Shown here: in pieces, positions 1 to 64,000 of the stretch
Layout: each line of letters begins with the position of its first letter
How positions within the stretch are numbered: position 1 is the first letter of the stretch
Assembly: GCA_949317995.1 (NCBI GenBank)
Contig: OX439051.1
Span: 36,645,250-36,709,249, forward strand
Source: Acholoe squamosa
Lineage: Eukaryota > Annelida > Polychaeta > Phyllodocida > Polynoidae
Direction of reading: 5' to 3'
DNA: 64,000 nucleotides
The notes under the pieces: model-generated
The model's input: the letters and a program-made list of their open reading frames with translations, nothing else
Database searches by the model: none
What the model was told of the DNA's origin: nothing
Made by a program: the position numbers and the translations under genes

Positions 1-59
1 GTGCCTGGTATCTTCTAGTGTGAACATGTCTGTGATCTATATAAGAGGGGTCCATTGAC

Positions 60-1419
60 CTTTTGTACATAAAATTATATAAATGGTACATTCTATGATC
101 TTCCAGCTTGGGAGTATTTGTACAACAATGAATCCAATCAGTAGAAATAATATGTGGTACTCTAAGGCAAATTTTGAGACACCTGTTTTAAGCAGTTAGT
201 AAATATTTTAATAATTCCTTGTTTGCTAACATAAATAATATATCTCCATAATCAAAATAAGAAAGGACCATTGTTTTGAAAACTTTCAATGCAATATCCT
301 GGGTCATAAAAGACAGTATACATGCCAACATATATGTTTTGTCACACCCAAATATTTGTAAGAAGGTACAACCTGTAGTTTCTCTTTGTTCAGTGTAAGT
401 GACACATCAAGACAATTTAGCTTCCTTTTAGAGGCAGTAAAGCACATTGCTTTCTGTTTTTTTTGGTATTGACTGTCAGCTTATTCTGTGAGCACCATAG
501 TGAACACATGTCCAAACTATCTTGAAGTTTTAACTGAGTATTTGCAATTGTTGGTTCCGCATTGTAAATCACTGTGTCATCAGCATACAGCCTAACATTT
601 GAGTTTTTGATACAATTTGAAACATCAATAACATACAAAATAAATAGAGCGGCCCAAGAATAGAGCCCTAAGTGACACCATAGACCACCTCATCCAGACT
701 TGAAACTAACCCATTAACTTTAGTCTTTTGCGTTCTTTAACCAAGATGAATTAGAATTTTGAATACCATAATTTTCTAATTTATTAAGGAGAACGAGGTG
801 GTCTACGGTGTTGAATGCTTTTCGGAGGTTGATATAGTTGTAACTGCAACATTCAAGTTCCTAGCAATATCATGAATAAATTTTGTCACTGTTGTCATAG
901 TAGAATATGGGCAAAAACCTCCCTGATTTACTGTGAGAATATTGTGATGGTCAATGAATTTAAAGATATGAGTGTGCACCAACTTCTCCATCATTTTACA
1001 GGGTGTTTGGGTGGGAGCTATAGGTCTATAATTTTCAACACATTTGGCATCACCTGATTTGTATATAGGGACAATAGTGGCTACCTTCCATAATAGAGGA
1101 ACCATGCCAGTTTGGAATAAAGAATTGAACATATCAGTAATTTTTTGCAGGGATAACCTGAAATGCATCCTTGACAACAGCGTTAGACATGTTATCAATA
1201 TCTGATGACTTTGATGTATTTATTCCTTTGATTAAATCTTTAACCTCATTTATAGTGGAGACAAATCCGGTGATGTCAAACTCACATCTATCATCGTATG
1301 AATGCCATGGGTCATGCATTTCACAAGAAAGTTTTGTACCAATATTGGCAAAAAAGGAATTTATATATCGCAGTATGTCAGGTGGATCTAAATTAAGTCC
1401 TGTTATGTCATCTTTGAGT
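60..1419 (-). pseudogene. Reverse transcriptase domain of the non-LTR element, frameshifted
   Basis: The minus-strand translation gives RT blocks in order: a KSSDIDNMS-type block near 1200-1240, a WKVATIVPIYKSGD block with NYRPIA near 1020-1095, a LTVNQGGF block near 910, and the catalytic YADDT at 576-587. Further downstream come YKYLGV near 350-370 and SYFDYGDIIY near 230-260, which are thumb-like regions. Only two long open stretches survive (803-1198 and 417-638), and these are in different frames, so the domain is broken by indels. Polymerase function is known for the family. Loss of function here is inferred from the frame breaks. Confidence 0.82.
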
Positions 1420-1469
1420 TGAATGAAGTCAACATGGGACAGGGTGGGAATATTTTTCCTGATATTTCA

Positions 1470-2580
1470 CTAAAACATTTTAGTATCTTCCCTAGAAGCA
1501 TTTATTTCATCTTTGACAAATCGCCTTTGTGCAGCTTGAGATCTGTTATTGGATTCCCTTCTTGCCTCTTGAGCCTTTTTCCAGTCACTAGCTCTTTTTG
1601 TTCGTTTCACCTTGGCCAACAGGTTGTTTTTATCTCTAGTCAAATTTATCAGATAGTCAGTAATCCAAGGTTTATTTTCCCTTGGAACATTAAATGTTTT
1701 CATGAGGCACATCTTATTTAATGACTCTCCAATTTTATCAACAATAATATCCCATTTCTCAGTAGGATTGTTTGAATCATCAAACAGGGACCAATAACTA
1801 TTTAGAAGGTCACTTTGCAGGTGTAACCTATTGTACCTTTTATATGATCTACCAACAAATGGAACCTTTGGTTTATACAAGACTTTCTTCTTATGTAACA
1901 GGTAGACAGGCACATGGTCAGAAATATGCACATTAATGATACCAGACTGACTAATAAAATTTGATATTGTGAAAATGACATCTAGCAGGGAGCTACTTTT
2001 ACCATCTGATCTCGTGTGCTCTTTGATCAGTTGTACCAGCCTGTAAGGCTTCATAGCTGCAACCAGGTTGTTAGCATGAGTCTCATTTTTAGACAAATCA
2101 ATATTAACATCACCAGTAATTATGAGCTCAAGTCATTTAACATTGGGAATCAGATCCACAGTATTTGTAGCTTGGTAATGAATTCTGCCTTATCACCTTT
2201 CGGAGGGTGATAAACAATTAATAAGGCCAACTTTTTGTTATTGGGTTTCTCTATTCTAATACATTGTATCTCAATATCCTTACAGCTTATAAGCTATATA
2301 TTAAGATGGCTCAAGTCAAATGCATTATGCTGAATATTTGACTTTATATAGACACACACTCACCTGGGATCTTTAGGTTCATCTGGGTCATGTCCTATCA
2401 TTACAGTGTGAAACATAACCTTCTAATCTAACACTTCAGGAGTTATCGTATTCATGTAACCAAGATTCTGAGATACATATAATATCAAAATTAGTGTCAT
2501 GTAGTTCCACCAATAAACGTTGATTTTAAACTTCTTGTGTTCATATGTACAAGCTTCAGGCCCCTTTTGCCTTCAGGAAC
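1470..2580 (-). pseudogene. Endonuclease domain and linker of the non-LTR element
   Basis: The element's endonuclease would nick target DNA to prime reverse transcription. Visible blocks, 5' to 3' on the minus strand, are the N-terminal LVHMN motif near 2540, a DIEIQC/NKKLALL strand near 2230-2275 followed by YHPP, GDVNID near 2090-2105, a SSLLDVIFT block near 1975, and the terminal SDHVPVYL block near 1920. A basic linker rich in Lys/Arg and Ser follows to 1470. The open segment 1470-2096 is continuous, but upstream parts are in other frames. A second, independent copy of the same endonuclease family lies at 41865-42655 and shares the IEVQC / NKKVTLV pattern. Confidence 0.8.
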
Positions 2581-2859
2581 TTTGAAGTTAGCCATTATCA
2601 ATAGCATGGTTCAAGAATGTACCATATACCTTATATATGTGAATGTGTTAGTTTGGCATACTATTACCACAAGATTGAACAAAGCAAGTAAAATATGATC
2701 TATACAAAAAAAGAAAAAGAAAAAGTCAGAAGGTACAACTCTACAATTGGGCTGCGGCATCATGGCCACCCAGAAGGGAGGAAAAGGATGGTATATGTCA
2801 AGTAGAGATTTTAGCATGTAGCAGCATTATTGCTCCAATAACAAAATTCTCAAACTTTT

Positions 2860-3190
2860 ATGGGCCAGTCCACCGAAGGCACCTGGGTGTTTTTTGGTCT
2901 TTTTTGGATACAGGGGGTTATAGAATAAAAAGAATTTGATCATTCTTCTTAATTCTTGTTTCATTTGAAAGAAAACCCCTTGGGCTTCAAAAAAAAGGTA
3001 AATTTACATATGTCGGCCTGCTATTTTTTCAGATGTAGTGGCCCAAAGTTAAAAGATTGCCAAAAATTGCCCTAATTCCAATTTCCACCTCACTCCAGGC
3101 TCTATACCATCAAGCCAAGCTGCAACAGATATAATTTTATCTCTTCCTTAGTGGGGGTCCTATCTAACATTTTCATGTGGTTTGGAGGTG
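2860..3190 (-). repeat. Dispersed repeat family copy (also near 37015-37260 and 57390-57640)
   Basis: The reverse complement aligns by eye over about 250 bp with 57390-57640 and more loosely with 37015-37260. Shared landmarks are a GGATAGGACC-like start, a TTTGGGCCACCATATCT-like middle and a TTTTCTTTCAAATGA-like end. No ORF or structure reveals the class. Confidence 0.55.
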
Positions 3191-3242
3191 CTCTAGTCGG
3201 CATTCTTTTTCCCCTGTTCATTTTTGTAACCAAATAAAGTTG

Positions 3243-3957
3243 ATGTAATGGGCGTGATCAAAATGAAAGTGCACTGGTATGCCTACTAAATCACTATCCT
3301 CAATCTTCTTATTTCCCACCAAGATTAGGGTCCTCATAGAGGTTTTTCTGGTACAGAAGCTTAGGGTCTGCTTGCAGGCATGACTATGCAAAACATATTC
3401 AAGTATTTTCAAGTTTTGCTCATGCCCATTACATTCATATTTCTGCATCTAGGACAAATACTATCAAAGTTTTCTTTCTTTCAACCAGCCTAACAGAAAT
3501 ATCTATTGCTATTAAGTCATTTAAAAAAAAATTAATGGAGTCTGTACATGCCTTGGTTATGCCAAACAGAGGGGTCAACTGACAGATGTAATGGGTGTGA
3601 GTGTAATGGGCATAAGCGCAATGGGTGTGAGTAAAATGCAGTGCAAGAATGTTGGCAGACTGGATGCATTCCAAATGCATCCTATATGTATTCTTAAATT
3701 ATTTCTATTACCTAGATCAATGCTGGTTGAGGTTATATTACTGAGTGGCTGTCTGAAGCCTGGAAAAGTTGTTTCGCTCACGCCTATTATGCTTATGCCC
3801 ATTACATTCATATTATTTCCCTATGTATTGTCAATATAGATATTATTTCCTTTTTTTCCTCATAGTGTTTCTTTGGGATCTTTTGCCAAATATGACAAAT
3901 ATTTCTGTGATTTAGAGAAGAATTCATTTTGTTCACGCCCATTACATTTTCATAATT
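3243..3957. repeat. Recurring TAATGGGCGTGA motif in both orientations
   Basis: Copies of GTAATGGGCRTRA occur near 3245, 3588 and 3603, and inverted copies GCCCATTACATT occur near 3424, 3796 and 3936. The outermost pair (near 3243 and 3935) matches over about 25 bp as an inverted repeat, including an adjacent CAAAATGAA. No protein or RNA gene explains it. Confidence 0.5.
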
Positions 3958-3959
3958 TT

Positions 3960-6900
3960 GAATATCTGCAATAAAAACTGACCACTTGGGAGTTAGTGAC
4001 TTGAATGAACCTTTCTAAAGAGCCACCATATAGGGCTATCAATAGAATTAAGTTTCATTATCTAATTCTGAGTTTTCAAAAATGACCCTCTACCATGGAC
4101 AAGTGCCCACTTTCAGTGGATTGACCTTTATATCTGAATTCAAAGCCATGCTGTCAATTACAATATGATAAAATAGAATGAATGAACTAAGTCCAATTCA
4201 AGAATCAAGGTACTGGGTGCTGTTAATGGTCTTGGTTTGAACTACTCTAGTTGCCGTTGATTTGGGGGTCATTATTAGGTGGGGAGCATCAGGATTATTG
4301 AAAGGATGAGCTCCTTGGGCTGCCTCATCAGGTGTGGTCATATCGGATGCTGCGGCCTGTACCAAGCGAACTCTCACCTGGAATAGCAAATGGACCCTCT
4401 TATACCAAACTCCATTAGTGCCTGTTTGTGGTTTCTGTGAGAGAGCAGCTCAGGTTTAGAAGGCAGCTGTTCCTGATACCTCTGATGTGGTCAATGATAT
4501 CTCCATTGCTCATAAGGTAATTGAGTTTCTTGTTTATGCAAGAACAGTTTTCAAGCAAGGGTGATGCAAGAATAGATGTCAGTGGAGAAACTTGCAATGC
4601 TTCACTCTTCCTGATACCAAATGCCAGAAAGTCATGAATATGACATATTTTGGGTATTTGGGTACTTTCCTGGGATGATGATGGTATTATTAATACACAT
4701 TGCATTACCTTGCAAAGGTTATAAATATTAGCAGATTAGCAGGCTTGGAAAACATTGATTGGCAACCCTCCCATGTAGGTGGAGGGAAAAACGTTGATCC
4801 ATCCCCCAACACCCCGGGTTGAATTTCATATGCTTTAAGGTTAACAGTAGAAAAGTCAATTTGTGCAAGGCAATAGTGATTTGTGCAAAGAAGTGAACCT
4901 GGTAGACCCTATAAGTACCCAGGTATATTTATATGAACACAATCAAAACAAAGTTGTGTATGATGAGATATGCTGCATTTACTGTATCAAAAAGATTTCA
5001 AATCATGCATTTTCTGTTGACTCCATACCCCTCCCTAACTTCCCAAGCTGCATTACTCCCACTGTTGGAGGATGGTCCAACACCTGCACTAATCTCTTAT
5101 CAGCCATCACTATGGCAACCAGCAGATAAGAACACTCACTGAGGGCCAGTCTCCAACAGTCGGGAGTTGTCCAACAGTGGCCCAGGCCCCCCACTGTCCA
5201 ACAGTGGGGAGTTGTCCAACAGTGGCTCAGGCTCCTCCAAATACAGTTTAATTAGTGGAGACGTGGCCAATGTTTCTCTCCTGTCCACTGTTGGCATCAT
5301 GTTATCTTTTCCCAAGCCTGATTAGATACAACATGTGATGTGATGGATTAAGGTCACACATTGGAGAGAAATTCACCTTTCCCATCCATATGTCAACCTA
5401 TTGAGATAGAATAGTATAAAGAAAAACATTGCAGGCATAAGCATTCTTTATGCCCATCAGGATTTAATTTTAACAGGTAAAATTCCTTTTGGAAAGGATT
5501 TTATAGGAATCGGTGTTAAATTACACAGTCCAGTATTTACTAATACCTTAATGATAGTTGATATGGTGGCAGATCTGTCACACCTGAGGACATCGGTAAA
5601 AGGTTTAGTGTAAGCCAGGTGAGATGTTGGCATTGTGGGGTATGTACAGATGCTCTTTTTCTGAATGATGTGCTCAATGATACCTGCATACTTAGGGATG
5701 TTTAGCAAGGGATTACCAACTGATATTGTACAGTATTAAGTAGTTACAGCTGCTCATAATTCCTGTAGATGCTATTTCAATATGATTGTATACTGCATCC
5801 CTCCAGGACCCCTCATGGGTCCTGAACATTGTGCAACCACCTTAGCAATGACAGACTTGTCAAAAACCTAGGAAGGCTATAAGAGGCTTTGCATAAGCTT
5901 GGTGGGACATGGCCTGTGTTTGGTTTCAGTATGAGGGCTGCTCAGTGTAAGGTGGCACCAGCTGCTCTTAAGGTGTCACGGCACTAATAGGGCCAAGGAC
6001 GTTCTGTTTTCCCCCCTATCTTCCACCATAAAACTGGCATCAATCGGGTTCTAATTTGATGGCGTTCATAAATAAATAAATAAATAAAGGCACCCCGACA
6101 GGTCACAAATGTGACCTTGGACCCCTTTCTGACAAAATAGGTTTCCATGGTGATCACAAACTTTTTCCCCCAAATCATTACCTTTCTTCTTGTACCAAAA
6201 TTATTAATCTACAATAAAAATAATGTCCCCTGGCACTGATTATACCAAACAAAACACTGTTTTTAGTTGGGACTATTTAGCTGTCCTAGGTTTACTAGGG
6301 CGGAATACTGCTGGACATCTCGATACCCCTGATGTGGTCAATGATATCTCCATAGGAATGTTTGATTAGAAAGTTTAGAAAGATTTGTTCTAGATGGCAT
6401 AGCTGATTAAGTTTTTTTAATCAGCAGTGGATGAATTGACTAGTAAGAATCAGATGATTTCAAGTTTAGTTTAATGTTTCATATTGTTAAAAGAATTTGA
6501 CCATAAGATTATAAATGTGTTTTGATTTTGTAATTAGCCTGATCTTATAATCATGAAATTAAATCCATAAATCTAAATCATATTGAAATTATTCAGCTAG
6601 TTGGTTGTAGACAATACTCACTACTCCTTGAACCCACAAACTAAATAACTACTTTGTTTCAACCTACAGGTTATGAGCAGCTTTAAGTCAATAATATGAA
6701 GCATGGCACATCCTATGGCAAATTAACTATTTGACCGATCTGTCCATATCTATAGTCAATACTTATGTGGGCTTGACCCCTTTATTTGCTCATATTTTGC
6801 CCTTGGGGAGGGACATACACCCTATGAAGGCAGAAATTTAAAGGTACTTACACCCTTTGAAGTGCCCACTGACTGCCACCCTAGACTACTTCCCTTGCTG

Positions 6901-7411
6901 TCTGTGAGATGTAAAGACCCCTCATGGGTGTACCATTTACCATGTTGATCCATAATTATGTGTTGGGCATGTAATGCACTTTATAGAGTATCATTTTGGA
7001 TCTGCCTTCAGGAGAAAATCTCTCTGAATAAGATATCATGGTGCTGCCTAAACCTGCATATATGATTTATACAGTTCTCTCTTGGCAAAAGATCATTTTC
7101 CATTCTTCATAATAAGATGAAACACATTTTACTTGCCTGTTCTAGACCTCACATTCATAAACAGGCTCTGCCTGTTTCTCTCTGCCAACTGCTCCCATAG
7201 GGCTGTGATATATCAGCTGGTAGTGTCACTGCCTGCCACCTGGGCAGGAGATGATAAGTGATGACTCACGTACCAACTCTTTACTATGGTGAGCACTGCT
7301 TGTAGCAGTATTTTATCTTTTTTTACATTTTAGATTGGCTAAATATATTAATTTCATCACTGTTAGCACTTGTTTTATATTGCATATGTCTTTTTCCCAT
7401 CATCATACAAT
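3960..7411. other. No recognisable gene
   Basis: I see no coding region with family features. The stretch holds the CCAACAGT repeat at 5148-5222, a short AAAT microsatellite near 6068-6090, and AT-rich unique-looking DNA. Short open frames have no recognisable domain. Confidence 0.6.
5148..5222. repeat. Short direct repeats of TGTCCAACAGTGG
   Basis: GTCCAACAGTGG or a close variant occurs about four times within 75 bp, separated by GGAGT- and CCCAGG-type spacers. Inverted forms (CCACTGTTGG-like) lie nearby at about 5060 and 5285. Confidence 0.55.
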
Positions 7412-7632
7412 TGTAGTGGTCAGCGGAAAATGTCATGGAGAAACCGGGACTTGAACCCGGGACCCTCCAACTTCGAAGCGGCTGCTCTTCCTCTGAGCTA
7501 TTTCCCCTGGCCTGACATTCTCTACCTTCCAACTACCCTGGATCGGTATGGTATACATAGGGGGAGTGACAATATCAAGTGAACAGTCCCTCTGAAGGCT
7601 CTGCGCACCCGATGTGGGAACGAACCCCTACA
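7412..7632 (-). repeat. 3' LTR of the TRIM-like element
   Basis: It is 221 bp and the partner of 7880-8100. It is preceded in element orientation by the polypurine GGGAGGAG (7633-7640). It carries the better-preserved tRNA-like sequence at 7436-7507. Confidence 0.8.
7436..7507 (-). tRNA. tRNA-like gene inside LTR (cloverleaf with imperfect anticodon stem)
   Basis: The 72 nt fit the standard tRNA layout exactly (7-2-4-7-4-1-5-7-5-5-5-7-5-7-1). The acceptor stem GGGGAAA/TTTCTCC has seven pairs with one G-U. The D stem GCTC/GAGC has four pairs and the T stem CCGGG/CCCGG has five. The discriminator base is A. The A box (TAGCTCAGAGG) and B box (GGTTCAAGTCC) are both present, and a TTTT terminator follows five bases downstream (7427-7430). 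The anticodon stem pairs at only three of five positions. The loop TTCGAAG would give anticodon CGA, but without the long arm of tRNA-Ser. So it looks transcribable by Pol III but probably not a decoding tRNA. Identity is unresolved. Confidence 0.65.
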
Positions 7633-7640
7633 CTCCTCCC
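7633..7640 (-). other. Polypurine tract of the TRIM-like element
   Basis: On the minus strand GGGAGGAG sits directly before the TGTAG start of the 3' LTR, the usual place for the plus-strand primer. Confidence 0.65.
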
Positions 7641-7864
7641 AACCAGCTTCAACCGTATCCTGCCAGAACTGGTCCTCCAGTCCAGTCTGACTGGTACCAG
7701 CACTGAGTCACACACAGCATTCGGTAACTCCTGTTCCCAGGACCTACTGTGGGTGCCACCTGTTTCCAAGTCTCCCCAGCACTAGCAAGTTGAAGCGCTT
7801 GTCTATACCATACCGGTCCAGGTACTGAGCTCTCTAAAGGTCCCCCTTGCGAGGCAGGACCACT

Positions 7865-7878
7865 CGGTTTCTCCACCA
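7865..7878 (-). other. Primer-binding site matching the LTR-encoded tRNA
   Basis: On the minus strand this reads TGGTGGAGAAACCG, one base after the 5' LTR. It is complementary to 14 nt of the 3' end that the LTR tRNA would have after CCA addition: eleven encoded bases through the discriminator A, plus the CCA that the LTR does not encode. Matching the post-transcriptional CCA argues for a true PBS rather than a stray duplicate. Confidence 0.7.
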
Positions 7879-7879
7879 G

Positions 7880-8100
7880 TGTAGTGGTCAGCGGAAAATG
7901 TCATAGAGAAACCGGGACTCGAACCCGGGACCCTCCAACTTTGAAGCGGCTGCTCTTCCTCTGAGCTATTTCCCCTGGCCTGACATTCTCTACCTTCCAA
8001 CTACCCTGGATCGGTATGGTATACATAGGGGGAGTGACACAATCAAGTGAACAGTCCCTCTGAAGGCTCTGCGCACCCGACGGGGGAACGAACCCCTACA
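7880..8100 (-). repeat. 5' LTR of the TRIM-like element
   Basis: It is 221 bp, TG...CA bounded, and differs from 7412-7632 at about seven positions (about 3%). In element orientation it has roughly 125 nt of upstream sequence, the 72-nt tRNA-like body (7904-7975), then a short tail containing a TTTT run before the PBS. Confidence 0.8.
7904..7975 (-). tRNA. Second tRNA-like copy in the other LTR
   Basis: It has the same 72-nt layout as 7436-7507, with GGTTCGAGTCC as B box, closer to consensus. The last acceptor pair is lost (C72 to T) and the anticodon-loop reading is CAA instead of CGA. The loop is therefore not conserved between the two LTRs while the promoter boxes are. Confidence 0.55.
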
Positions 8101-8104
8101 CAAT

Positions 8105-9946
8105 AGTCAAAACTTGTCTTTTTAGCATTCTGCCATAATTGTGTCTACAAAATGCAAATGTGCTAATCAATCAGTCAACTAACTATCTCCCTGTAAAACA
8201 TCTTGTATCACCTAAAAGAATTTTCTCCTGAATATAATTCACCAAAGTGTCATTATTGTCAACATATTGTGGACCTCCTGCATGTCTTTTTTCAATATCT
8301 GAGCCTATTGTGTATGTAAGCCAACACTTCCACACAGTCCCCCTATGTATCTCACATGTCTGTCTCCGCCCATATATAAATGCTCTCTTAAAAATAACTG
8401 TTGGATCTACCAGGTATCCTCATAAAATTGCTTGTAAACCACTGAAACGTATTGGACTATGGTTTCTACAATAAAGGCCCAGAAAGCAGTATGGTAATAC
8501 AAGGAATCTCTGAAAGTGATGACAGATCTTTGGCAATGTTGGGACAAGGATTTTGCTGTTATTTCAATGACATCTTTTTGCAGTGTGTGGTATACATGCA
8601 TGTTATACTGTTATTGCATTGTCTGTAAAGATAACACCGTCCATTGACGCACTTGGTCGTCAAGATGAACAAAAGCGGCACTGGTAAGTTACTCAGTGGG
8701 GCTACATCCTTGCAGAAAGCAGACCTACAGTTGTATAGTTAATGCAATGGTACATCAAAATGACAAAGAGGCATGCTGCTGCCTTTAAAAAGTCAAGACT
8801 CCAACACTGCCCATGTCCACTATACTCCATCATTCACCAATACATCAGCCACTGAATGCTGGGTCACTCCAGTAAGGCTCCCCACCTCCATCATTTCAGG
8901 CAATCTGGCAAGAAGCTGTTCTCATCCCATCGATCTCAAGCTGAAAAATAATTCATGATTCTAAGGGTGGTTGTTGGAGTCACCGACAGAGATGAATCCT
9001 CACATTGTAAAATATTGCATTTCTTATTCTGAAACTGAGAGTGGAAGAGATTATAACAATGTCAATAAAGAACTTGAAGCCAATCCCTCCTTTTTATAGC
9101 ACTCCAACTCAGGTGCATTGATTTCATCGATATGTATAATGCATAGAACATAAAATCAATCAAGCTCTGTGATGCTGTAAGCTCCTGTTATGCGGGCTCT
9201 CCATCTACCTACATCTCTTCCACTTCCACTCTCCAATATTTAATGCGATCCCCCTATACACATAGCACTGAACATTGGATCCTTCTTACTATTCTATACT
9301 ACACAGGACCTTTTGCCATCCTTACGCAACAGATCAGTCCATCTGAGTCAGAGCAGATTTTGCTCTCCCTAGCTATAGGCTCTAAGTGGGATGGGAGCTG
9401 GTTCAGGGTATACAGATAAAAGTTGACATTGTGGGCAGCAGCTTTTCCCTGGAGTCTGTGTTATCCAGGGAAAAGGCATGATGTCTATTGCCACTATTGG
9501 CAGACCCAGCAATATTTTAAATGATGGAACCATTCGGGTGGGGTTACACTATTTAAAGGTAATGTGGATTGGCACTGACATGGAGGCTCCCACGGGGTTC
9601 CATTGTCAGGCTTGAGATCAATGGGAGGTTGGCACTCTATATCAGGTCCAAGGTTTATGTTGATCAGTTGCCAATGCGTACCTGCCTAATATAGCTTTAC
9701 CAGCATCTATGTATCGATTGTGCTCTTAATTAAATCTATATTGGAACCCTCACATACTTGTACAGGTTCGAGTATATCAACAATGCGAATTACATTATAC
9801 ATTGTGACAACCCCTTGGCAGTACTTATATCAAACGTGTTTCATTGGATGACACACACATCTAGCACAGGTGATAAGATCTATCAAGGCTGCATTCATAC
9901 ATACCTCAATAACACATTTACGCAGGGGGTGTCTAATGAGCACTGG
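8105..9946. other. No recognisable gene; one diverged repeat segment
   Basis: I see no family-level coding signal. About 8390-8485 resembles 11345-11430, sharing a TAACTGTTGRATCTACCAGG-like core, so it is an old dispersed or duplicated segment. A GCACTGGTAAGTTACT-like piece near 8676 recurs in the 42.7, 50.4 and 60.5 kb repeat units. Confidence 0.5.
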
Positions 9947-10115
9947 TCTCGAATAAGCGCTGGGGGTATGGGGGTGTTGAAATTAATCTTAAGCACTGAA
10001 AACGGTATTCAAATAAGCGCCTGTCTCCAATAAGGGGCGGGGGTAAAGGGGTATTGAAATTTATAAATGCCCGGGCACTACAGTATTCAAATAAGTGCCT
10101 GTCTTGTATAAGCTC
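9947..10115. repeat. 77-bp tandem repeat with AATAAGCGC motifs
   Basis: Units starting TCTCGAATAAGCGC (9947), TCTCCAATAAGGGG (10024) and TCTTGTATAAGC (10101) are 77 bp apart. Each full unit ends near CAAATAAGYGCCTG. A looser relative with GCACTTATTTGA motifs lies near 33690-33815. Confidence 0.65.
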
Positions 10116-12491
10116 CAGAGATGCAGTTGGATTTGAAATCAATAAGCACCTCGGCGCTCATATAGGCTACTACAGAGTTATTACTGAGAGGCTTGTAGAT
10201 CTGTCTTGTCTTAACATTGTAAGGGTGTAATTCTTGATGTGGACTTCACTTACCTCTCACTGTTCACATCCAACCTCCCTGTGCAGAATAATTGGCCTTG
10301 TCTTCACTCCATCCTCCAGTAACCCCTATGCTCTGGTTGTATTGTCTCAGCCGTTGCTCCTTATTGCATGTGGTTTAAACCTGTTGTTCTTGTGGTTCCT
10401 GCCACTTCCCATTAGACAATCTGATCATGCGGGTGATGAGAGATGCAGCACTCCCCTGCCATTGTTCTAGTTGAGCACTAGAAGGAAATGTATATATCTG
10501 GAGTAATCTGCAGACTAAGTCTGTACCTGTCTATAGCAGAAATGCACATGTATATATGTGTCCCACTCCAGAAACAAAGATTCGGAATGGTTTGAAACAG
10601 TGTACAACAGTGAAAGGTCCAGAGAGTATAACTACAATACTACTCCCTACTGTCTCATAACAGAATGATCCAATGCTTATTGCGATACATAGAAGACACC
10701 CACATGTCCTAAACTAGATGCTTCCAGAGTCCTGCGTACTGTAACATGTCTGTCTGGTGGTAGTATTGCATATTGCAATATCCCTCATGTCCTCACATTG
10801 CCTGGAGGCCCCAAATCTGATCACATGTGGTTCACTATTTCAGGCTGTTCTGGTAGTCCTCATAGGCTAGCTTTATAATCCAGGTGGCCCCACAGTAAAG
10901 AATCTGTTAATAATCATTGGCTGATCCTTCAATATAGTCATAGATGTTACTGCTACTGTCTTAGCAGTGAATAAGATTTAGTTATATATCAGCCATCAGT
11001 GACTAGACAAGATAGTAAAAGAAGAGATATCACCACTAGTCACAGCTGCCACATGGTCCAAATCCGTTGCTCAGTGCGCAGTCCGATTGATCACCCTGTA
11101 CTGTATTGTGGCACGCACAGCGGCAGAACATACTTTGCTACTTGCCGCACACCATGCCCAGCTTTAACTGCTCTCACAACCTGACTGGGGCACCACCTGG
11201 TGCTGCTGGTGCACACCAGGAGAGGCAGCATTGGGTCGGTGGTAGAGGAGAGCAGCTCAGTGCAACTCATGGTGTGGTTTTCAGAGGGGAATTGGTTTTT
11301 TACCTTATAGCATTGCTTGAGGCATATATATTTCTTGAGCATACACTATTGAATATAACTGTTGAATCTACCAGGGTTCCTCATGAAACTGAACAGTGGA
11401 CCACTGTAGTTTATAAATACAAGAAGTCCCAGGTGGCAGTAAGGTGCTAATAAAATAATGCTGCATCTCTGGCAACTTTTGGATGAGGATTGCACTTTTA
11501 TTTTTACAGTGTAAAAATCTCATTTCAATGTATCCAAGGATACTAGACAAAAGCTTCTTCATGTAGGTCTGTCTGCTCATCATCTGTGCCTTCTAATATG
11601 ACATCGGCCCTATTTTGGTCTTCATAGTTTCCTGTCTCATATTTTTGTCCAGTTTTTTTTTCAATCAACGATAGACTGACAGGCTATTTTGACTATGTGT
11701 AGGATTTAATATGCCTATGATGCATATGACTCCATCCAAGTCTCTATCCTACACAGAGAAAATATTGATACTCACCTTGAGCCTGATGTTAGCCTCAGGC
11801 AATTGTCACCAAAATGAGTATATTTTGATACTCAGGGTGAGCCTAGGGTGTAGGCATACTCTAGCAATACCTGACACTCTACTCTAGATTGTTTATGGCC
11901 TAGCTGTACCCTCTCTACTGCCCTACTCTCACAGTGCAGGAGTGTATTTAGAGACAGGCTCAGGGTCAACTGGAGTAACATAATAGAAGAGAATAGGACA
12001 TTGCCTAAGTATCTCTATGAAGAGGGTCAGGCAATGCTGGATCCTACCTGAACAGGCTCCAACATTGCAGGAGTCTTTCTTACCAAAGGTCTAATGCACT
12101 GCCAGAGTATCCTAATACATAGGATCACACTTTGCTGGATTCTACCTTCAGAGTGAGTCCAGCAACACCACCCAGTGGGCACAACCCCACTTAATGAGTT
12201 ACTAATCAGCACTGCATTGTAGGGCTTACAGACAGTCTAAATTATAATGGTTATAAATGTAGCCCTGCATTTGTAGCCCTTATTAAACTACTAAGCTGTA
12301 GGGTGTATTAAGCCCAACACATAAGTGGTTTGTTAAACACTATAAAGAAATATAGAAATTAAGGTCAGCGTATGACAAAAGCCCATTATTTCATACACAC
12401 AAGGATTTCAGATGGTCAAACATTCAACTTCCTAAGGCAGTCTAATTAATCGATGAATAGTTTGTGCATTCCTGGTTTCAGTGTCCTTTTT
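10116..12491. other. No recognisable gene
   Basis: Nothing with protein-family features was seen. It contains the partner (about 11345-11430) of the repeat near 8390 and a small GCACCA/TGGTGC-rich hairpin-prone patch near 11190-11220. Confidence 0.5.
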
Positions 12492-12564
12492 GCTCCTTGG
12501 TGGGATTTGAACCGGGAACCTCCTTATTGTGACTCCTTTGTGCTCCTATCTGAGCTAGCAGGGC
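12492..12564 (-). tRNA. tRNA-like sequence, degenerate (pseudogene or SINE head)
   Basis: The minus strand has an A-box-like TAGCTCAGATAGG with a GCTC/GAGC D stem and a B box GGTTCAAATCC at the right spacing. The T and acceptor stems do not pair well, so this is probably a tRNA-derived repeat rather than a working tRNA. Confidence 0.4.
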
Positions 12565-12792
12565 AGGTGTTGAAAGTGGCACTATCAATATGATATTTCA
12601 ACCATAGACCTACTACAGTGAGATGTCATTGGTCATATGAGGCCCAGTAGACTAATAGGAAACACAGACTGGAGTGACCATAGTAAGGAAAAATGCCCAT
12701 ATTAAAGACAAATTAAATTTAATGTCCACAATGTCTTCAGTATGTATGGCACAGTCCTACTTATATGCCCATTGCAACCTGGCTCACCAGTT

Positions 12793-12863
12793 GTAGAGGT
12801 GGTACAGTGGTAGGATTCTCGCTTTGCATGTGAGGGGTCTCAGGTTCAAGTATCAGAGGTGCT
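12793..12863 (+). tRNA. tRNA-like sequence, Gly-type geometry, degenerate
   Basis: A TGGTACAGTGGTAGGATTC segment resembles the A-box half of tRNA-Gly. The anticodon stem CTCGC/GTGAG pairs with one G-U around a TTTGCAT loop (anticodon TGC), and a GGTTCAAGTAT B-box-like block follows. The T stem is broken. It is probably a pseudogene or SINE head. Confidence 0.42.
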
Positions 12864-13076
12864 GAGAAACATTTTTCATTTTTTTCAGTTTAATGGAAAA
12901 CATCTCATCTATTGCAGTGTATTTTTCTAAGACCTAACTTTGTAACTAAGTGAAATAGATGCTTGCTTGAAAACTGACAGAATCTTTAACATTTGCCAAG
13001 TCAGAAAATAGCAAGAAAACAAATTGTTTGCATAACAACAAATTTCAGGTTGAAAACTTGCAGCTTTTGAAGAGCA

Positions 13077-13148
13077 TCCCTGGGCTAAAATCGAACTCAG
13101 GACCTTCTCATATGAAGGTAAACATGTTACCTCTACACCATCTTGACT
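13077..13148 (-). tRNA. tRNA-like sequence, degenerate
   Basis: The minus strand carries a GATGGTGTAGAGGTAAC A-box-like block, an ACCTT...AAGGT anticodon-arm hairpin and a GAGTTCGATTTT B-box-like block in tRNA order. The loop size and T stem are off. It is a likely relic. Confidence 0.38.
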
Positions 13149-13511
13149 GTGCTGAAAGATCTCCACTTGAAATCTCATATGATCTGCTCCCTATGTGTGT
13201 TGAAAGCTGGTATTCTACTTTTTTCCAAGCCCCAAAACATTAGAAATATGCCTGGGACCATATGTCACTTTTACATTTACTGCAAAGATATGATCATACT
13301 CTAAATGTTTTAGTGATTAATTCCTATTATATTCCTATATAGATAAGATTATATTCTTAGATATCATGGTTACAAGGACTAGAGGATAATAGAAAGGATA
13401 TTGAGTATGTGCAAGAACGGGTGAGGGGGGGCTTAATAGGGAACAATTTTCTCACAAACCCATTATGAATGCATAATTATGCTCACATTGTAGCAATAAG
13501 ATTGACTTTAC

Positions 13512-13587
13512 AAAAATTCCTAATTGGGATTGAACTTACCACCTTCAGATGCAGAGTTCAGTGCCATATCAACTGAGCTAATGAGGC
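13512..13587 (-). tRNA. tRNA-like sequence, degenerate
   Basis: The minus strand begins GCCTCATTAGCTCAGTTG, a good A box, and has AGTTCAATCCC as B box about 45 nt later. The anticodon arm does not fold well. It is the fourth tRNA-like relic within 1.1 kb. Confidence 0.4.
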
Positions 13588-13720
13588 ACATGGTGTGGTT
13601 GGTGCTAGGATATGATATAATCTCAGACATCAGTGTAGGGGCTAGACCCCTGCTTTGCTGGAGTATTCAGTTAGATTCAGACTGAGTATGGCACCATGCC
13701 TGAGCCTTGTGCCATACTCA

Positions 13721-14097
13721 TGTAAGGGTTTGTGGCCTTACGGACCTGGGGGGTTTGGGTCTTACGGTTCGAAAAGAAAGAGTAAGACAGTATTCCAAGT
13801 GTATGCCAACGGTTAGTTTTATTTCTTATTGTACACTCACGGCTGCCGGATGATGTCAAAGAGGCAGCTAATATTAAGGAATAATGGTTTACATGGTATG
13901 GAGGCCAGAAGGGCCTCTGACGTAGCGGCTGAGCCCTGGGCTTTATATACGGACCCAGGTGTTCGTCGTCAGATGTCCTCACAGACCCGGATCAGTGCTG
14001 CCACCTATCCGGAACCTGAGGAACATCCGACGACTCGACTCACCCGCCACGTCAGACAGTACCCAACTCCTATGGTTTAATAACGTGTACCTCTACA
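13721..14097 (-). repeat. 3' LTR of the Gypsy-type element
   Basis: It is 377 bp and the partner of 25924-26300. The TATA box is at 13943-13949 and the poly(A) signal at 13818-13823 on the minus strand. Confidence 0.92.
13818..13823 (-). terminator. Poly(A) signal in the 3' LTR
   Basis: AATAAA on the minus strand about 120 nt downstream of the LTR TATA box, a sensible place for the R/U5 end of the transcript. Confidence 0.55.
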
Positions 14098-14108
14098 CCA
14101 CTCCCCCA
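14098..14108 (-). other. Polypurine tract of the Gypsy-type element
   Basis: The minus strand reads TGGGGGAGTGG immediately before the 3' LTR start, as expected for the plus-strand primer. Confidence 0.65.
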
Positions 14109-15603
14109 GACATTTAGGAGGGTGTTATAGTTATAATAGTATTACTAGGATAACATTTCTACATGTCTAAACCTTTAGTAATAGAGGTACAACCATAGGT
14201 ATAACATTAACACCAGGTTAAGTATGAATCGAATGTCATATATATATATTCGATAGTGAATGTAGTTACAAATAACAATTAGGATGTTGAAATATTATAC
14301 GAATTACTTGAATAAGTGACAGTTGTGTGAAACGGAACTGTTAGTTAAATTACTATACCATATAATATCATATTATATCTACGGTATAATTAATAAGACA
14401 AGTAATATGAATCGTATACATGTGATAATGACAGTTATATGTAACGGAACTGTCGATAATAAATAAATCACATAATAACATCCGTATGTGTGTTTGTAGT
14501 TATTAACACCACATTTAAATATATAGTCTTGAAGAAGACTGTTATAGTAACTTCACTATATAATGACATGTCGTATATTATTAACATACAAATCCGTTAA
14601 GGATTCCATGAGTAGTACGAATAGGACCATTTATACCATACACTTGAAAAGAAAAGAAAAAAATCACGGTGTAGTAATGAATATAATAATAATATATTAT
14701 CACCGTGTACCTAATAACCTTTATAGCACCAGATCAATATACTTATTATACAATTTGTCTCGCAGGACAATAATGTGTGTTTTCTGGTGAAGTTTAACGG
14801 ATCTTATAATATGAATACCAATAATAATCAGAGATCCGTATCAAGAAATGTCTATGTACCCGTATCATAATATATATCTAGTGGATATGCACATACATAT
14901 AATATTATAGAAAAATAGAAATATGACATTATATACAATATACAGAAATTATAGATGCTGCTGGAGTCTTCTGCTGTAATCCTCTGGGTACTAGTAGGTA
15001 GGTGTGGTCAGCTAACCACGGGATGGACGTGCTAAAGTTTATGGTTTCCATATATAGAGTGAACACGGTAGATGAATTTGGGGCAGCTACCCACAATCCT
15101 CTAGTAGTGCTAAAGTTTATAAGTAAATCTGAATGGCGTAGAATGTAGAATAATAGTCCGGATGTGTCAACTATGTAGAAAACGTAATCCTTTTTTAAGT
15201 TTAGTTGACATAAGTAGAAAATAGTCCAGTATAGGTTGATCCGGAAGTAATAGTAGTAGTTGGTATAAGTCCATTCGGGAGTATAGATGAGTTGTAGAGG
15301 TAAATCGTAAAGTCCAGGAGTCTGGAACTGGTATCCGGATACGTCTCACAGCAGCAAGTCTACTATCGGATTGTTCATGGAAGAAGTTATAAATCCGAAT
15401 AGACTATTCAGGGTGCAATAAGGGTTATACAGCCTGAATTATACAATAGACTGGTCATAAGAGGAACCTGGAACACATACTATAGGTGTTCATACACTAG
15501 TGAAGAAAACATTCGCAGACCTACAGGGTTCCGCAAAGACTATATCTGGTTATTTGGTGATGGAGAAAAAAAAAAATTATGGGAGAAATAACCCGTAGCA
15601 TGC
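14109..15603 (-). other. AT-rich 3' untranslated region of the Gypsy element
   Basis: About 1.5 kb without coding signal lies between the extra ORF and the polypurine tract. It is much more AT-rich than the ORF. It contains the repeated hairpin motif at 14317-14453 and a CACGGTG...CACCGTG stem-loop at about 14665-14706. Confidence 0.65.
14317..14453. repeat. Duplicated hairpin motif in the element's 3' UTR
   Basis: TGACAGTT-(n)-AACGGAACTGT occurs at 14317-14342 and again at 14429-14453. Each copy can form an ACAGTT/AACTGT stem. Retention of the paired bases in both copies hints at a structural role. Confidence 0.5.
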
Positions 15604-15987
15604 TTAAGCGGATTTCTTAGCATGCTTCTTCTTAAGAAGAGCTAGAGCCGACTCGGGAGTGCCGTCCCACTCGTCCAAGTCGACTCCGAACACCCTCATG
15701 AACTTAGTGTTCAGGTTGGTGTTCCGAGTAATCTCCTCTTTTACACGTTTCTCCAGCACGTGTACATCCATAGCTGCCTTTTCTTGGGCAGCTGCGGCAG
15801 CCTCCTCCTGGGCCTTCACATCGTCCCGGATGAGGGTCTCGAGGCGCTGCTTTTCAGCATCCGCGACCTCCTTCATACACAACAGGGTGTCGTTTAGGAG
15901 ACCCTGATGGAACTCGGTCGCTTTTTCGCGAACATACTTCTCCCAGTGGGTGTAGATGGGCTTCTGGACATCTGCCTCCCTTGGCAA
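15604..15987 (-). CDS. Extra 3' ORF, C-terminal coiled-coil part
   Basis: It lies in the -1 frame from the middle part. About 127 residues are predicted, mostly helical: a THWEKYVREKATEF start, then a long Glu/Ala/Lys/Arg heptad stretch (EAAAAAQEKAAMDV, LEKRVKEEI). It ends in FMRVFGVDLDEWDG and a basic KKKHAKKSA tail. A coiled coil suggests oligomerisation. It has no convincing ATG of its own (the first codon is TTG), so it is most likely the natural end of the middle part. Confidence 0.65.
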   Translation of the reverse strand: MPREADVQKPIYTHWEKYVREKATEFHQGLLNDTLLCMKEVADAEKQRLETLIRDDVKAQEEAAAAAQEKAAMDVHVLEKRVKEEITRNTNLNTKFMRVFGVDLDEWDGTPESALALLKKKHAKKSA

Positions 15988-17408
15988 GATTTCTCAAACC
16001 AAACCTCCGCATTACCGGTTTTAATGGTAATAGCGTCCTTTGGTTTCGCAGGTGCAGCGACAGCCTTGGGAGGAGTCGATGCGGCCTGTGGACCACTTCC
16101 GGGTTCAGGGCTTCCGGACACACCTGCCGTTGGTACACAGTAGGCAGGTGGTGCGTTCTGTTTCAATCCCATTTGCAGGTACATGTTCAACTGCTCCTGG
16201 GTAAAGGTAACTGGTGGGGCGGCTGGAGCGGATGCAGATCCGGCGGCTGCAGATGCGGTGGTCTTCTTTGGCATAAGGCGACCATCCTTTCCTACCACCA
16301 AGGTCTGGCTCTCAGGTCCAGGTCCCTGGTTTAAGGACGGAAAGTTTCGAGAACTAACTTTCCCAGGCTTAGATACGGCTCCAGCGTATCCGGCAGGTTC
16401 GGGCTTCTTAAACACCGGAGTGCCCTGAGCCTGCTCTGCGGGGTGCCTAGCCAGAGGGGACCTGGAACGGTCCTCTGCTCTGACTTTCGGTTTAGTGGTG
16501 CCCTGACCATTACCGTTGCCGCCACGGTTCTGATCTCTCCTGCTCCTTTCACGAGCTCTCTTTGCATCCTTTCCGGATTCCTCGCATTTCTGCCAGAGAG
16601 ACTCGTGCATGTCCAGTTTACCCTTTCCAGGAGTCAGGACTATCTTTGCTCGGAGTTTCGAATCCTTGGTCTTCGGAACTTCGCAGAGGACTTGGTCCCC
16701 TGGTCGGATCTTAGACCAAGCATCCTCGCTCAGACTGTCGAACTCCTTCATGAGTTCCTGATGAAGCTCCATGATGCGCTTCCGTGCCCCGTCCAAACCT
16801 TCTGCGTGGCATTTCTTCTGGTGTCTAGCCAGATCACTACGTCGGTTGTATTGCACCTTCGTAGTACACTTCTTGCCCTTCTTACCATAACTCGGATCAC
16901 AAATGTAAACCGGGTGATGGTGGAAGTGGGCCTCTACCAGATGTCGTTGAAACCGGGCTGGAGTACTCCGGGTCCGGATCGTGACATCACTCGCATCCTG
17001 GCAGATAGAGAAGGGACAGGACTTTTGGTCGTCACCGTACCACTTCTCTAAAGCCCAACGCAGCTTCCTCCTCTGGGTATAAGTGTAATACCCTTCGGTG
17101 TGGTTTAGCATAAGCCACATCTTTCGATAGGCTTTGCTCGGATTGGGGTCCTCGTCCGAAAGACGCATCCAATCTTCATCGTCTGACTCATTGTTTTTGT
17201 TGACTGAGTCCGGGCAGGCATAGAGGGTAGAGCCGTCCTTCTTTACTCCGCACGCACAGTCGGAGAAGCACGTCGGAATCCGGGATTTGAATCCGGACTT
17301 GGCGTTAGCCCAGCGTTCGGCCTTGGTTTGAGTTGATGGAGTGGCCTTCTCATCATACTCAACCGAGGACTCGTGCACAGACTCCTCGTCAGACGATTCA
17401 ACCTCCAT
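15894..17408 (-). CDS. Extra 3' ORF, middle part with two atypical Cys/His fingers
   Basis: There is an ATG at 17408, but the frame is open and coding-like upstream to at least about 17640. From that ATG, finger 1 spans residues 131-161 (C-x4-C-x18-H-x4-H) and finger 2 spans 170-201 (C-x10-C, then H/C/H with RSDLARHQKKCH spacing). A Cys cluster at 47-65 may add a third metal site. Residues 275-300 are Arg/Lys-rich with an RERSRRDQNRGG tract. The rest is Pro/Ala/Gly-rich with a TFTQEQLNMYLQMGL helix. A nucleic-acid-binding role is inferred from fingers plus basic tract. It reads into the wrong frame at its 3' end, where a single-base loss near 15990 would explain the shift into 15604-15987. 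Confidence 0.7.
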   Translation of the reverse strand: MEVESSDEESVHESSVEYDEKATPSTQTKAERWANAKSGFKSRIPTCFSDCACGVKKDGSTLYACPDSVNKNNESDDEDWMRLSDEDPNPSKAYRKMWLMLNHTEGYYTYTQRRKLRWALEKWYGDDQKSCPFSICQDASDVTIRTRSTPARFQRHLVEAHFHHHPVYICDPSYGKKGKKCTTKVQYNRRSDLARHQKKCHAEGLDGARKRIMELHQELMKEFDSLSEDAWSKIRPGDQVLCEVPKTKDSKLRAKIVLTPGKGKLDMHESLWQKCEESGKDAKRARERSRRDQNRGGNGNGQGTTKPKVRAEDRSRSPLARHPAEQAQGTPVFKKPEPAGYAGAVSKPGKVSSRNFPSLNQGPGPESQTLVVGKDGRLMPKKTTASAAAGSASAPAAPPVTFTQEQLNMYLQMGLKQNAPPAYCVPTAGVSGSPEPGSGPQAASTPPKAVAAPAKPKDAITIKTGNAEVWFEKSCQGRQMSRSPSTPTGRSMFAKKRPSSIRVS

Positions 17409-17563
17409 GGCAGAACTACCAGTGGCTGAAGTGCTGGGTTTCGGCTCGGCTCTAGCAGAATCCGGGAGATTCTTAAGCTTCCGAGCAGCGGACCTTCGGT
17501 TCTTGCTGACCTTCCAGTCTTCCTCCGGTTCCTGGGTTCCGGATGCGCTGGAGGTCGAGGCTT

Positions 17564-18550
17564 CTACCTGTGTGGTAGTACTGCCGGTGGCTGGTGTAGC
17601 ATGGCTGAACTCCTGGTGGCAAGTTTCAGGTCGGGGATAGGAGGTGCGGGTACTTCCGCGGCCCTCTTAGCCTCTTCCTGAGCCTCCCGTTCGGCAGTCA
17701 TTCGGCGGACGAGAACCGTCCGAAGGGCTGCACCTCGGTCCAAACCGATTAGTGAACTGTTCTGGACGTCCACTAATTCTTGCTCGGTTATATAAATACC
17801 TTCATCCCACTGCTCGAAGTTAGCAGCGGCCTCCCGATATTCCTTTGTGGTCCGGTACTGGGGCCGGGTAGCACAAGGGCGTGGGTAAGTCTGCCCCTCG
17901 GAATCCGAGACGCAGCCTACCCAGTTAATGTTCGTAGCCTTGACGTTCCACAGGGACTTGTCAGGCTTCGGGTACGCTCCAAGCTCGAAGGCTCGGTTGG
18001 CTTCATACACTGTCTCGCGGAAGTCAGCGTCTACCATAAGTCCCCATTGGAACCACGGCCAGTCTCGAAGCCACTCGGGAGGCGTCCTGGTCAGCTGGTC
18101 GGGAACCATAACGCCCTCGACAGCTATCCTAACCTTCGGGTCCAACCTGACTGGTGTCCCGTCTGCGTAGGTCACTTGTGCCTGCAGTTCCGGGTGGACA
18201 TACAGGTAGCGACCATCGTACTCTACTGGGAACGGGTCAGCCACTACTGGCTTCCACTGGTCCTTCGAGTCGTCGACTTGTGTGGTCTCGGACTCTGTCG
18301 CTGCGGGTTTGGCACTCGCAGTCGCTCCGGATCCCTCTGGTGGGAGTGGAGATAACATCTTCTCTGGCTCATTTAGTGAAAATGAAGCCAGTTTCTCCTC
18401 GAACGAGCGATCCGTGGATTCCTCCATGTCCATCATCTCGCTCTCTTCCTGTGTAACAGGCGACAAAGCTTCTGGAAAAGCTTCTGCGGATGGAGTCAGC
18501 TTATCCGGGTCACCGAAAAGCTTGGCTGCAGCTACGGATTCCTCAGCCAT
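17564..18550 (-). CDS. Extra 3' ORF, N-terminal part (unknown, acidic)
   Basis: The open frame reaches 18568, but the first ATG is at 18550, so I start there. It is not env: I see no signal peptide, transmembrane segment or fusion-peptide-like stretch. The first 110 residues are acidic and Ser/Pro/Ala-rich. A tryptophan-rich globular region follows (PEWLRDWPWFQWGL, then LWNVKATNINWVGCV), then a Glu/Arg/Ala helical stretch near the end. At the 3' end the neighbouring -1 frame also stays open, so the protein probably once continued into 15894-17408. The family is unknown to me. GC content and CpG density are clearly higher than in the AT-rich flank at 14.1-15.6 kb. Confidence 0.7.
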   Translation of the reverse strand: MAEESVAAAKLFGDPDKLTPSAEAFPEALSPVTQEESEMMDMEESTDRSFEEKLASFSLNEPEKMLSPLPPEGSGATASAKPAATESETTQVDDSKDQWKPVVADPFPVEYDGRYLYVHPELQAQVTYADGTPVRLDPKVRIAVEGVMVPDQLTRTPPEWLRDWPWFQWGLMVDADFRETVYEANRAFELGAYPKPDKSLWNVKATNINWVGCVSDSEGQTYPRPCATRPQYRTTKEYREAAANFEQWDEGIYITEQELVDVQNSSLIGLDRGAALRTVLVRRMTAEREAQEEAKRAAEVPAPPIPDLKLATRSSAMLHQPPAVLPHR

Positions 18551-18850
18551 GACTGGGGAATCGCCCACGGGAGTAAAAACTACTCCTTTTTCTGGCTTTT
18601 ACGGCGCCGGGGCCGACACAAGCGGAGTCTGTCTACCAGGAGACAGACTCTGGAGGAGCAGCGAGGAGTTTGCTAGCCGGTAAAATCCAAGAAGGGAGCC
18701 AGCGCGACCGTCTTGGACGTTACCGAAAAACAATATGGTGACAGGCCAGCATTCGTGACGTCATTTCCCCGTTGCGCGCGGGGTCACGAGAGGTCAGCCG
18801 AGACTGGACACTGTGACGTCATGCGGAAACGCACGTGCTACAAGCGGTAC
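18551..18850 (-). promoter_or_regulatory. CpG-rich internal promoter-like segment before the extra ORF
   Basis: Between the integrase end and the extra ORF lies a CpG-rich stretch. It has two perfect palindromic CRE sites TGACGTCA (18756-18763 and 18814-18821, 58 bp apart) and an E-box CACGTG at 18832-18837. Two hairpins follow near the ORF start: GAGTCTGTCT/AGACAGACTC at 18625-18650 and GGAGTA/TACTCC at 18570-18586. No TATA box is obvious. The arrangement suggests a separate transcript for the downstream ORF. Promoter activity is inferred. Confidence 0.5.
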
Positions 18851-19060
18851 ATCAACAAACTGATTGTTTTTAGGTAATTATCGCTCACACCGATGACTCG
18901 TCTGGGGATTTAAGTGGAGATTATGGAAAGCTTAAGCAAATCCACCGGATTATCTGTCCACTACCCATTGGTACATCATGCGGCGGCGACAAATAAGCCT
19001 TTCGGGTCAGTTGTCATCCGTTCCTCTAAATGTAAACATTACACTCGTTGTGTATACAGG
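18851..19060. other. Spacer between integrase tail and internal promoter-like segment
   Basis: Noncoding, with no clear motif seen. Confidence 0.5.
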
Positions 19061-19576
19061 TTAGGTCACTGCAGTCCTCTGGGCAATTCGGGGGCTGCGG
19101 CGAACGTATCTCCCCTTCTCGGATAGTTCTTTATCGGACCTGACAGTCTGAAGAGCTTTCTCTAGATGCTTCTTAGCCTTAGAAACACCTTTCCTCTTCT
19201 TTTTGTCTTCACCTGCCGAGAATTTTTTAACTCCCCCACGCTTAATCGGTGTTGGCGTGGGTGTCACTGATTCGGAACACTTTTTAGGTCTACCACGACC
19301 ACGCTTCACTGTAGTGTTCTTTACCTGGTCTATTATGCGATTCTGGTTCAGGATCTTTCCGGAACCTTCACCATACATTTCTGTGGAGGTCTCCCTCCCA
19401 GACCATTTCCTTAATCTAGCCACATTAGACTTATAAAGTCGACCAAGGTCAGATTTGATAATTACGGTACAATCACTGATAACTTGTGTTATGGTGAAGG
19501 GACCATCCCAATTAGACGCTAATTTTATGTGTCTAAGTGGTTCATGTACTTGAATGTACCATACTGTTATAAGCAT
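19061..19576 (-). pseudogene. pol: Integrase C-terminal part with AT-hook-like tail
   Basis: It is in a third frame relative to the catalytic core. The WYIQVHEPLRHIKLASNW segment followed by DGPFTI is the GPY/F-like module found near the end of Gypsy integrases. A Lys/Arg-rich tail follows, containing KRGRGRPKK (residues 91-99), an AT-hook-type GRP core that may bind AT-rich DNA and steer targeting. I see no chromodomain. The junction with the catalytic core is deleted, so this is a relic. Confidence 0.75.
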
Positions 19577-20303
19577 GTGTCACGAAATGACACTGCTCAT
19601 CCCAGTCATCCATATGTTCATTAACGAGTGACTTTAGAACTTGGATGAGGGTTCTATTGAACCTTTCTACCAATCCGTCGCTCTGTGGCCTATACGGGTT
19701 GGTTCTAGTCTTGCAAATAGCTAAGTATTCGCACATACCCTGCCAGAGATTTGATTCAAACTCTCTGCCTTGGTCACTGTGTAACATTAATGGTACACCG
19801 AAACTTAGTACCCAACCTTTTACAAAGGCTTCGGCACAAGTAATTGCTTTGTGGTCCGGTAGTGGAAATACTTTAGTGTATTTCATATAATAATCACACA
19901 CTACCATCATACAGGTATTATCATTAGCGGTTGTATTAAATCCACTAATAATATCTACCCCGATTCTTGCGAATCTAACTCCGAAAAGTTCTTGGGATAG
20001 GGGAAGTTTGCCCATCCCGGGTCCGGGTTTGTTTTTACAACAATCCGGACAGGTGACTACCCATCTTTGCAAGTCCCGTGTCATGCCAGGCCAATAGTAT
20101 TTCTTGGAAAGTCGTGCTAACGAGCGTTTCCTTCCGAAATGACCACTGGTCCGATGTCCATGACAGAAGTACATAATGTCATGTCTCATAGCATGTGGTA
20201 TCACCACTTGCATGATTCTCTCACCATTATTACATGGCTTCCAACGGTATAACACGCCTTTCCGGACTTCAAGCTCGGTCCATTGAGCAAGAAACCTTCT
20301 CAT
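19542..20303 (-). pseudogene. pol: Integrase zinc-binding and catalytic core, truncated by deletion
   Basis: Integrase inserts the cDNA into the genome. From residue 1 at 20303, an HHCC domain is visible (His near 50 and 55, Cys 85 and 88, with KKYYWPGM between). The catalytic triad is Asp117 (GVDIIS), Asp177 (HSDQG) and Glu213 (GLVERFNR), with DX35E spacing. After the HAYNSMVHSS motif the frame stops at 19542. The following residues in another frame begin far downstream in the family alignment, at the GPY/F-like region, so about 80-100 residues appear deleted near 19550. The frame is open upstream to about 20340. Confidence 0.87.
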
Positions 20304-20649
20304 TTCTCGATTTTCCAGAGACCTCTGGTCTACCTGGACGTATACCCTTTGGTACCAATTGCAGTAGCTGCGCAGTTATCGAGTCAGCTTCCTGGAAATG
20401 TCGTATGTGATCCATAGACCAATCCAGTATACTGGCAACTAGGGGTACGAATGGTCTTCGAATCCCTGCTAACACTGCCCTATGAGCTCCACAATCAGTA
20501 CAATCCGGATTATCACATTTCCGAATTGGTATTCGAGACAAAGCATCAGCATTTAAATGCTTAACTCCGGGTCTATGCTGAATCTGTTGATGTTCAAGCC
20601 CATATTCGGATAAATGGGCTAGCCATCGGCCTAACATTCCTTCAGCATC
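20269..20649 (-). pseudogene. pol: Pol, end of RNase H and connection to integrase
   Basis: It continues pol in the same frame after the TGA at 20650, with the expected EGMLGRWLAHL and HRPGVKHLNADALSR motifs. The latter is the hallmark end of Gypsy RNase H. The frame then shifts by +1 (or -2) near 20303-20340 into the integrase frame. With stop and shift, the segment cannot be translated as a single Pol. Confidence 0.85.
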
Positions 20650-23040
20650 TCAGAAGTTCAGTAGCCACCTTAAAGAGGAGTGATCCGTACGTAAAGTAAA
20701 GTTCGTTCCCCATAGAAAATGTTTGAACTTCTTGGTATATACGACTACTGCTAACAACTCTCTTTTGGTTGTGCAGTAATTGCGCTGAGTCTTGCTCAGT
20801 GTGTTGCTGGCAAAGGCAATCGGTACTTCTCTCCCATTTTGGACTTGCGAGAGAGCTGCACCAATGCTATCATTACTAGCATCAGTATCCAGTATGAAAT
20901 GATCCGTTTCATTCGGATATTGCAATACAGGAGTACTCGTGAACAGGTTTTTTAGCTTTTGAAAAGCGGTTTCCTGTTCATGCGTCCAAGGAAATTTTTC
21001 CTTGGTACTTCCTGGAGTCCAGTTAGCTATTGCTTGTAATGGATAACTGACTCTAGAATAATTCGGAATAAATTCCCTGTAATAGGAACAGAATCCTAAA
21101 AAGGACCTCACTTCTTTGGGTGTTTTAGGTCTATTCCAATTCGTAACTGATTCGATTTTTTCCGGATCAGCCTTTATTCCTTCATCACTAATGATGCGGC
21201 CCAAATAATTTATGGACTTTCTAAACATGTGGCATTTCTTAGGTTTCAATTTGAGACTATTAGAAATAATACGTTCTAGTACCATTTTTAGGTTATTAGA
21301 ACACTCTTCGAATGTTTTTCCGAAGACTATGACATCGTCAAGATATACAAGACATCTTTTCCACAATAAATCACTTAGAATTGTTTCCATCATTGCTTCA
21401 AATGTTGCAGGTGCATTGCACAATCCAAACGGCATTACGTTATATTGGAATAGTCCAATATGACTCGAAAATGCAGTTTTCTCCATATCTGAAGGGTTCA
21501 TTCCCACTTGCCAATAACCTGATTGCAAGTCTAGGGTACAAAACCAACTGTTCCCTCCTAAGGAGTCAATGGTTTCGTCTATTCTCGGTAATGGATACGA
21601 ATTCTTTTTCGTTATTCCATTCAACTTCCTGTAGTCTATGCAAAAGCGGATAGTACCGTCTTTCTTTGTTACCATACACACAGGACTACTCCATGGACTA
21701 TTGGAAGGGACTATTACATCCTGTTCTAACATCTTGTTTATCTCATCTTCAGCTACTCTCTTTTTCGCTAAAGGTAACCGTCTATACGGTATCTTAAAGG
21801 GTGCAGCATCTCCAGTATCTATTTTATGTAATACCTTATTTGTCGTTCCTAGCTTTTCACCAGGTTTGGCAGAGGCATTATTATACTGACAGAGCATACC
21901 ATAGAACTCTTTCCGGTGTTCCGGATCTTCTAATGAAGTTTCTTCATACAACTTAAGTAAGTCTTCCGATATTTCATCATCTCCTGTTACCTTTTGTAAG
22001 CTTAGCTTACTATCCGTTACAGTTTCCGAAAGGGTCACGTTTCCAAAAACTTGTCCCTTTTTCAGGTAGATAGTAGTGTTTCCAGTATTGGAGACAGGTA
22101 CTACCGACCAGGATGCATTCGCTACTATCGTGTCTACAGAATCTAATCCGATACTTGACAAAGTAACTACATCCGGTTCTATCACTGCAGGTTTATTACG
22201 CATTTCAGGATCACTTCTTACAAGCACATCACAGGCTACTCCCGGGGGGATTCGCACAGTGTGTGCCACACTAGCCATACTGCTCACTTGTCTCAGTACA
22301 CATCTAACCTTTACGGGATACGGGTATCTCACACTCAACACTCCTGTTTGAGGTTCCAACACAGCACCATACAGGGATGCGAAATCCAACCCAAGTATCC
22401 CCTCATCTGCTATATCCGCAACGGTGGCGCTCATGACATAGTCATGTATACCATCCAACTGTAGTTTCACACAAGTTCTACCATACGTTTGCAAGGTACT
22501 GCCGTCGGCCGTCTGAGCACTTCCTCCCGATTTGAGAGTATCATGTTCATCCGGTATAAGATCGTAGAACCCCCTGGAGATACAAGAGTGGCTAGCTCCC
22601 GTATCCACAAGGAATTCGGCAGATCTTCCGTTAACAGTAAGGCAAACATACCACCGCCTTCCGTTTAGAACAGAGGGCATGTCCGTGACAATCGGAACGT
22701 CATTTTTCACACCAGGAGTCGATCCACATCCTTTCAGGAATTCCAGACAAGGATGACCCGGGGGCAGGTGGGCACCACAGACCTTGGCTAATTCATAGCC
22801 GCCTGCCTCGTTACTGATATTGGGTTTCCCCTGTGCTCCCATGGCACCTGTTATATCAGCTTCCCTAACCTTCCGGGTGTCTACAACCACCTCGGTGTTA
22901 GGCGATCTTGTTACTACATGTGAACTATCATCACGGATGGTGATATCATGGCAAGATTTGTCACTGGGATCCCCTTCTTTGCCCCTCGGGAGATCCCTTT
23001 CTAGTTTTCCTCTGTACTTATCCCAGAGACACCCTCCTGT
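20650..23040 (-). CDS. pol: Pol, protease-RT-RNase H part, ends at premature TGA
   Basis: This is the enzyme polyprotein of the element. Counting from the valine codon at 22890, the aspartic protease has DTGAS at 96-100 and an ILGLDF flap-side motif at 165-170. The RT runs from about 385 to 600 with FCIDYRKLN (416), the CTLDLQSGYWQ block with catalytic Asp (about 454) and YLDD at 516-519. RNase H follows with DTDAS (668-672), the TKRELLAVV glutamate (711) and TDH (735-737). The frame is uninterrupted up to a TGA where related elements have an arginine in the LLNFR segment, consistent with CGA to TGA decay. It has no ATG of its own near the overlap, so it should be expressed as a Gag-Pol fusion. 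Confidence 0.9.
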   Translation of the reverse strand, partial: TGGCLWDKYRGKLERDLPRGKEGDPSDKSCHDITIRDDSSHVVTRSPNTEVVVDTRKVREADITGAMGAQGKPNISNEAGGYELAKVCGAHLPPGHPCLEFLKGCGSTPGVKNDVPIVTDMPSVLNGRRWYVCLTVNGRSAEFLVDTGASHSCISRGFYDLIPDEHDTLKSGGSAQTADGSTLQTYGRTCVKLQLDGIHDYVMSATVADIADEGILGLDFASLYGAVLEPQTGVLSVRYPYPVKVRCVLRQVSSMASVAHTVRIPPGVACDVLVRSDPEMRNKPAVIEPDVVTLSSIGLDSVDTIVANASWSVVPVSNTGNTTIYLKKGQVFGNVTLSETVTDSKLSLQKVTGDDEISEDLLKLYEETSLEDPEHRKEFYGMLCQYNNASAKPGEKLGTTNKVLHKIDTGDAAPFKIPYRRLPLAKKRVAEDEINKMLEQDVIVPSNSPWSSPVCMVTKKDGTIRFCIDYRKLNGITKKNSYPLPRIDETIDSLGGNSWFCTLDLQSGYWQVGMNPSDMEKTAFSSHIGLFQYNVMPFGLCNAPATFEAMMETILSDLLWKRCLVYLDDVIVFGKTFEECSNNLKMVLERIISNSLKLKPKKCHMFRKSINYLGRIISDEGIKADPEKIESVTNWNRPKTPKEVRSFLGFCSYYREFIPNYSRVSYPLQAIANWTPGSTKEKFPWTHEQETAFQKLKNLFTSTPVLQYPNETDHFILDTDASNDSIGAALSQVQNGREVPIAFASNTLSKTQRNYCTTKRELLAVVVYTKKFKHFLWGTNFTLRTDHSSLRWLLNF

Positions 23041-25784
23041 TTACGCGGGACAGGCTTCTCAGCCATACATTCGGGAGCAAAATGCCCCAGTTTTTGGAAT
23101 CTGAAACATCTCCTTTGAGATTTGTCAACTCTTGGTCTCTTTAGAGCTTCTGTTAATCCGGCTATTAATGTTTCCATCATATTAGTCGGAGCAACAGTGG
23201 CTGCTACGGTTGGTTTCGCCGTAGAGGCTACACTGCCCGGTTGAGTTGATCCGGAAGCTGTTTTACCAGCGACAGATCCTCCTCTCCCTCTCGAATGAAC
23301 CTTCCTATACCGCTTTTGTCGGTAATACTTTCCAGCTATCTGGACTGAACCAATATATTTTCCGTTTTCATCGGAGATATAGTCATACTCCTCATCAGCT
23401 TCATTTGATTTAACCGGAGCTAACTGGGAAGTATCATATACCGGAGCAGGTGTACCTCCGTATTGGAATGGAGCTGCTCTTACTGGACTAGGTCCAAGAC
23501 CTACCAATCGTTTCTTCATGTCATGTCCATCAATTGCTATGAACAGGTCACTGAAGGAAGTGTCATCTTTCCAAGAATCCCAGACCACTTGCTTGTGATC
23601 CGGATCCCGCAATCCAGTGTAGAATTGTATAAACAATTCTTGTAGATAGCAATCATCGTCATGAGCCCAATTTGGACGTGCTTTTGAAAGCAAGTGCTGC
23701 AGCTCCAAACCAAAGACTTTGTGTGATTCCTTAGGTTTTTGTGTTCTCTTCTTGAAACTTACCCACGGATCTTCTCTAACGATTGATCCAAATAGGTATG
23801 CGGCACATTCTACCAATTGGTCATAGGTACCGTATAATCCGTAAGCTGCTCTCCATTGGTTGAGAGCTACTTTTCCGCCTTTATTTAACCAACAGATCAA
23901 ATATAGCAGAGCTTCTTCTTTTGTCCAGCCACTACAATTGACTTCGTCGACAAAAGCTTGATACCTGTCCTTCCATGGATCATTAGAATCATATGGAGGG
24001 GGTATCCGTGCCTGCCTACGTGCCGGATTATTACATCCGCGTAGTCTATCTGCTTCTCGCATGCTCCAGTTCATGACTTCCATGCCGTCTGCTCCCTTTC
24101 GGTAGCAGTCAATGCCAAGGTTTTGGATACATTGGCTCCTATCAAAGATGGTTTGCATCCCTGCAGGCATAGAAGTTCTCCTATTTGGCTTCCTGCCATC
24201 TCCTCCTGATCCTGATCCTCCGGATCCGGATCCTCCTGGGCCGCCTGGAGGATTTCCTCCTGGTGGACCATTATTATTATAGCTCCTGGATGAACCGCCA
24301 GAGCATCCACCACTGTAACCGGCGTTTCCAGAAGACGCATATCTAGGGTAAGAAATATTTTGATTCCATCCCTGGTTATAGCTATTACCATTTTGGTAAT
24401 TACCACTTCCTGATGGATTATAATTATTTCTATATCCATTGGAAGATGTTCTTGGTTGATACGTACCGCCATTAGCATTGTTTTGTGGCGGTTTTGGTCT
24501 TAGGAAACGTCCATCAGTAGGACCATTACCAGAACCCGGAGGTGGATTCGGTAATCTTGGCCCTGCTGGTGTACTGTGGCCGGGTTGGGGGAAATATGAA
24601 GGTGGTGTCAACATATGCCTCATTGGTCCGGGTGCTCTTGGTTGTGCCACGGGTGTATTGTTATTAGTCCCAGTAGCACCATCGTGAGTCGCTTTAATTT
24701 TGTGACTCAAATCTGGTATGGGTGGTGCCGGACCTATCGTATCCAGCATCGGGGTTGCTGGTTTAGGTGCAGTTCCATTTACTGCGGTATTATCCGGTTT
24801 CTTGTAGATTCCGGATACTACATTCTTGTCAGCCCCATCATAAACGAATGGGCTGTATCTAATTGGGGTTGCATCTTTGGATGTCTTTCCCAACATTGTA
24901 GATACCACAGCTGGATCTTTATTGCCTATAGTTAACTGGGCGGCTTCTACATATTTATCTAGAGTTATTGCAGTAGTCTGCAATTCCTGAAGCTCATTTG
25001 TGAGTTTCTGTCTATCCTCCTCCAATTGTTTATTGTAAGCTATAATGCCTACTCGGATGGTTTCATTGTCTTCAGCTTGTTTACTACACTGAAGTTTCAA
25101 TTTATCCAACTCGTCCTGATAATGGCGAATTTCGGATTCGAATTTTGCCTTATCAAGGTTTAATTGGTCGTTCGTATCTATGTATGTTTGGATACGAATG
25201 TGCCTATTATCATATTCCTTGTTGAATGATTCTCTCATGGAATGAAGTTTTAATTCTTCATTCTCGAGTTCCTTCATGTACTCACTCCTTCTGGCTTCGA
25301 ATTCCTTTCGCATGCCGGTTAGGTCTTCTTCCAACTGAAGTTTTTCATGGAATACTTCGTCTTTAGCTTTGACCAAGGTATTTAGGTTCTCGTTCAAAGT
25401 TACATAAGTTTCATTCAACAACAGGATATCCGGTCGTTTGAATTCCTCACCTTCCGGTACCGCATAGGTTAAGTCGCCATCTATAGCGCTGTAATCTAAT
25501 ATTGGTAATTCGGGCCTGGGTAATCTATAAGGTAGTTCTCCGAATGTTACCCTTTTTGGCATTGGTGCCGGATGTTCTGGGTTAGTACTACCACCAACTT
25601 CGAACATCGAATTACTTAACTCGTCAACAAGTGATTGTTGGCCTATTAAGTTACTCTGTCTCTGTATAGACTGTTCGCGTCGTACAGAGTCTGGCAGATT
25701 CTCCTCACTATCATTATAGTGGGGTCCGGGATCTCTCCAAGATGCAGATTCCGCATCTTGCGAGTTTGAATGGGTTTGGAGCAT
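23001..25784 (-). CDS. gag: Gag, very long, coiled-coil, with defective zinc knuckle
   Basis: This encodes the structural protein that would package element RNA. The frame is open from 25898, but the first ATG is at 25784, giving about 927 residues against 300-500 usual for Gypsy gags. Counting from 25898, residues 160-325 form a strong heptad coiled coil rich in Glu/Lys/Leu. About 400-640 is Pro/Gly/Asn-rich low complexity. About 650-830 looks like a capsid region, with tryptophan-rich helices and a LYLICWLNKGG stretch. A CCHC-type knuckle sits at 931-944 (CFRF....GH....C), where the second cysteine is phenylalanine. The ORF ends at TAG 23001-23003, overlapping pol in the -1 frame. It is unbroken, unlike pol. 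Confidence 0.85.
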   Translation of the reverse strand: MLQTHSNSQDAESASWRDPGPHYNDSEENLPDSVRREQSIQRQSNLIGQQSLVDELSNSMFEVGGSTNPEHPAPMPKRVTFGELPYRLPRPELPILDYSAIDGDLTYAVPEGEEFKRPDILLLNETYVTLNENLNTLVKAKDEVFHEKLQLEEDLTGMRKEFEARRSEYMKELENEELKLHSMRESFNKEYDNRHIRIQTYIDTNDQLNLDKAKFESEIRHYQDELDKLKLQCSKQAEDNETIRVGIIAYNKQLEEDRQKLTNELQELQTTAITLDKYVEAAQLTIGNKDPAVVSTMLGKTSKDATPIRYSPFVYDGADKNVVSGIYKKPDNTAVNGTAPKPATPMLDTIGPAPPIPDLSHKIKATHDGATGTNNNTPVAQPRAPGPMRHMLTPPSYFPQPGHSTPAGPRLPNPPPGSGNGPTDGRFLRPKPPQNNANGGTYQPRTSSNGYRNNYNPSGSGNYQNGNSYNQGWNQNISYPRYASSGNAGYSGGCSGGSSRSYNNNGPPGGNPPGGPGGSGSGGSGSGGDGRKPNRRTSMPAGMQTIFDRSQCIQNLGIDCYRKGADGMEVMNWSMREADRLRGCNNPARRQARIPPPYDSNDPWKDRYQAFVDEVNCSGWTKEEALLYLICWLNKGGKVALNQWRAAYGLYGTYDQLVECAAYLFGSIVREDPWVSFKKRTQKPKESHKVFGLELQHLLSKARPNWAHDDDCYLQELFIQFYTGLRDPDHKQVVWDSWKDDTSFSDLFIAIDGHDMKKRLVGLGPSPVRAAPFQYGGTPAPVYDTSQLAPVKSNEADEEYDYISDENGKYIGSVQIAGKYYRQKRYRKVHSRGRGGSVAGKTASGSTQPGSVASTAKPTVAATVAPTNMMETLIAGLTEALKRPRVDKSQRRCFRFQKLGHFAPECMAEKPVPRKQEGVSGISTEEN
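23004..23040 (-). other. Gag-pol overlap, candidate -1 frameshift window
   Basis: The pol frame is -1 relative to gag and is open only from 23040, just after an in-frame TAA, while gag stops at 23003. Any frameshift must occur within these 37 nt. The heptamer G-GAA-AAC at 23004-23010 directly precedes the gag stop. It is not a classical XXXYYYZ site, so the mechanism is uncertain. Confidence 0.5.
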
Positions 25785-25910
25785 TAATGATCCATTTCCA
25801 TTCTCTTGGGCAATCGATTGCCCTGCTGGGTTAGCTTCCCTGAGGGTGTCTAACCCATGTACCAGCCGTTCGGACGTTATAACGTCCGGGCTATACACCA
25901 GAATTAACTG

Positions 25911-25922
25911 GTCACGGCACCA
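25911..25922 (-). other. Primer-binding site, tRNA-His type
   Basis: On the minus strand TGGTGCCGTGAC starts one base after the 5' LTR. Its complement GTCACGGCACCA is the 3' end of animal tRNA-His as I know it, so histidine tRNA is the likely minus-strand primer. Confidence 0.7.
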
Positions 25923-25923
25923 G

Positions 25924-26300
25924 TGTAAGGGTTTGTGGCCTTACGGACCTGGGGGGTTCGGGTCTTACGGTTCGAAAAGAAAGAGTAAGACAGTATTCCA
26001 AGTGTATGCCAACGGTTAGTTTTATTTCTTATTGTACACTCACGGCTGCCGGATGATGTCAAAGAGGCAGCTAATATTAAGGAATAATGGTTTACATGGT
26101 GTGGAGGCCAGAAGGGCCTCTGACGTAGCGGCTGAGCCCTGGGCTTTATATACGGACCCAGGTGTTCGTCGTCAGATGTCCCCACAGACCCGGATCAGTG
26201 CTGCCACCTATCCGGAACCTGAGGAACGTCCGACAACTCGACTCACCCGCCACGTCAGACGGTACCCAACTCCTATGGTTTAATAACGTGTACCTCTACA
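25924..26300 (-). repeat. 5' LTR of the Gypsy-type element
   Basis: It is 377 bp, starting TGTAGAGGTACACG in element orientation and ending CCTTACA. It contains a TATATAA box (26146-26152), TGACGT half-sites on both sides of it, and an AATAAA (26021-26026). It differs from the other LTR at six transitions (98.4% identical). Confidence 0.92.
26146..26152 (-). promoter_or_regulatory. TATA box of the 5' LTR
   Basis: TATATAA on the minus strand in U3, with a TGACGTGG CRE-like half-site about 100 bp upstream and another TGACGT (opposite strand) about 25 bp downstream. It would drive the genomic RNA. Confidence 0.65.
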
Positions 26301-26951
26301 CTCATGCTGATCCTTTTTCCCAATGTGTGGCATTGAAGCAGGCGCAGCATGAGTATGGCATGTCAGGGGAGAGCCTCTAGCATGATACTCAGGCAGAGCC
26401 AGAGACTAGGTGAAACTCAGGTCGATGCTCTTTTTTCCGTCAGTGTACTCTCTCTCTCCCTCCCTCTCTCCCTGTCTCTCTTTCTCTCTCACACTCTGCT
26501 GTCCCTTATCCTCTTTTCTCTTCAATTCAATTTCTTCTCCTCAATATTGTTTATATAATAAATTTATAGGCAACCAAATCTGCCTCATACTTAAATTTGC
26601 TTCAAGTTTATATATGTTTACACCTGATCCCATAATTTCTTATCTAGGCAATTCCCCTATACCATCTTTTGAAGAGATAAACAAACCCACCTTAGATTTT
26701 AAGTAATATTAATAAGGAAATGATGAAGTCACTTTATGAGTTGTTAATACAACCAGGGCTAGCTATTCACTGGAAGTACTTTGTTATATCAAAATGATTA
26801 TCAAACTTTAAGACTTTGTGTAATCCTTGTTGCAGTAATTATAATTTGGTTTTGATGGCAAAAATATTCTTGATTATTATAGTACAATATCCAAAATAAA
26901 AAGAAGCACTACAGATATAATTGATAAATATAACAATTGCCATTGACTTGG
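26301..26951. other. No gene; polypyrimidine tract
   Basis: A CT-rich microsatellite-like stretch runs about 26441-26530, with AT-rich unique-looking DNA to 26951. Confidence 0.55.
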
Positions 26952-27858
26952 TGTTGGGTTCCATTATGTCCACTCATTCCGATGTATCCACCAGATCCTT
27001 AATTCCATTTTGTCCACCATCTTTTTTCCGAAATGTCTGCCAAAATTTACTTATTCCATTGTGTCCACCAAGTTTTGTTCCAAAACACCCACAAAAAGTT
27101 CCAAATTCCATTTTGTCCACCAGTTCATACAGGTTCCAAAATGTCCACCAAAAGTGTCAAAATTCCACTGTGTCCACCAGCTCTTGTTAAAAAATATCCG
27201 CAAAAATGTCAAAATTCCATTGTGTCCACCAGGTTTTGTTCTGAAACATCCACAAAAAGTTCTAAATTCCATTTTGTCCACCAGTTTTTGGTTCAATATG
27301 TCCATCAAAAGTTGTCAGATTCCATTCTATCCACCAGCTCTTGTTCCAAAATGTCCGTAAAATATATTATGTCCAAATTGCATTGTGTCCCTAGGTTTTG
27401 TTCCAAAATGTCCGCTAACAGTTCCAAAGGCCATTCTGTCCACTGGGTTTAGTTCAAAATTATCCACAAAAATGCCCAGATGCCATTGTGTCCACCAGGT
27501 TTTGTTCTGAAACATCCGCAATAAGTTCCAAATTCCACTTTGTCCGCAAGCATTTGTTCCAAAATGTCTGCAAAATTGTCCACATTCCATTGTGTCCAAA
27601 ATGTCCACTAACAGTGGCTATTTCTGTTTTGTCCATCAAGCTTTATTCCAAAATGTCTGCAAATTCCATTTTGTCCCCAATCTTTTGTTCCAAAAACGTC
27701 CGCTAAATTCACTCTGTCTGCAAATGTTCAGATGCCATTCTGTCCAACAAAATTTGTTCTGAAATGTCTTCCAATTCCATTGTCAGCCAGGTTCTCTTCT
27801 AAAAATGAATTGATATCTGGCCTAAGTGGTTGAAATGGTCTGATTTTGTTTAACATAG
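26952..27858 (+). repeat. Left arm: roughly 52-bp minisatellite, about 16 diverged units
   Basis: Units have the form ATTCCATTNTGTCCACCAG, then TTTTGTTCCAAAATGTCC, then RCAAAAAGTTCCAA. Their spacing is mostly 50-56 bp, and later units are shorter. Confidence 0.8.
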
Positions 27859-28929
27859 CCACAATCAATGGTGTCCCTGCTAGAGGTCTATTGAGCAGGA
27901 AAAAAATTTGCCTACCTCTGAACTCGACATCACCACATTTTGATTTTTAACTCCAGTTTTGGGTCTTGTGCATGTCAGGCTCATTTTGGTAATATGCCAT
28001 TGTTTCTGGGGAGAGGTTGAAAAATCATGAAAAAGAAATCCTAGAAATTCTCAAAAATAAATCTCTGAAATTCTCAAAATAAGAAAAGTTTATGATTGGA
28101 AACAAACATTTTTTTTCATTGGCCTGATGTTAATAAATTATGGTTATTGCTCTAAATCAAAAGTAGAACCTGTTTTGGGTATGCAGTTATAGCTAAAAAT
28201 TGAGAGAGGGTCAATCAGTTATAAACAGGTCGAGTCTATGACATAATATCCCAGATGTTGAGATTTTCAGAACTTTTTCCACATGACCCAGTTAGAAGTA
28301 AATGATTGTTCTTTACCATGCAGTTTTGATTGATTTTACCTCCACTAATACTATTTAAAAGTTAGCAGAGTTTCTGTGGTTTGTAGACATGAAGTCTATA
28401 TACTAGATTACTATATATATACTAGATTAACATATGTGAAATTATAGCATGCTGCTCCCATTAGTTCTTAAGATTTGCATCCTTATATACTCAAGAGGGG
28501 TTGACCATTATTTAAAAAAAAACAACAAAAAAACTCAATTTTAGAGTCAACCAAATATTGTCCAGGCAGAATGAGCTAGAGGTCTGGCATTGCTTGTTTG
28601 ATCAGACACATTCAACCACTATCAGGAAATGCCAAATAGTGAAGTTGTCATAAAGATCTACTTTTGTTACATAGGCCTTATTCATCTTGATGTTCTTAAC
28701 ATGGACAATGGGGGGGGGGTGAAGTCCGTCTGATAAGTTGCCAATTCAACATGGCTGCCTCAAGATGGGAATACATTGAATTTTGCAACATTTCAACATC
28801 TATTTTGGGCCTGTGGGATAAATAGCACCAACTGCAAGGCATCAATGAAAATTAATATTTTTACCCTGAAGAATGATGACAGTTTAGTATTGGTGTATCA
28901 TCTCCTTCCTGAAAAAAAATGGGCAATGA
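27859..28929. other. Foldback interior, no gene
   Basis: AT-rich noncoding DNA without a recognisable transposase or other domain. Confidence 0.5.
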
Positions 28930-29330
28930 ATTAAGAGTGGAAAATCATAGAAGGTTTGTATATGACGAATTTGGAGGTATTCCAGCCCCTACTCTTCGAA
29001 TTTTAGTTTCCCCCTCTATTTCTTTGGCTCAAAGTGTCAAGCTGGATGAGATCTTCATGTTACATATGGTTTTGATGGTCCCATATGCATATTTTGGGCT
29101 CCAGGGGGGTAAAATGTGCCCAAAATGACCAAAATTGTCTGGGCGAAATTGTGTCTGGGAGAATGACATTTGACTTACAAGCCATGTTGAGGGCTTAATG
29201 TTCATACCTCCATGAGAATCTCAGGTCAAGACTATTCTGACCTGTAGATTAAGAAAATCACATTATCATTTATGTCAGATGTGTCCTTGCTATTGCAAAA
29301 GAAGCATACTCAAATAGCTCTATTCTAATC
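28930..29330 (+). repeat. Dispersed repeat, second copy inverted at 47790-48178
   Basis: About 390 bp matches the reverse complement of 47790-48178 at high identity. It includes a CATATGCATATTTTGGGCTCC landmark and a TGACATAAATGATAATGTG-like end when read in the other copy. The ORF at 28919-29128 lies inside the repeat and shows no domain. Confidence 0.75.
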
Positions 29331-29862
29331 ATTTGAGGCCTAATAAGGGTGGATGCAAAATCTCTTGTTCCATTTTCATTTCTCCAATAAATCAAAGTGT
29401 TATTAAGAATGCTGAGTTTGCTTATTCATCAGTCCCGAATCTGATATGCATAAGAAAGTGAATTCCCTAATATGATATATGTGATGCATCTTGACCAAGT
29501 CACATCTCGGCCCTCACAGACCAGAGATTATGAGGTCAAAAGGTGAAAAATGCCGATCTAAGTGATTTTGACATTTTTGGCTGTTTATTTTTTTAATATC
29601 TTCTCTGTGACTTAGTGAAAGCATGAATGCAAAAAAATTAGTAGAATTTTTGAAAATTGGCCGATTTCATGATCGTTGCTTATTTTCGAAGCCACGGTTT
29701 TTATTGCTAAATTTCCAATATAATCACATTGTCCCGTATTGTAAAAAAAAAAAAAATGTAACAAAGAAAGACAAAAGATATTCATATCCACATATGACTT
29801 GACATGTTCTCTTTAAATTGATATCAGCCTGACTAAGGTTGTAGTCAGAAGACTCAGTCTAG

Positions 29863-29999
29863 TAACTAAGTAATGTATGGGCTAACAGGCACCGAATGGC
29901 ATGTATCGTAGGATATCGAACGAGTGGCCGCAGGCCACGAGTTCGATATCCTACGATACATGCCATGAGGTGCCTGTTAGCCCATACCTTACTAAGTTT
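29863..29999. repeat. Near-perfect 137-bp palindromic hairpin
   Basis: Arms of about 66 bp fold back around a 3-nt GCA loop (29930-29932). The inner stem is GTGGCC/GGCCAC, then 26 perfectly paired bases through GTTCGATATCCTACG, then 19 perfectly paired bases of GTATGGGCTAACAGGCACC. The only inner interruptions are two symmetric GA-opposite-GA positions. The outer ACTAAGT/ACTTAGT part has a few mismatches. Confidence 0.9.
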
Positions 30000-30005
30000 A
30001 TTACA

Positions 30006-30055
30006 CGATTAATCAATAAAAAATCAATAAATAATCAATAAAATATCAATAAAAA
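30006..30055 (+). repeat. ATCAATAAA short tandem repeats
   Basis: About five imperfect ATCAATAAA-type units lie directly next to the hairpin. Confidence 0.7.
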
Positions 30056-30346
30056 CAAGTTGAAAACAAAAATCCTTCCCCGGGACACGAAGCCTGCCAT
30101 AGTACACGCAGCTCAGCGCCCAGCAGCGGACAGCGACAGCCCCTGTCTCAGCTAGCCTTGGCAGCGGCACACGGTGAAAAATAGTGTATGTACACCTCGG
30201 CGCCCGGCAGCTGTTGGTTTAGTACCGTATATCCTCGTGTTAAGGCCTGGTCAATTTGCCACTTAGTAAGGAGGTTTAGGTACTAATACAAGCCTGGGCG
30301 TATAAACGGGGAAATATGGTATGTAGCACACGGCGAAAAAAACATG

Positions 30347-30419
30347 CTCCCAGACCGGGACTCGTCCCGCCTACCTATAACGGCTGAGCGCAACGTGCTA
30401 ACCGCTAGACCACCGGGTC
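30347..30419 (-). tRNA. tRNA-like sequence, degenerate, Glu/Asp-type A box
   Basis: On the minus strand GGTGGTCTAGCGGTTAGC is a near-perfect A-box half. The T arm (GCGGG/CCCGG flanks) has a shortened loop, ACGAGT. The acceptor and anticodon stems are weak. It is a pseudogene or SINE head. Confidence 0.42.
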
Positions 30420-30544
30420 TCCTCCTTCAAAGACCGTCTCGGCTTGGATTGATTTGAACGCGTCCTTTGGTTATGTATACATGAACACCTCGGCGCCCGG
30501 CTAGGATTCCTTTGTTTGGTTTAGTTCTAGCCAACCACCTCTCG

Positions 30545-30665
30545 TCAGTCCCTGTGGCGCAGTGCATAGGGAGTTGGATTTGGGATGTGAGACTGCAGGT
30601 TCGATCCCTACCCTGGCCTGGAAAATTTCGTGGGTTTTAACATGTGACATGTGACATGTGACATG
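30545..30665 (+). mobile_element. tRNA-derived SINE with ACATGTG tail
   Basis: The head has an A box (TGTGGCGCAGTGCATAGG) and a B box (GGTTCGATCCC). About 20 nt after a degenerate 3' acceptor it runs into a simple repeat of ACATGTG units (30640-30665), the usual SINE end. No target duplication was identified. Confidence 0.5.
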
Positions 30666-30672
30666 GACAAGG

Positions 30673-30734
30673 AGTGCTGATATCCACCTCAGAGAGTGCT
30701 GATATCCACCTCAGAGAGTGCTGATATCCACCTG
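30673..30734 (+). repeat. 22-bp tandem repeat, about 3 units
   Basis: AGTGCTGATATCCACCTCAG recurs at 30673, 30695 and 30717. Confidence 0.85.
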
Positions 30735-31380
30735 GGATCTGCTCATAAGGGGTTGCACAATATGCAGGGATATCAGAACTGGGATATCCAGAAAAAGCAC
30801 CCTGAGTCACAGAAATCGTGTAATAAACACCAATACAAAGATTTCTTCCACTTCTCTCTATGACTTCATATTAGATAAAAGGCCTATGTTTAGAGCTGTA
30901 TTTCTTGATGTACTCTCTGTGAGTCCAGTTTAATCCTGAAATCCATTTTCCAGACATGTGACTGATTAGGTAATGATGCATCACATATGTCAACAAACCA
31001 TAAAAGGCACATTTAGATGATTTTGATACTAGAAGGCTCACTATATCAAGGGTTTTCCAATGATACAAAATTTATTATGTTGCCACATGTTTGTAATTGA
31101 TAGTATGGCTGAATATGCAGGATAGTTGATGGAAAAGAGTTAAAAAGTTGTGAACTCTCGCCATGAGGGAGGCATAGAAACAGAAAATACACCAAATTAA
31201 GTATATGTTTATAAAGAATGCAAAAGAAATAGTAATGAACGGTTATTCCCCTACTTTTCTCTATACAGTATGATTATGATCATGGTAATGTTAATAGTCC
31301 ATTTCAATGGGAATAGCTATATCAGAAACAAAATATTCTAAATAGCCTATTCACATCCATCAATCATGACCTTCTTGGAA
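30735..31380. other. Foldback interior, no gene
   Basis: No recognisable feature between the 22-bp repeat and the right arm. Confidence 0.5.
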
Positions 31381-32154
31381 TGTTAAAAAAAAATCAGACC
31401 ATTTCAACCACTGACTCCTCATCAGATATCAGTTCACCTTAGAAGGGACCCTAGCTGACTATGTGGAATTGGCAGACATTTCAGAACAAATTTTGGTGGA
31501 CAGAATGGCATCTGAACATTTAATTTTGAAGACAAAATGGAAATAGCGGACATTTTGGAACAAAGCTTGATGGACAAAACTGAATTAACCAATGTTAGTG
31601 GACATTTTGGACACAGTGGAATGTTGACAATTCTGCAGACATTTTGGACCAAATGCTTGCGGACAAAGTGGAATTTGGAACTTTTTACGGATGTTTCGGA
31701 ACAAAACCTGGTGAACACAATGGAATCTGGGCCTTTTTGTGGATAATTTCAAACTAAACCCTGTGGACAGAATGGACTTTGGAACTGTTTGCGGACATTT
31801 TTGAGCAAAACTGAGGGACACAATGGAATTTGGACATTTTTTGCAGAATTTTGAATGATTTGTGGATGTTTCAGAAGAAGACCTGGTGGACACAATGGAA
31901 TTTCGACATTTTTGTGGATATTTTGGAACAAGAGCTGGTGGACACAATAGAATTCAAATGCTTTTAGTGGTCATTTTGGAGCTAGTGAATAAAATGGAAT
32001 TTTGAACTTTTCGTGGATGTTTTGTAACAAAACATAGTGGACACAATGAAATAAGTAATTTTTGATGGACATTTTGGAACAAAACATGTTGGACGAAATG
32101 GAATTAAGGATCCGGCGGATACATCGGAATGGGTGGACATAATGGAACCCAACA
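31381..32154 (-). repeat. Right arm: inverted minisatellite, about 14 units
   Basis: The same monomer as the left arm in reverse complement (TTGGAACAAAACNTGGTGGA, then CACAATGGAAT). The outer 55 bp and inner 40 bp match the left arm best, so the ends are better preserved than the middle. Confidence 0.8.
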
Positions 32155-35100
32155 ACTGGGGGTGAAATTCACAATGCTACTAAGTGCCACTTTAATACCT
32201 TGGGAGACGGAAAACATCGTAATGCAGCTTCCCGACCCATTCAGTGGTGTCTCGACGAAAGAAGCCCTGGCAGACCAAACTATGGCAAACCTTGCTGTGG
32301 ATATCCTCTCTTTATTCCTCAAGACATATGTGTGTCTGTGCCTACTTTAAAAATATACATTTTATGAGAAAGCATTCAGGCAAAATGTTTTGTCTACATG
32401 AGTAAAGTTTAAAAGCCATTCTATGAAGGAGAACAGTGGTTCTATCCCCTCCCTTTGTACCCCAGAGACAGCTCTCGGACATGAGCTATAATATTTAGTG
32501 AATACCACCCTCCCTATATGGCAGCAGTGGGTCATACCATAAATGCTGACATCTTGTTTCCCAGGATGGTAATTCACAATACGAAAGAGAGTGGAAATTA
32601 ATGAAGACAGTGAAAATTGTATGTCTGGAGGTTAATTAAAAAGATCCTGGGATCGCAACCTCAGCGATATTAGGAATTATTCTGCCTTATCCTATTAAGC
32701 GATCTTAAGATTAGACTGTGTTCACTATTCCTAGCCAGCACTAAGATCATTCTGATCTTAGCCTCAGCCCTCCTACACTATTCCAAGAAGTACTGACTGG
32801 GCACAGGGGTAAGTGTCCCAAAATAAAGGAATAGCTGTGGTGTCACTCTTCTTCACAACAGTGTTTATACCATCGTTCCCCGTCCCCATATGGGCTAACA
32901 AAAGAGCACAGGGTGCAGCTGACCCTGTACAGTATTCAAGAGTTGTTCCCATGAATGTATGATTTATGCTTGCCTATTAGAAGCATAGTGCCTCCCAGGA
33001 CAAAGAGAGAGAAGGGAAGAATTACCTTTCAGTGCACTTAATGCATGAGTAGCCCTAAGAGCCCACAAGGACACTCAGCAAACATCCTCCCTCCCTTGTA
33101 TATGTATGCAGCAAGCTATTCACTCTTTTGATCAGGAGTGTTCCCTGTAAGTGCTCTTGTACTCAGGTTAAATCACTATGCAATTCTTTCACTAAGGTTG
33201 CAGTGATCTTAGCGCTGGAAAAGGAATAGTGAAGTGATCTCAGGACTTGCTGCTATTCCTGACAGGCCTACAACCACCAATTAGATAGGGTAGACTGACC
33301 AGGTCTTATGATATGTGCCTACACTTAGATAGCAGGGCTAGAAATCCCAGGATCTTTTGAATTAACCTCCAGAGAATGCTCTTTTCAAATCGGCTTTTCA
33401 GGTAAGATGGTGAAATTCGTAAAACTAATTTTATGATACCTCCTGGGAGTATCCTAGGAAATCAATTTTACTATCTTCCTATACCTTCATGCATTGACTT
33501 ACAACAGCTATATGCACTATATTAGCCATTCTTTTCCATTGCCCTCCCACCCAAGTGTGGTATTAATACCAAGATCATTCCAGACTCTTCAGAGTCATAT
33601 AAAAAAAAATACATGCCAACACTAGTTACTACAGTGGCCTGTTACCCATCTGGGTGCTTACTAATATAAATGCCTATATGTACCCCGGTCCTTATTAGAC
33701 ACACTGACAAGCACTTATTTGATTACTATTTCATAGTGCTGAAGTCTGTATGCAATACCTCTGTACCCTGGCACTTATTTGAGGCTGGTGCATATTTGAG
33801 ACAACAGTGCTTAAATGGGCCATTATATACGGTATAACATATACGCTCCCTGATAACATGTCTCACACACGAGCATAGAGATCAGACTAGGGGGCTTTCC
33901 TCCCCAATGTGAATTCTGTTAACCTCATATTTTAGGAATAACCCTTCTTGTTGCTTAGAAAGGATATTTGAATAATATTTTGTTGAATTTTATGGGGATT
34001 TAAAGTAAAGGTGAGAGTTACAGTATTGATATCAAATAACAGCGCCCTATCCCTGTCCAGTAGACGCCCTCCCTCCAGCATCCCCTGTATTACACTGAGT
34101 TACATTGGGGGAGGGGGGTGACTTTGCTCTTCTCTCTCCCTCAGGCCCTGTTCACCTTTCATCTCCTGAGCAGTGATTAATGACCATCCCCTAGATGATG
34201 TGTCTCCCTTTGGTGGCACCCTCCTGTGTTTGTTAAGTAAACTAAGTTAGCTGCAGAGGAAAACTCTCCGTCAGTGCTGCAAAGCAGATTCAGTGAAAGA
34301 TTCTACAGGAGAATTTTACAATGAATTAAAATCATGTATCCTTGAAAGTCATGGCATAATTGAATATCCTTCACTTGTTGCTGAAAGCAAATGATATTCT
34401 CAGTCCATACCATTCTTGATATCATGCTAGCTATGCACAACCACTTGAATAGTGATAAGCTCCTTAGTATCATGTACCAATCGGTAGACTCACCAGGGAG
34501 CAGTGGGGTGACAAGTCAACAGAGGGACATGAACAGTGGGCCTTCAAGCTGTGATTGGTCTAAGGCTTAAATTAAACCCATAGCCCTTGGTCCCATATAG
34601 CCTCAGTGCATCTTGCCCATTGGTTGCTGTGCAGTATGTATGCAGCCCGGGTGAGATATATTCATTTAACATACGGACCTTATATAGGGGGATGATATGG
34701 TCCTGTAGAGTTGGAATGATGCTCAAATGAAGTGCTTTTGATCAGACTTTGTGGCACTTCACCAGTGCAACATGGCGACAAGTGGGCATGATGCTGTCCT
34801 TCATCAGTGGCCCTTAATTAAAGGAGTTTTACTTGGTTCATGTCAGACCTAAGCACACAGGGCCTTCACAGAAGCAGTTTGGGGAACGATGGATAGTACC
34901 CAAGATTACTACATAATGCTCTTTTTGGGTTGTGATGAATATGTTCCGGAATCTTCTTACTGATGAATATGAAACAACTTCACCTTACCTGTATTTTTTA
35001 CAGGTAAGGTGGATTGTCATGTTGAAATCACCTTTTTAAAAGACCTTTTAAGAACCTCATTCATATTTTTTTTTCATTGCAGTGTGCTATTAATGCAGAA

Positions 35101-37014
35101 AAATTAAAAATGTATTATTGGTCAGCCTCAGAAGCGACATACATAGGTGTGATTGGCAATGGAAGAAAGTCAGAAAGCTAACACAATTCACTTCATTTTT
35201 ATCTGTATGAGGTGCCAATGGTAAAAGATTATCTGAGAAGACCCCCGGTTCGGAAACACAGTGGTAGTTTCTAAAAAGAAGACAAATATCCCCAAGAATA
35301 CATGTAATTATGTGTGTAACATTTGACTCTTCAAGAGTGTATGATGTATATCCTCGCACTACATCTGATTGCCCAATTGGCAGCATTTAGAATACCCTCT
35401 TAATCGATAGCATTAGCTGCATGGAGTATTACTGTACAGCTCAGACAATTTAGAGGTATTTACAATCTGTTTCTGCTGCAAGCCCAAAGTGCATTATCAT
35501 CTGTGAGCTTCTTCTCGTAATACCTGTAATTAACAACAGCAGTCCTTTGAAGTATTAAGGCATTCATACTATCTATTACTTAGAGTATAAGTACCTTATG
35601 GCCATATAAAGGTCTATATGGTGCTGATACTGCAGATCCCATGTCTAATTAGCTGAAGGCTCCTCCTCTGGTTACCTAGGTTGATCATTAATTACAAACA
35701 GCAGCTTAGGATGGTAAGATGCTCTCTATTAACCCTCTATGGACGGTGGATTGCTTTACGTCAAATTACTGCATGACTTCTCTCCAGAAGTACAGCTCTG
35801 ATAGAAGTTCTCAAAAGGGTTACTTGGCATTGTTGAGAAGTGCCCTCCTGACTAGGTTTACATCTACACTGTCTGATGACTCCATGAATGCAGATAGTGA
35901 TGATGAAGGCAATATGCTCCACAAGGCTCAGCAACAGTTGTAAATAACAGCTATGTTGTGTTTAAGGAACCATGCATTTTTCAACAAGTTGGGTCTGCAG
36001 TATTAACCATGATGGTAATAATGAGTGGATTGTATTTTTATCCAGATAGATGATGAACATTGACATGTATGGGGCAATTCACTTTTTAATACATATTAGG
36101 CTCAGGACTGATGGATTAACAAACTCAGTATTACTTAATAACACTTAATTTTATGGAAAGCACTATATCTCGGCTTTATAGAAAGGTTGATTCAACTCCA
36201 AATGGGTCGCATTTTATAGCCTGTGGCTTAAAACCTTCCGAAACTCGTTCAGCGTGATTCACAAAATGTTAGAGAACACCAGAACTACATCAAGAAACAA
36301 TTGGATTTGGCCCTAATGTGGGTTCAACAATGCTACCATAGATTAAGTGTACCAAAAATCAATTACCAGGAATCAAATCTCTCAGAATTATGCATCTTGT
36401 ACTATATAGTGTGAAATGTGAAAGTTGATGAAAATTTCTCCACAAGTTTAACTTTATCCTCAATTCAACAACATTCATCACATACTCTTAAAATTAGTCT
36501 ACTTTCCATAAAGGGTGTCTACTACACAAAACAATTGCCCATTGCCAGTTAAAAGTTACTTAAGAAGCTCAGGAAGGCCTTCCCTGAAAATAAATTGTGG
36601 CCTTTTTTAGGCAAACTTCGGACCCTTTGCTGGCCAGGTCTTATAAAAAAATAAATAAACATAACTAATTTTGTCGTTTTTAACTTCCCAAACATGTCTA
36701 CTAAGCAATAGGAAAGTATTTAATACTGTACAAGATGATTCCTTAGACTGGAGAGCATTCTTCTGTAAAAATCCAGAATTGAAAATTACTTCCAAGCCTA
36801 TGGTGATGTGGGATTTATAGATAGTGCCAAACTTTCTTTGTCAAATAGACCCCTATTGGAATCCCATTGATGGTGGGTATCAAGAATGTTACATCTGGTA
36901 TTTTAACAGGCTAGCCAGTTCATATATATGATAGGCTTGATGAGAAGAAAACCTGTCTTTATAGAAGAAGAGGTACTTTGAAATAATTATGAGTTGTATC
37001 AACTTCAAATGACA

Positions 37015-37260
37015 AGGGTATGTTAGATAGGACCTCCCACTAAGGCAAAAACTAGATTATGGTGTTCTAGAAGTGCTTAGTTAAGAAATAAATGACTTTA
37101 GAATCTGAGAAAATGGTCCACATTGCAAAATTTTGGCAATGTTTCACCTTTGACCCCTAATATCTCCCAGAATGAAAGGTCGACAAATGCAAATTTGCCA
37201 TTTTTTAAGTTCCAGATGTTTTCTATCAAATATGACTGGATTAAGGAAGAAAGGGGCCTC
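37015..37260 (+). repeat. Dispersed repeat family copy (see 2860-3190, 57390-57640)
   Basis: It shares the GATAGGACC start and the GATGTTTTCTATCAAATATGA end. A shorter relative lies near 39040-39230. Confidence 0.45.
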
Positions 37261-39341
37261 AAATTGTTTACTTAGCTCCATGAAGCCAAAAAGACCCAAA
37301 AACATTGTTTCTTGGAATGCCCCACATAGGGATCATGATGGTTTTTGATTGGACATATAAGGGTATGACAAAGGAGGATCAAACATATTTTATGTAGTTA
37401 GCTCAACTCCGAAAAGAAACCCCTTAACTTTTAGATGTTACCCCTTTAAGAGGTCTGTGTATATGATTAGTTGCATACAACACATGAAGATCTAATACAA
37501 TAGGTTTAAGACAGTTTATAAGACTGTTTATGACCATAGCGGACCCCCTAGGGATCATTTTGTCCTTGGGTGGGGGTGGGGGGGTTATCTAGGGGACCAT
37601 TTGGGCCCAGAAACTTATAGTCATTGTCCATATGTAACTGCTCATCATACATTAGGCATAGGAGATGGAACTATCCACATATATTCTGATTGTGTAGCAA
37701 TATGCACTGTCATATACATGACAAGGAATACATATGAATGATGCACTGCAGTGTTAACAGAGCCTGCATGTCACATATTATTATTCACAGGGGACAGACT
37801 TATAACAGTACCCGATATGTCACCATGCTATATCCAATGGTATGTCTCAATGTATCTATGGGTCATTTTGACTGTTTTGAAAATAAATTCTCACAATTTT
37901 ACAATACTTCTGACACTGAGTGCATGTCAGGTCCTACCTAAATACAGACTAGGGTACCTCAAATACTCTATTACTTATTGCAAAACAGATAATCAATATC
38001 GAACATCACTTAGGTCCATCTTGTTCATTCTATTATGACACACCCAAAAATGTTACATATGTGAGGTTTTCGATAGAATTTTCCACCTGATGTGAGGTTT
38101 GCCTCGCTGAGACCAAAAGTCCCCCACTGCAGCTGTACTACTTGGACTTTGGCCTTGATTTTTGTCTTAACCGAACAGTTTTTATACATATTAAACAAGA
38201 ATACACTAGAAAAAAAGAATTTTTCATTTATATAGCCTACAGACATGTAAAATTGGATCTCACATACGCAATGTTTTCAGGAGTTCAATTTTGGTTTATG
38301 AGATCTAGCTTGTATATGCAACAAACTAGCAGTTTGATTTATTTACCATCATAACCCCCCTAGGGACCCTGCTCAACACAATTAATAAGAACAGTGAGGA
38401 AACATTATTTTTATGGAAGTTAGTTCATTGCGTACATGTGGTTTCTCACAGTTCAGTATAATAAGACATGTGGGAAAGAAGGTTGAAGTTTGAAGTTTTG
38501 AAGTTTTAACACTGTTTATTGGCTAATGGAAGCACTACCTAAGTAGTTGTTACATTCAGTCGCCAGTTATGAATGGTATTACATATTTCAGGTACAGGGT
38601 ACTATCTATGATATACAGGTGGTTTCCATGAACTTATCGCATCATCAAGTTTATCATAACACATATATTACCAATTACAGTTCATAATCTGCCTAGTGCC
38701 ATTGATATTTCACCTCTTAAGCTCAATTTGAAGCCACCCATATTAGGTTTCAATTGACTTCCAACAGGTAATATTTCCCATATTTGGTTTCCATGATATA
38801 ATGGACTACTTCTATATATCTCCTTTTTGGGTCTGCTTACCTTAAGCTTTCTCTTATCATGACCCCGTAATTCTCTGGGGGGAACCACAACATGTTCTTC
38901 ACATTGGGCATATTTATACATATGGTAGTGACATGACCAAAACATTTCTAATAGATAGCTATGACCTCCTACCAATGTTAAAACAGGCATATGACACTCT
39001 AAAGCTGTCTACCTTAATAAAATATTTGTGGAAATAATAGAAAATTGGTCAAAAAAAGGGAATTTTTGGCATGTTGTCCAAATTCGAGCCTCCGTAGGTC
39101 ATTTAATTATAGGTGGACATACATAAACCTGCACTCTGCTTTACGCTCAAGATGTTTTCGATCAAATGTGACTAGAATAAGGAAGAATGGTGATGTACAT
39201 TTGATACTGTAGCTCCCCATAGCTAAAAAAGCCCCAAAATGGTCCCAAACATCGCTCAGTGAATCTGCCCATAGAGGAATAAGGATTGCGTCAAAAGAAA
39301 GAGGCATGTCTCTTCCAACAGAAAATCTGATGAATGAAGGT

Positions 39342-39521
39342 GAGTGAGTGAGTAATGGATGTTTAACGCCATTTCGACAGCTAAGGTCATATTCATAGTG
39401 AGAACTACATTACACAATTTCACAGAGGAATGTGTCAATTCCCACACATATATGCACCACACACATCCTGAGGGGATAGGAAAGAGGAGAAATAGACCCT
39501 TTTAAGTGGGCTAGGGAAGCC
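39342..39521 (-). mobile_element. SINE-like element, copy 1, with 10-bp target duplication
   Basis: The 180-bp element is flanked by GAATGAAGGT at 39332-39341 and 39522-39531. In minus orientation it ends GGCGTTAAACATCC...(ACTC)n, resembling molluscan SINE tails. No tRNA-type boxes were seen in its head. Confidence 0.8.
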
Positions 39522-40720
39522 GAATGAAGGTACTTACTTGGAATGCTGCATGCTTCTCCTATGGCTGACATATTGTTTTGTTACCTGATTTACAAAATCT
39601 CTGAAGTCTGGGATGAGGAGAGAAAAAATACATGACAGTATTTGCCCCTTTCCATTATCTTTTATCTCACTTGCATCCAATCTTATTAGGTTATCAGCAG
39701 TGAAGGCGGGGGGGGGGTGCTCCTAGGCCTCCTGGGAAATGCCTGCAATACATTATATTTCCCTGGTACTAAATCTATTACCATTTACAATGGCAATGTG
39801 AGTCTATGTATGTTTACAAATTTGGCCAGGTGAGGGAAAATATGCCTCCTGAGGGGAAATAGCTTTTTAAGGTTTAAGTCATGGGCCTTAAAATGAGATA
39901 TCTTGAGCTAAAATATCCCCGGTAGTTTTGCTGTAATTGCTTGTCAAACATAGGTTGGTATGTACAATTGAAAATGGGAAATAAACAATTGCATTATATC
40001 CTATCATAAGCACTAATGATGCTAAAAATACAGTTTTGTGGAAAAATAACCAAAGAAATGTAATGTTTTTGTCATAAAGTTGGTTCTAGAGGGAATGTTT
40101 GAGTTCTGTTTTAGGTTCTAGGTTCCTGAAGGAATTTCAAAACAAGTTTGTGGCAAAAATTCCAAATTGTAATAGGGGAGTTGTTTCCATGGCAACCGGA
40201 AATTGCCTTATCTACCAATTTTGGTGTAAAACTTTTTTTAGCATATTTGTCAGTGTTTTACCCATATTCTGCCCCCTGGTGGCCAAAACCAGTACTAGAA
40301 ATCCCCCCCCCCTGGAGGTGTGTTCTTCCCCGTTGGGCCACATAAAGATATAGGTTCGGAAAGGGTGGAAGGAAGGGTACAATTGTGAGAGTGTGGTTGG
40401 ACTGATTAATTTCCGAGGAAGAAACGCCTTTGTGTGCATATGGAATGTGGGATTTCTCCTCCCACGCTACAGAAAGAAAGTGCATGTTTTCACACAAATT
40501 AGAGACTGGACATGAAGGCACACGTTTATAAGTGAAAAAGCTTGGGGCTAAATGAAAAGGGGAAAATCATAGTGTTTGGACAAGTGATATTAAGATTATA
40601 TATGGTGTTCAGTCAACAGTGGTAATGTTGTCCATTGTTCAGTGGACATTTTGGATAGAAGTTTTAAATCAGATTTTTGTTAATCAAAGGTTAGTGTTAT
40701 AAGAATGGTGGTTGCGTCAG

Positions 40721-41658
40721 CATCAGTCTTCTCACCCCATTCTGACCTCCAAATCCCCTGCACGGTAGGACTTAATGCCCATAAGGCAAAGACATTGGTT
40801 AAACAAACCCCTGACACATGTTGAGGGTCAATTTAATTAATCAATTAATTAACCATACATTAAAGTCATATGGCACTACTAGTACCTTATTTAACTATAA
40901 AAGTAGTAAGATATTTATAATAACCTATTCCATACACATACAAGTATAGCTTTCATACATCTTATACAGCTGCTTTGGAAACTATGATCCATGAACTTGA
41001 ATTTCTGTGTAGTAATACCATGGACCTATGTTATACAAGTGTGACAATATATCCCAGAGGACAGTGATCAGTGATAGTGGATATTGTATAACCAATGATA
41101 TCTTTGGAGACATTTCATTATCGAAATTATAATCCATGTTTCTTTTCTTTCCACACTAACCAAAACTAACTAGGTAAAGGATGAAAGGTTTACCGCCGGG
41201 ACAACCAAGAACACCTGGAATCCTGTCTACTCTGCGGCCTTACTTTGGAACAATGCACAGGTCCAACTTGATGCAACAGTCAACTAACATGCCTCCCAAT
41301 CACCCCCTTCATCTCATCTCACCACTAAGATTCTTCAAGAACCAGTAAGACAGAAAACTTACTTAAATTATAATGTATAGGTAATAGGTACCCCTACTCT
41401 TCACTCTTTGAGCATGATGAGGTCACCATACTGTACATGTACCCATATAATAATTATTTGTGCCCATACACAGGTAATCTCATCATACCAGCTTTGTGCT
41501 CAGCCAGACATTTCCCATCTGGTCTAGACTCGTTAGGCATATTAGCAACATATTTATTTTAAGAATATCAAATAGCATCAATGCCAATATCTGTTGTGGA
41601 GAGGTATATAAATACACTAAAAGTTTGGATAAAGTAGTTCCAACACAGGGGGGGGGAA
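40721..41658. other. No recognisable gene
   Basis: An AT-rich spacer between repeat unit A and the SINE/endonuclease fragment. Nothing supported. Confidence 0.5.
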
Positions 41659-41671
41659 GCCGGTAGATGGT

Positions 41672-41856
41672 GAGTGAGTGAGTGAGTAATTGATGTTTAA
41701 CGCCATTTCGACAGCTAAGGACATATTCATGGCGAGAACTACATTACACAATTTCACAGAGGAATGTGTCAGTGCCCGCGCATATGTGCACCACACACAT
41801 CCCGAGGGGATAGGAAAGAGGAGAAATAGACCCTTTTAAGTGGGCTAGGGAAGCCC
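41672..41856 (-). mobile_element. SINE-like element, copy 2, with 13-bp target duplication
   Basis: The 185-bp element is about 90% identical to 39342-39521. It is flanked by GCCGGTAGATGGT at 41659-41671 and 41857-41869. Target duplications of this length fit endonuclease-primed retrotransposition. Confidence 0.85.
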
Positions 41857-41864
41857 GCCGGTAG

Positions 41865-42655
41865 ATGGTACTGGCCTCACTATACGTAATGTCAAGCCTT
41901 TACTTTAAAGGGCATCGAGGTCTTCACTTAGTTCACATGAACTTGCACAGTCTACATGGTAATATTGAATACCTTCTGCCTTACATGGTAGATTGCAATG
42001 TTGACTGCTTCCTAGGAACTGAATCACGGCCCCAAGAACTACCCTCAAGCCATGTAGGCCTACAAGGTTACAATACTCTTAGGTTAGATAAGGACCTCAT
42101 AGCAACAGGTATGGTGACGGGCTGTGGCCTACTCATATACTTTGCTTATGATGGGACCGTCTCTGATCAAAAGGTAAAACAATACATTCTAAGCACCACA
42201 GACATTGAGGTTCAATGTGTAGAAATCAAAAAAAGTATGAACAAAAAGGTTACCCTAGTAAACACCTATAGATCACACTATGGTTATGTATACAGTTTTA
42301 TTGAAAAACTGGAAGCTATTATCAGGAGCATGACAGAGGCACATGATAGAGAGATCTTTGTCTTACGGGACTTCAACATAAACATGCTTGAAAATGGTCC
42401 AGAGCTATCACAGCATTTGCACAGAGAAATGGAATGAAACAGCTGATAAAACAATTTACCCATCCCAATCCAAACCCTGGAGGGGCCCCAACACTGATTG
42501 ATCTAATCATTACAAACTCCCCCAAAGTAGCTAATAGCGGAGTAATCCCTATGAATATAACAGATCACTATGCTGTGTTTGTTACCAGACTCCATACCCC
42601 TATACAAAAGGAAAAAAAAACTACAATTTCAGGCAAGAAAAGCAACCTTGGATAA
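41865..42655 (+). pseudogene. Non-LTR endonuclease fragment, frameshifted and 3'-truncated
   Basis: The AP-endonuclease fold is visible in order. GLHLVHMNLHSL lies near 41918, then FLGTESR (the catalytic Glu block), DIEVQCVEIKK and NKKVTLVNTY, then LRDFNINML, where the usual GDFN glycine is Arg. After a frame change near 42434 come LIDLIITNSP and ITDHYAVF, the terminal SDH/TDH block. There is no RT downstream, so only the endonuclease half remains. It belongs to the same family as 1470-2580. Confidence 0.82.
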
Positions 42656-43722
42656 CAGGTGATCAAATAACCCTTATCTGATACCATAATGCACCATTGC
42701 AGTGCTGGTGAGTAACTTGTTATAAAAGCTTTGGTTCACCTACAAACCAAGGAGGATAGGTATGATGTAGTACTGCTGCACGCGTGCACCATGGCTGTCT
42801 CTCAACATCATGAAAGCAAATGTGCAATAATCACTTAGTGGCCTTTGAAGGGTTAGTCTATGTTAGACCAGTCCCTGTGCCTCTGTATATCCAACTACTA
42901 ATGGCAGGTGAAGGCAGTGTGTTTGTCTGGGACTGTATGCCGTAATAGGATGATTAGGCCTTCTGTGTGACACTCAGACTCCCAGACCATGTCTACACAC
43001 AGAGCTTTTATACCACCAGAGCCAGGCTGGAACAATATAGAATCCTTATCCTTATCCTCTAGATCTGCCCCTATCCTCCCAGCTCTTCCTGCCTAAAATC
43101 TTTTTGGGCAAAAAGTCTTATTTCTGATAGGACTACTAGAGCCATATGAAATCCAATTAAATTGATGAGCACTCCGAGACTATTGAAATTCATGGGTTGA
43201 TAGAAAAAGGTTCACAAGTAGCGGGCTTGACTAAGGGTTATCTCATGAGGCCAAGCCAAGTGAGATTTATTCTCAGTCAGACCAACTACAAGTTTTGTAC
43301 CTTTTTATGTTAGCTGACTAAGAAATGATCACACTTATTTAAAATGATGATTATTTACATGTCTTGTGGTCATTACGATTGCTGTTACTGGCCATGAGAT
43401 TTGGAGATGGGTTATGTCAGGGGGGGTGTGAGATACAAAACCTTTAGGTTAAACTTATGGGCTGTTCGTGTTCCACTGTTTCCAACATGAAATAGGTTTC
43501 AATGTCTTATTATGATACCTGCCCATGAGGACTATTTTTCCTTGTCAGGGATTTTGGAAGAAGCCCCATGCAAGTGACCATTTAAGGCCTAGGGCTGAAG
43601 TCTGCTTCAAAGGAACATATCCTTGACATATACATAACAAAATAGATCTGTAAGCATCATATTTCAGTCTTATTCTGCATATTGGTTAATAGCCATTTCA
43701 ATACATGCTATGTCTGATGGCT

Positions 43723-43960
43723 TCAGATAACTGTCACCATTGATTTCCTCCTTTCATGGCATGTGCCCTTTGGACCTGATATCTTCCCCTCTGGTTCCTG
43801 CCTTGCCTCATCTGGCAATCCTTCATTATGTGCACTCGCATTGTGACATTTCTCAGTAGGATGATGCTCATTGTTTTTTTTAAGATGCAGATTAAACTGC
43901 TGACATCTTGTACAAGTTTCCCTTGAACAGTTTACCACTGTAAGGAGGCAACATTAATCA
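43723..43960 (-). pseudogene. Cys-rich coding-looking remnant, unit B copy
   Basis: The minus-strand frame reads a CSRETCTRCQQF segment followed by a basic stretch with EKC and HNEG. It aligns in frame with 51375-51720 in unit C, with the two small gaps being multiples of three before a 4-nt shift. No family was recognised. It may be a short exon or transposase relic, or chance. Confidence 0.3.
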
Positions 43961-44987
43961 AGGTTTTGCCTGACATCACATGGCTGGTTTTCATATTTGA
44001 GATCAACATGATAGTCATGATCGTTAATTTGGGAATTGAAAATACAGCAGACAAATAGACAAATAGTAAATATAAGATCTTTGGACACATAGGAAGACAG
44101 TGATTTGGGATAATCTGTTTAAATCCAGCGCAGTTTATTCCTATTTATTGCTAGTGGCATGAAACCATTAAGTCCATCATTCAAATGAAAAGTTACAAAA
44201 GAAAATGTATAATTGATTAAGGCAGTCCTTCCATAACCTTTCATATCAATAATGTTATTTTATTGACAATTAAAAACATGCATACCCTGTTATTATGAAA
44301 ATAACAATTTCTAGGACACCTAACTGAGTTGTCCTTGAATATCCTGCAAGTATGCCCCACTTGTTAGTAAAATACTTGAAAGTATATTCTCAAAGGTTGC
44401 TAGCATGGTAGTAATAGCCAGATTATAAGCACCAACCCATACTACTACTTAAATGAATGAAGGACTTGGGTTAAAGTAACATTGTACCTTACTCAGATTT
44501 TTCCAAATTTTCAGCAAATACTGAACTATCACTAACTATACTCTGTATCTAGTGACAAAGTTGCGTTAAACGCAAGTATGAAAAAAGTTGTAAGTATGCT
44601 CAGAGTAACAGTCTCAAAATGTACATGCTGGCTTCTAAGTGCCATGCTAAAATTTTGGGAGACAGAAAACCCATTGAGAAGTGTCTGCAGGAAATAAGTC
44701 CTTGCAGACCTAACAAAGGGGAAGCTTACTGTGGATATCCTTTCTTTATTCCACAAGACCTATGTGTCTGTCCCTACATTAAAAAGTATACATTTTATTA
44801 GAACGCCTTCAGAGCACAATATCTTGTCTAAATGAGTAAAGTATAAAATCCACTCTACAAAGGAGAATAATGGTTCCAAGAGACAACAGCCATAATAATT
44901 AAGTAAATACCAGCCTCCCTATATGGCTGTCACAGGTCAAACTATAAATGCAGAAATCTTGTTTCCCCTAGAGACAGCTCAAAGATA

Positions 44988-47789
44988 TTAGCCACCTTTT
45001 GCAAAATTAAAACTCCCTATAGATAAGTGGTTGTTGACACTATGCAGGCTGACATCTTGTCCCACATACAGAGACACACCAGCTATCTGGTCTGTAACAG
45101 TTATACTCTCCATATAGAACAATGGTGTTTCACACAATGCAGTCTGACTTCTTGCCCCCAAAAGAATGTTCTTAGACACCAGTAAGTTTCTGTAAATACC
45201 AACAACAGTTATCACTCCAGGTTCTTCAGAAAAATGATTTATTTGACAATTATTCTGGTCCATAACACACTTGATCTCAAAACGGCATATCAAAATCCCA
45301 TGGTACACTCGTAACTGGTCATAACATGCCTTGCCTATGCACACAAGACTCAGACTAGGGGTCATTGCTCCCCCTCCCCAATGCCATCCTACATTATATA
45401 CAAACATATGCAAGAAGTAACCTTTCTTGCTACTTAAACAGTCACTAAAGAACATTTGGTTGATTTTCATGGGGATTTAACATGACATTTGATGGGCATT
45501 TGTATGAGACCACCGTTGCAGAATGAATATCACATAACAGCTCCCATCCCTGTCCTGTTAACTCCACCCCTCCCACCTACCCCGTACTACACCATGAGAC
45601 TGTAGTCCCTTAGGTGGCTGACATTGCTCTTCTCTTCCCTCAGGCCCAGCAAACCTTTCATCTTCTAAGAAGTGATTTGCGACCATCCCTCAGGTGCTGT
45701 GTCTACTCTTTGGTGGCACCCTCCTGTTTTTTTTAAGTAGACTAAGTTACCTGCAGAGGAAGAGGTCTCACCATCTGTGCCTCAAAACAGATTTAGTGAA
45801 AGATTCTACATAAGAGCTTAACAGAGAATTGAAACTTATGTCAGGATTGTATTCCATCATTCGTTGCTGAAATTTGAGTCATAATAAAAAGAAAACCAGA
45901 AATTTCTCTGAAATATTGATAAACCAATTAAAGGTCTGATATTCTCGTGACTAGACTAACCAGGAGTGCACTCGGTTCATGTCAGACTTAAGTACACAGG
46001 GTCTTCTCAGTTTTGTGGGATGTGATGAATACCTTCTGGAATCCTCTTTAAGTTACCAGTTGATATGTTGTACAAACAACATAACCGGTGGGCAGATGAG
46101 GGGAAAGGGCCCTCCCTGCAGGATTTTTAGTTCTGGATTTGGCCACTAGGGCAGCTACAAAGGCAAAAATGTGAAAAATAGACCAAAAACAGCTTTTATG
46201 TACTATTTTACACAGAAAAGGCTGGTTTTCCTGGCACTTCCTTGATATTTGGAATGTAAATGGAACGTTTTGAATCCAAAACCAGGCCTAGATAAGGGTT
46301 TTCAGAGAAATGTGTTGCCATGAGTGCCATGACAACCGGTAAAACAAATTTCAATTGATAGAATGATTCATGGAGATTCATACGCTGAAAAAAGCATAAA
46401 GATACCATTTCTAGATCCAAAGCTATGCCCAAATGTCTCAAAAGGAATGGTCATCTTTTAATTGATTATTTAAATCATTATGCTAATTAGATGCCTGATT
46501 TAACCAAAACAATGAATGATAGAGCTTATTGGCTGTATTGATACGGTCATGTCATTGCATTTCCGTGAAGCAATATTTCCAAGACTAAAAGGACTATCTA
46601 CAAGTGTTATACCTCATTTTAAAGCTGATAACATCAATTTTAAATTTCATATTTGTGTAGAGGCAATGAGAAAGGGTGCTCCGTGCTAAAAGTCAACTTT
46701 AAAGTTCAAATCACTAGCTTTACAGTGATACATAGCATGAGAAGATACTCCTGTTAGTTTTGGAGGAATGGCTTGCTAAATATGGGTAGGTGTGACCATT
46801 TCAAGAATGTTAATAAGCTCTATGTCTAATTGGTCATGAGATATAAAGCTAATTAGCATAATTTATGCTAATTAGCTCAATCCACTTCACCTTTATCTGT
46901 GTCAGGTGTCAACAGATGTGTCTGAGAAAACCCACAGTGTACGGTGAATTTGAAAGACAGTGTGGGGTCTTTTGATATTTCCCACACCCTGACAATTTCA
47001 GATTTTACCCCCTTTGTGAATTCTATGTACTGGTTCTGATGGTTTAGCATGTCATATACATTAGGAAGTCAAGAGCATCCTTATGTGCAAGACATTTGTA
47101 CCTACAGAATCAAGTAACAAAGGGCTGATGTCTGAAAACTAAAAGGTAATTTACATAAAAATTTGGTGAAAAGCAAGTAATAGACACTCAAATCAGTCAC
47201 AGACACTCTGGATATGAATTTCTCTGGGGGCAGATTGCAAGGGGTCATCTGTCTTAAAACCTTTTGTCAGGGGCCATTTTTCCAGGGGGCATTTGTCCTT
47301 AAAACATACATTTGGGTTGGCTATGATTGACACTAGCCCCATGTGGAGCCCTATTCATTGTCCATTAGGCCTAGAGGTGATAATCCTTTTTTACAATTAT
47401 AAGAGACTTAACTCTCTCCTAAGTTGAAGTAGAATTTTATTTATTCTGAGGGAACCCATGGGGTTCAGGGGAATAGCCTGACTGCATGGTAACATACTGG
47501 CATCATGCCCTGACAGGGAATACCTAGAAAGATGCACTGCAGTGTTAGCAGGCAGCCTGACTGTCATATATCATTCACATGGGACACACTAATAACCCAT
47601 AGAAGCACCTAATATGTCACCATGCTATGTCTAATGGTGTGTCTCAATGTATAGAGAAAAGGTGATAACACCAAACTCAGCTGAATGAAGCTACACACTT
47701 TCGGAGGTCACAAATCATAGAAAGTGTGCATATGGGGCCTTACATGTCATTAGCCCAGACATGTGCCCAGAAAAAGAATTCTTATAAGT
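44988..47789. other. Unit B interior, no recognisable gene
   Basis: The open frame at 44988-45470 (160 codons, minus) is not preserved in units A or C and has no domain, so I do not call it a gene. An inverted AATTAGCATAATTTATGC-like palindrome occurs at about 46850-46880. Confidence 0.5.
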
Positions 47790-48178
47790 ATGCTTCTTTT
47801 ATAATAGCAAGGACACATCTGACATAAATGATAATGTGATTTTCTTAATCTACAGGTCAAGATAGTCTGGACCTGAGATTTTCATGGAGGTATGAAGATT
47901 GTTTTAGTAGGGAATTAAGCCCTCAACATGGCTTGTAACTCAAATGTCATTCTCCCAGACACAATTTCGCCGAGACAATTTTGGTCATTTTGGGCACATT
48001 TTACCCCCCTGGAGCCTAAAATATGCATATGGGACCATCAAAACCCATATGTAACATGAAGATCTCATCCAGCCTGACACTTTGAGCCAAAGAAATAGAG
48101 GGGGAAACTAAAATTCGAAGAGTAGGGGCTGGAATACCTCCAAATTCGTCATATGCAAACCTTCTATGATTTTCGACC
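47790..48178 (-). repeat. Dispersed repeat, inverted copy of 28930-29330
   Basis: It matches the other copy over about 390 bp, far more closely than units A-C match each other, so it is a younger mobile-type insertion within unit B. Confidence 0.75.
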
Positions 48179-51100
48179 AGGAAGTGCTGCATATCTCAAC
48201 CATTGCTGACAAATTCTTTTGTTGTTCTCTGGAGTTTGTGAGATGAGAAGGGAAAATTCATTACAGTACTTGTCTTTTTGCATTGTCTTTTACCTCATTT
48301 GCATCCTATTAACTGAGATATATCAGTGGTGGAAGGGAGCTGAATATTAGCCCTCTTAGGCCTCCTAAGAATGCCTGCTATACTTTATATTTCACTATAA
48401 TATTATAGTTTGGAAAGACACAAAGGCAGAGGACAATTGGGAGAGTGTGGAGGGAATAATTATTGTCGAGGGAAATGCTTTTGCCTACATATCGTATGTG
48501 AGATGTCTCCCCACACACTTTACAGAGACAGAGGAAGGAAATCTTCATTGGCAGGGCTCAGCGGTGGCTCCACCTTGAATTACCGGTTCAAGCACAATGA
48601 TGCCCATGCATACCTATATAGAATTTGCACAGAAATGTAATTTTTGGTGAAATTTAGGTCTGATTTGAGGCTTAGACCCTCATTTTCCCTATCCCATTAC
48701 CATATTGATCAGATTTTAGATACAAAGTTTTAGCTTCTTGTCTACTTTTATCCTGTGTTCTTGGCAATTTTTGGTGGGGAGACATACTCAAGCCCCACCT
48801 CTTTTATGATTTGGGGGGGCCAAGGCCCCCCTGGCCCCCCTTTTCCTATGCCCCTTCTATAGGAAGAAAGATTTAATGCTTGTTTCCATCCAGACTATCA
48901 TATTCATAAAGACCTTGGCTTTTAGCTGCCGGCCATGAAGGCACACCCATACATCTAAAAAAAAGGATGGGGCCTACTTAAATTGGAGCAGTGAAAATCA
49001 TAGTGACACAGTTTTCGCAGGTGATCTTTTCAGTTAGATTTAATTGTGTCCAGTAAACAATGTCAATGTACAAGTCCATGGTTTTAGTGGACCTTTGGAT
49101 AGAGGTTTTATATCAGAGTTTTGTTATTCCAAGATAAGTTTAATGAGAATGGTCCAAAACTATGCGTTTGAAGGTAAACTTGAATTGAAGTTGCTATAGC
49201 AATAATTCAAAGGCAAGAGCTGTGAGGTTTGGGTCAAGATGCATATAGCATTGAGATTATTTCATCTGAGATAATAAGATAAAAGATAATAACCCCTCAA
49301 TAGACCATCACATTGCTGACTTTAATACCTTCATAGCTTTTAATTATTTCAGAGCCCAGGCATCACAAAGCCAGACCTACTTTAGATTCATAACCTGAAA
49401 TAAGCTCTCCTTTCATCATATTTGGGTGTAAGATTAGATGGTGAATTCCATTGCTGACTTTTAATTCTAATCTGCATGTTAATGAAACAATGTAGGTGAT
49501 TTAATTTTTAATCTTATGAGAAAACATGCCTTGATGAATAGTGAAATAGCTATTGGAGTGGACTAGGGTGGTGAGAGATGAGCAGCTAAAGGCTAGTAGT
49601 AAATGAACACCTCTATCTGCACTTTTAGTAAATCTTTTCAAAGTAAAAATGCACTTGATTTTACAATGTTTTCATGAGAGCATTTCAAGGTCACATTTCT
49701 CTTTAGTGTATCTGCATGTTTAATTTTTATATCAGTGGAGATTGAATAGGCTCAAAATAATGAACCATGGTCAACTTTATTTTAACATTGTTTCAATGTT
49801 CTTTGACTACCGTGGTTCAGCCTTGATCGTCCAGGCCCTATAGTATGTATATATCCTAAAAGTAGACTTTTACCTATCCTCATTGAACATACTGGGGTTA
49901 GTATAAAGCATGTTTTTAATACCTGCTTCAACCTGTTGCAATGACAGTGGATCTATAACAAGTATATATAGTACAGTCTGTGCACGTCCGAGACTGACAG
50001 TGGTTTGGAGAGTATCAACCACAAAACAGGCATCTACTCATGATTTAGCCCTAGAGGGTTTTGTACAGATTCACTTGCACAGTACCATATAAAAGTGCAT
50101 TGCACTGTTCTCGTTGAAAACAATTATCCTTTTCTGCCCTTTAATAGTGAATCTTTCCTCTCTATTCTTAATCAATGGCATATCTTTCATCTGTTCCGTT
50201 ATAAATTGAGTCTATACTTCCATTCTGAAACTCTTTCTACCCTGTATCTACCCCCTGTAACCTGCTCTTTATTTCTTTTTGTCCCCTACTCCACTTCTTT
50301 CTACTTTCCCTGCCCGAGGCTAACCCTTCAGTGGCCACATTTTTACTTTCAGTTTCATATTTATTTCTCTATTATCATGATGCACCAATGCTATAGCCCC
50401 AGCTAGGGATATAGGTATGATGTTTAAATGCAACACTGGTAGGTTACTCATCACAGCTGTATCTATAAATCATAACAGCACATACACATTAATCACTTAG
50501 TGGCCTTTAGAGAGTTAGTCTATGTTTGCCCAGTCACTGTGCCTCTGTATACCCACTCACTAATGGCAGGTGAAGGTGACGTGTTTGTCCGGGACTCTGG
50601 GCGGTAATAGGATGATTGGTCCTACTGTGTTGCACACCGACTCCCACACCATGTTTACACACATAGCTTTTATACCATGAGAGCCAGGCTGGAACAATGC
50701 AGAATACTTATCCTTATCCTCTAGATATGCCTATTACTCTTCCAGCTCTTTCTGCATAATTCCATTTGGGCAAAAGTAGTTCTATTTCTGATAGGACTAC
50801 TAGAGCCATAATATATCCAAAGTAAGTGATGACCAGTCTGAGATCATTGAAATTCATTCATGGAGATCCTCCATGGTTTTATAGAAAAAGGTTCACGAGT
50901 ACATGGGTCTGACTGAGGGTTATCTTGGGAGGCAAAGCCAGGTGCAACACTAGTAGGTTACTCACTGCAGCTGTATCTATACATCATGACAGCAAATGTG
51001 CAATAATCACTTAGTGGCCTTTGAAGGATTAGCTGAAACCCTGTGCCTCTGTATACCCACCCCATAATGGCAGCCGAAGGTGGCATGTTTGTCGTGTTTG

Positions 51101-51374
51101 TGCAAAAGTAGTCCTATTTCTGATAGGACTACTAGAGCCATATGAAATCCAATGTAATTGATGAGCAGTCTGAGACTATAGAAATTCATTCATGGAGATC
51201 CTCCATGGGTTTATCTAAATATCTTATTATGATGCCAGGCCCATGGTCCCTATATTATGTCATCAGGGATATTGAAAGATGCTCCATGCAAGTCTCCATT
51301 TCAGGCCCAGGGCTAAAGTATCCTTCCTACAAACATGTCCCTGACATATACATGACACAATGGATCAGTAAGCA

Positions 51375-51720
51375 TCATATTCCAGTCTTATTCTGTCCAT
51401 TGGATAATCTCCTGTTCAATACCATAATATTATATGCCATGTCTGGGGGCTTCAGATAACTGTCACCATTGATTTCCTCTCTTTTCATGGTGTGTGCCCT
51501 TTTAAACTGATATCCTCTCCTCTGGTTCCTGCCTTGCAGCACCTCTTCTTGCAGTCCTTCATTATGAACAATAGTGAGACATTCCTTAGTAAGAAAATGC
51601 TCATGGTTTTTGACGTACAGGGTAAACCACTGACATCTTGTACACATTTCCTTTGAACAGTATAGGAGGCAACAGTATTGCCTGACAACACATGGCTGGT
51701 ATTCATAACTGAGGTCAACA
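51375..51720 (-). pseudogene. Cys-rich coding-looking remnant, unit C copy
   Basis: The minus-strand frame is open upstream into a cysteine-dense stretch (VVRQYCCLLYCSKEMCTRCQ), followed by HEHFLTKEC and HNEGLQEE, matching unit B. It has repeated C-x2-C and Cys/His spacing but no recognised family. Confidence 0.3.
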
Positions 51721-54700
51721 TGATAGTCTTAACTGTTAATTTGGGACTGGTTGAGTCAAATGCCATAGACCAGTAGACGCAAAGTAAATTTAAGATCATT
51801 GGACACATAGGTAGACTGTGACTTGGGATAATCTGTTTATAGTCAAATCAGTTTATTCCCTATGCTAATAGCAGAAACCATTAAGTCCAACATTCAAATT
51901 AAAAGTTACAAAATAATGTGTAATTGATTAATCGAGTCCCTCCAAACCTTTCCATACCAATAATGTTGTGTTGATTGACAATTGGATAGCATTCATACCC
52001 TGTTCTTATGAATATAAAGGTTTCTCATTCAGTTGTCCTAGAGCTTCCTGCAGTTATGCCCCAATTGTTAGAACAAAACTTGCAAGTATATGCTCAAAAG
52101 TATTCAAACTTGCATTAACACAAGTATGAAAGAAGTTGCAAGTATGCTCCGAGTAACAGTCTCAATACATACTTGCTGGGTGATAGATAATTTCCATTTT
52201 ATCTGCGTTTCTTGTGACAGGCCCCAAGACTTTGAGCAATACTATTTGCAGGGATTTCGATGAGGTAATTAAACCTCAATCATAAGATTTCAAAAGCAAA
52301 GAGAAAGAAACACCTACAGATATGAATGAGGTTTTTTTTATACAACAACTGCAATTGCCAGGGGTGGGACGGTTACTCTGAACAATCCCTACTGAGTGCC
52401 ATGCTAAGATTTTGGGAGACAGAAAACCTGGCAATGCAGCTTTAGGGCTTTTTCAACCCATTAAGTGGTGTCTACAGGAAAGCCCTTTCAGACCAAACAA
52501 AGACGAAGCCTACTGTGGATATCCTATCTTTTTTTCACAAGACATATGTGTCTGTGCCTACTTTAAAAACATACATTCTATGAGAAAGCATTTAGAGCAT
52601 AATTCCTTGTCTACACGATTCAAGTATAAAAGCCATTCTACAAAGGAGAACAATGGTTCCATCCCTTCCCTTTGTATCCCAGAGACAGTTCTCGGGCACA
52701 AACCATATTTAGTACATACCACACTCTGTATAGGTCAGTGGTGGGTCACACTATGCAGGCCAACCTCTTACCCCCCCTCCCAAGGGGACAGCTTTCAGAC
52801 ACCGGCTACTTTCTTTAAAGGATATTCTCCCCATAGATAAGTTGTGAGTCATACTATATATGCAGGTCCATGTACTCAAATCTCAGACATGGGGCCATTG
52901 CTCCCCCCATTTGATCCAACATTATATACACACATATATATGCAAAGAGTAACCTTTCTTACTACTTAAACAGTCACTAAATAACATTTGGTTGATTTTC
53001 ATGAGGATTTTACATGATATTTGATGGGAATTTGTATAAGGCCACCGTTCCAACAGAATATCACATGACAGAACCCATCCCTTTCCTGTTAACTCCCTCT
53101 CCCCCACCTACCCTGTACTACACCATGAGACTGCAGCCCCTTTGGTGGCTGACATTGCTCTTCTCTTCACTAAGGCTCTGTGAACCTTTCATCTTCTGAG
53201 AAGTGATTTAAGACCATCCCTCAGGTGCTTTGCTACCCTTTGGTGGCACCTTCCTGTGTTTGTTAAGTAAACTATGTTACCTGCAGAGGAAGAGGACTCA
53301 CCATCTTTACTTCAAAACAGATTTTACTACATAAGAGCTATAAAGATAAATGAAAGCTATGTCATTATTGTATTCCTTCACTTGTTGTTGAAGGTAAATG
53401 AACTTGTGACTCATGATAAAAGAAATACCAGAAATGTATCTGTAATATTGATAAACCATTTAAAGGTCTGATATTCTGATGAATAGACTAACCAGGAGTG
53501 CATTGGTGTATCACGTCAGCAGAGATTATAATAAATGATGCTCTAACCTGGTTCATGTTAGACCTAAGTAGACAGGGTCTTCTCAACTTTAGTCTGAGGA
53601 GTGATGGATAGTACCCTATATCAGAGATTACTGCACATGTCCTTTGTGGGGTGTGATCAATACTTTCTGGGATCCTCTTTAAATTACTACTTGATATGTT
53701 GTGCAAACAACATCACAGAATGATCCAAGTGACAAATATTCCCTAAAATAGGCCATTTTGTGTGTATTTTCTTTTACTTCATCCAGAATATATAGATACA
53801 TCACAGTGTCCTTATCCTGACACTGTCATAACATTCCGCTCCCCCTCCATTACTAATACTGCTACTATATAACATAGATGGTGAGTATTGGACTGTGAGG
53901 GAACAAGTACTTATCAGCACCACAATTTATTATTACATAGGGGGATGTATCATGGCTGGTTGAGTCATATTTGGCTTTTAAAGTGTAGATCCTCACACTA
54001 CATCTAATTACCCAATTGGCTGCGTGTGCAATATCAGCAGCATGGAATATTATGGAACAGCACAGACCATCTAAGGTTATTTGCAAGCCATTTATGTTGG
54101 AAGCCTAAACTCTAATTATCTGTGAAGTACTTCTCAGATTACCTGCTAATTAACAACAGCAGTAGCTTGAAATATTAGTATATGTTACTTAGAGTAGCAG
54201 TAATAGTACCTTATTGGCCATATAAAAGTTTAGAGTGCTACTGCTGCAAAGTCCATGTCTGATATGCTGAGAGCTATCTGGCTGATTACCTTGGTCGATC
54301 ATAATTACTGGCAGTAGCAGAACAGGGTGAGATGCTACAGTAGGGACAGCAGATTGCTTCACTTAAATTCTTTATTGTTTACTTGTCTTGCTCCAGAAAA
54401 TACAGCGGTGGTGGACATTTCTGAATAGTGTTAACTAGAATTGTTGAGAGACTGCCCTCCTGACACCTGCACTGCCTGATCACTCTATGAATACAGATAA
54501 TAATTGTGAAGGCCATATATTCCTTTCCAGTCACAATGACCTTACATACATAGTGACTAGAGACCTTGGCATACTGCTTAAGATCAATAAATGTACAAAA
54601 TCTACCCATACTGGGTCCTTGGGGTGGTCAGAAAATTAAATTTCACCATTTTTTTAAACCAAATCTCAAAACTGAGAGGATCGTATGGTAAAAAATCATC

Positions 54701-54919
54701 AGCTGGGACCATCCAATTAGGCTTTAATCACTACCCACACCTGTCTACTATTATTTAAAATAACATCAAGTTAGCTCAGGCACCTGAAAGTTAGTCAACA
54801 AATATGAATTCAGAAAAAGAAATAATAATGGTCAGTCTCGTAACAAGCAGTTATAGATAGATACATCCCTCATAGATGCACTTACACCTTTCCAATCATA
54901 TTGCCCTTATATACACACC

Positions 54920-56130
54920 CAGGTAGCAAAGGTGACGTGGCCCTACTGTGGCCCACACTTTATTTGGTGTGTCTTCAGATGTGGGCCGCAATGGGCTAAC
55001 CGATAGGCTGCTGACAGTTTCTGTCCTCAGTGAGGTGTGTGGGCCACACTGGGCTAACCAATATGGGCACAGACCAGTCTCAGAGTGGGTTTGGGTTCAA
55101 CATGGGTTTTTGGTGTGGCTGAAAGTGGGCTGCGCACTTTGATCACATGGCGCCATCTGGTCAAAATTTATAATTTTAGGGTCAACATGGGTTTTTGGTG
55201 TGGCTGAAAGTGGGCTGACCACTTTGATCAGGTGGCGCCATCCAGGATAAAAATTACAGAAAATCTAATTTTTCCTAATTTTCTAAAATTTTGAACCCTG
55301 AAAATGCTCTGCTAGCCTTCAGGTGCTAGCCCCTCCCCTTGGCCTCCATAGTGGGAAGAAGACTAAGCATACTGTATTACTCTTCTCATCATCATAATAC
55401 AGTAGGATCATCAATTCGAACTTAGTTGGCCAAGGCATGACAACCAGACCTAGTCCAGTAACATGCTAGCCTTCAATTTCATAGTGCCTCCCAATTGGTA
55501 GCATACTTCAATATAAAATGATTACCACAGGAATGGTGTAGTCACAGTAAAAACTGCTAACATCACCTAACATTGCACAGTTCAAATGTATTTTTACAAG
55601 TAGATCCAGACTCTGAGAAAATTTGTTTACTGTTATGATTTATATGATTCATTAGCCTATTTCTGTTATATCATACTAAAGAAAATCAATACTGATTTGG
55701 GGGGAAAGCTGTACATCAGACATAGTGGGGTCATCTAGTGTCAAAGTTCAGAACTCTCAGCTCAGTATGCCTTGTGCAAACCCATCCTCAGCCCTGTCTG
55801 GGGAATTATCTTTGGAACTGATCTATGCCTAATTCGGGGTGCCCACTTTGAAACCAATCTGTGCCCAAAGTGTTTGCCAATTTTGAAGCTACTCTGTGCC
55901 CAAATCAGTTAGCCTTTTGTGGCCCACACAACTTGCTGAGGACAAAAACTGTCGGGAGCCCAACAGTCTTAGTTCAGCTTGCCCTATTAGGGCAACCCAA
56001 TGTGGCCCTTCCTGGAAACCCCCCATTTGCCAAACCTAAAACCATGAATAGTATTCTGCCCGCTTTGAACCAGCTTATCTGAGCTAAAACTGAATTGGCC
56101 CTAAGCGGGCTTACTACATGGGCAGTTACT
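54920..56130. mobile_element. Inverted-repeat insert in unit C (possible DNA transposon relic)
   Basis: About 55005-55090 and 55840-55970 are inverted copies, sharing CTGACAGTTTCTGTCCTCAG, GTGTGGGCCACA and TGGGCACAGA landmarks, around an interior of about 750 bp. The segment interrupts sequence that is continuous elsewhere. No transposase was seen. Confidence 0.45.
55096..55250 (+). repeat. 85-bp tandem duplication
   Basis: TCAACATGGGTTTTTGGTG at 55097 recurs 85 bp later, followed by GAAAGTGGGCTG, ACTTTGATCA and TGGCGCCATC in both units. Confidence 0.85.
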
Positions 56131-57389
56131 AGAGACATTGGGCTACTGTTCAAGGCAATACATGTACAGTATCTACCTATTCAGGGTTCTTAGGGGTGGA
56201 CAGAATATTAGTGTAGAGGCAAGGAGAAAGGGTGCTCCATGCTAAAAGTCAACTTTAAAATTCGGATCACTAGCTTTTTAGTGATATACTGCAAGAGAAG
56301 ATACTCCTGTCAGTCTCAGAGGAATGGCTTGCTAAATATGGGTAGTTATGACCATTTCCTGAATGGCAATAAGCTCTACATCTAATTGGTCATGAGATAC
56401 ATCTAAAATTAGCATAATTTATGCTAATTAGCTAAATTAGCATAATTTTTTAAGTCTTTTGCCCGTAACTTTTGATCTAGAAATGGTATTTTCATTCTGT
56501 TTTCACCATAGTAAACCTGGTGAAACATACCTTCAAATGACATCATTGATTTTCTTATTTAGAATGAAAATCATGTTTCCATGGCAACAGAAATCAACAG
56601 AAATGCCTATTTAGGCCCAAAAACATTCTTTTTAATGCCTTGTTTGGAACCTTTTTACCCAAAGTAGAACGTTTTATCAAAAATCATTGAATTCTCCATG
56701 AAAAAGTAAACTAAATCAGTTTTAGGCATATTTTTCCTATTCCAGCCCATAGTGATGCCCCCTGGTGGTTAAAACAGGTACTAAATCCCGCAGGAACCCC
56801 CATTTCTGCTTGCTGGCTCACATTAAATTTCACCTAATTCTTTTACCAAATCTTGACACAGAGGGGACTGTAAGGTCAAAATTTAGCCCAGGCACCTGAA
56901 AGTTAGTTAACAACTATCAATTAAGAAATAGAAATAATATTGGTAAGTCTAGTAACACGCAGTTATACATAAATAAAGGCTTCATAAAAGCTCTTAAGCC
57001 TTTCATATGAGCAGGTAGAGACACTTTTTTAAAATCAACACATCACCAATAGATACACACTGTATGATAGGTAAAATAGTCCCAGAATGATCTATATTGG
57101 CGAAACATACAGAAGTCCAGTTTAAGGGGGGTTTGAGGGTTGACTTGAAAAAAAATTTGAATGTATAGTGCACTCAAAGGGTGCATGGTATGCAAAAAAA
57201 GATTTTTACCAAAAACTCCCCTACCTAGACCCCCTCTATGGGTAAATATAAAAATGCTGAGAAATTCTTTTTTAATATGCTTTACAGAGGTTTAAAATTT
57301 TGATCAGTCAGGCAAACAACACTATTTGAACATATGAGAATGGCTAGGGTAGAACAAATTGGAACATATCACCTTTAAACCACAGGGAA

Positions 57390-57640
57390 ATCTTGGATAG
57401 GACCCCCCACCAAGGAATGAATAAAATTATGGTGATCTTTTACTGCCTGCCTTGATGCTATAGGGCATGGAATAAGATGGAAATTTAAAAAAAGCCTATT
57501 TTGGGCCATTTTTCAACTTTGGGCCACCATATCTAAAGAAATGGCAGACTGAAATGCACAAATATGCCTTTCTTTTGAAGCCCTACATGTTTTCTTTCAA
57601 ATGAGACCCAAAAGAGGAAGAATGGTTATTTACTTTTTAT
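57390..57640 (+). repeat. Dispersed repeat family copy (see 2860-3190)
   Basis: It is the best-matching partner of 2860-3190 (reverse complement), with shared TTTGGGCCACCATATCT and TTTTCTTTCAAATGA blocks. Confidence 0.55.
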
Positions 57641-57675
57641 TTTATGTGAATAACTTCTTCCCATAGAGATAGCAT

Positions 57676-57835
57676 TGCAGGGCCGATCCGCACACCCCCA
57701 GTGGCGTAACGTGTGCCGATCCACCACAGCGGCCGATCCGGTACCGTAGCCTCGTTCTGGGTGCATGTAAACATTCAAAATGGCGGACCGCCGCTCGTAC
57801 GGGGCAATACGGTAACGGATTTTGTTAATTTTCAG
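57676..57835. promoter_or_regulatory. CpG-rich patch with GGCCGATCC repeats and a YY1-like site
   Basis: In otherwise CpG-poor DNA, GCCGATCC occurs three times (57692-57738), and CAAAATGGCGGAC at 57776-57788 matches the YY1 core. No transcript can be defined from sequence, so promoter function is a guess. Confidence 0.3.
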
Positions 57836-57860
57836 TTAATTAAAGACTCTAAAAACATAA

Positions 57861-58016
57861 AATAAATATAGAACTAAACTCCCCTGGTGTCCTCGGTGGC
57901 CGATCCACCCCTCAGGAGTTGTCTCCCCCTGGGGCTAACGCCCTCGGGGGAGACAACTCCCTCGTGGTGGATCGGCCACCTCGTACACCACGGTCGTTTA
58001 GTTCTATCTATTTATT
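57861..58016. repeat. Second large hairpin (156 bp), nested palindromes
   Basis: Paired blocks, outer to inner, are AATAAATA..TAGAACTAAAC, GGTGGCCGATCCACC, and GGAGTTGTCTCCCCC with GGGGGAGACAACTCC, around a 16-nt centre containing GGGGCTAACG. Short unpaired spacers separate the blocks. Its nested design recalls 29863-29999. Confidence 0.85.
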
Positions 58017-60539
58017 CTACAGCCCCCTGTATCCCTAAAGACCCAGAAAACCCTAAAGTGACATGGTTCTGCGGATCCAATCATAATCCTCCACACAGCT
58101 AAACATCAAACCTGTGTATGAGGCACTATGCATTTCTTAACAAGTAGGATCTGCAGCAATTTTATAAAACCATAATGGTAATTACAAGATGATATCTTTG
58201 TAGCTTGATGAAAAATAAACATGGATACATAGAGAAAGATTATGTTTTTTTTGACTAAACATGTCTAAGATGGTATGACAGAGGAGAATCAAACATGTTA
58301 AATGGAACTCACACTCTGTTAATGATTGTATCAAATGGCTCCTTCCCTGTAGTTAGTCACTATTGTGAAAGAAAAACCCAGAATTTCAGATTTTTCCCCT
58401 TTGTGAAGCCTATGTACTGGTACTGATGATTTAGCATAATAATACCTTTGGAAGTCAATAGCATCCTTATGTGCAAAATATTTGTAATTACAGAATATAA
58501 GTAACAGAGCACTGATGTCTTGGAGAAGAGCAGTAATCATTTCTGAGAACTGAAAGGTTATAAATGTACATCCAAAATTTGGTGAAAAGGAAATAGTAGA
58601 CACTAAAATCGATCACTAACACTCTGGAGATGAAATTTCCCTAGGGGGGGGGCGGAATTGTCAAGCAGACCTGTCATAAAACCTATTGTCAAGGACCATT
58701 TGTCCAGGGGGCATTAGTCCTTGAAACATACATTTGGATATGATTGGCATTACCCACATGTGATTGTTCACTGTGCATTAGGCCTAGAGGTAATAAGTAT
58801 CCACACATTCTGACTGTATTGTAACATACTGCTGTCACTTCCTGACAGGAAATACCTAGGAATGATGCACTGCAGTGTTAGCCGGCAGCCTGAATGTCAC
58901 GTATCATTCACATAGGACACACTAATAACCCACAGCAGCACCTGATATGTCACCATGCTATGGCTAATGGTGTGTCTCAATGTATAGATAAAGAGTGATA
59001 ACATGAAAGGAAAGCGGCATATCTCTTCTAACAATACCTCAGCTGAATGAAGCTAATCACTATTGGAAGGACTGCATATCTCAGCTATGACTGACAAATT
59101 GTTTTGTTACCTGATTTAGAAATTCTCTGGAGTCTGTGAGATGGAAGGAGAAAAAAAAAACATGTCAGTATTTGTCCCTTTGCATTGTCTTTTACCTCAG
59201 TTGCATCCTTTTCACTGAGATATCAGTGGTGGAAAGGAATTGCATATCAGCCCTCTTAGCCTCCTAAGAATACTTGCAATATGTTGTTTTTCTATATAGT
59301 TGGGAAAAGGACAAAGGCAGAGGACAATTGGGAATGTGTGGAGGGAATTATCATTGTCGAGAGAAATGCTTTTGCCTACATATGGTATGTGAGACTTCCC
59401 CAATACACTATACAGAGGCATAAGAAGCAAATTTCCAATGGTGGGGCCTAGAGGTGGTCCCACTATGAACACCTTGAACTATCAGCTCAATCACAATGAT
59501 GCCCACACATACCTATATAGAACTTGCACAAAAAAGTAATTTTTGGTGAGATTTAGGCCTGATTTGAGGCTCAGACCCTCATTTTCCCTATCACATTACC
59601 ATATTGATCAGATTTGATATAAGTTTTAGCTTCTTGTCCATTTTATTCTTGGCAAATTTTTCAGGGGGCCCAGACATACTCAGGCCCCACCTCTTTTATG
59701 ATTTGGGGGGCTCAGACCCCATTAGCCCCCTTTTCCTACGTCTCTGCTATAGGAAGAAAAATTTAATCCTTGCTTCAATCCAGACTACCATATTAATGGA
59801 GAGCTTGGCTTTTAGGGGCTGGCCATGAAGGCACACCAATACACCTAAAAACAACTGGGCCTACTTAAATTGGAGCAGTGAAAATCATAGGGACACAGTT
59901 TGCGGAGGTAATATTTTCAGTAAGATTTTATGGTGTTCAGGTAACAATGTGAATGTTTTCCATCGTTCAGTGAATGTTTGGATAGAAGTTTTATATCAGA
60001 TTTTTGTTATTCCAGGATGACTGTTAGAAAATGGTCCAAGCTTGAATTGAAGTTGCCATAGGAATAATGCAAAGGCAAGAGCTGTGAGGTTTGGGTCAAG
60101 ATGTACATAGCACTTGACTTTACAATCTTTTCATGATCATTTTAAGGTCACCTTTCTCTTTAGTGTATCTGCATGTTTAAGTATCAGCCAAAAACCAGTC
60201 ATCTCCTTGTGTAGTGCTAGAGGGTGGAGTACAGATTCATTCACACATTACTGTATTTAAATTAGTGTTGCACTCTTCTCAATAAAAATATTATTCCTTC
60301 TGACCTTTAAGAGTGAATATGACTCTCTATTCTTAATCAATGACATGTCTTTCATCTGTTCCTATATAAATCGTGTTTATACGTCCCTTCTAAAACTTGC
60401 ATCTATCATCTGTAACCTGCTATTTATCCTTGTTTTGTCCCCTTCACCACCTCCTCCTACTTTCCCAGCTCAATGCTAACCCTTCAAAGGCAACATCATA
60501 CTTTCACCTGCATCATTTCTTTGTTATCACGATGCACCA

Positions 60540-61320
60540 ATGAAGCACTGGTAAGTAACTTGCTACAGCAGCATAGGTGCACCAATTGCTCATTTAAGGG
60601 GTATAAGTATGATGTACAAATGCAACACTGGCAAGCTACTTGCATCAATTCATGGCATCAAATGTGCAATAATCACTTAGTTGACTTTAAAGGGTTAGTC
60701 TATGTTAGCCCAGTCTCTCCAGTGTATATTTTAACATTAACCTAACTCACCCTCTTCTTTAATGTGTACTATGAGGTTGATTCTGTTGCTTTCCAATGCA
60801 ACCCAACTACCAAGTGGGAAATCCACCCATATCCCTCTCTTACAATAAGCAAGCGAATGCTTACCCTAACCCTGACCCAACTGTCACTCTGCAATGTCTA
60901 TTAGGCAGAGAACATATTTTTGAGTGAACTGGTAGAGATATGTGAAGTCCAATACGCCCATTTTGTAGTGAGCACTCATAGGTCATGTCCAACTATAAGA
61001 TTTGGCAGGGTTCAAACATAGTTTCTGTGAGCTACATACGTCCAATCTGAAATTATCTTTTAATAAATCTCATGAATTCTTTTATGGAGATCTCGAGGGG
61101 TTTATTCCATATTTCAATATCCTGGATACAACATAGGGTGGTTTTGCAATATTAGGCCCATGAGGACTATGGTGTGATGAGGGATATTGAGACAAGCCCC
61201 ATGCAAGTGTGCATTTCAGGACTGTAGTTTTCCTCATACAAACATATCCCTGACATCTACATGATGTGATCGTTCAGTAATCATCACATTCCAGTCTTAC
61301 TCTGTCTACTGAATAATCCC
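60540..61320 (+). repeat. Segmental repeat, partial unit D
   Basis: It matches the start of units B and C (43500-43700 and 51210-51420 correspond to about 61090-61320). It stops abruptly where the DIRS-like element begins, so that element probably inserted here. Confidence 0.65.
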
Positions 61321-61404
61321 CCGTTATCCCTCGGAGACCTAAGCGATTCCAGAAACCTATGAGAGGTGGAGTCACGCATGCGCAGTCAGTCAGAAATTCA
61401 CCTG
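61321..61404 (+). promoter_or_regulatory. Promoter/noncoding first exon with NRF-1-like site
   Basis: CGCATGCGCA at 61375-61384 resembles the NRF-1 palindrome. The segment ends at a strong 5' splice site, CTG|GTAAGT (exon end 61404). The true start site is not visible. Confidence 0.45.
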
Positions 61405-61803
61405 GTAAGTAATGTTTTCCTGCTTTGTTTATGTCTCCCTTTCAAGGGGACCTGTTTAAATGTCTTCTGCACCTTTGTTTCCCCCCGGATACACTTGTGT
61501 CAAGCAGAAATGCAGTTATTTGGCAGTTTTTAACTAGGTCACGGGGGCATCCTTCTTCAGGGGCTCCCTAGGTTTGGACTCATTTGCATCCCCTGGTGCA
61601 AAAATGTTCAGATTTTGGGAGTTTTAGAATATCCCTGGTCAATCTGTTGCCCCCTGGCACCTAACAGACCAGTGTTGGATGAAGATTTCGCTCTGAAACG
61701 GGCAGAATCGCTCACAATTCGCTCAAATATTGCTCGGTAAACCTCGTCTGCCGACTACCTACGCTGGAGTGACACCCCTTATGCCCGGCTGGGCCAGACC
61801 CTT

Positions 61804-61915
61804 GTCTCTGTGGCCGAGTGGTCTAAAGCCCTGGGTTAGTTCCTCCGAATGCTGTGCAGTTGGGGTTGGCACCACTGTACATTCTCGGCTCACAGGTTTG
61901 AATCCTATAGGCGCT
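61804..61915 (+). tRNA. tRNA-like sequence, Leu/Ser-type A box, degenerate
   Basis: TGTGGCCGAGTGGTCTAAAG is a near-perfect A box of tRNA-Leu/Ser. GGTTTGAATCC about 75 nt later serves as B box, with extra sequence between, as from a long arm or intron. The acceptor ends do not pair. A relic or SINE head. Confidence 0.42.
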
Positions 61916-62042
61916 CATTGGGCCCGGACGCGTTTTGTTGTGTGAGACGCGGGTTCGAACCTGAGATCGCAGGTTTGAAACCTGTAGGCGCCCGTTAGGC
62001 CTGGACGCATTTTGTAGTTAGGCTTGGGTTCAAACCCTACTG
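61893..62042 (+). repeat. 77-bp tandem repeat carrying paired B boxes
   Basis: Units start CAGGTTTGAA at 61893 and 61970. Each contains CTATAGGCGC/CTGTAGGCGC, a GGACGC-TTTTGT block and a second B-box-like GGGTTCRAACC. Four Pol III B boxes thus lie within 150 bp. Confidence 0.65.
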
Positions 62043-62219
62043 GGGGTGGAGCCTTTTCTTACCTCTGCTACTGAGGATGGTTTTTGGAGTGATGGGAACA
62101 ATAGTAAGTTTCTTGGAAATTGTTTGATTCTTGTGCATATGAGAGCGTACCTGTTTAGAGTTAATTCATTTTGTTTTATATTATAATATGCATATTACTC
62201 TCTCTTTTCATTACAGAAA

Positions 62220-63383
62220 ATGAGTGGGAGAAAGACGTACAGGCGCACCACCCGCAGCCGTGCCATCAGTGAGAATGGATCCATGAATGGAGACAGGGGT
62301 ACCGTCCCCGACACACCGGTTACCACTGACCCCAGTACTGTCACCACTGACACCCAAGGTGCCAACGCTGGGGGTGACACAGCCACACAACCAATGTTTG
62401 ACTTTACAACAATGCTTCAGACCCCCAGCATTTATGGGTCAGATCTGCTCTCCTCCATGATGCTGCAGATGATGCAGCAGGGTCAGGCCCAGGCCACCAC
62501 ACAGGAGGAGGAGGAGCAGGACAATGTCCAAGAACCAGAACCATCCACCACCAAATGCCCCCTCATGGTAAACTGCACAAACCTTATGAATAAAAGGATC
62601 ATCAAGGAAAAGGAGAAATCCAAGAAGGGAAAGGACCTTTTGCCCTTGGTCAGTGACTTTCTAGAGTCCCTCTTCTCCGAGAAAAGAACGAGGGCTGACC
62701 TTGACCTTGTCCATGGTACGTACCCACAACCAGACAATGCAGCTAAGCTGGTGGCACCGGAACTGGAACCTGCGCTACAGGCACTCCTCAACAGACCAGA
62801 CAGTGCAGAGTACCTCAAGAGAGACGAGACACTGAAAAAGCTTCAGGCGCACTTAGTGAAGGTCATGCTGACTTTCTAGCCAGTCATTGACCTTTGGCTC
62901 TCAAGAGCTGCAAGGTATGAGAAGCTGGACAACTGTGGGAAGTGGTTCATAGATGGAATGCAGCTGATCGTCAGCACGATCAACGCTATCACGGCTCGTC
63001 GGAAGGACCTCCTCAAGCCAGTCATCATGCCAAAATACAGGGAACACCTGCTAAAGAAGGTGGGGAAGGACCCTAAGTTCCTGCATGGTGGCAACTTAGA
63101 GGAGGCTATAAAGGAGGTTGATGTTGCACACAAAATGGCTGAGAAACTGGAGAAGTCACAGCCAAAGCCAGCCCCCGGAAAAGCCAAGCCCGCACAAAAA
63201 CTGCACCAGAGACGGCCTTACCCACCGAAGAGGCCTAACAACATGCAAATGGGCATGGCCATGCCCATGATGAACTTCCCACGAATGCCCATCGTGTTCC
63301 CGCAGGTGGGATACAATGTGGTACTGCTCGTAATTTTGTTGCTGGGAGCATATCTAGGAACGTCACCCAATGGATGGGAGTGA
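62220..63383 (+). CDS. DIRS-like Gag (ORF1) with one in-frame TAG
   Basis: The ATG at 62220 lies just after the predicted splice acceptor. The frame runs 388 codons to TGA at 63381, interrupted only by TAG at 62877-62879. Residues 1-60 are Ser/Thr/Arg-rich. A Glu-rich tract is near 97-105. The conserved part runs from LPLVSDFLESLF (about 142) through the segment after the TAG to ITARRKDLLKPVIMPKYREHL (about 255-280), the pattern I know from DIRS ORF1 proteins. The C-terminus is Pro/Lys-rich and ends in an MPMMNFPRMP stretch. Its 3' end overlaps the RT frame at -1. The single stop may be decay or readthrough. Confidence 0.65.
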
Positions 63384-63600
63384 CTAGAGACCCATGGGTT
63401 TTGGGTATGGTGGGAGGTATATTCCAATATACCTTTTGAAGAGTTATCACCCTGTCAAGACAGGACACCCTTCCCATAAGTATTAGGCCCGGATAAAGAA
63501 GTGCATGTCGTCAAAGAAATTGTGAAATTGTTAGACAATGGGGTAGTAAAAGTGGTTGAACCAATAGAAGGTCAGTTCATCTCAAATTATATTTGTCGTC
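63305..63600 (+). pseudogene. Start of DIRS-like RT ORF, broken
   Basis: In the -1 frame from gag, 63305-63439 reads through an NFVAGSISRN segment and WMGVTRDPWVLGMVGG to a stop at 63437-63439. In another frame, 63501-63596 gives a VKEIVKLLDNGVV helix and EPIEGQFISNYIC, the next conserved block. Similarity stops there, so catalytic motifs are absent and the ORF is nonfunctional. Confidence 0.7.
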
Positions 63601-64000
63601 ATAGTCGTCATCATCATATAGAATACCTATAGAATCTGCCTGGGTGCACTTCATTAGGCATTTAAAACAGCGACACCCCTCCTCTATAAGGGAGGGCCAA
63701 TCATTTGCCTAACTCCCAACAATTTGGGTACAAATTTATATCATGATCTATAGTTAAGGGTATCTGGGCAAATGGCACCCTGGGTTGGTAGCCCCCTGAC
63801 CCTGTGACCACAGGTCCTCAGATAAATAGCCCTCAGGATTTATAGCCACCTGACAAGAGGCCCGCAGATGGCCATTGGGATCAGAGGCCATTCTTTCTAA
63901 CGCCTGTCAGTCTATACCCGCTAGATTCTAACGCCTGACAGTTATTTCTGTTCAGTCTCCTTATATGCCTGTTAGATCTTAGTGCCCATCAAATGTTCAT
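63601..64000. other. No recognisable feature
   Basis: AT-rich with several TAACGCCTGWCAGT-like short repeats near 63898-63945. No RT continuation was seen. Confidence 0.5.

Follow-up and report, generated by a model that had tools for sequence, protein, structure and literature searches.

A tRNA encoded in the LTRs of a Helenus-like miniature element of Acholoe squamosa is matched by the element's primer-binding site and may serve the element as primer

Can a miniature LTR element provide the tRNA that primes its own reverse transcription? To our knowledge, the known tRNA-primed LTR elements all borrow a host tRNA. The question is raised by a stretch of 64,000 nucleotides of the polychaete Acholoe squamosa (the window), in which a non-coding element carries a tRNA-like sequence in each LTR and a primer-binding site (PBS) complementary to the 3' end of that sequence plus CCA. 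Here we describe the element, its copies in the host genome and the relation between LTR tRNA and PBS, and weigh the possible explanations of this relation.

The element is a complete miniature LTR element (TRIM) of 689 bp on the minus strand of the window (7412-8100), and all features of the element given below are on that strand. Its 5' LTR (7880-8100) and 3' LTR (7412-7632) are each 221 bp long, the 5' LTR running TGTAG...CTACA, and differ at 7 positions (96.8% identity). The insertion is flanked by the target-site duplication (TSD) CAAT, at 8101-8104 and 7408-7411. A single spacer base (7879) separates the 5' LTR from the PBS TGGTGGAGAAACCG (7865-7878), which is followed by a non-coding internal region (7641-7864) and the polypurine tract (PPT) GGGAGGAG (7633-7640). 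Both LTRs contain a tRNA-like 72-mer recognized by ARAGORN and by Rfam RF00005, for which the gathering score is 29 bits. The copy in the 3' LTR (7436-7507, 50.3 bits) has the acceptor end TTTCTCCA and the copy in the 5' LTR (7904-7975, 48.7 bits) has TTTCTCTA, with one base altered. The A box TAGCTCAGAGG (7958-7968) and the B box GGTTCGAGTCC (7915-7925) of the 5' LTR were assigned by reading the sequence against the box consensus. Just 3' of the 5'-LTR tRNA lies TTTT, a putative Pol III terminator (7895-7898), and TTTT is also found just 3' of the 3'-LTR tRNA (7427-7430). An earlier note on this DNA had reported 221-bp LTRs, a CAAT duplication, a PPT and a TGG-initiated PBS, with a 72-nt tRNA-shaped sequence, A box, B box and TTTT in each LTR; all of these are present, on the minus strand.

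This anatomy is that of Helenus (TRIMp3), the name given by Kojima 2024 to TRIMs with a tRNA in the LTR, animal members of which have a 4-bp TSD and are mobilised by Gypsy elements (PMC10886601). The window element is shorter than 1000 bp and lacks coding capacity (no ORF of at least 120 aa was found within its 689 bp), bears in each LTR a tRNA-derived sequence that includes an A box and a B box, carries a PBS and a PPT between them and has the 4-bp TSD CAAT. The 5S rRNA that marks Cassandra and Ajax is absent, tRNA being the only family above the Rfam gathering score between window positions 7000 and 8600. The earlier note knew of no tRNA analogue of Cassandra, which does not hold since Helenus is one (PMC10886601); the new part concerns priming. 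Kojima 2024 weighed self-priming and set it aside, as complementarity between LTR tRNA and PBS was not found and the PBSs fit host tRNAs (PMC10886601). By its anatomy the window element belongs to Helenus, but its PBS-tRNA complementarity is an exception: its family has a match of 13-14 nt between PBS and LTR tRNA (18 in one copy) that changes together with the LTR tRNA.

The PBS TGGTGGAGAAACCG pairs at 14/14 positions with the 3'-terminal 11 nt of the 3'-LTR tRNA plus CCA. In the 5'-LTR tRNA of the same insertion a single acceptor base is altered (TCTCTA) and pairing falls to 13/14, so that the complementarity over 14 nt including CCA that had been claimed is complete for the 3'-LTR copy and one position short for the 5'-LTR copy. 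The sequence TGGTGGAGANACC occurs once in the window and in none of 100 shuffles, and the PBS type that we call A is present in all seven other window-similar copies fetched (L002-L008). The shuffles and this recurrence together argue that the match is not due to chance. Six of these seven copies match their own 5'-LTR tRNA at 14/14 positions and the remaining one at 12/14. In nearly all copies the complementarity ends at 13-14 nt, and nucleotides 15-18 are not tRNA-like. In one copy of a second type, B (L021, junction at 1136), the PBS fits the LTR tRNA-Ala over exactly 18 nt, stopping before position 58, while most other B copies have a 14-nt match.

Copies of the element were sought in 1.48 Gb of host genome. 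At least 46 matches to the full-length query were found, including that of the window itself, with 40 of 3,281 first-look candidates scored. A search for the tRNA family, in which the best 63 of 97,417 candidates were scored, gave 30 top-scoring loci that were fetched; they are of type B, and in all 30 the central tRNA lies inside an LTR and none is free-standing. Element lengths are mostly 688 bp in type A, 707 bp in type B and 770 bp in type D. Among 57 delimited copies the median identity of the LTR pair is 98.8%, 13 copies reach at least 99.5%, and 39 have a perfect 4-bp TSD; the boundaries of some of the 57 are misassigned in tandem or rearranged copies, the source of the lowest identity (52.4%). 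Judging from LTR-pair identity and TSD state, this is a TRIM family that has been active recently.

Some copies have unusual arrangements. Two loci (L079 and L088) are tandem copies of the form LTR-interior-LTR-interior-LTR, and at G000:C1:2995620-3026006 one LTR tRNA family repeats partly at steps of about 7.07 kb, like a tandem array. In L077 (minus strand, junction at 997) and L051 (plus strand, junction at 1511) the 5'-LTR tRNA is lost and inverted PBS and internal sequence stand in its place, while the 3'-LTR tRNA is kept; foldback copying at the repeat of PBS and tRNA seems to have produced this arrangement. In L100 (junction at 1011) the 5' LTR is without a tRNA and the 3' LTR has one.

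If the LTR tRNA and the PBS are functionally paired, they may be expected to change together, and the earlier note had proposed looking for such co-variation across subfamilies. Type A elements combine the LTR tRNA end TTTCTCCA with the PBS TGGTGGAGAAACC and type B elements combine TGTCTCCA with TGGTGGAGACACC, while the LTR tRNA of type C ends in TATCTCCA. The three types differ at tRNA position 67, and nucleotide 10 of the PBS is the complement in each (A, C and T, respectively). Our main sample (L039-L108) comes from contig C1 and was chosen only by an LTR end plus TGG; of 1,183 such places in the genome 100 were listed, 24 of them belonging to an unrelated AATGG repeat and left out, and the other 76 were fetched. 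They gave 49 recognisable junctions, with LTR tRNA and PBS types A/A in 33, B/B in 13 and C/C, A/C and A/B in one each, an agreement of 47/49. Eight further tRNA-bearing junctions had no recognisable PBS and were dropped, among them L086, which has a type-A PBS minus its first bases. Once copies selected for their similarity to the window or for their tRNA score are pooled with this sample (9 junctions dropped in total), the types match in 72/75 junctions and complementarity is complete (14/14) in 53/75. We excluded another 14 junctions in which no tRNA was recognised, 7 of them in the AATGG repeat and the others rearranged, mutated or chance occurrences. The expected co-variation was found by type, and free divergence of PBS and tRNA end, which would have spoken against the earlier reading, was not seen: the three mismatched junctions (L026, L052 and L083) are mosaics of LTR tRNA type and PBS type. 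Support for C/C comes from a single junction with a mutated tRNA (L049), which fits its PBS at 12/14 positions where host tRNA-Ala fits at 13/14.

The change at position 67 is also seen on the opposite strand of the acceptor stem. Among 145 distinct LTR tRNA places, one of which is of no type, the pair 6-67 is A-T in 80/83 of type A, T-G in 57/57 of type B and T-A in 4/4 of type C. Fisher p values for the co-variation overstate its significance, as copies are related by descent; given this shared descent, the copies represent a small number of independent changes (A, B, C and a type E described below), each of them matched on three strands. Five further elements were chosen by the tRNA end TTTCTCCA and an LTR-like spacing with the PBS ignored (5 fetched of 20 picked). 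They have other LTR ends (CCGACC[T/C]CTACA) and other trailers, yet the PBS is TGGTGGAGAAACC in 5/5, the match stopping at nucleotide 13 in two of them. The PBS is complementary to the end of the LTR tRNA, and the two co-vary.

Additional tRNA types allowed the PBS to be predicted in advance. A search for LTR-type tRNAs with a base other than T at position 66 returned 114 places (15 in the reversed control), for 54 of which the letters were seen. At least six tRNAs among these 54 end in AAACTCCA (the rarer type E), which predicts the PBS TGGTGGAGTTTC, and we searched for this PBS 0-2 nt behind an LTR ending in TACA. The predicted junction occurs 4 times genome-wide compared with 6 times in the reversed control. 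Three of the 4 lie at an LTR-type tRNA match, on the correct strand and at the spacing of the element, and the chance of three such placements is about 4e-13 under random placement. Two of them precede a type-E tRNA of the 3' LTR by 403 and 379 nt (427 nt in the window element), and the third lies 11 nt behind a tRNA motif, as in the window element (11 nt); type E was read only for the tRNAs of the former two. The fourth junction has no LTR-type tRNA neighbour. For 4 of the 6 visible type-E tRNAs there is no predicted junction nearby, and these may be solo or mutated LTRs. The corresponding predictions failed for type F (5 matches, 16 in the control) and type G (8 matches, 9 in the control), with no match beside the tRNAs, and we rejected both types as further supporting families since their predicted own PBS was not found above the reversed control. 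Repeats that are tRNA-like and have a TTTT trailer were noted for type F at C2:42258952 and C1:1423302 and for type G at G000:C2:38390075, C6:34283269 and C8:14221771. Types F and G may be SINEs, other repeats or elements primed otherwise.

We then compared the PBS with host tRNAs. A tRNA-Ala-like end pattern was found at 29 genome places (14 in the reversed control). Thirteen of these end in GGCATCTCCA within varied flanks and were taken for host tRNA-Ala genes. Another 11 end in TTTCTCCA and have trailers that are alike, from which they look like one more LTR family; the other 5 are of neither kind. Host tRNA-Ala (CATCTCCA) fits the type-A PBS at 12/14 and 13/18 positions, compared with 14/14 and 15/18 for the 3'-LTR tRNA, and a PBS fitting host tRNA-Ala would read TGGTGGAGATGCC. 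Of the 49 junctions of the main sample, 46 have a PBS that fits the element's own LTR tRNA better than host tRNA-Ala, two are ties and one (L049) fits host tRNA-Ala better. A T-arm followed by TTTCTCCA and then by a base other than T occurs at 2,724 genome places (2 in the reversed control), and no free-standing host tRNA gene with this end was seen among the roughly 100 that were listed. A host tRNA fitting the PBS better than the LTR sequence, named in the earlier note as evidence against self-priming, was not found in this non-exhaustive search, the fit of tRNA-Ala being 12/14.

The first bases of the PBS and the structure of the LTR tRNA give further indications. TGG stands at the start of the PBS in 28/28 junctions that were not chosen on it (23 in L001-L038 and 5 in L109-L113). 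The base separating it from the LTR is variable. Where loci had been selected for a TGG elsewhere in them, 50/52 junctions carry TGG at this position and 2/52 do not. The CCA to which this TGG is complementary is absent from the LTR DNA behind the tRNA, and the keeping of TGG without a partner in LTR DNA favours a CCA-ended tRNA over a hairpin. Over 79 distinct sequences the acceptor stem, which lies outside both promoter boxes, is paired at 96.7% in type A and 99.4% in type B, and the D and T stems are also kept. The anticodon stem is loose in the same sequences (71-73% paired, for B partly due to simple numbering) and is broken in type A. The pair G3:U70 is kept in 83/83 of type A, 57/57 of type B and 4/4 of type C; G3:U70 is the alanine identity pair. 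TTTT is found within 16 nt behind the tRNA and ahead of the PBS in 144/145 distinct LTR tRNA places, so that Pol III transcription from the 5' LTR would be expected to yield mostly pre-tRNA.

From these sequence features we consider it likely that this is a non-autonomous LTR element of the Helenus kind whose LTR tRNA is transcribed, tailed with CCA and used as the element's own minus-strand primer. Pol III would read the A and B boxes and terminate at the TTTT that follows the tRNA, and the resulting short pre-tRNA would be trimmed by RNase P and RNase Z and given its CCA by a host enzyme; the acceptor and T stems that these enzymes read are kept. The 3' end of the tRNA would then anneal, either in cis or in trans, to the PBS of a genomic RNA belonging to the family. 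Reverse transcriptase and integrase would come from a helper that is probably a Gypsy element making 4-bp duplications. The LTR tRNA appears to have drifted from host tRNA-Ala with the PBS following, which would make the primer pair now largely private to the element. The earlier suggestion of a self-supplied primer gains from the co-variation of PBS and tRNA end and from the poorer fit of tRNA-Ala, and loses from the failed predictions for types F and G.

How the match is maintained may depend on the helper. A retroviral progeny PBS may be copied from the primer, according to part of the text of PMC4549124, but for Ty1 and Ty3 a portion of PMC7472051 gives the RNA as the source of the PBS. 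With a Gypsy-like helper, it must be selection for annealing that maintains the match, and such selection suits a 13-14-nt match with an unrelated remainder. The 18-nt match of L021 suggests what primer copying up to position 58 would leave, as a single case. Capture of the primer by read-through copying was rejected as an origin of the LTR tRNA, as it would give an antisense tRNA and the LTR tRNA is here in sense.

Three other explanations have to be weighed against self-priming by an LTR-encoded tRNA. The element could be an ordinary Helenus, with the LTR tRNA only a Pol III promoter, the PBS primed by host tRNA-Ala and the likeness of the two due to common descent from tRNA-Ala. The A and B boxes are present, host tRNA-Ala shares 12/14 PBS positions, and the promoter role is the one preferred by Kojima 2024 (PMC10886601). 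We nevertheless regard this as unlikely, since the PBS tracks the LTR tRNA where the latter leaves host tRNA-Ala (in types A and B, and by prediction in E) and since the acceptor stem, outside the promoter boxes, remains paired through these changes. A genomic RNA made by Pol III from the 5' LTR would, moreover, be cut short at the TTTT before the PBS unless this terminator were leaky.

Somewhat less likely still is a hairpin, either regulatory or self-priming in the manner of Tf1, in which the 3' strand of the LTR tRNA pairs in cis with the PBS and no separate tRNA is made. The two 11-nt arms are about 28 nt apart and are paired in the predicted folds of L002 and L021, though the predicted fold of L013 differs, and the rearranged 5' LTRs of L051 and L077, with inverted PBS and internal sequence, are what foldback copying would leave. 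A hairpin does not need the TGG found in 28/28 junctions not chosen on it, which is without an LTR-DNA partner and for which a CCA-ended tRNA would account. We give the least credence, as improbable, to a PBS used by some undetected host tRNA that shares the 3' end and from which the LTR tRNA was captured. A lone gene of this kind could hide among the 2,724 T-arm places, of which about 100 were listed, and 11/29 tRNA-Ala-like places do end in TTTCTCCA. The trailers of these 11 resemble one another, whereas the 13 places ending in GGCATCTCCA differ in their flanks, and all but five of the listed T-arm places have, by eye, a TTTT trailer, with many LTR-spaced pairs among them. All 30 fetched top-scoring type-B loci are in LTRs, and a separate host tRNA would be needed for each of A, B and E.

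The window also contains a Gypsy element (13721-26300, minus strand) with 377-bp LTRs (TGTAG...TTACA) that are 99% alike over the 300 nt compared, a TSD of TGAG and the PBS TGGTGCCGTGACC, which we take to fit tRNA-His. It encodes protease, RT, RNase H and integrase domains, the integrase core scoring below the Pfam cut-off. This PBS differs from that of the TRIM and the element was rejected as a specific helper, yet it indicates that Gypsy elements with a 4-bp TSD are present in the host. A repeat containing AATGGTAGAGG was likewise rejected as a helper or relative, as no tRNA adjoins it and L042 and L045 show tandem repeats and no LTR pair. These two loci and similar ones belong to an abundant near-identical repeat sharing the 11-mer TGACCACTACA, which 88- and 44-bp tandem repeats adjoin in L042 and L045. 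A tandem repeat region with steps of mostly 52 bp lies at 26996-27620 of the window.

Other systems share single aspects of the window family. Tf1 primes with the 5' end of its own transcript, and is similar in that the element RNA provides its own primer; the window family implies a CCA-ended tRNA instead. Tf1 and Tf2 are named as self-priming in part of PMC6934838. Cassandra, a TRIM with 5S RNA, and Ajax are also miniature LTR elements with a small-RNA gene in their LTRs, but the gene is 5S and not tRNA, and the primer of Ajax is reported as tRNA-Leu (PMC10886601). In cqgypsy_1 of Culex, tRNA sequences are likewise found at the LTR/PBS boundary; there a single Osvaldo-like element has two CCA-bearing tRNAs placed head to head, and the available portion of that article claims no match between PBS and LTR tRNA (PMC3286476). 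Another parallel is man-made: in an MLV vector described by Lund 1997, as cited in a passage of PMC3185771, an artificial PBS was complemented by an engineered tRNA-like primer. On our reading, both systems pair a private tRNA-like primer with a PBS fitting no natural tRNA; the vector's primer is supplied in trans, whereas the window family is natural and its tRNA lies inside the LTR. Within titles and abstract openings of literature on tRNA genes in LTRs and self-made primers, including few subscription journals, we found no claim of an LTR-encoded primer tRNA.

With slightly more reserve than for self-priming itself, we think it probable that the family represents a natural orthogonal primer system, in which a dedicated LTR tRNA, shared in trans by thousands of copies, has diverged from tRNA-Ala together with the PBS. 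The elements would thereby be freed from the host tRNA and perhaps from silencing by 3'-tRNA fragments. Such silencing of the PBS by host 3'-tRNA fragments is described as a defence in part of the text of PMC7472051, and a private primer could be a possible route round it. LTR tRNAs in such large numbers inflate tRNA gene counts. If our reading is true, the family is an exception to the published negative statement on Helenus and a natural counterpart of engineered primer/PBS pairs. It would also explain the paired acceptor stem and the close terminator of the LTR tRNA genes, which are needless for a bare promoter, and would mean that the choice of primer can be internalised by an element.
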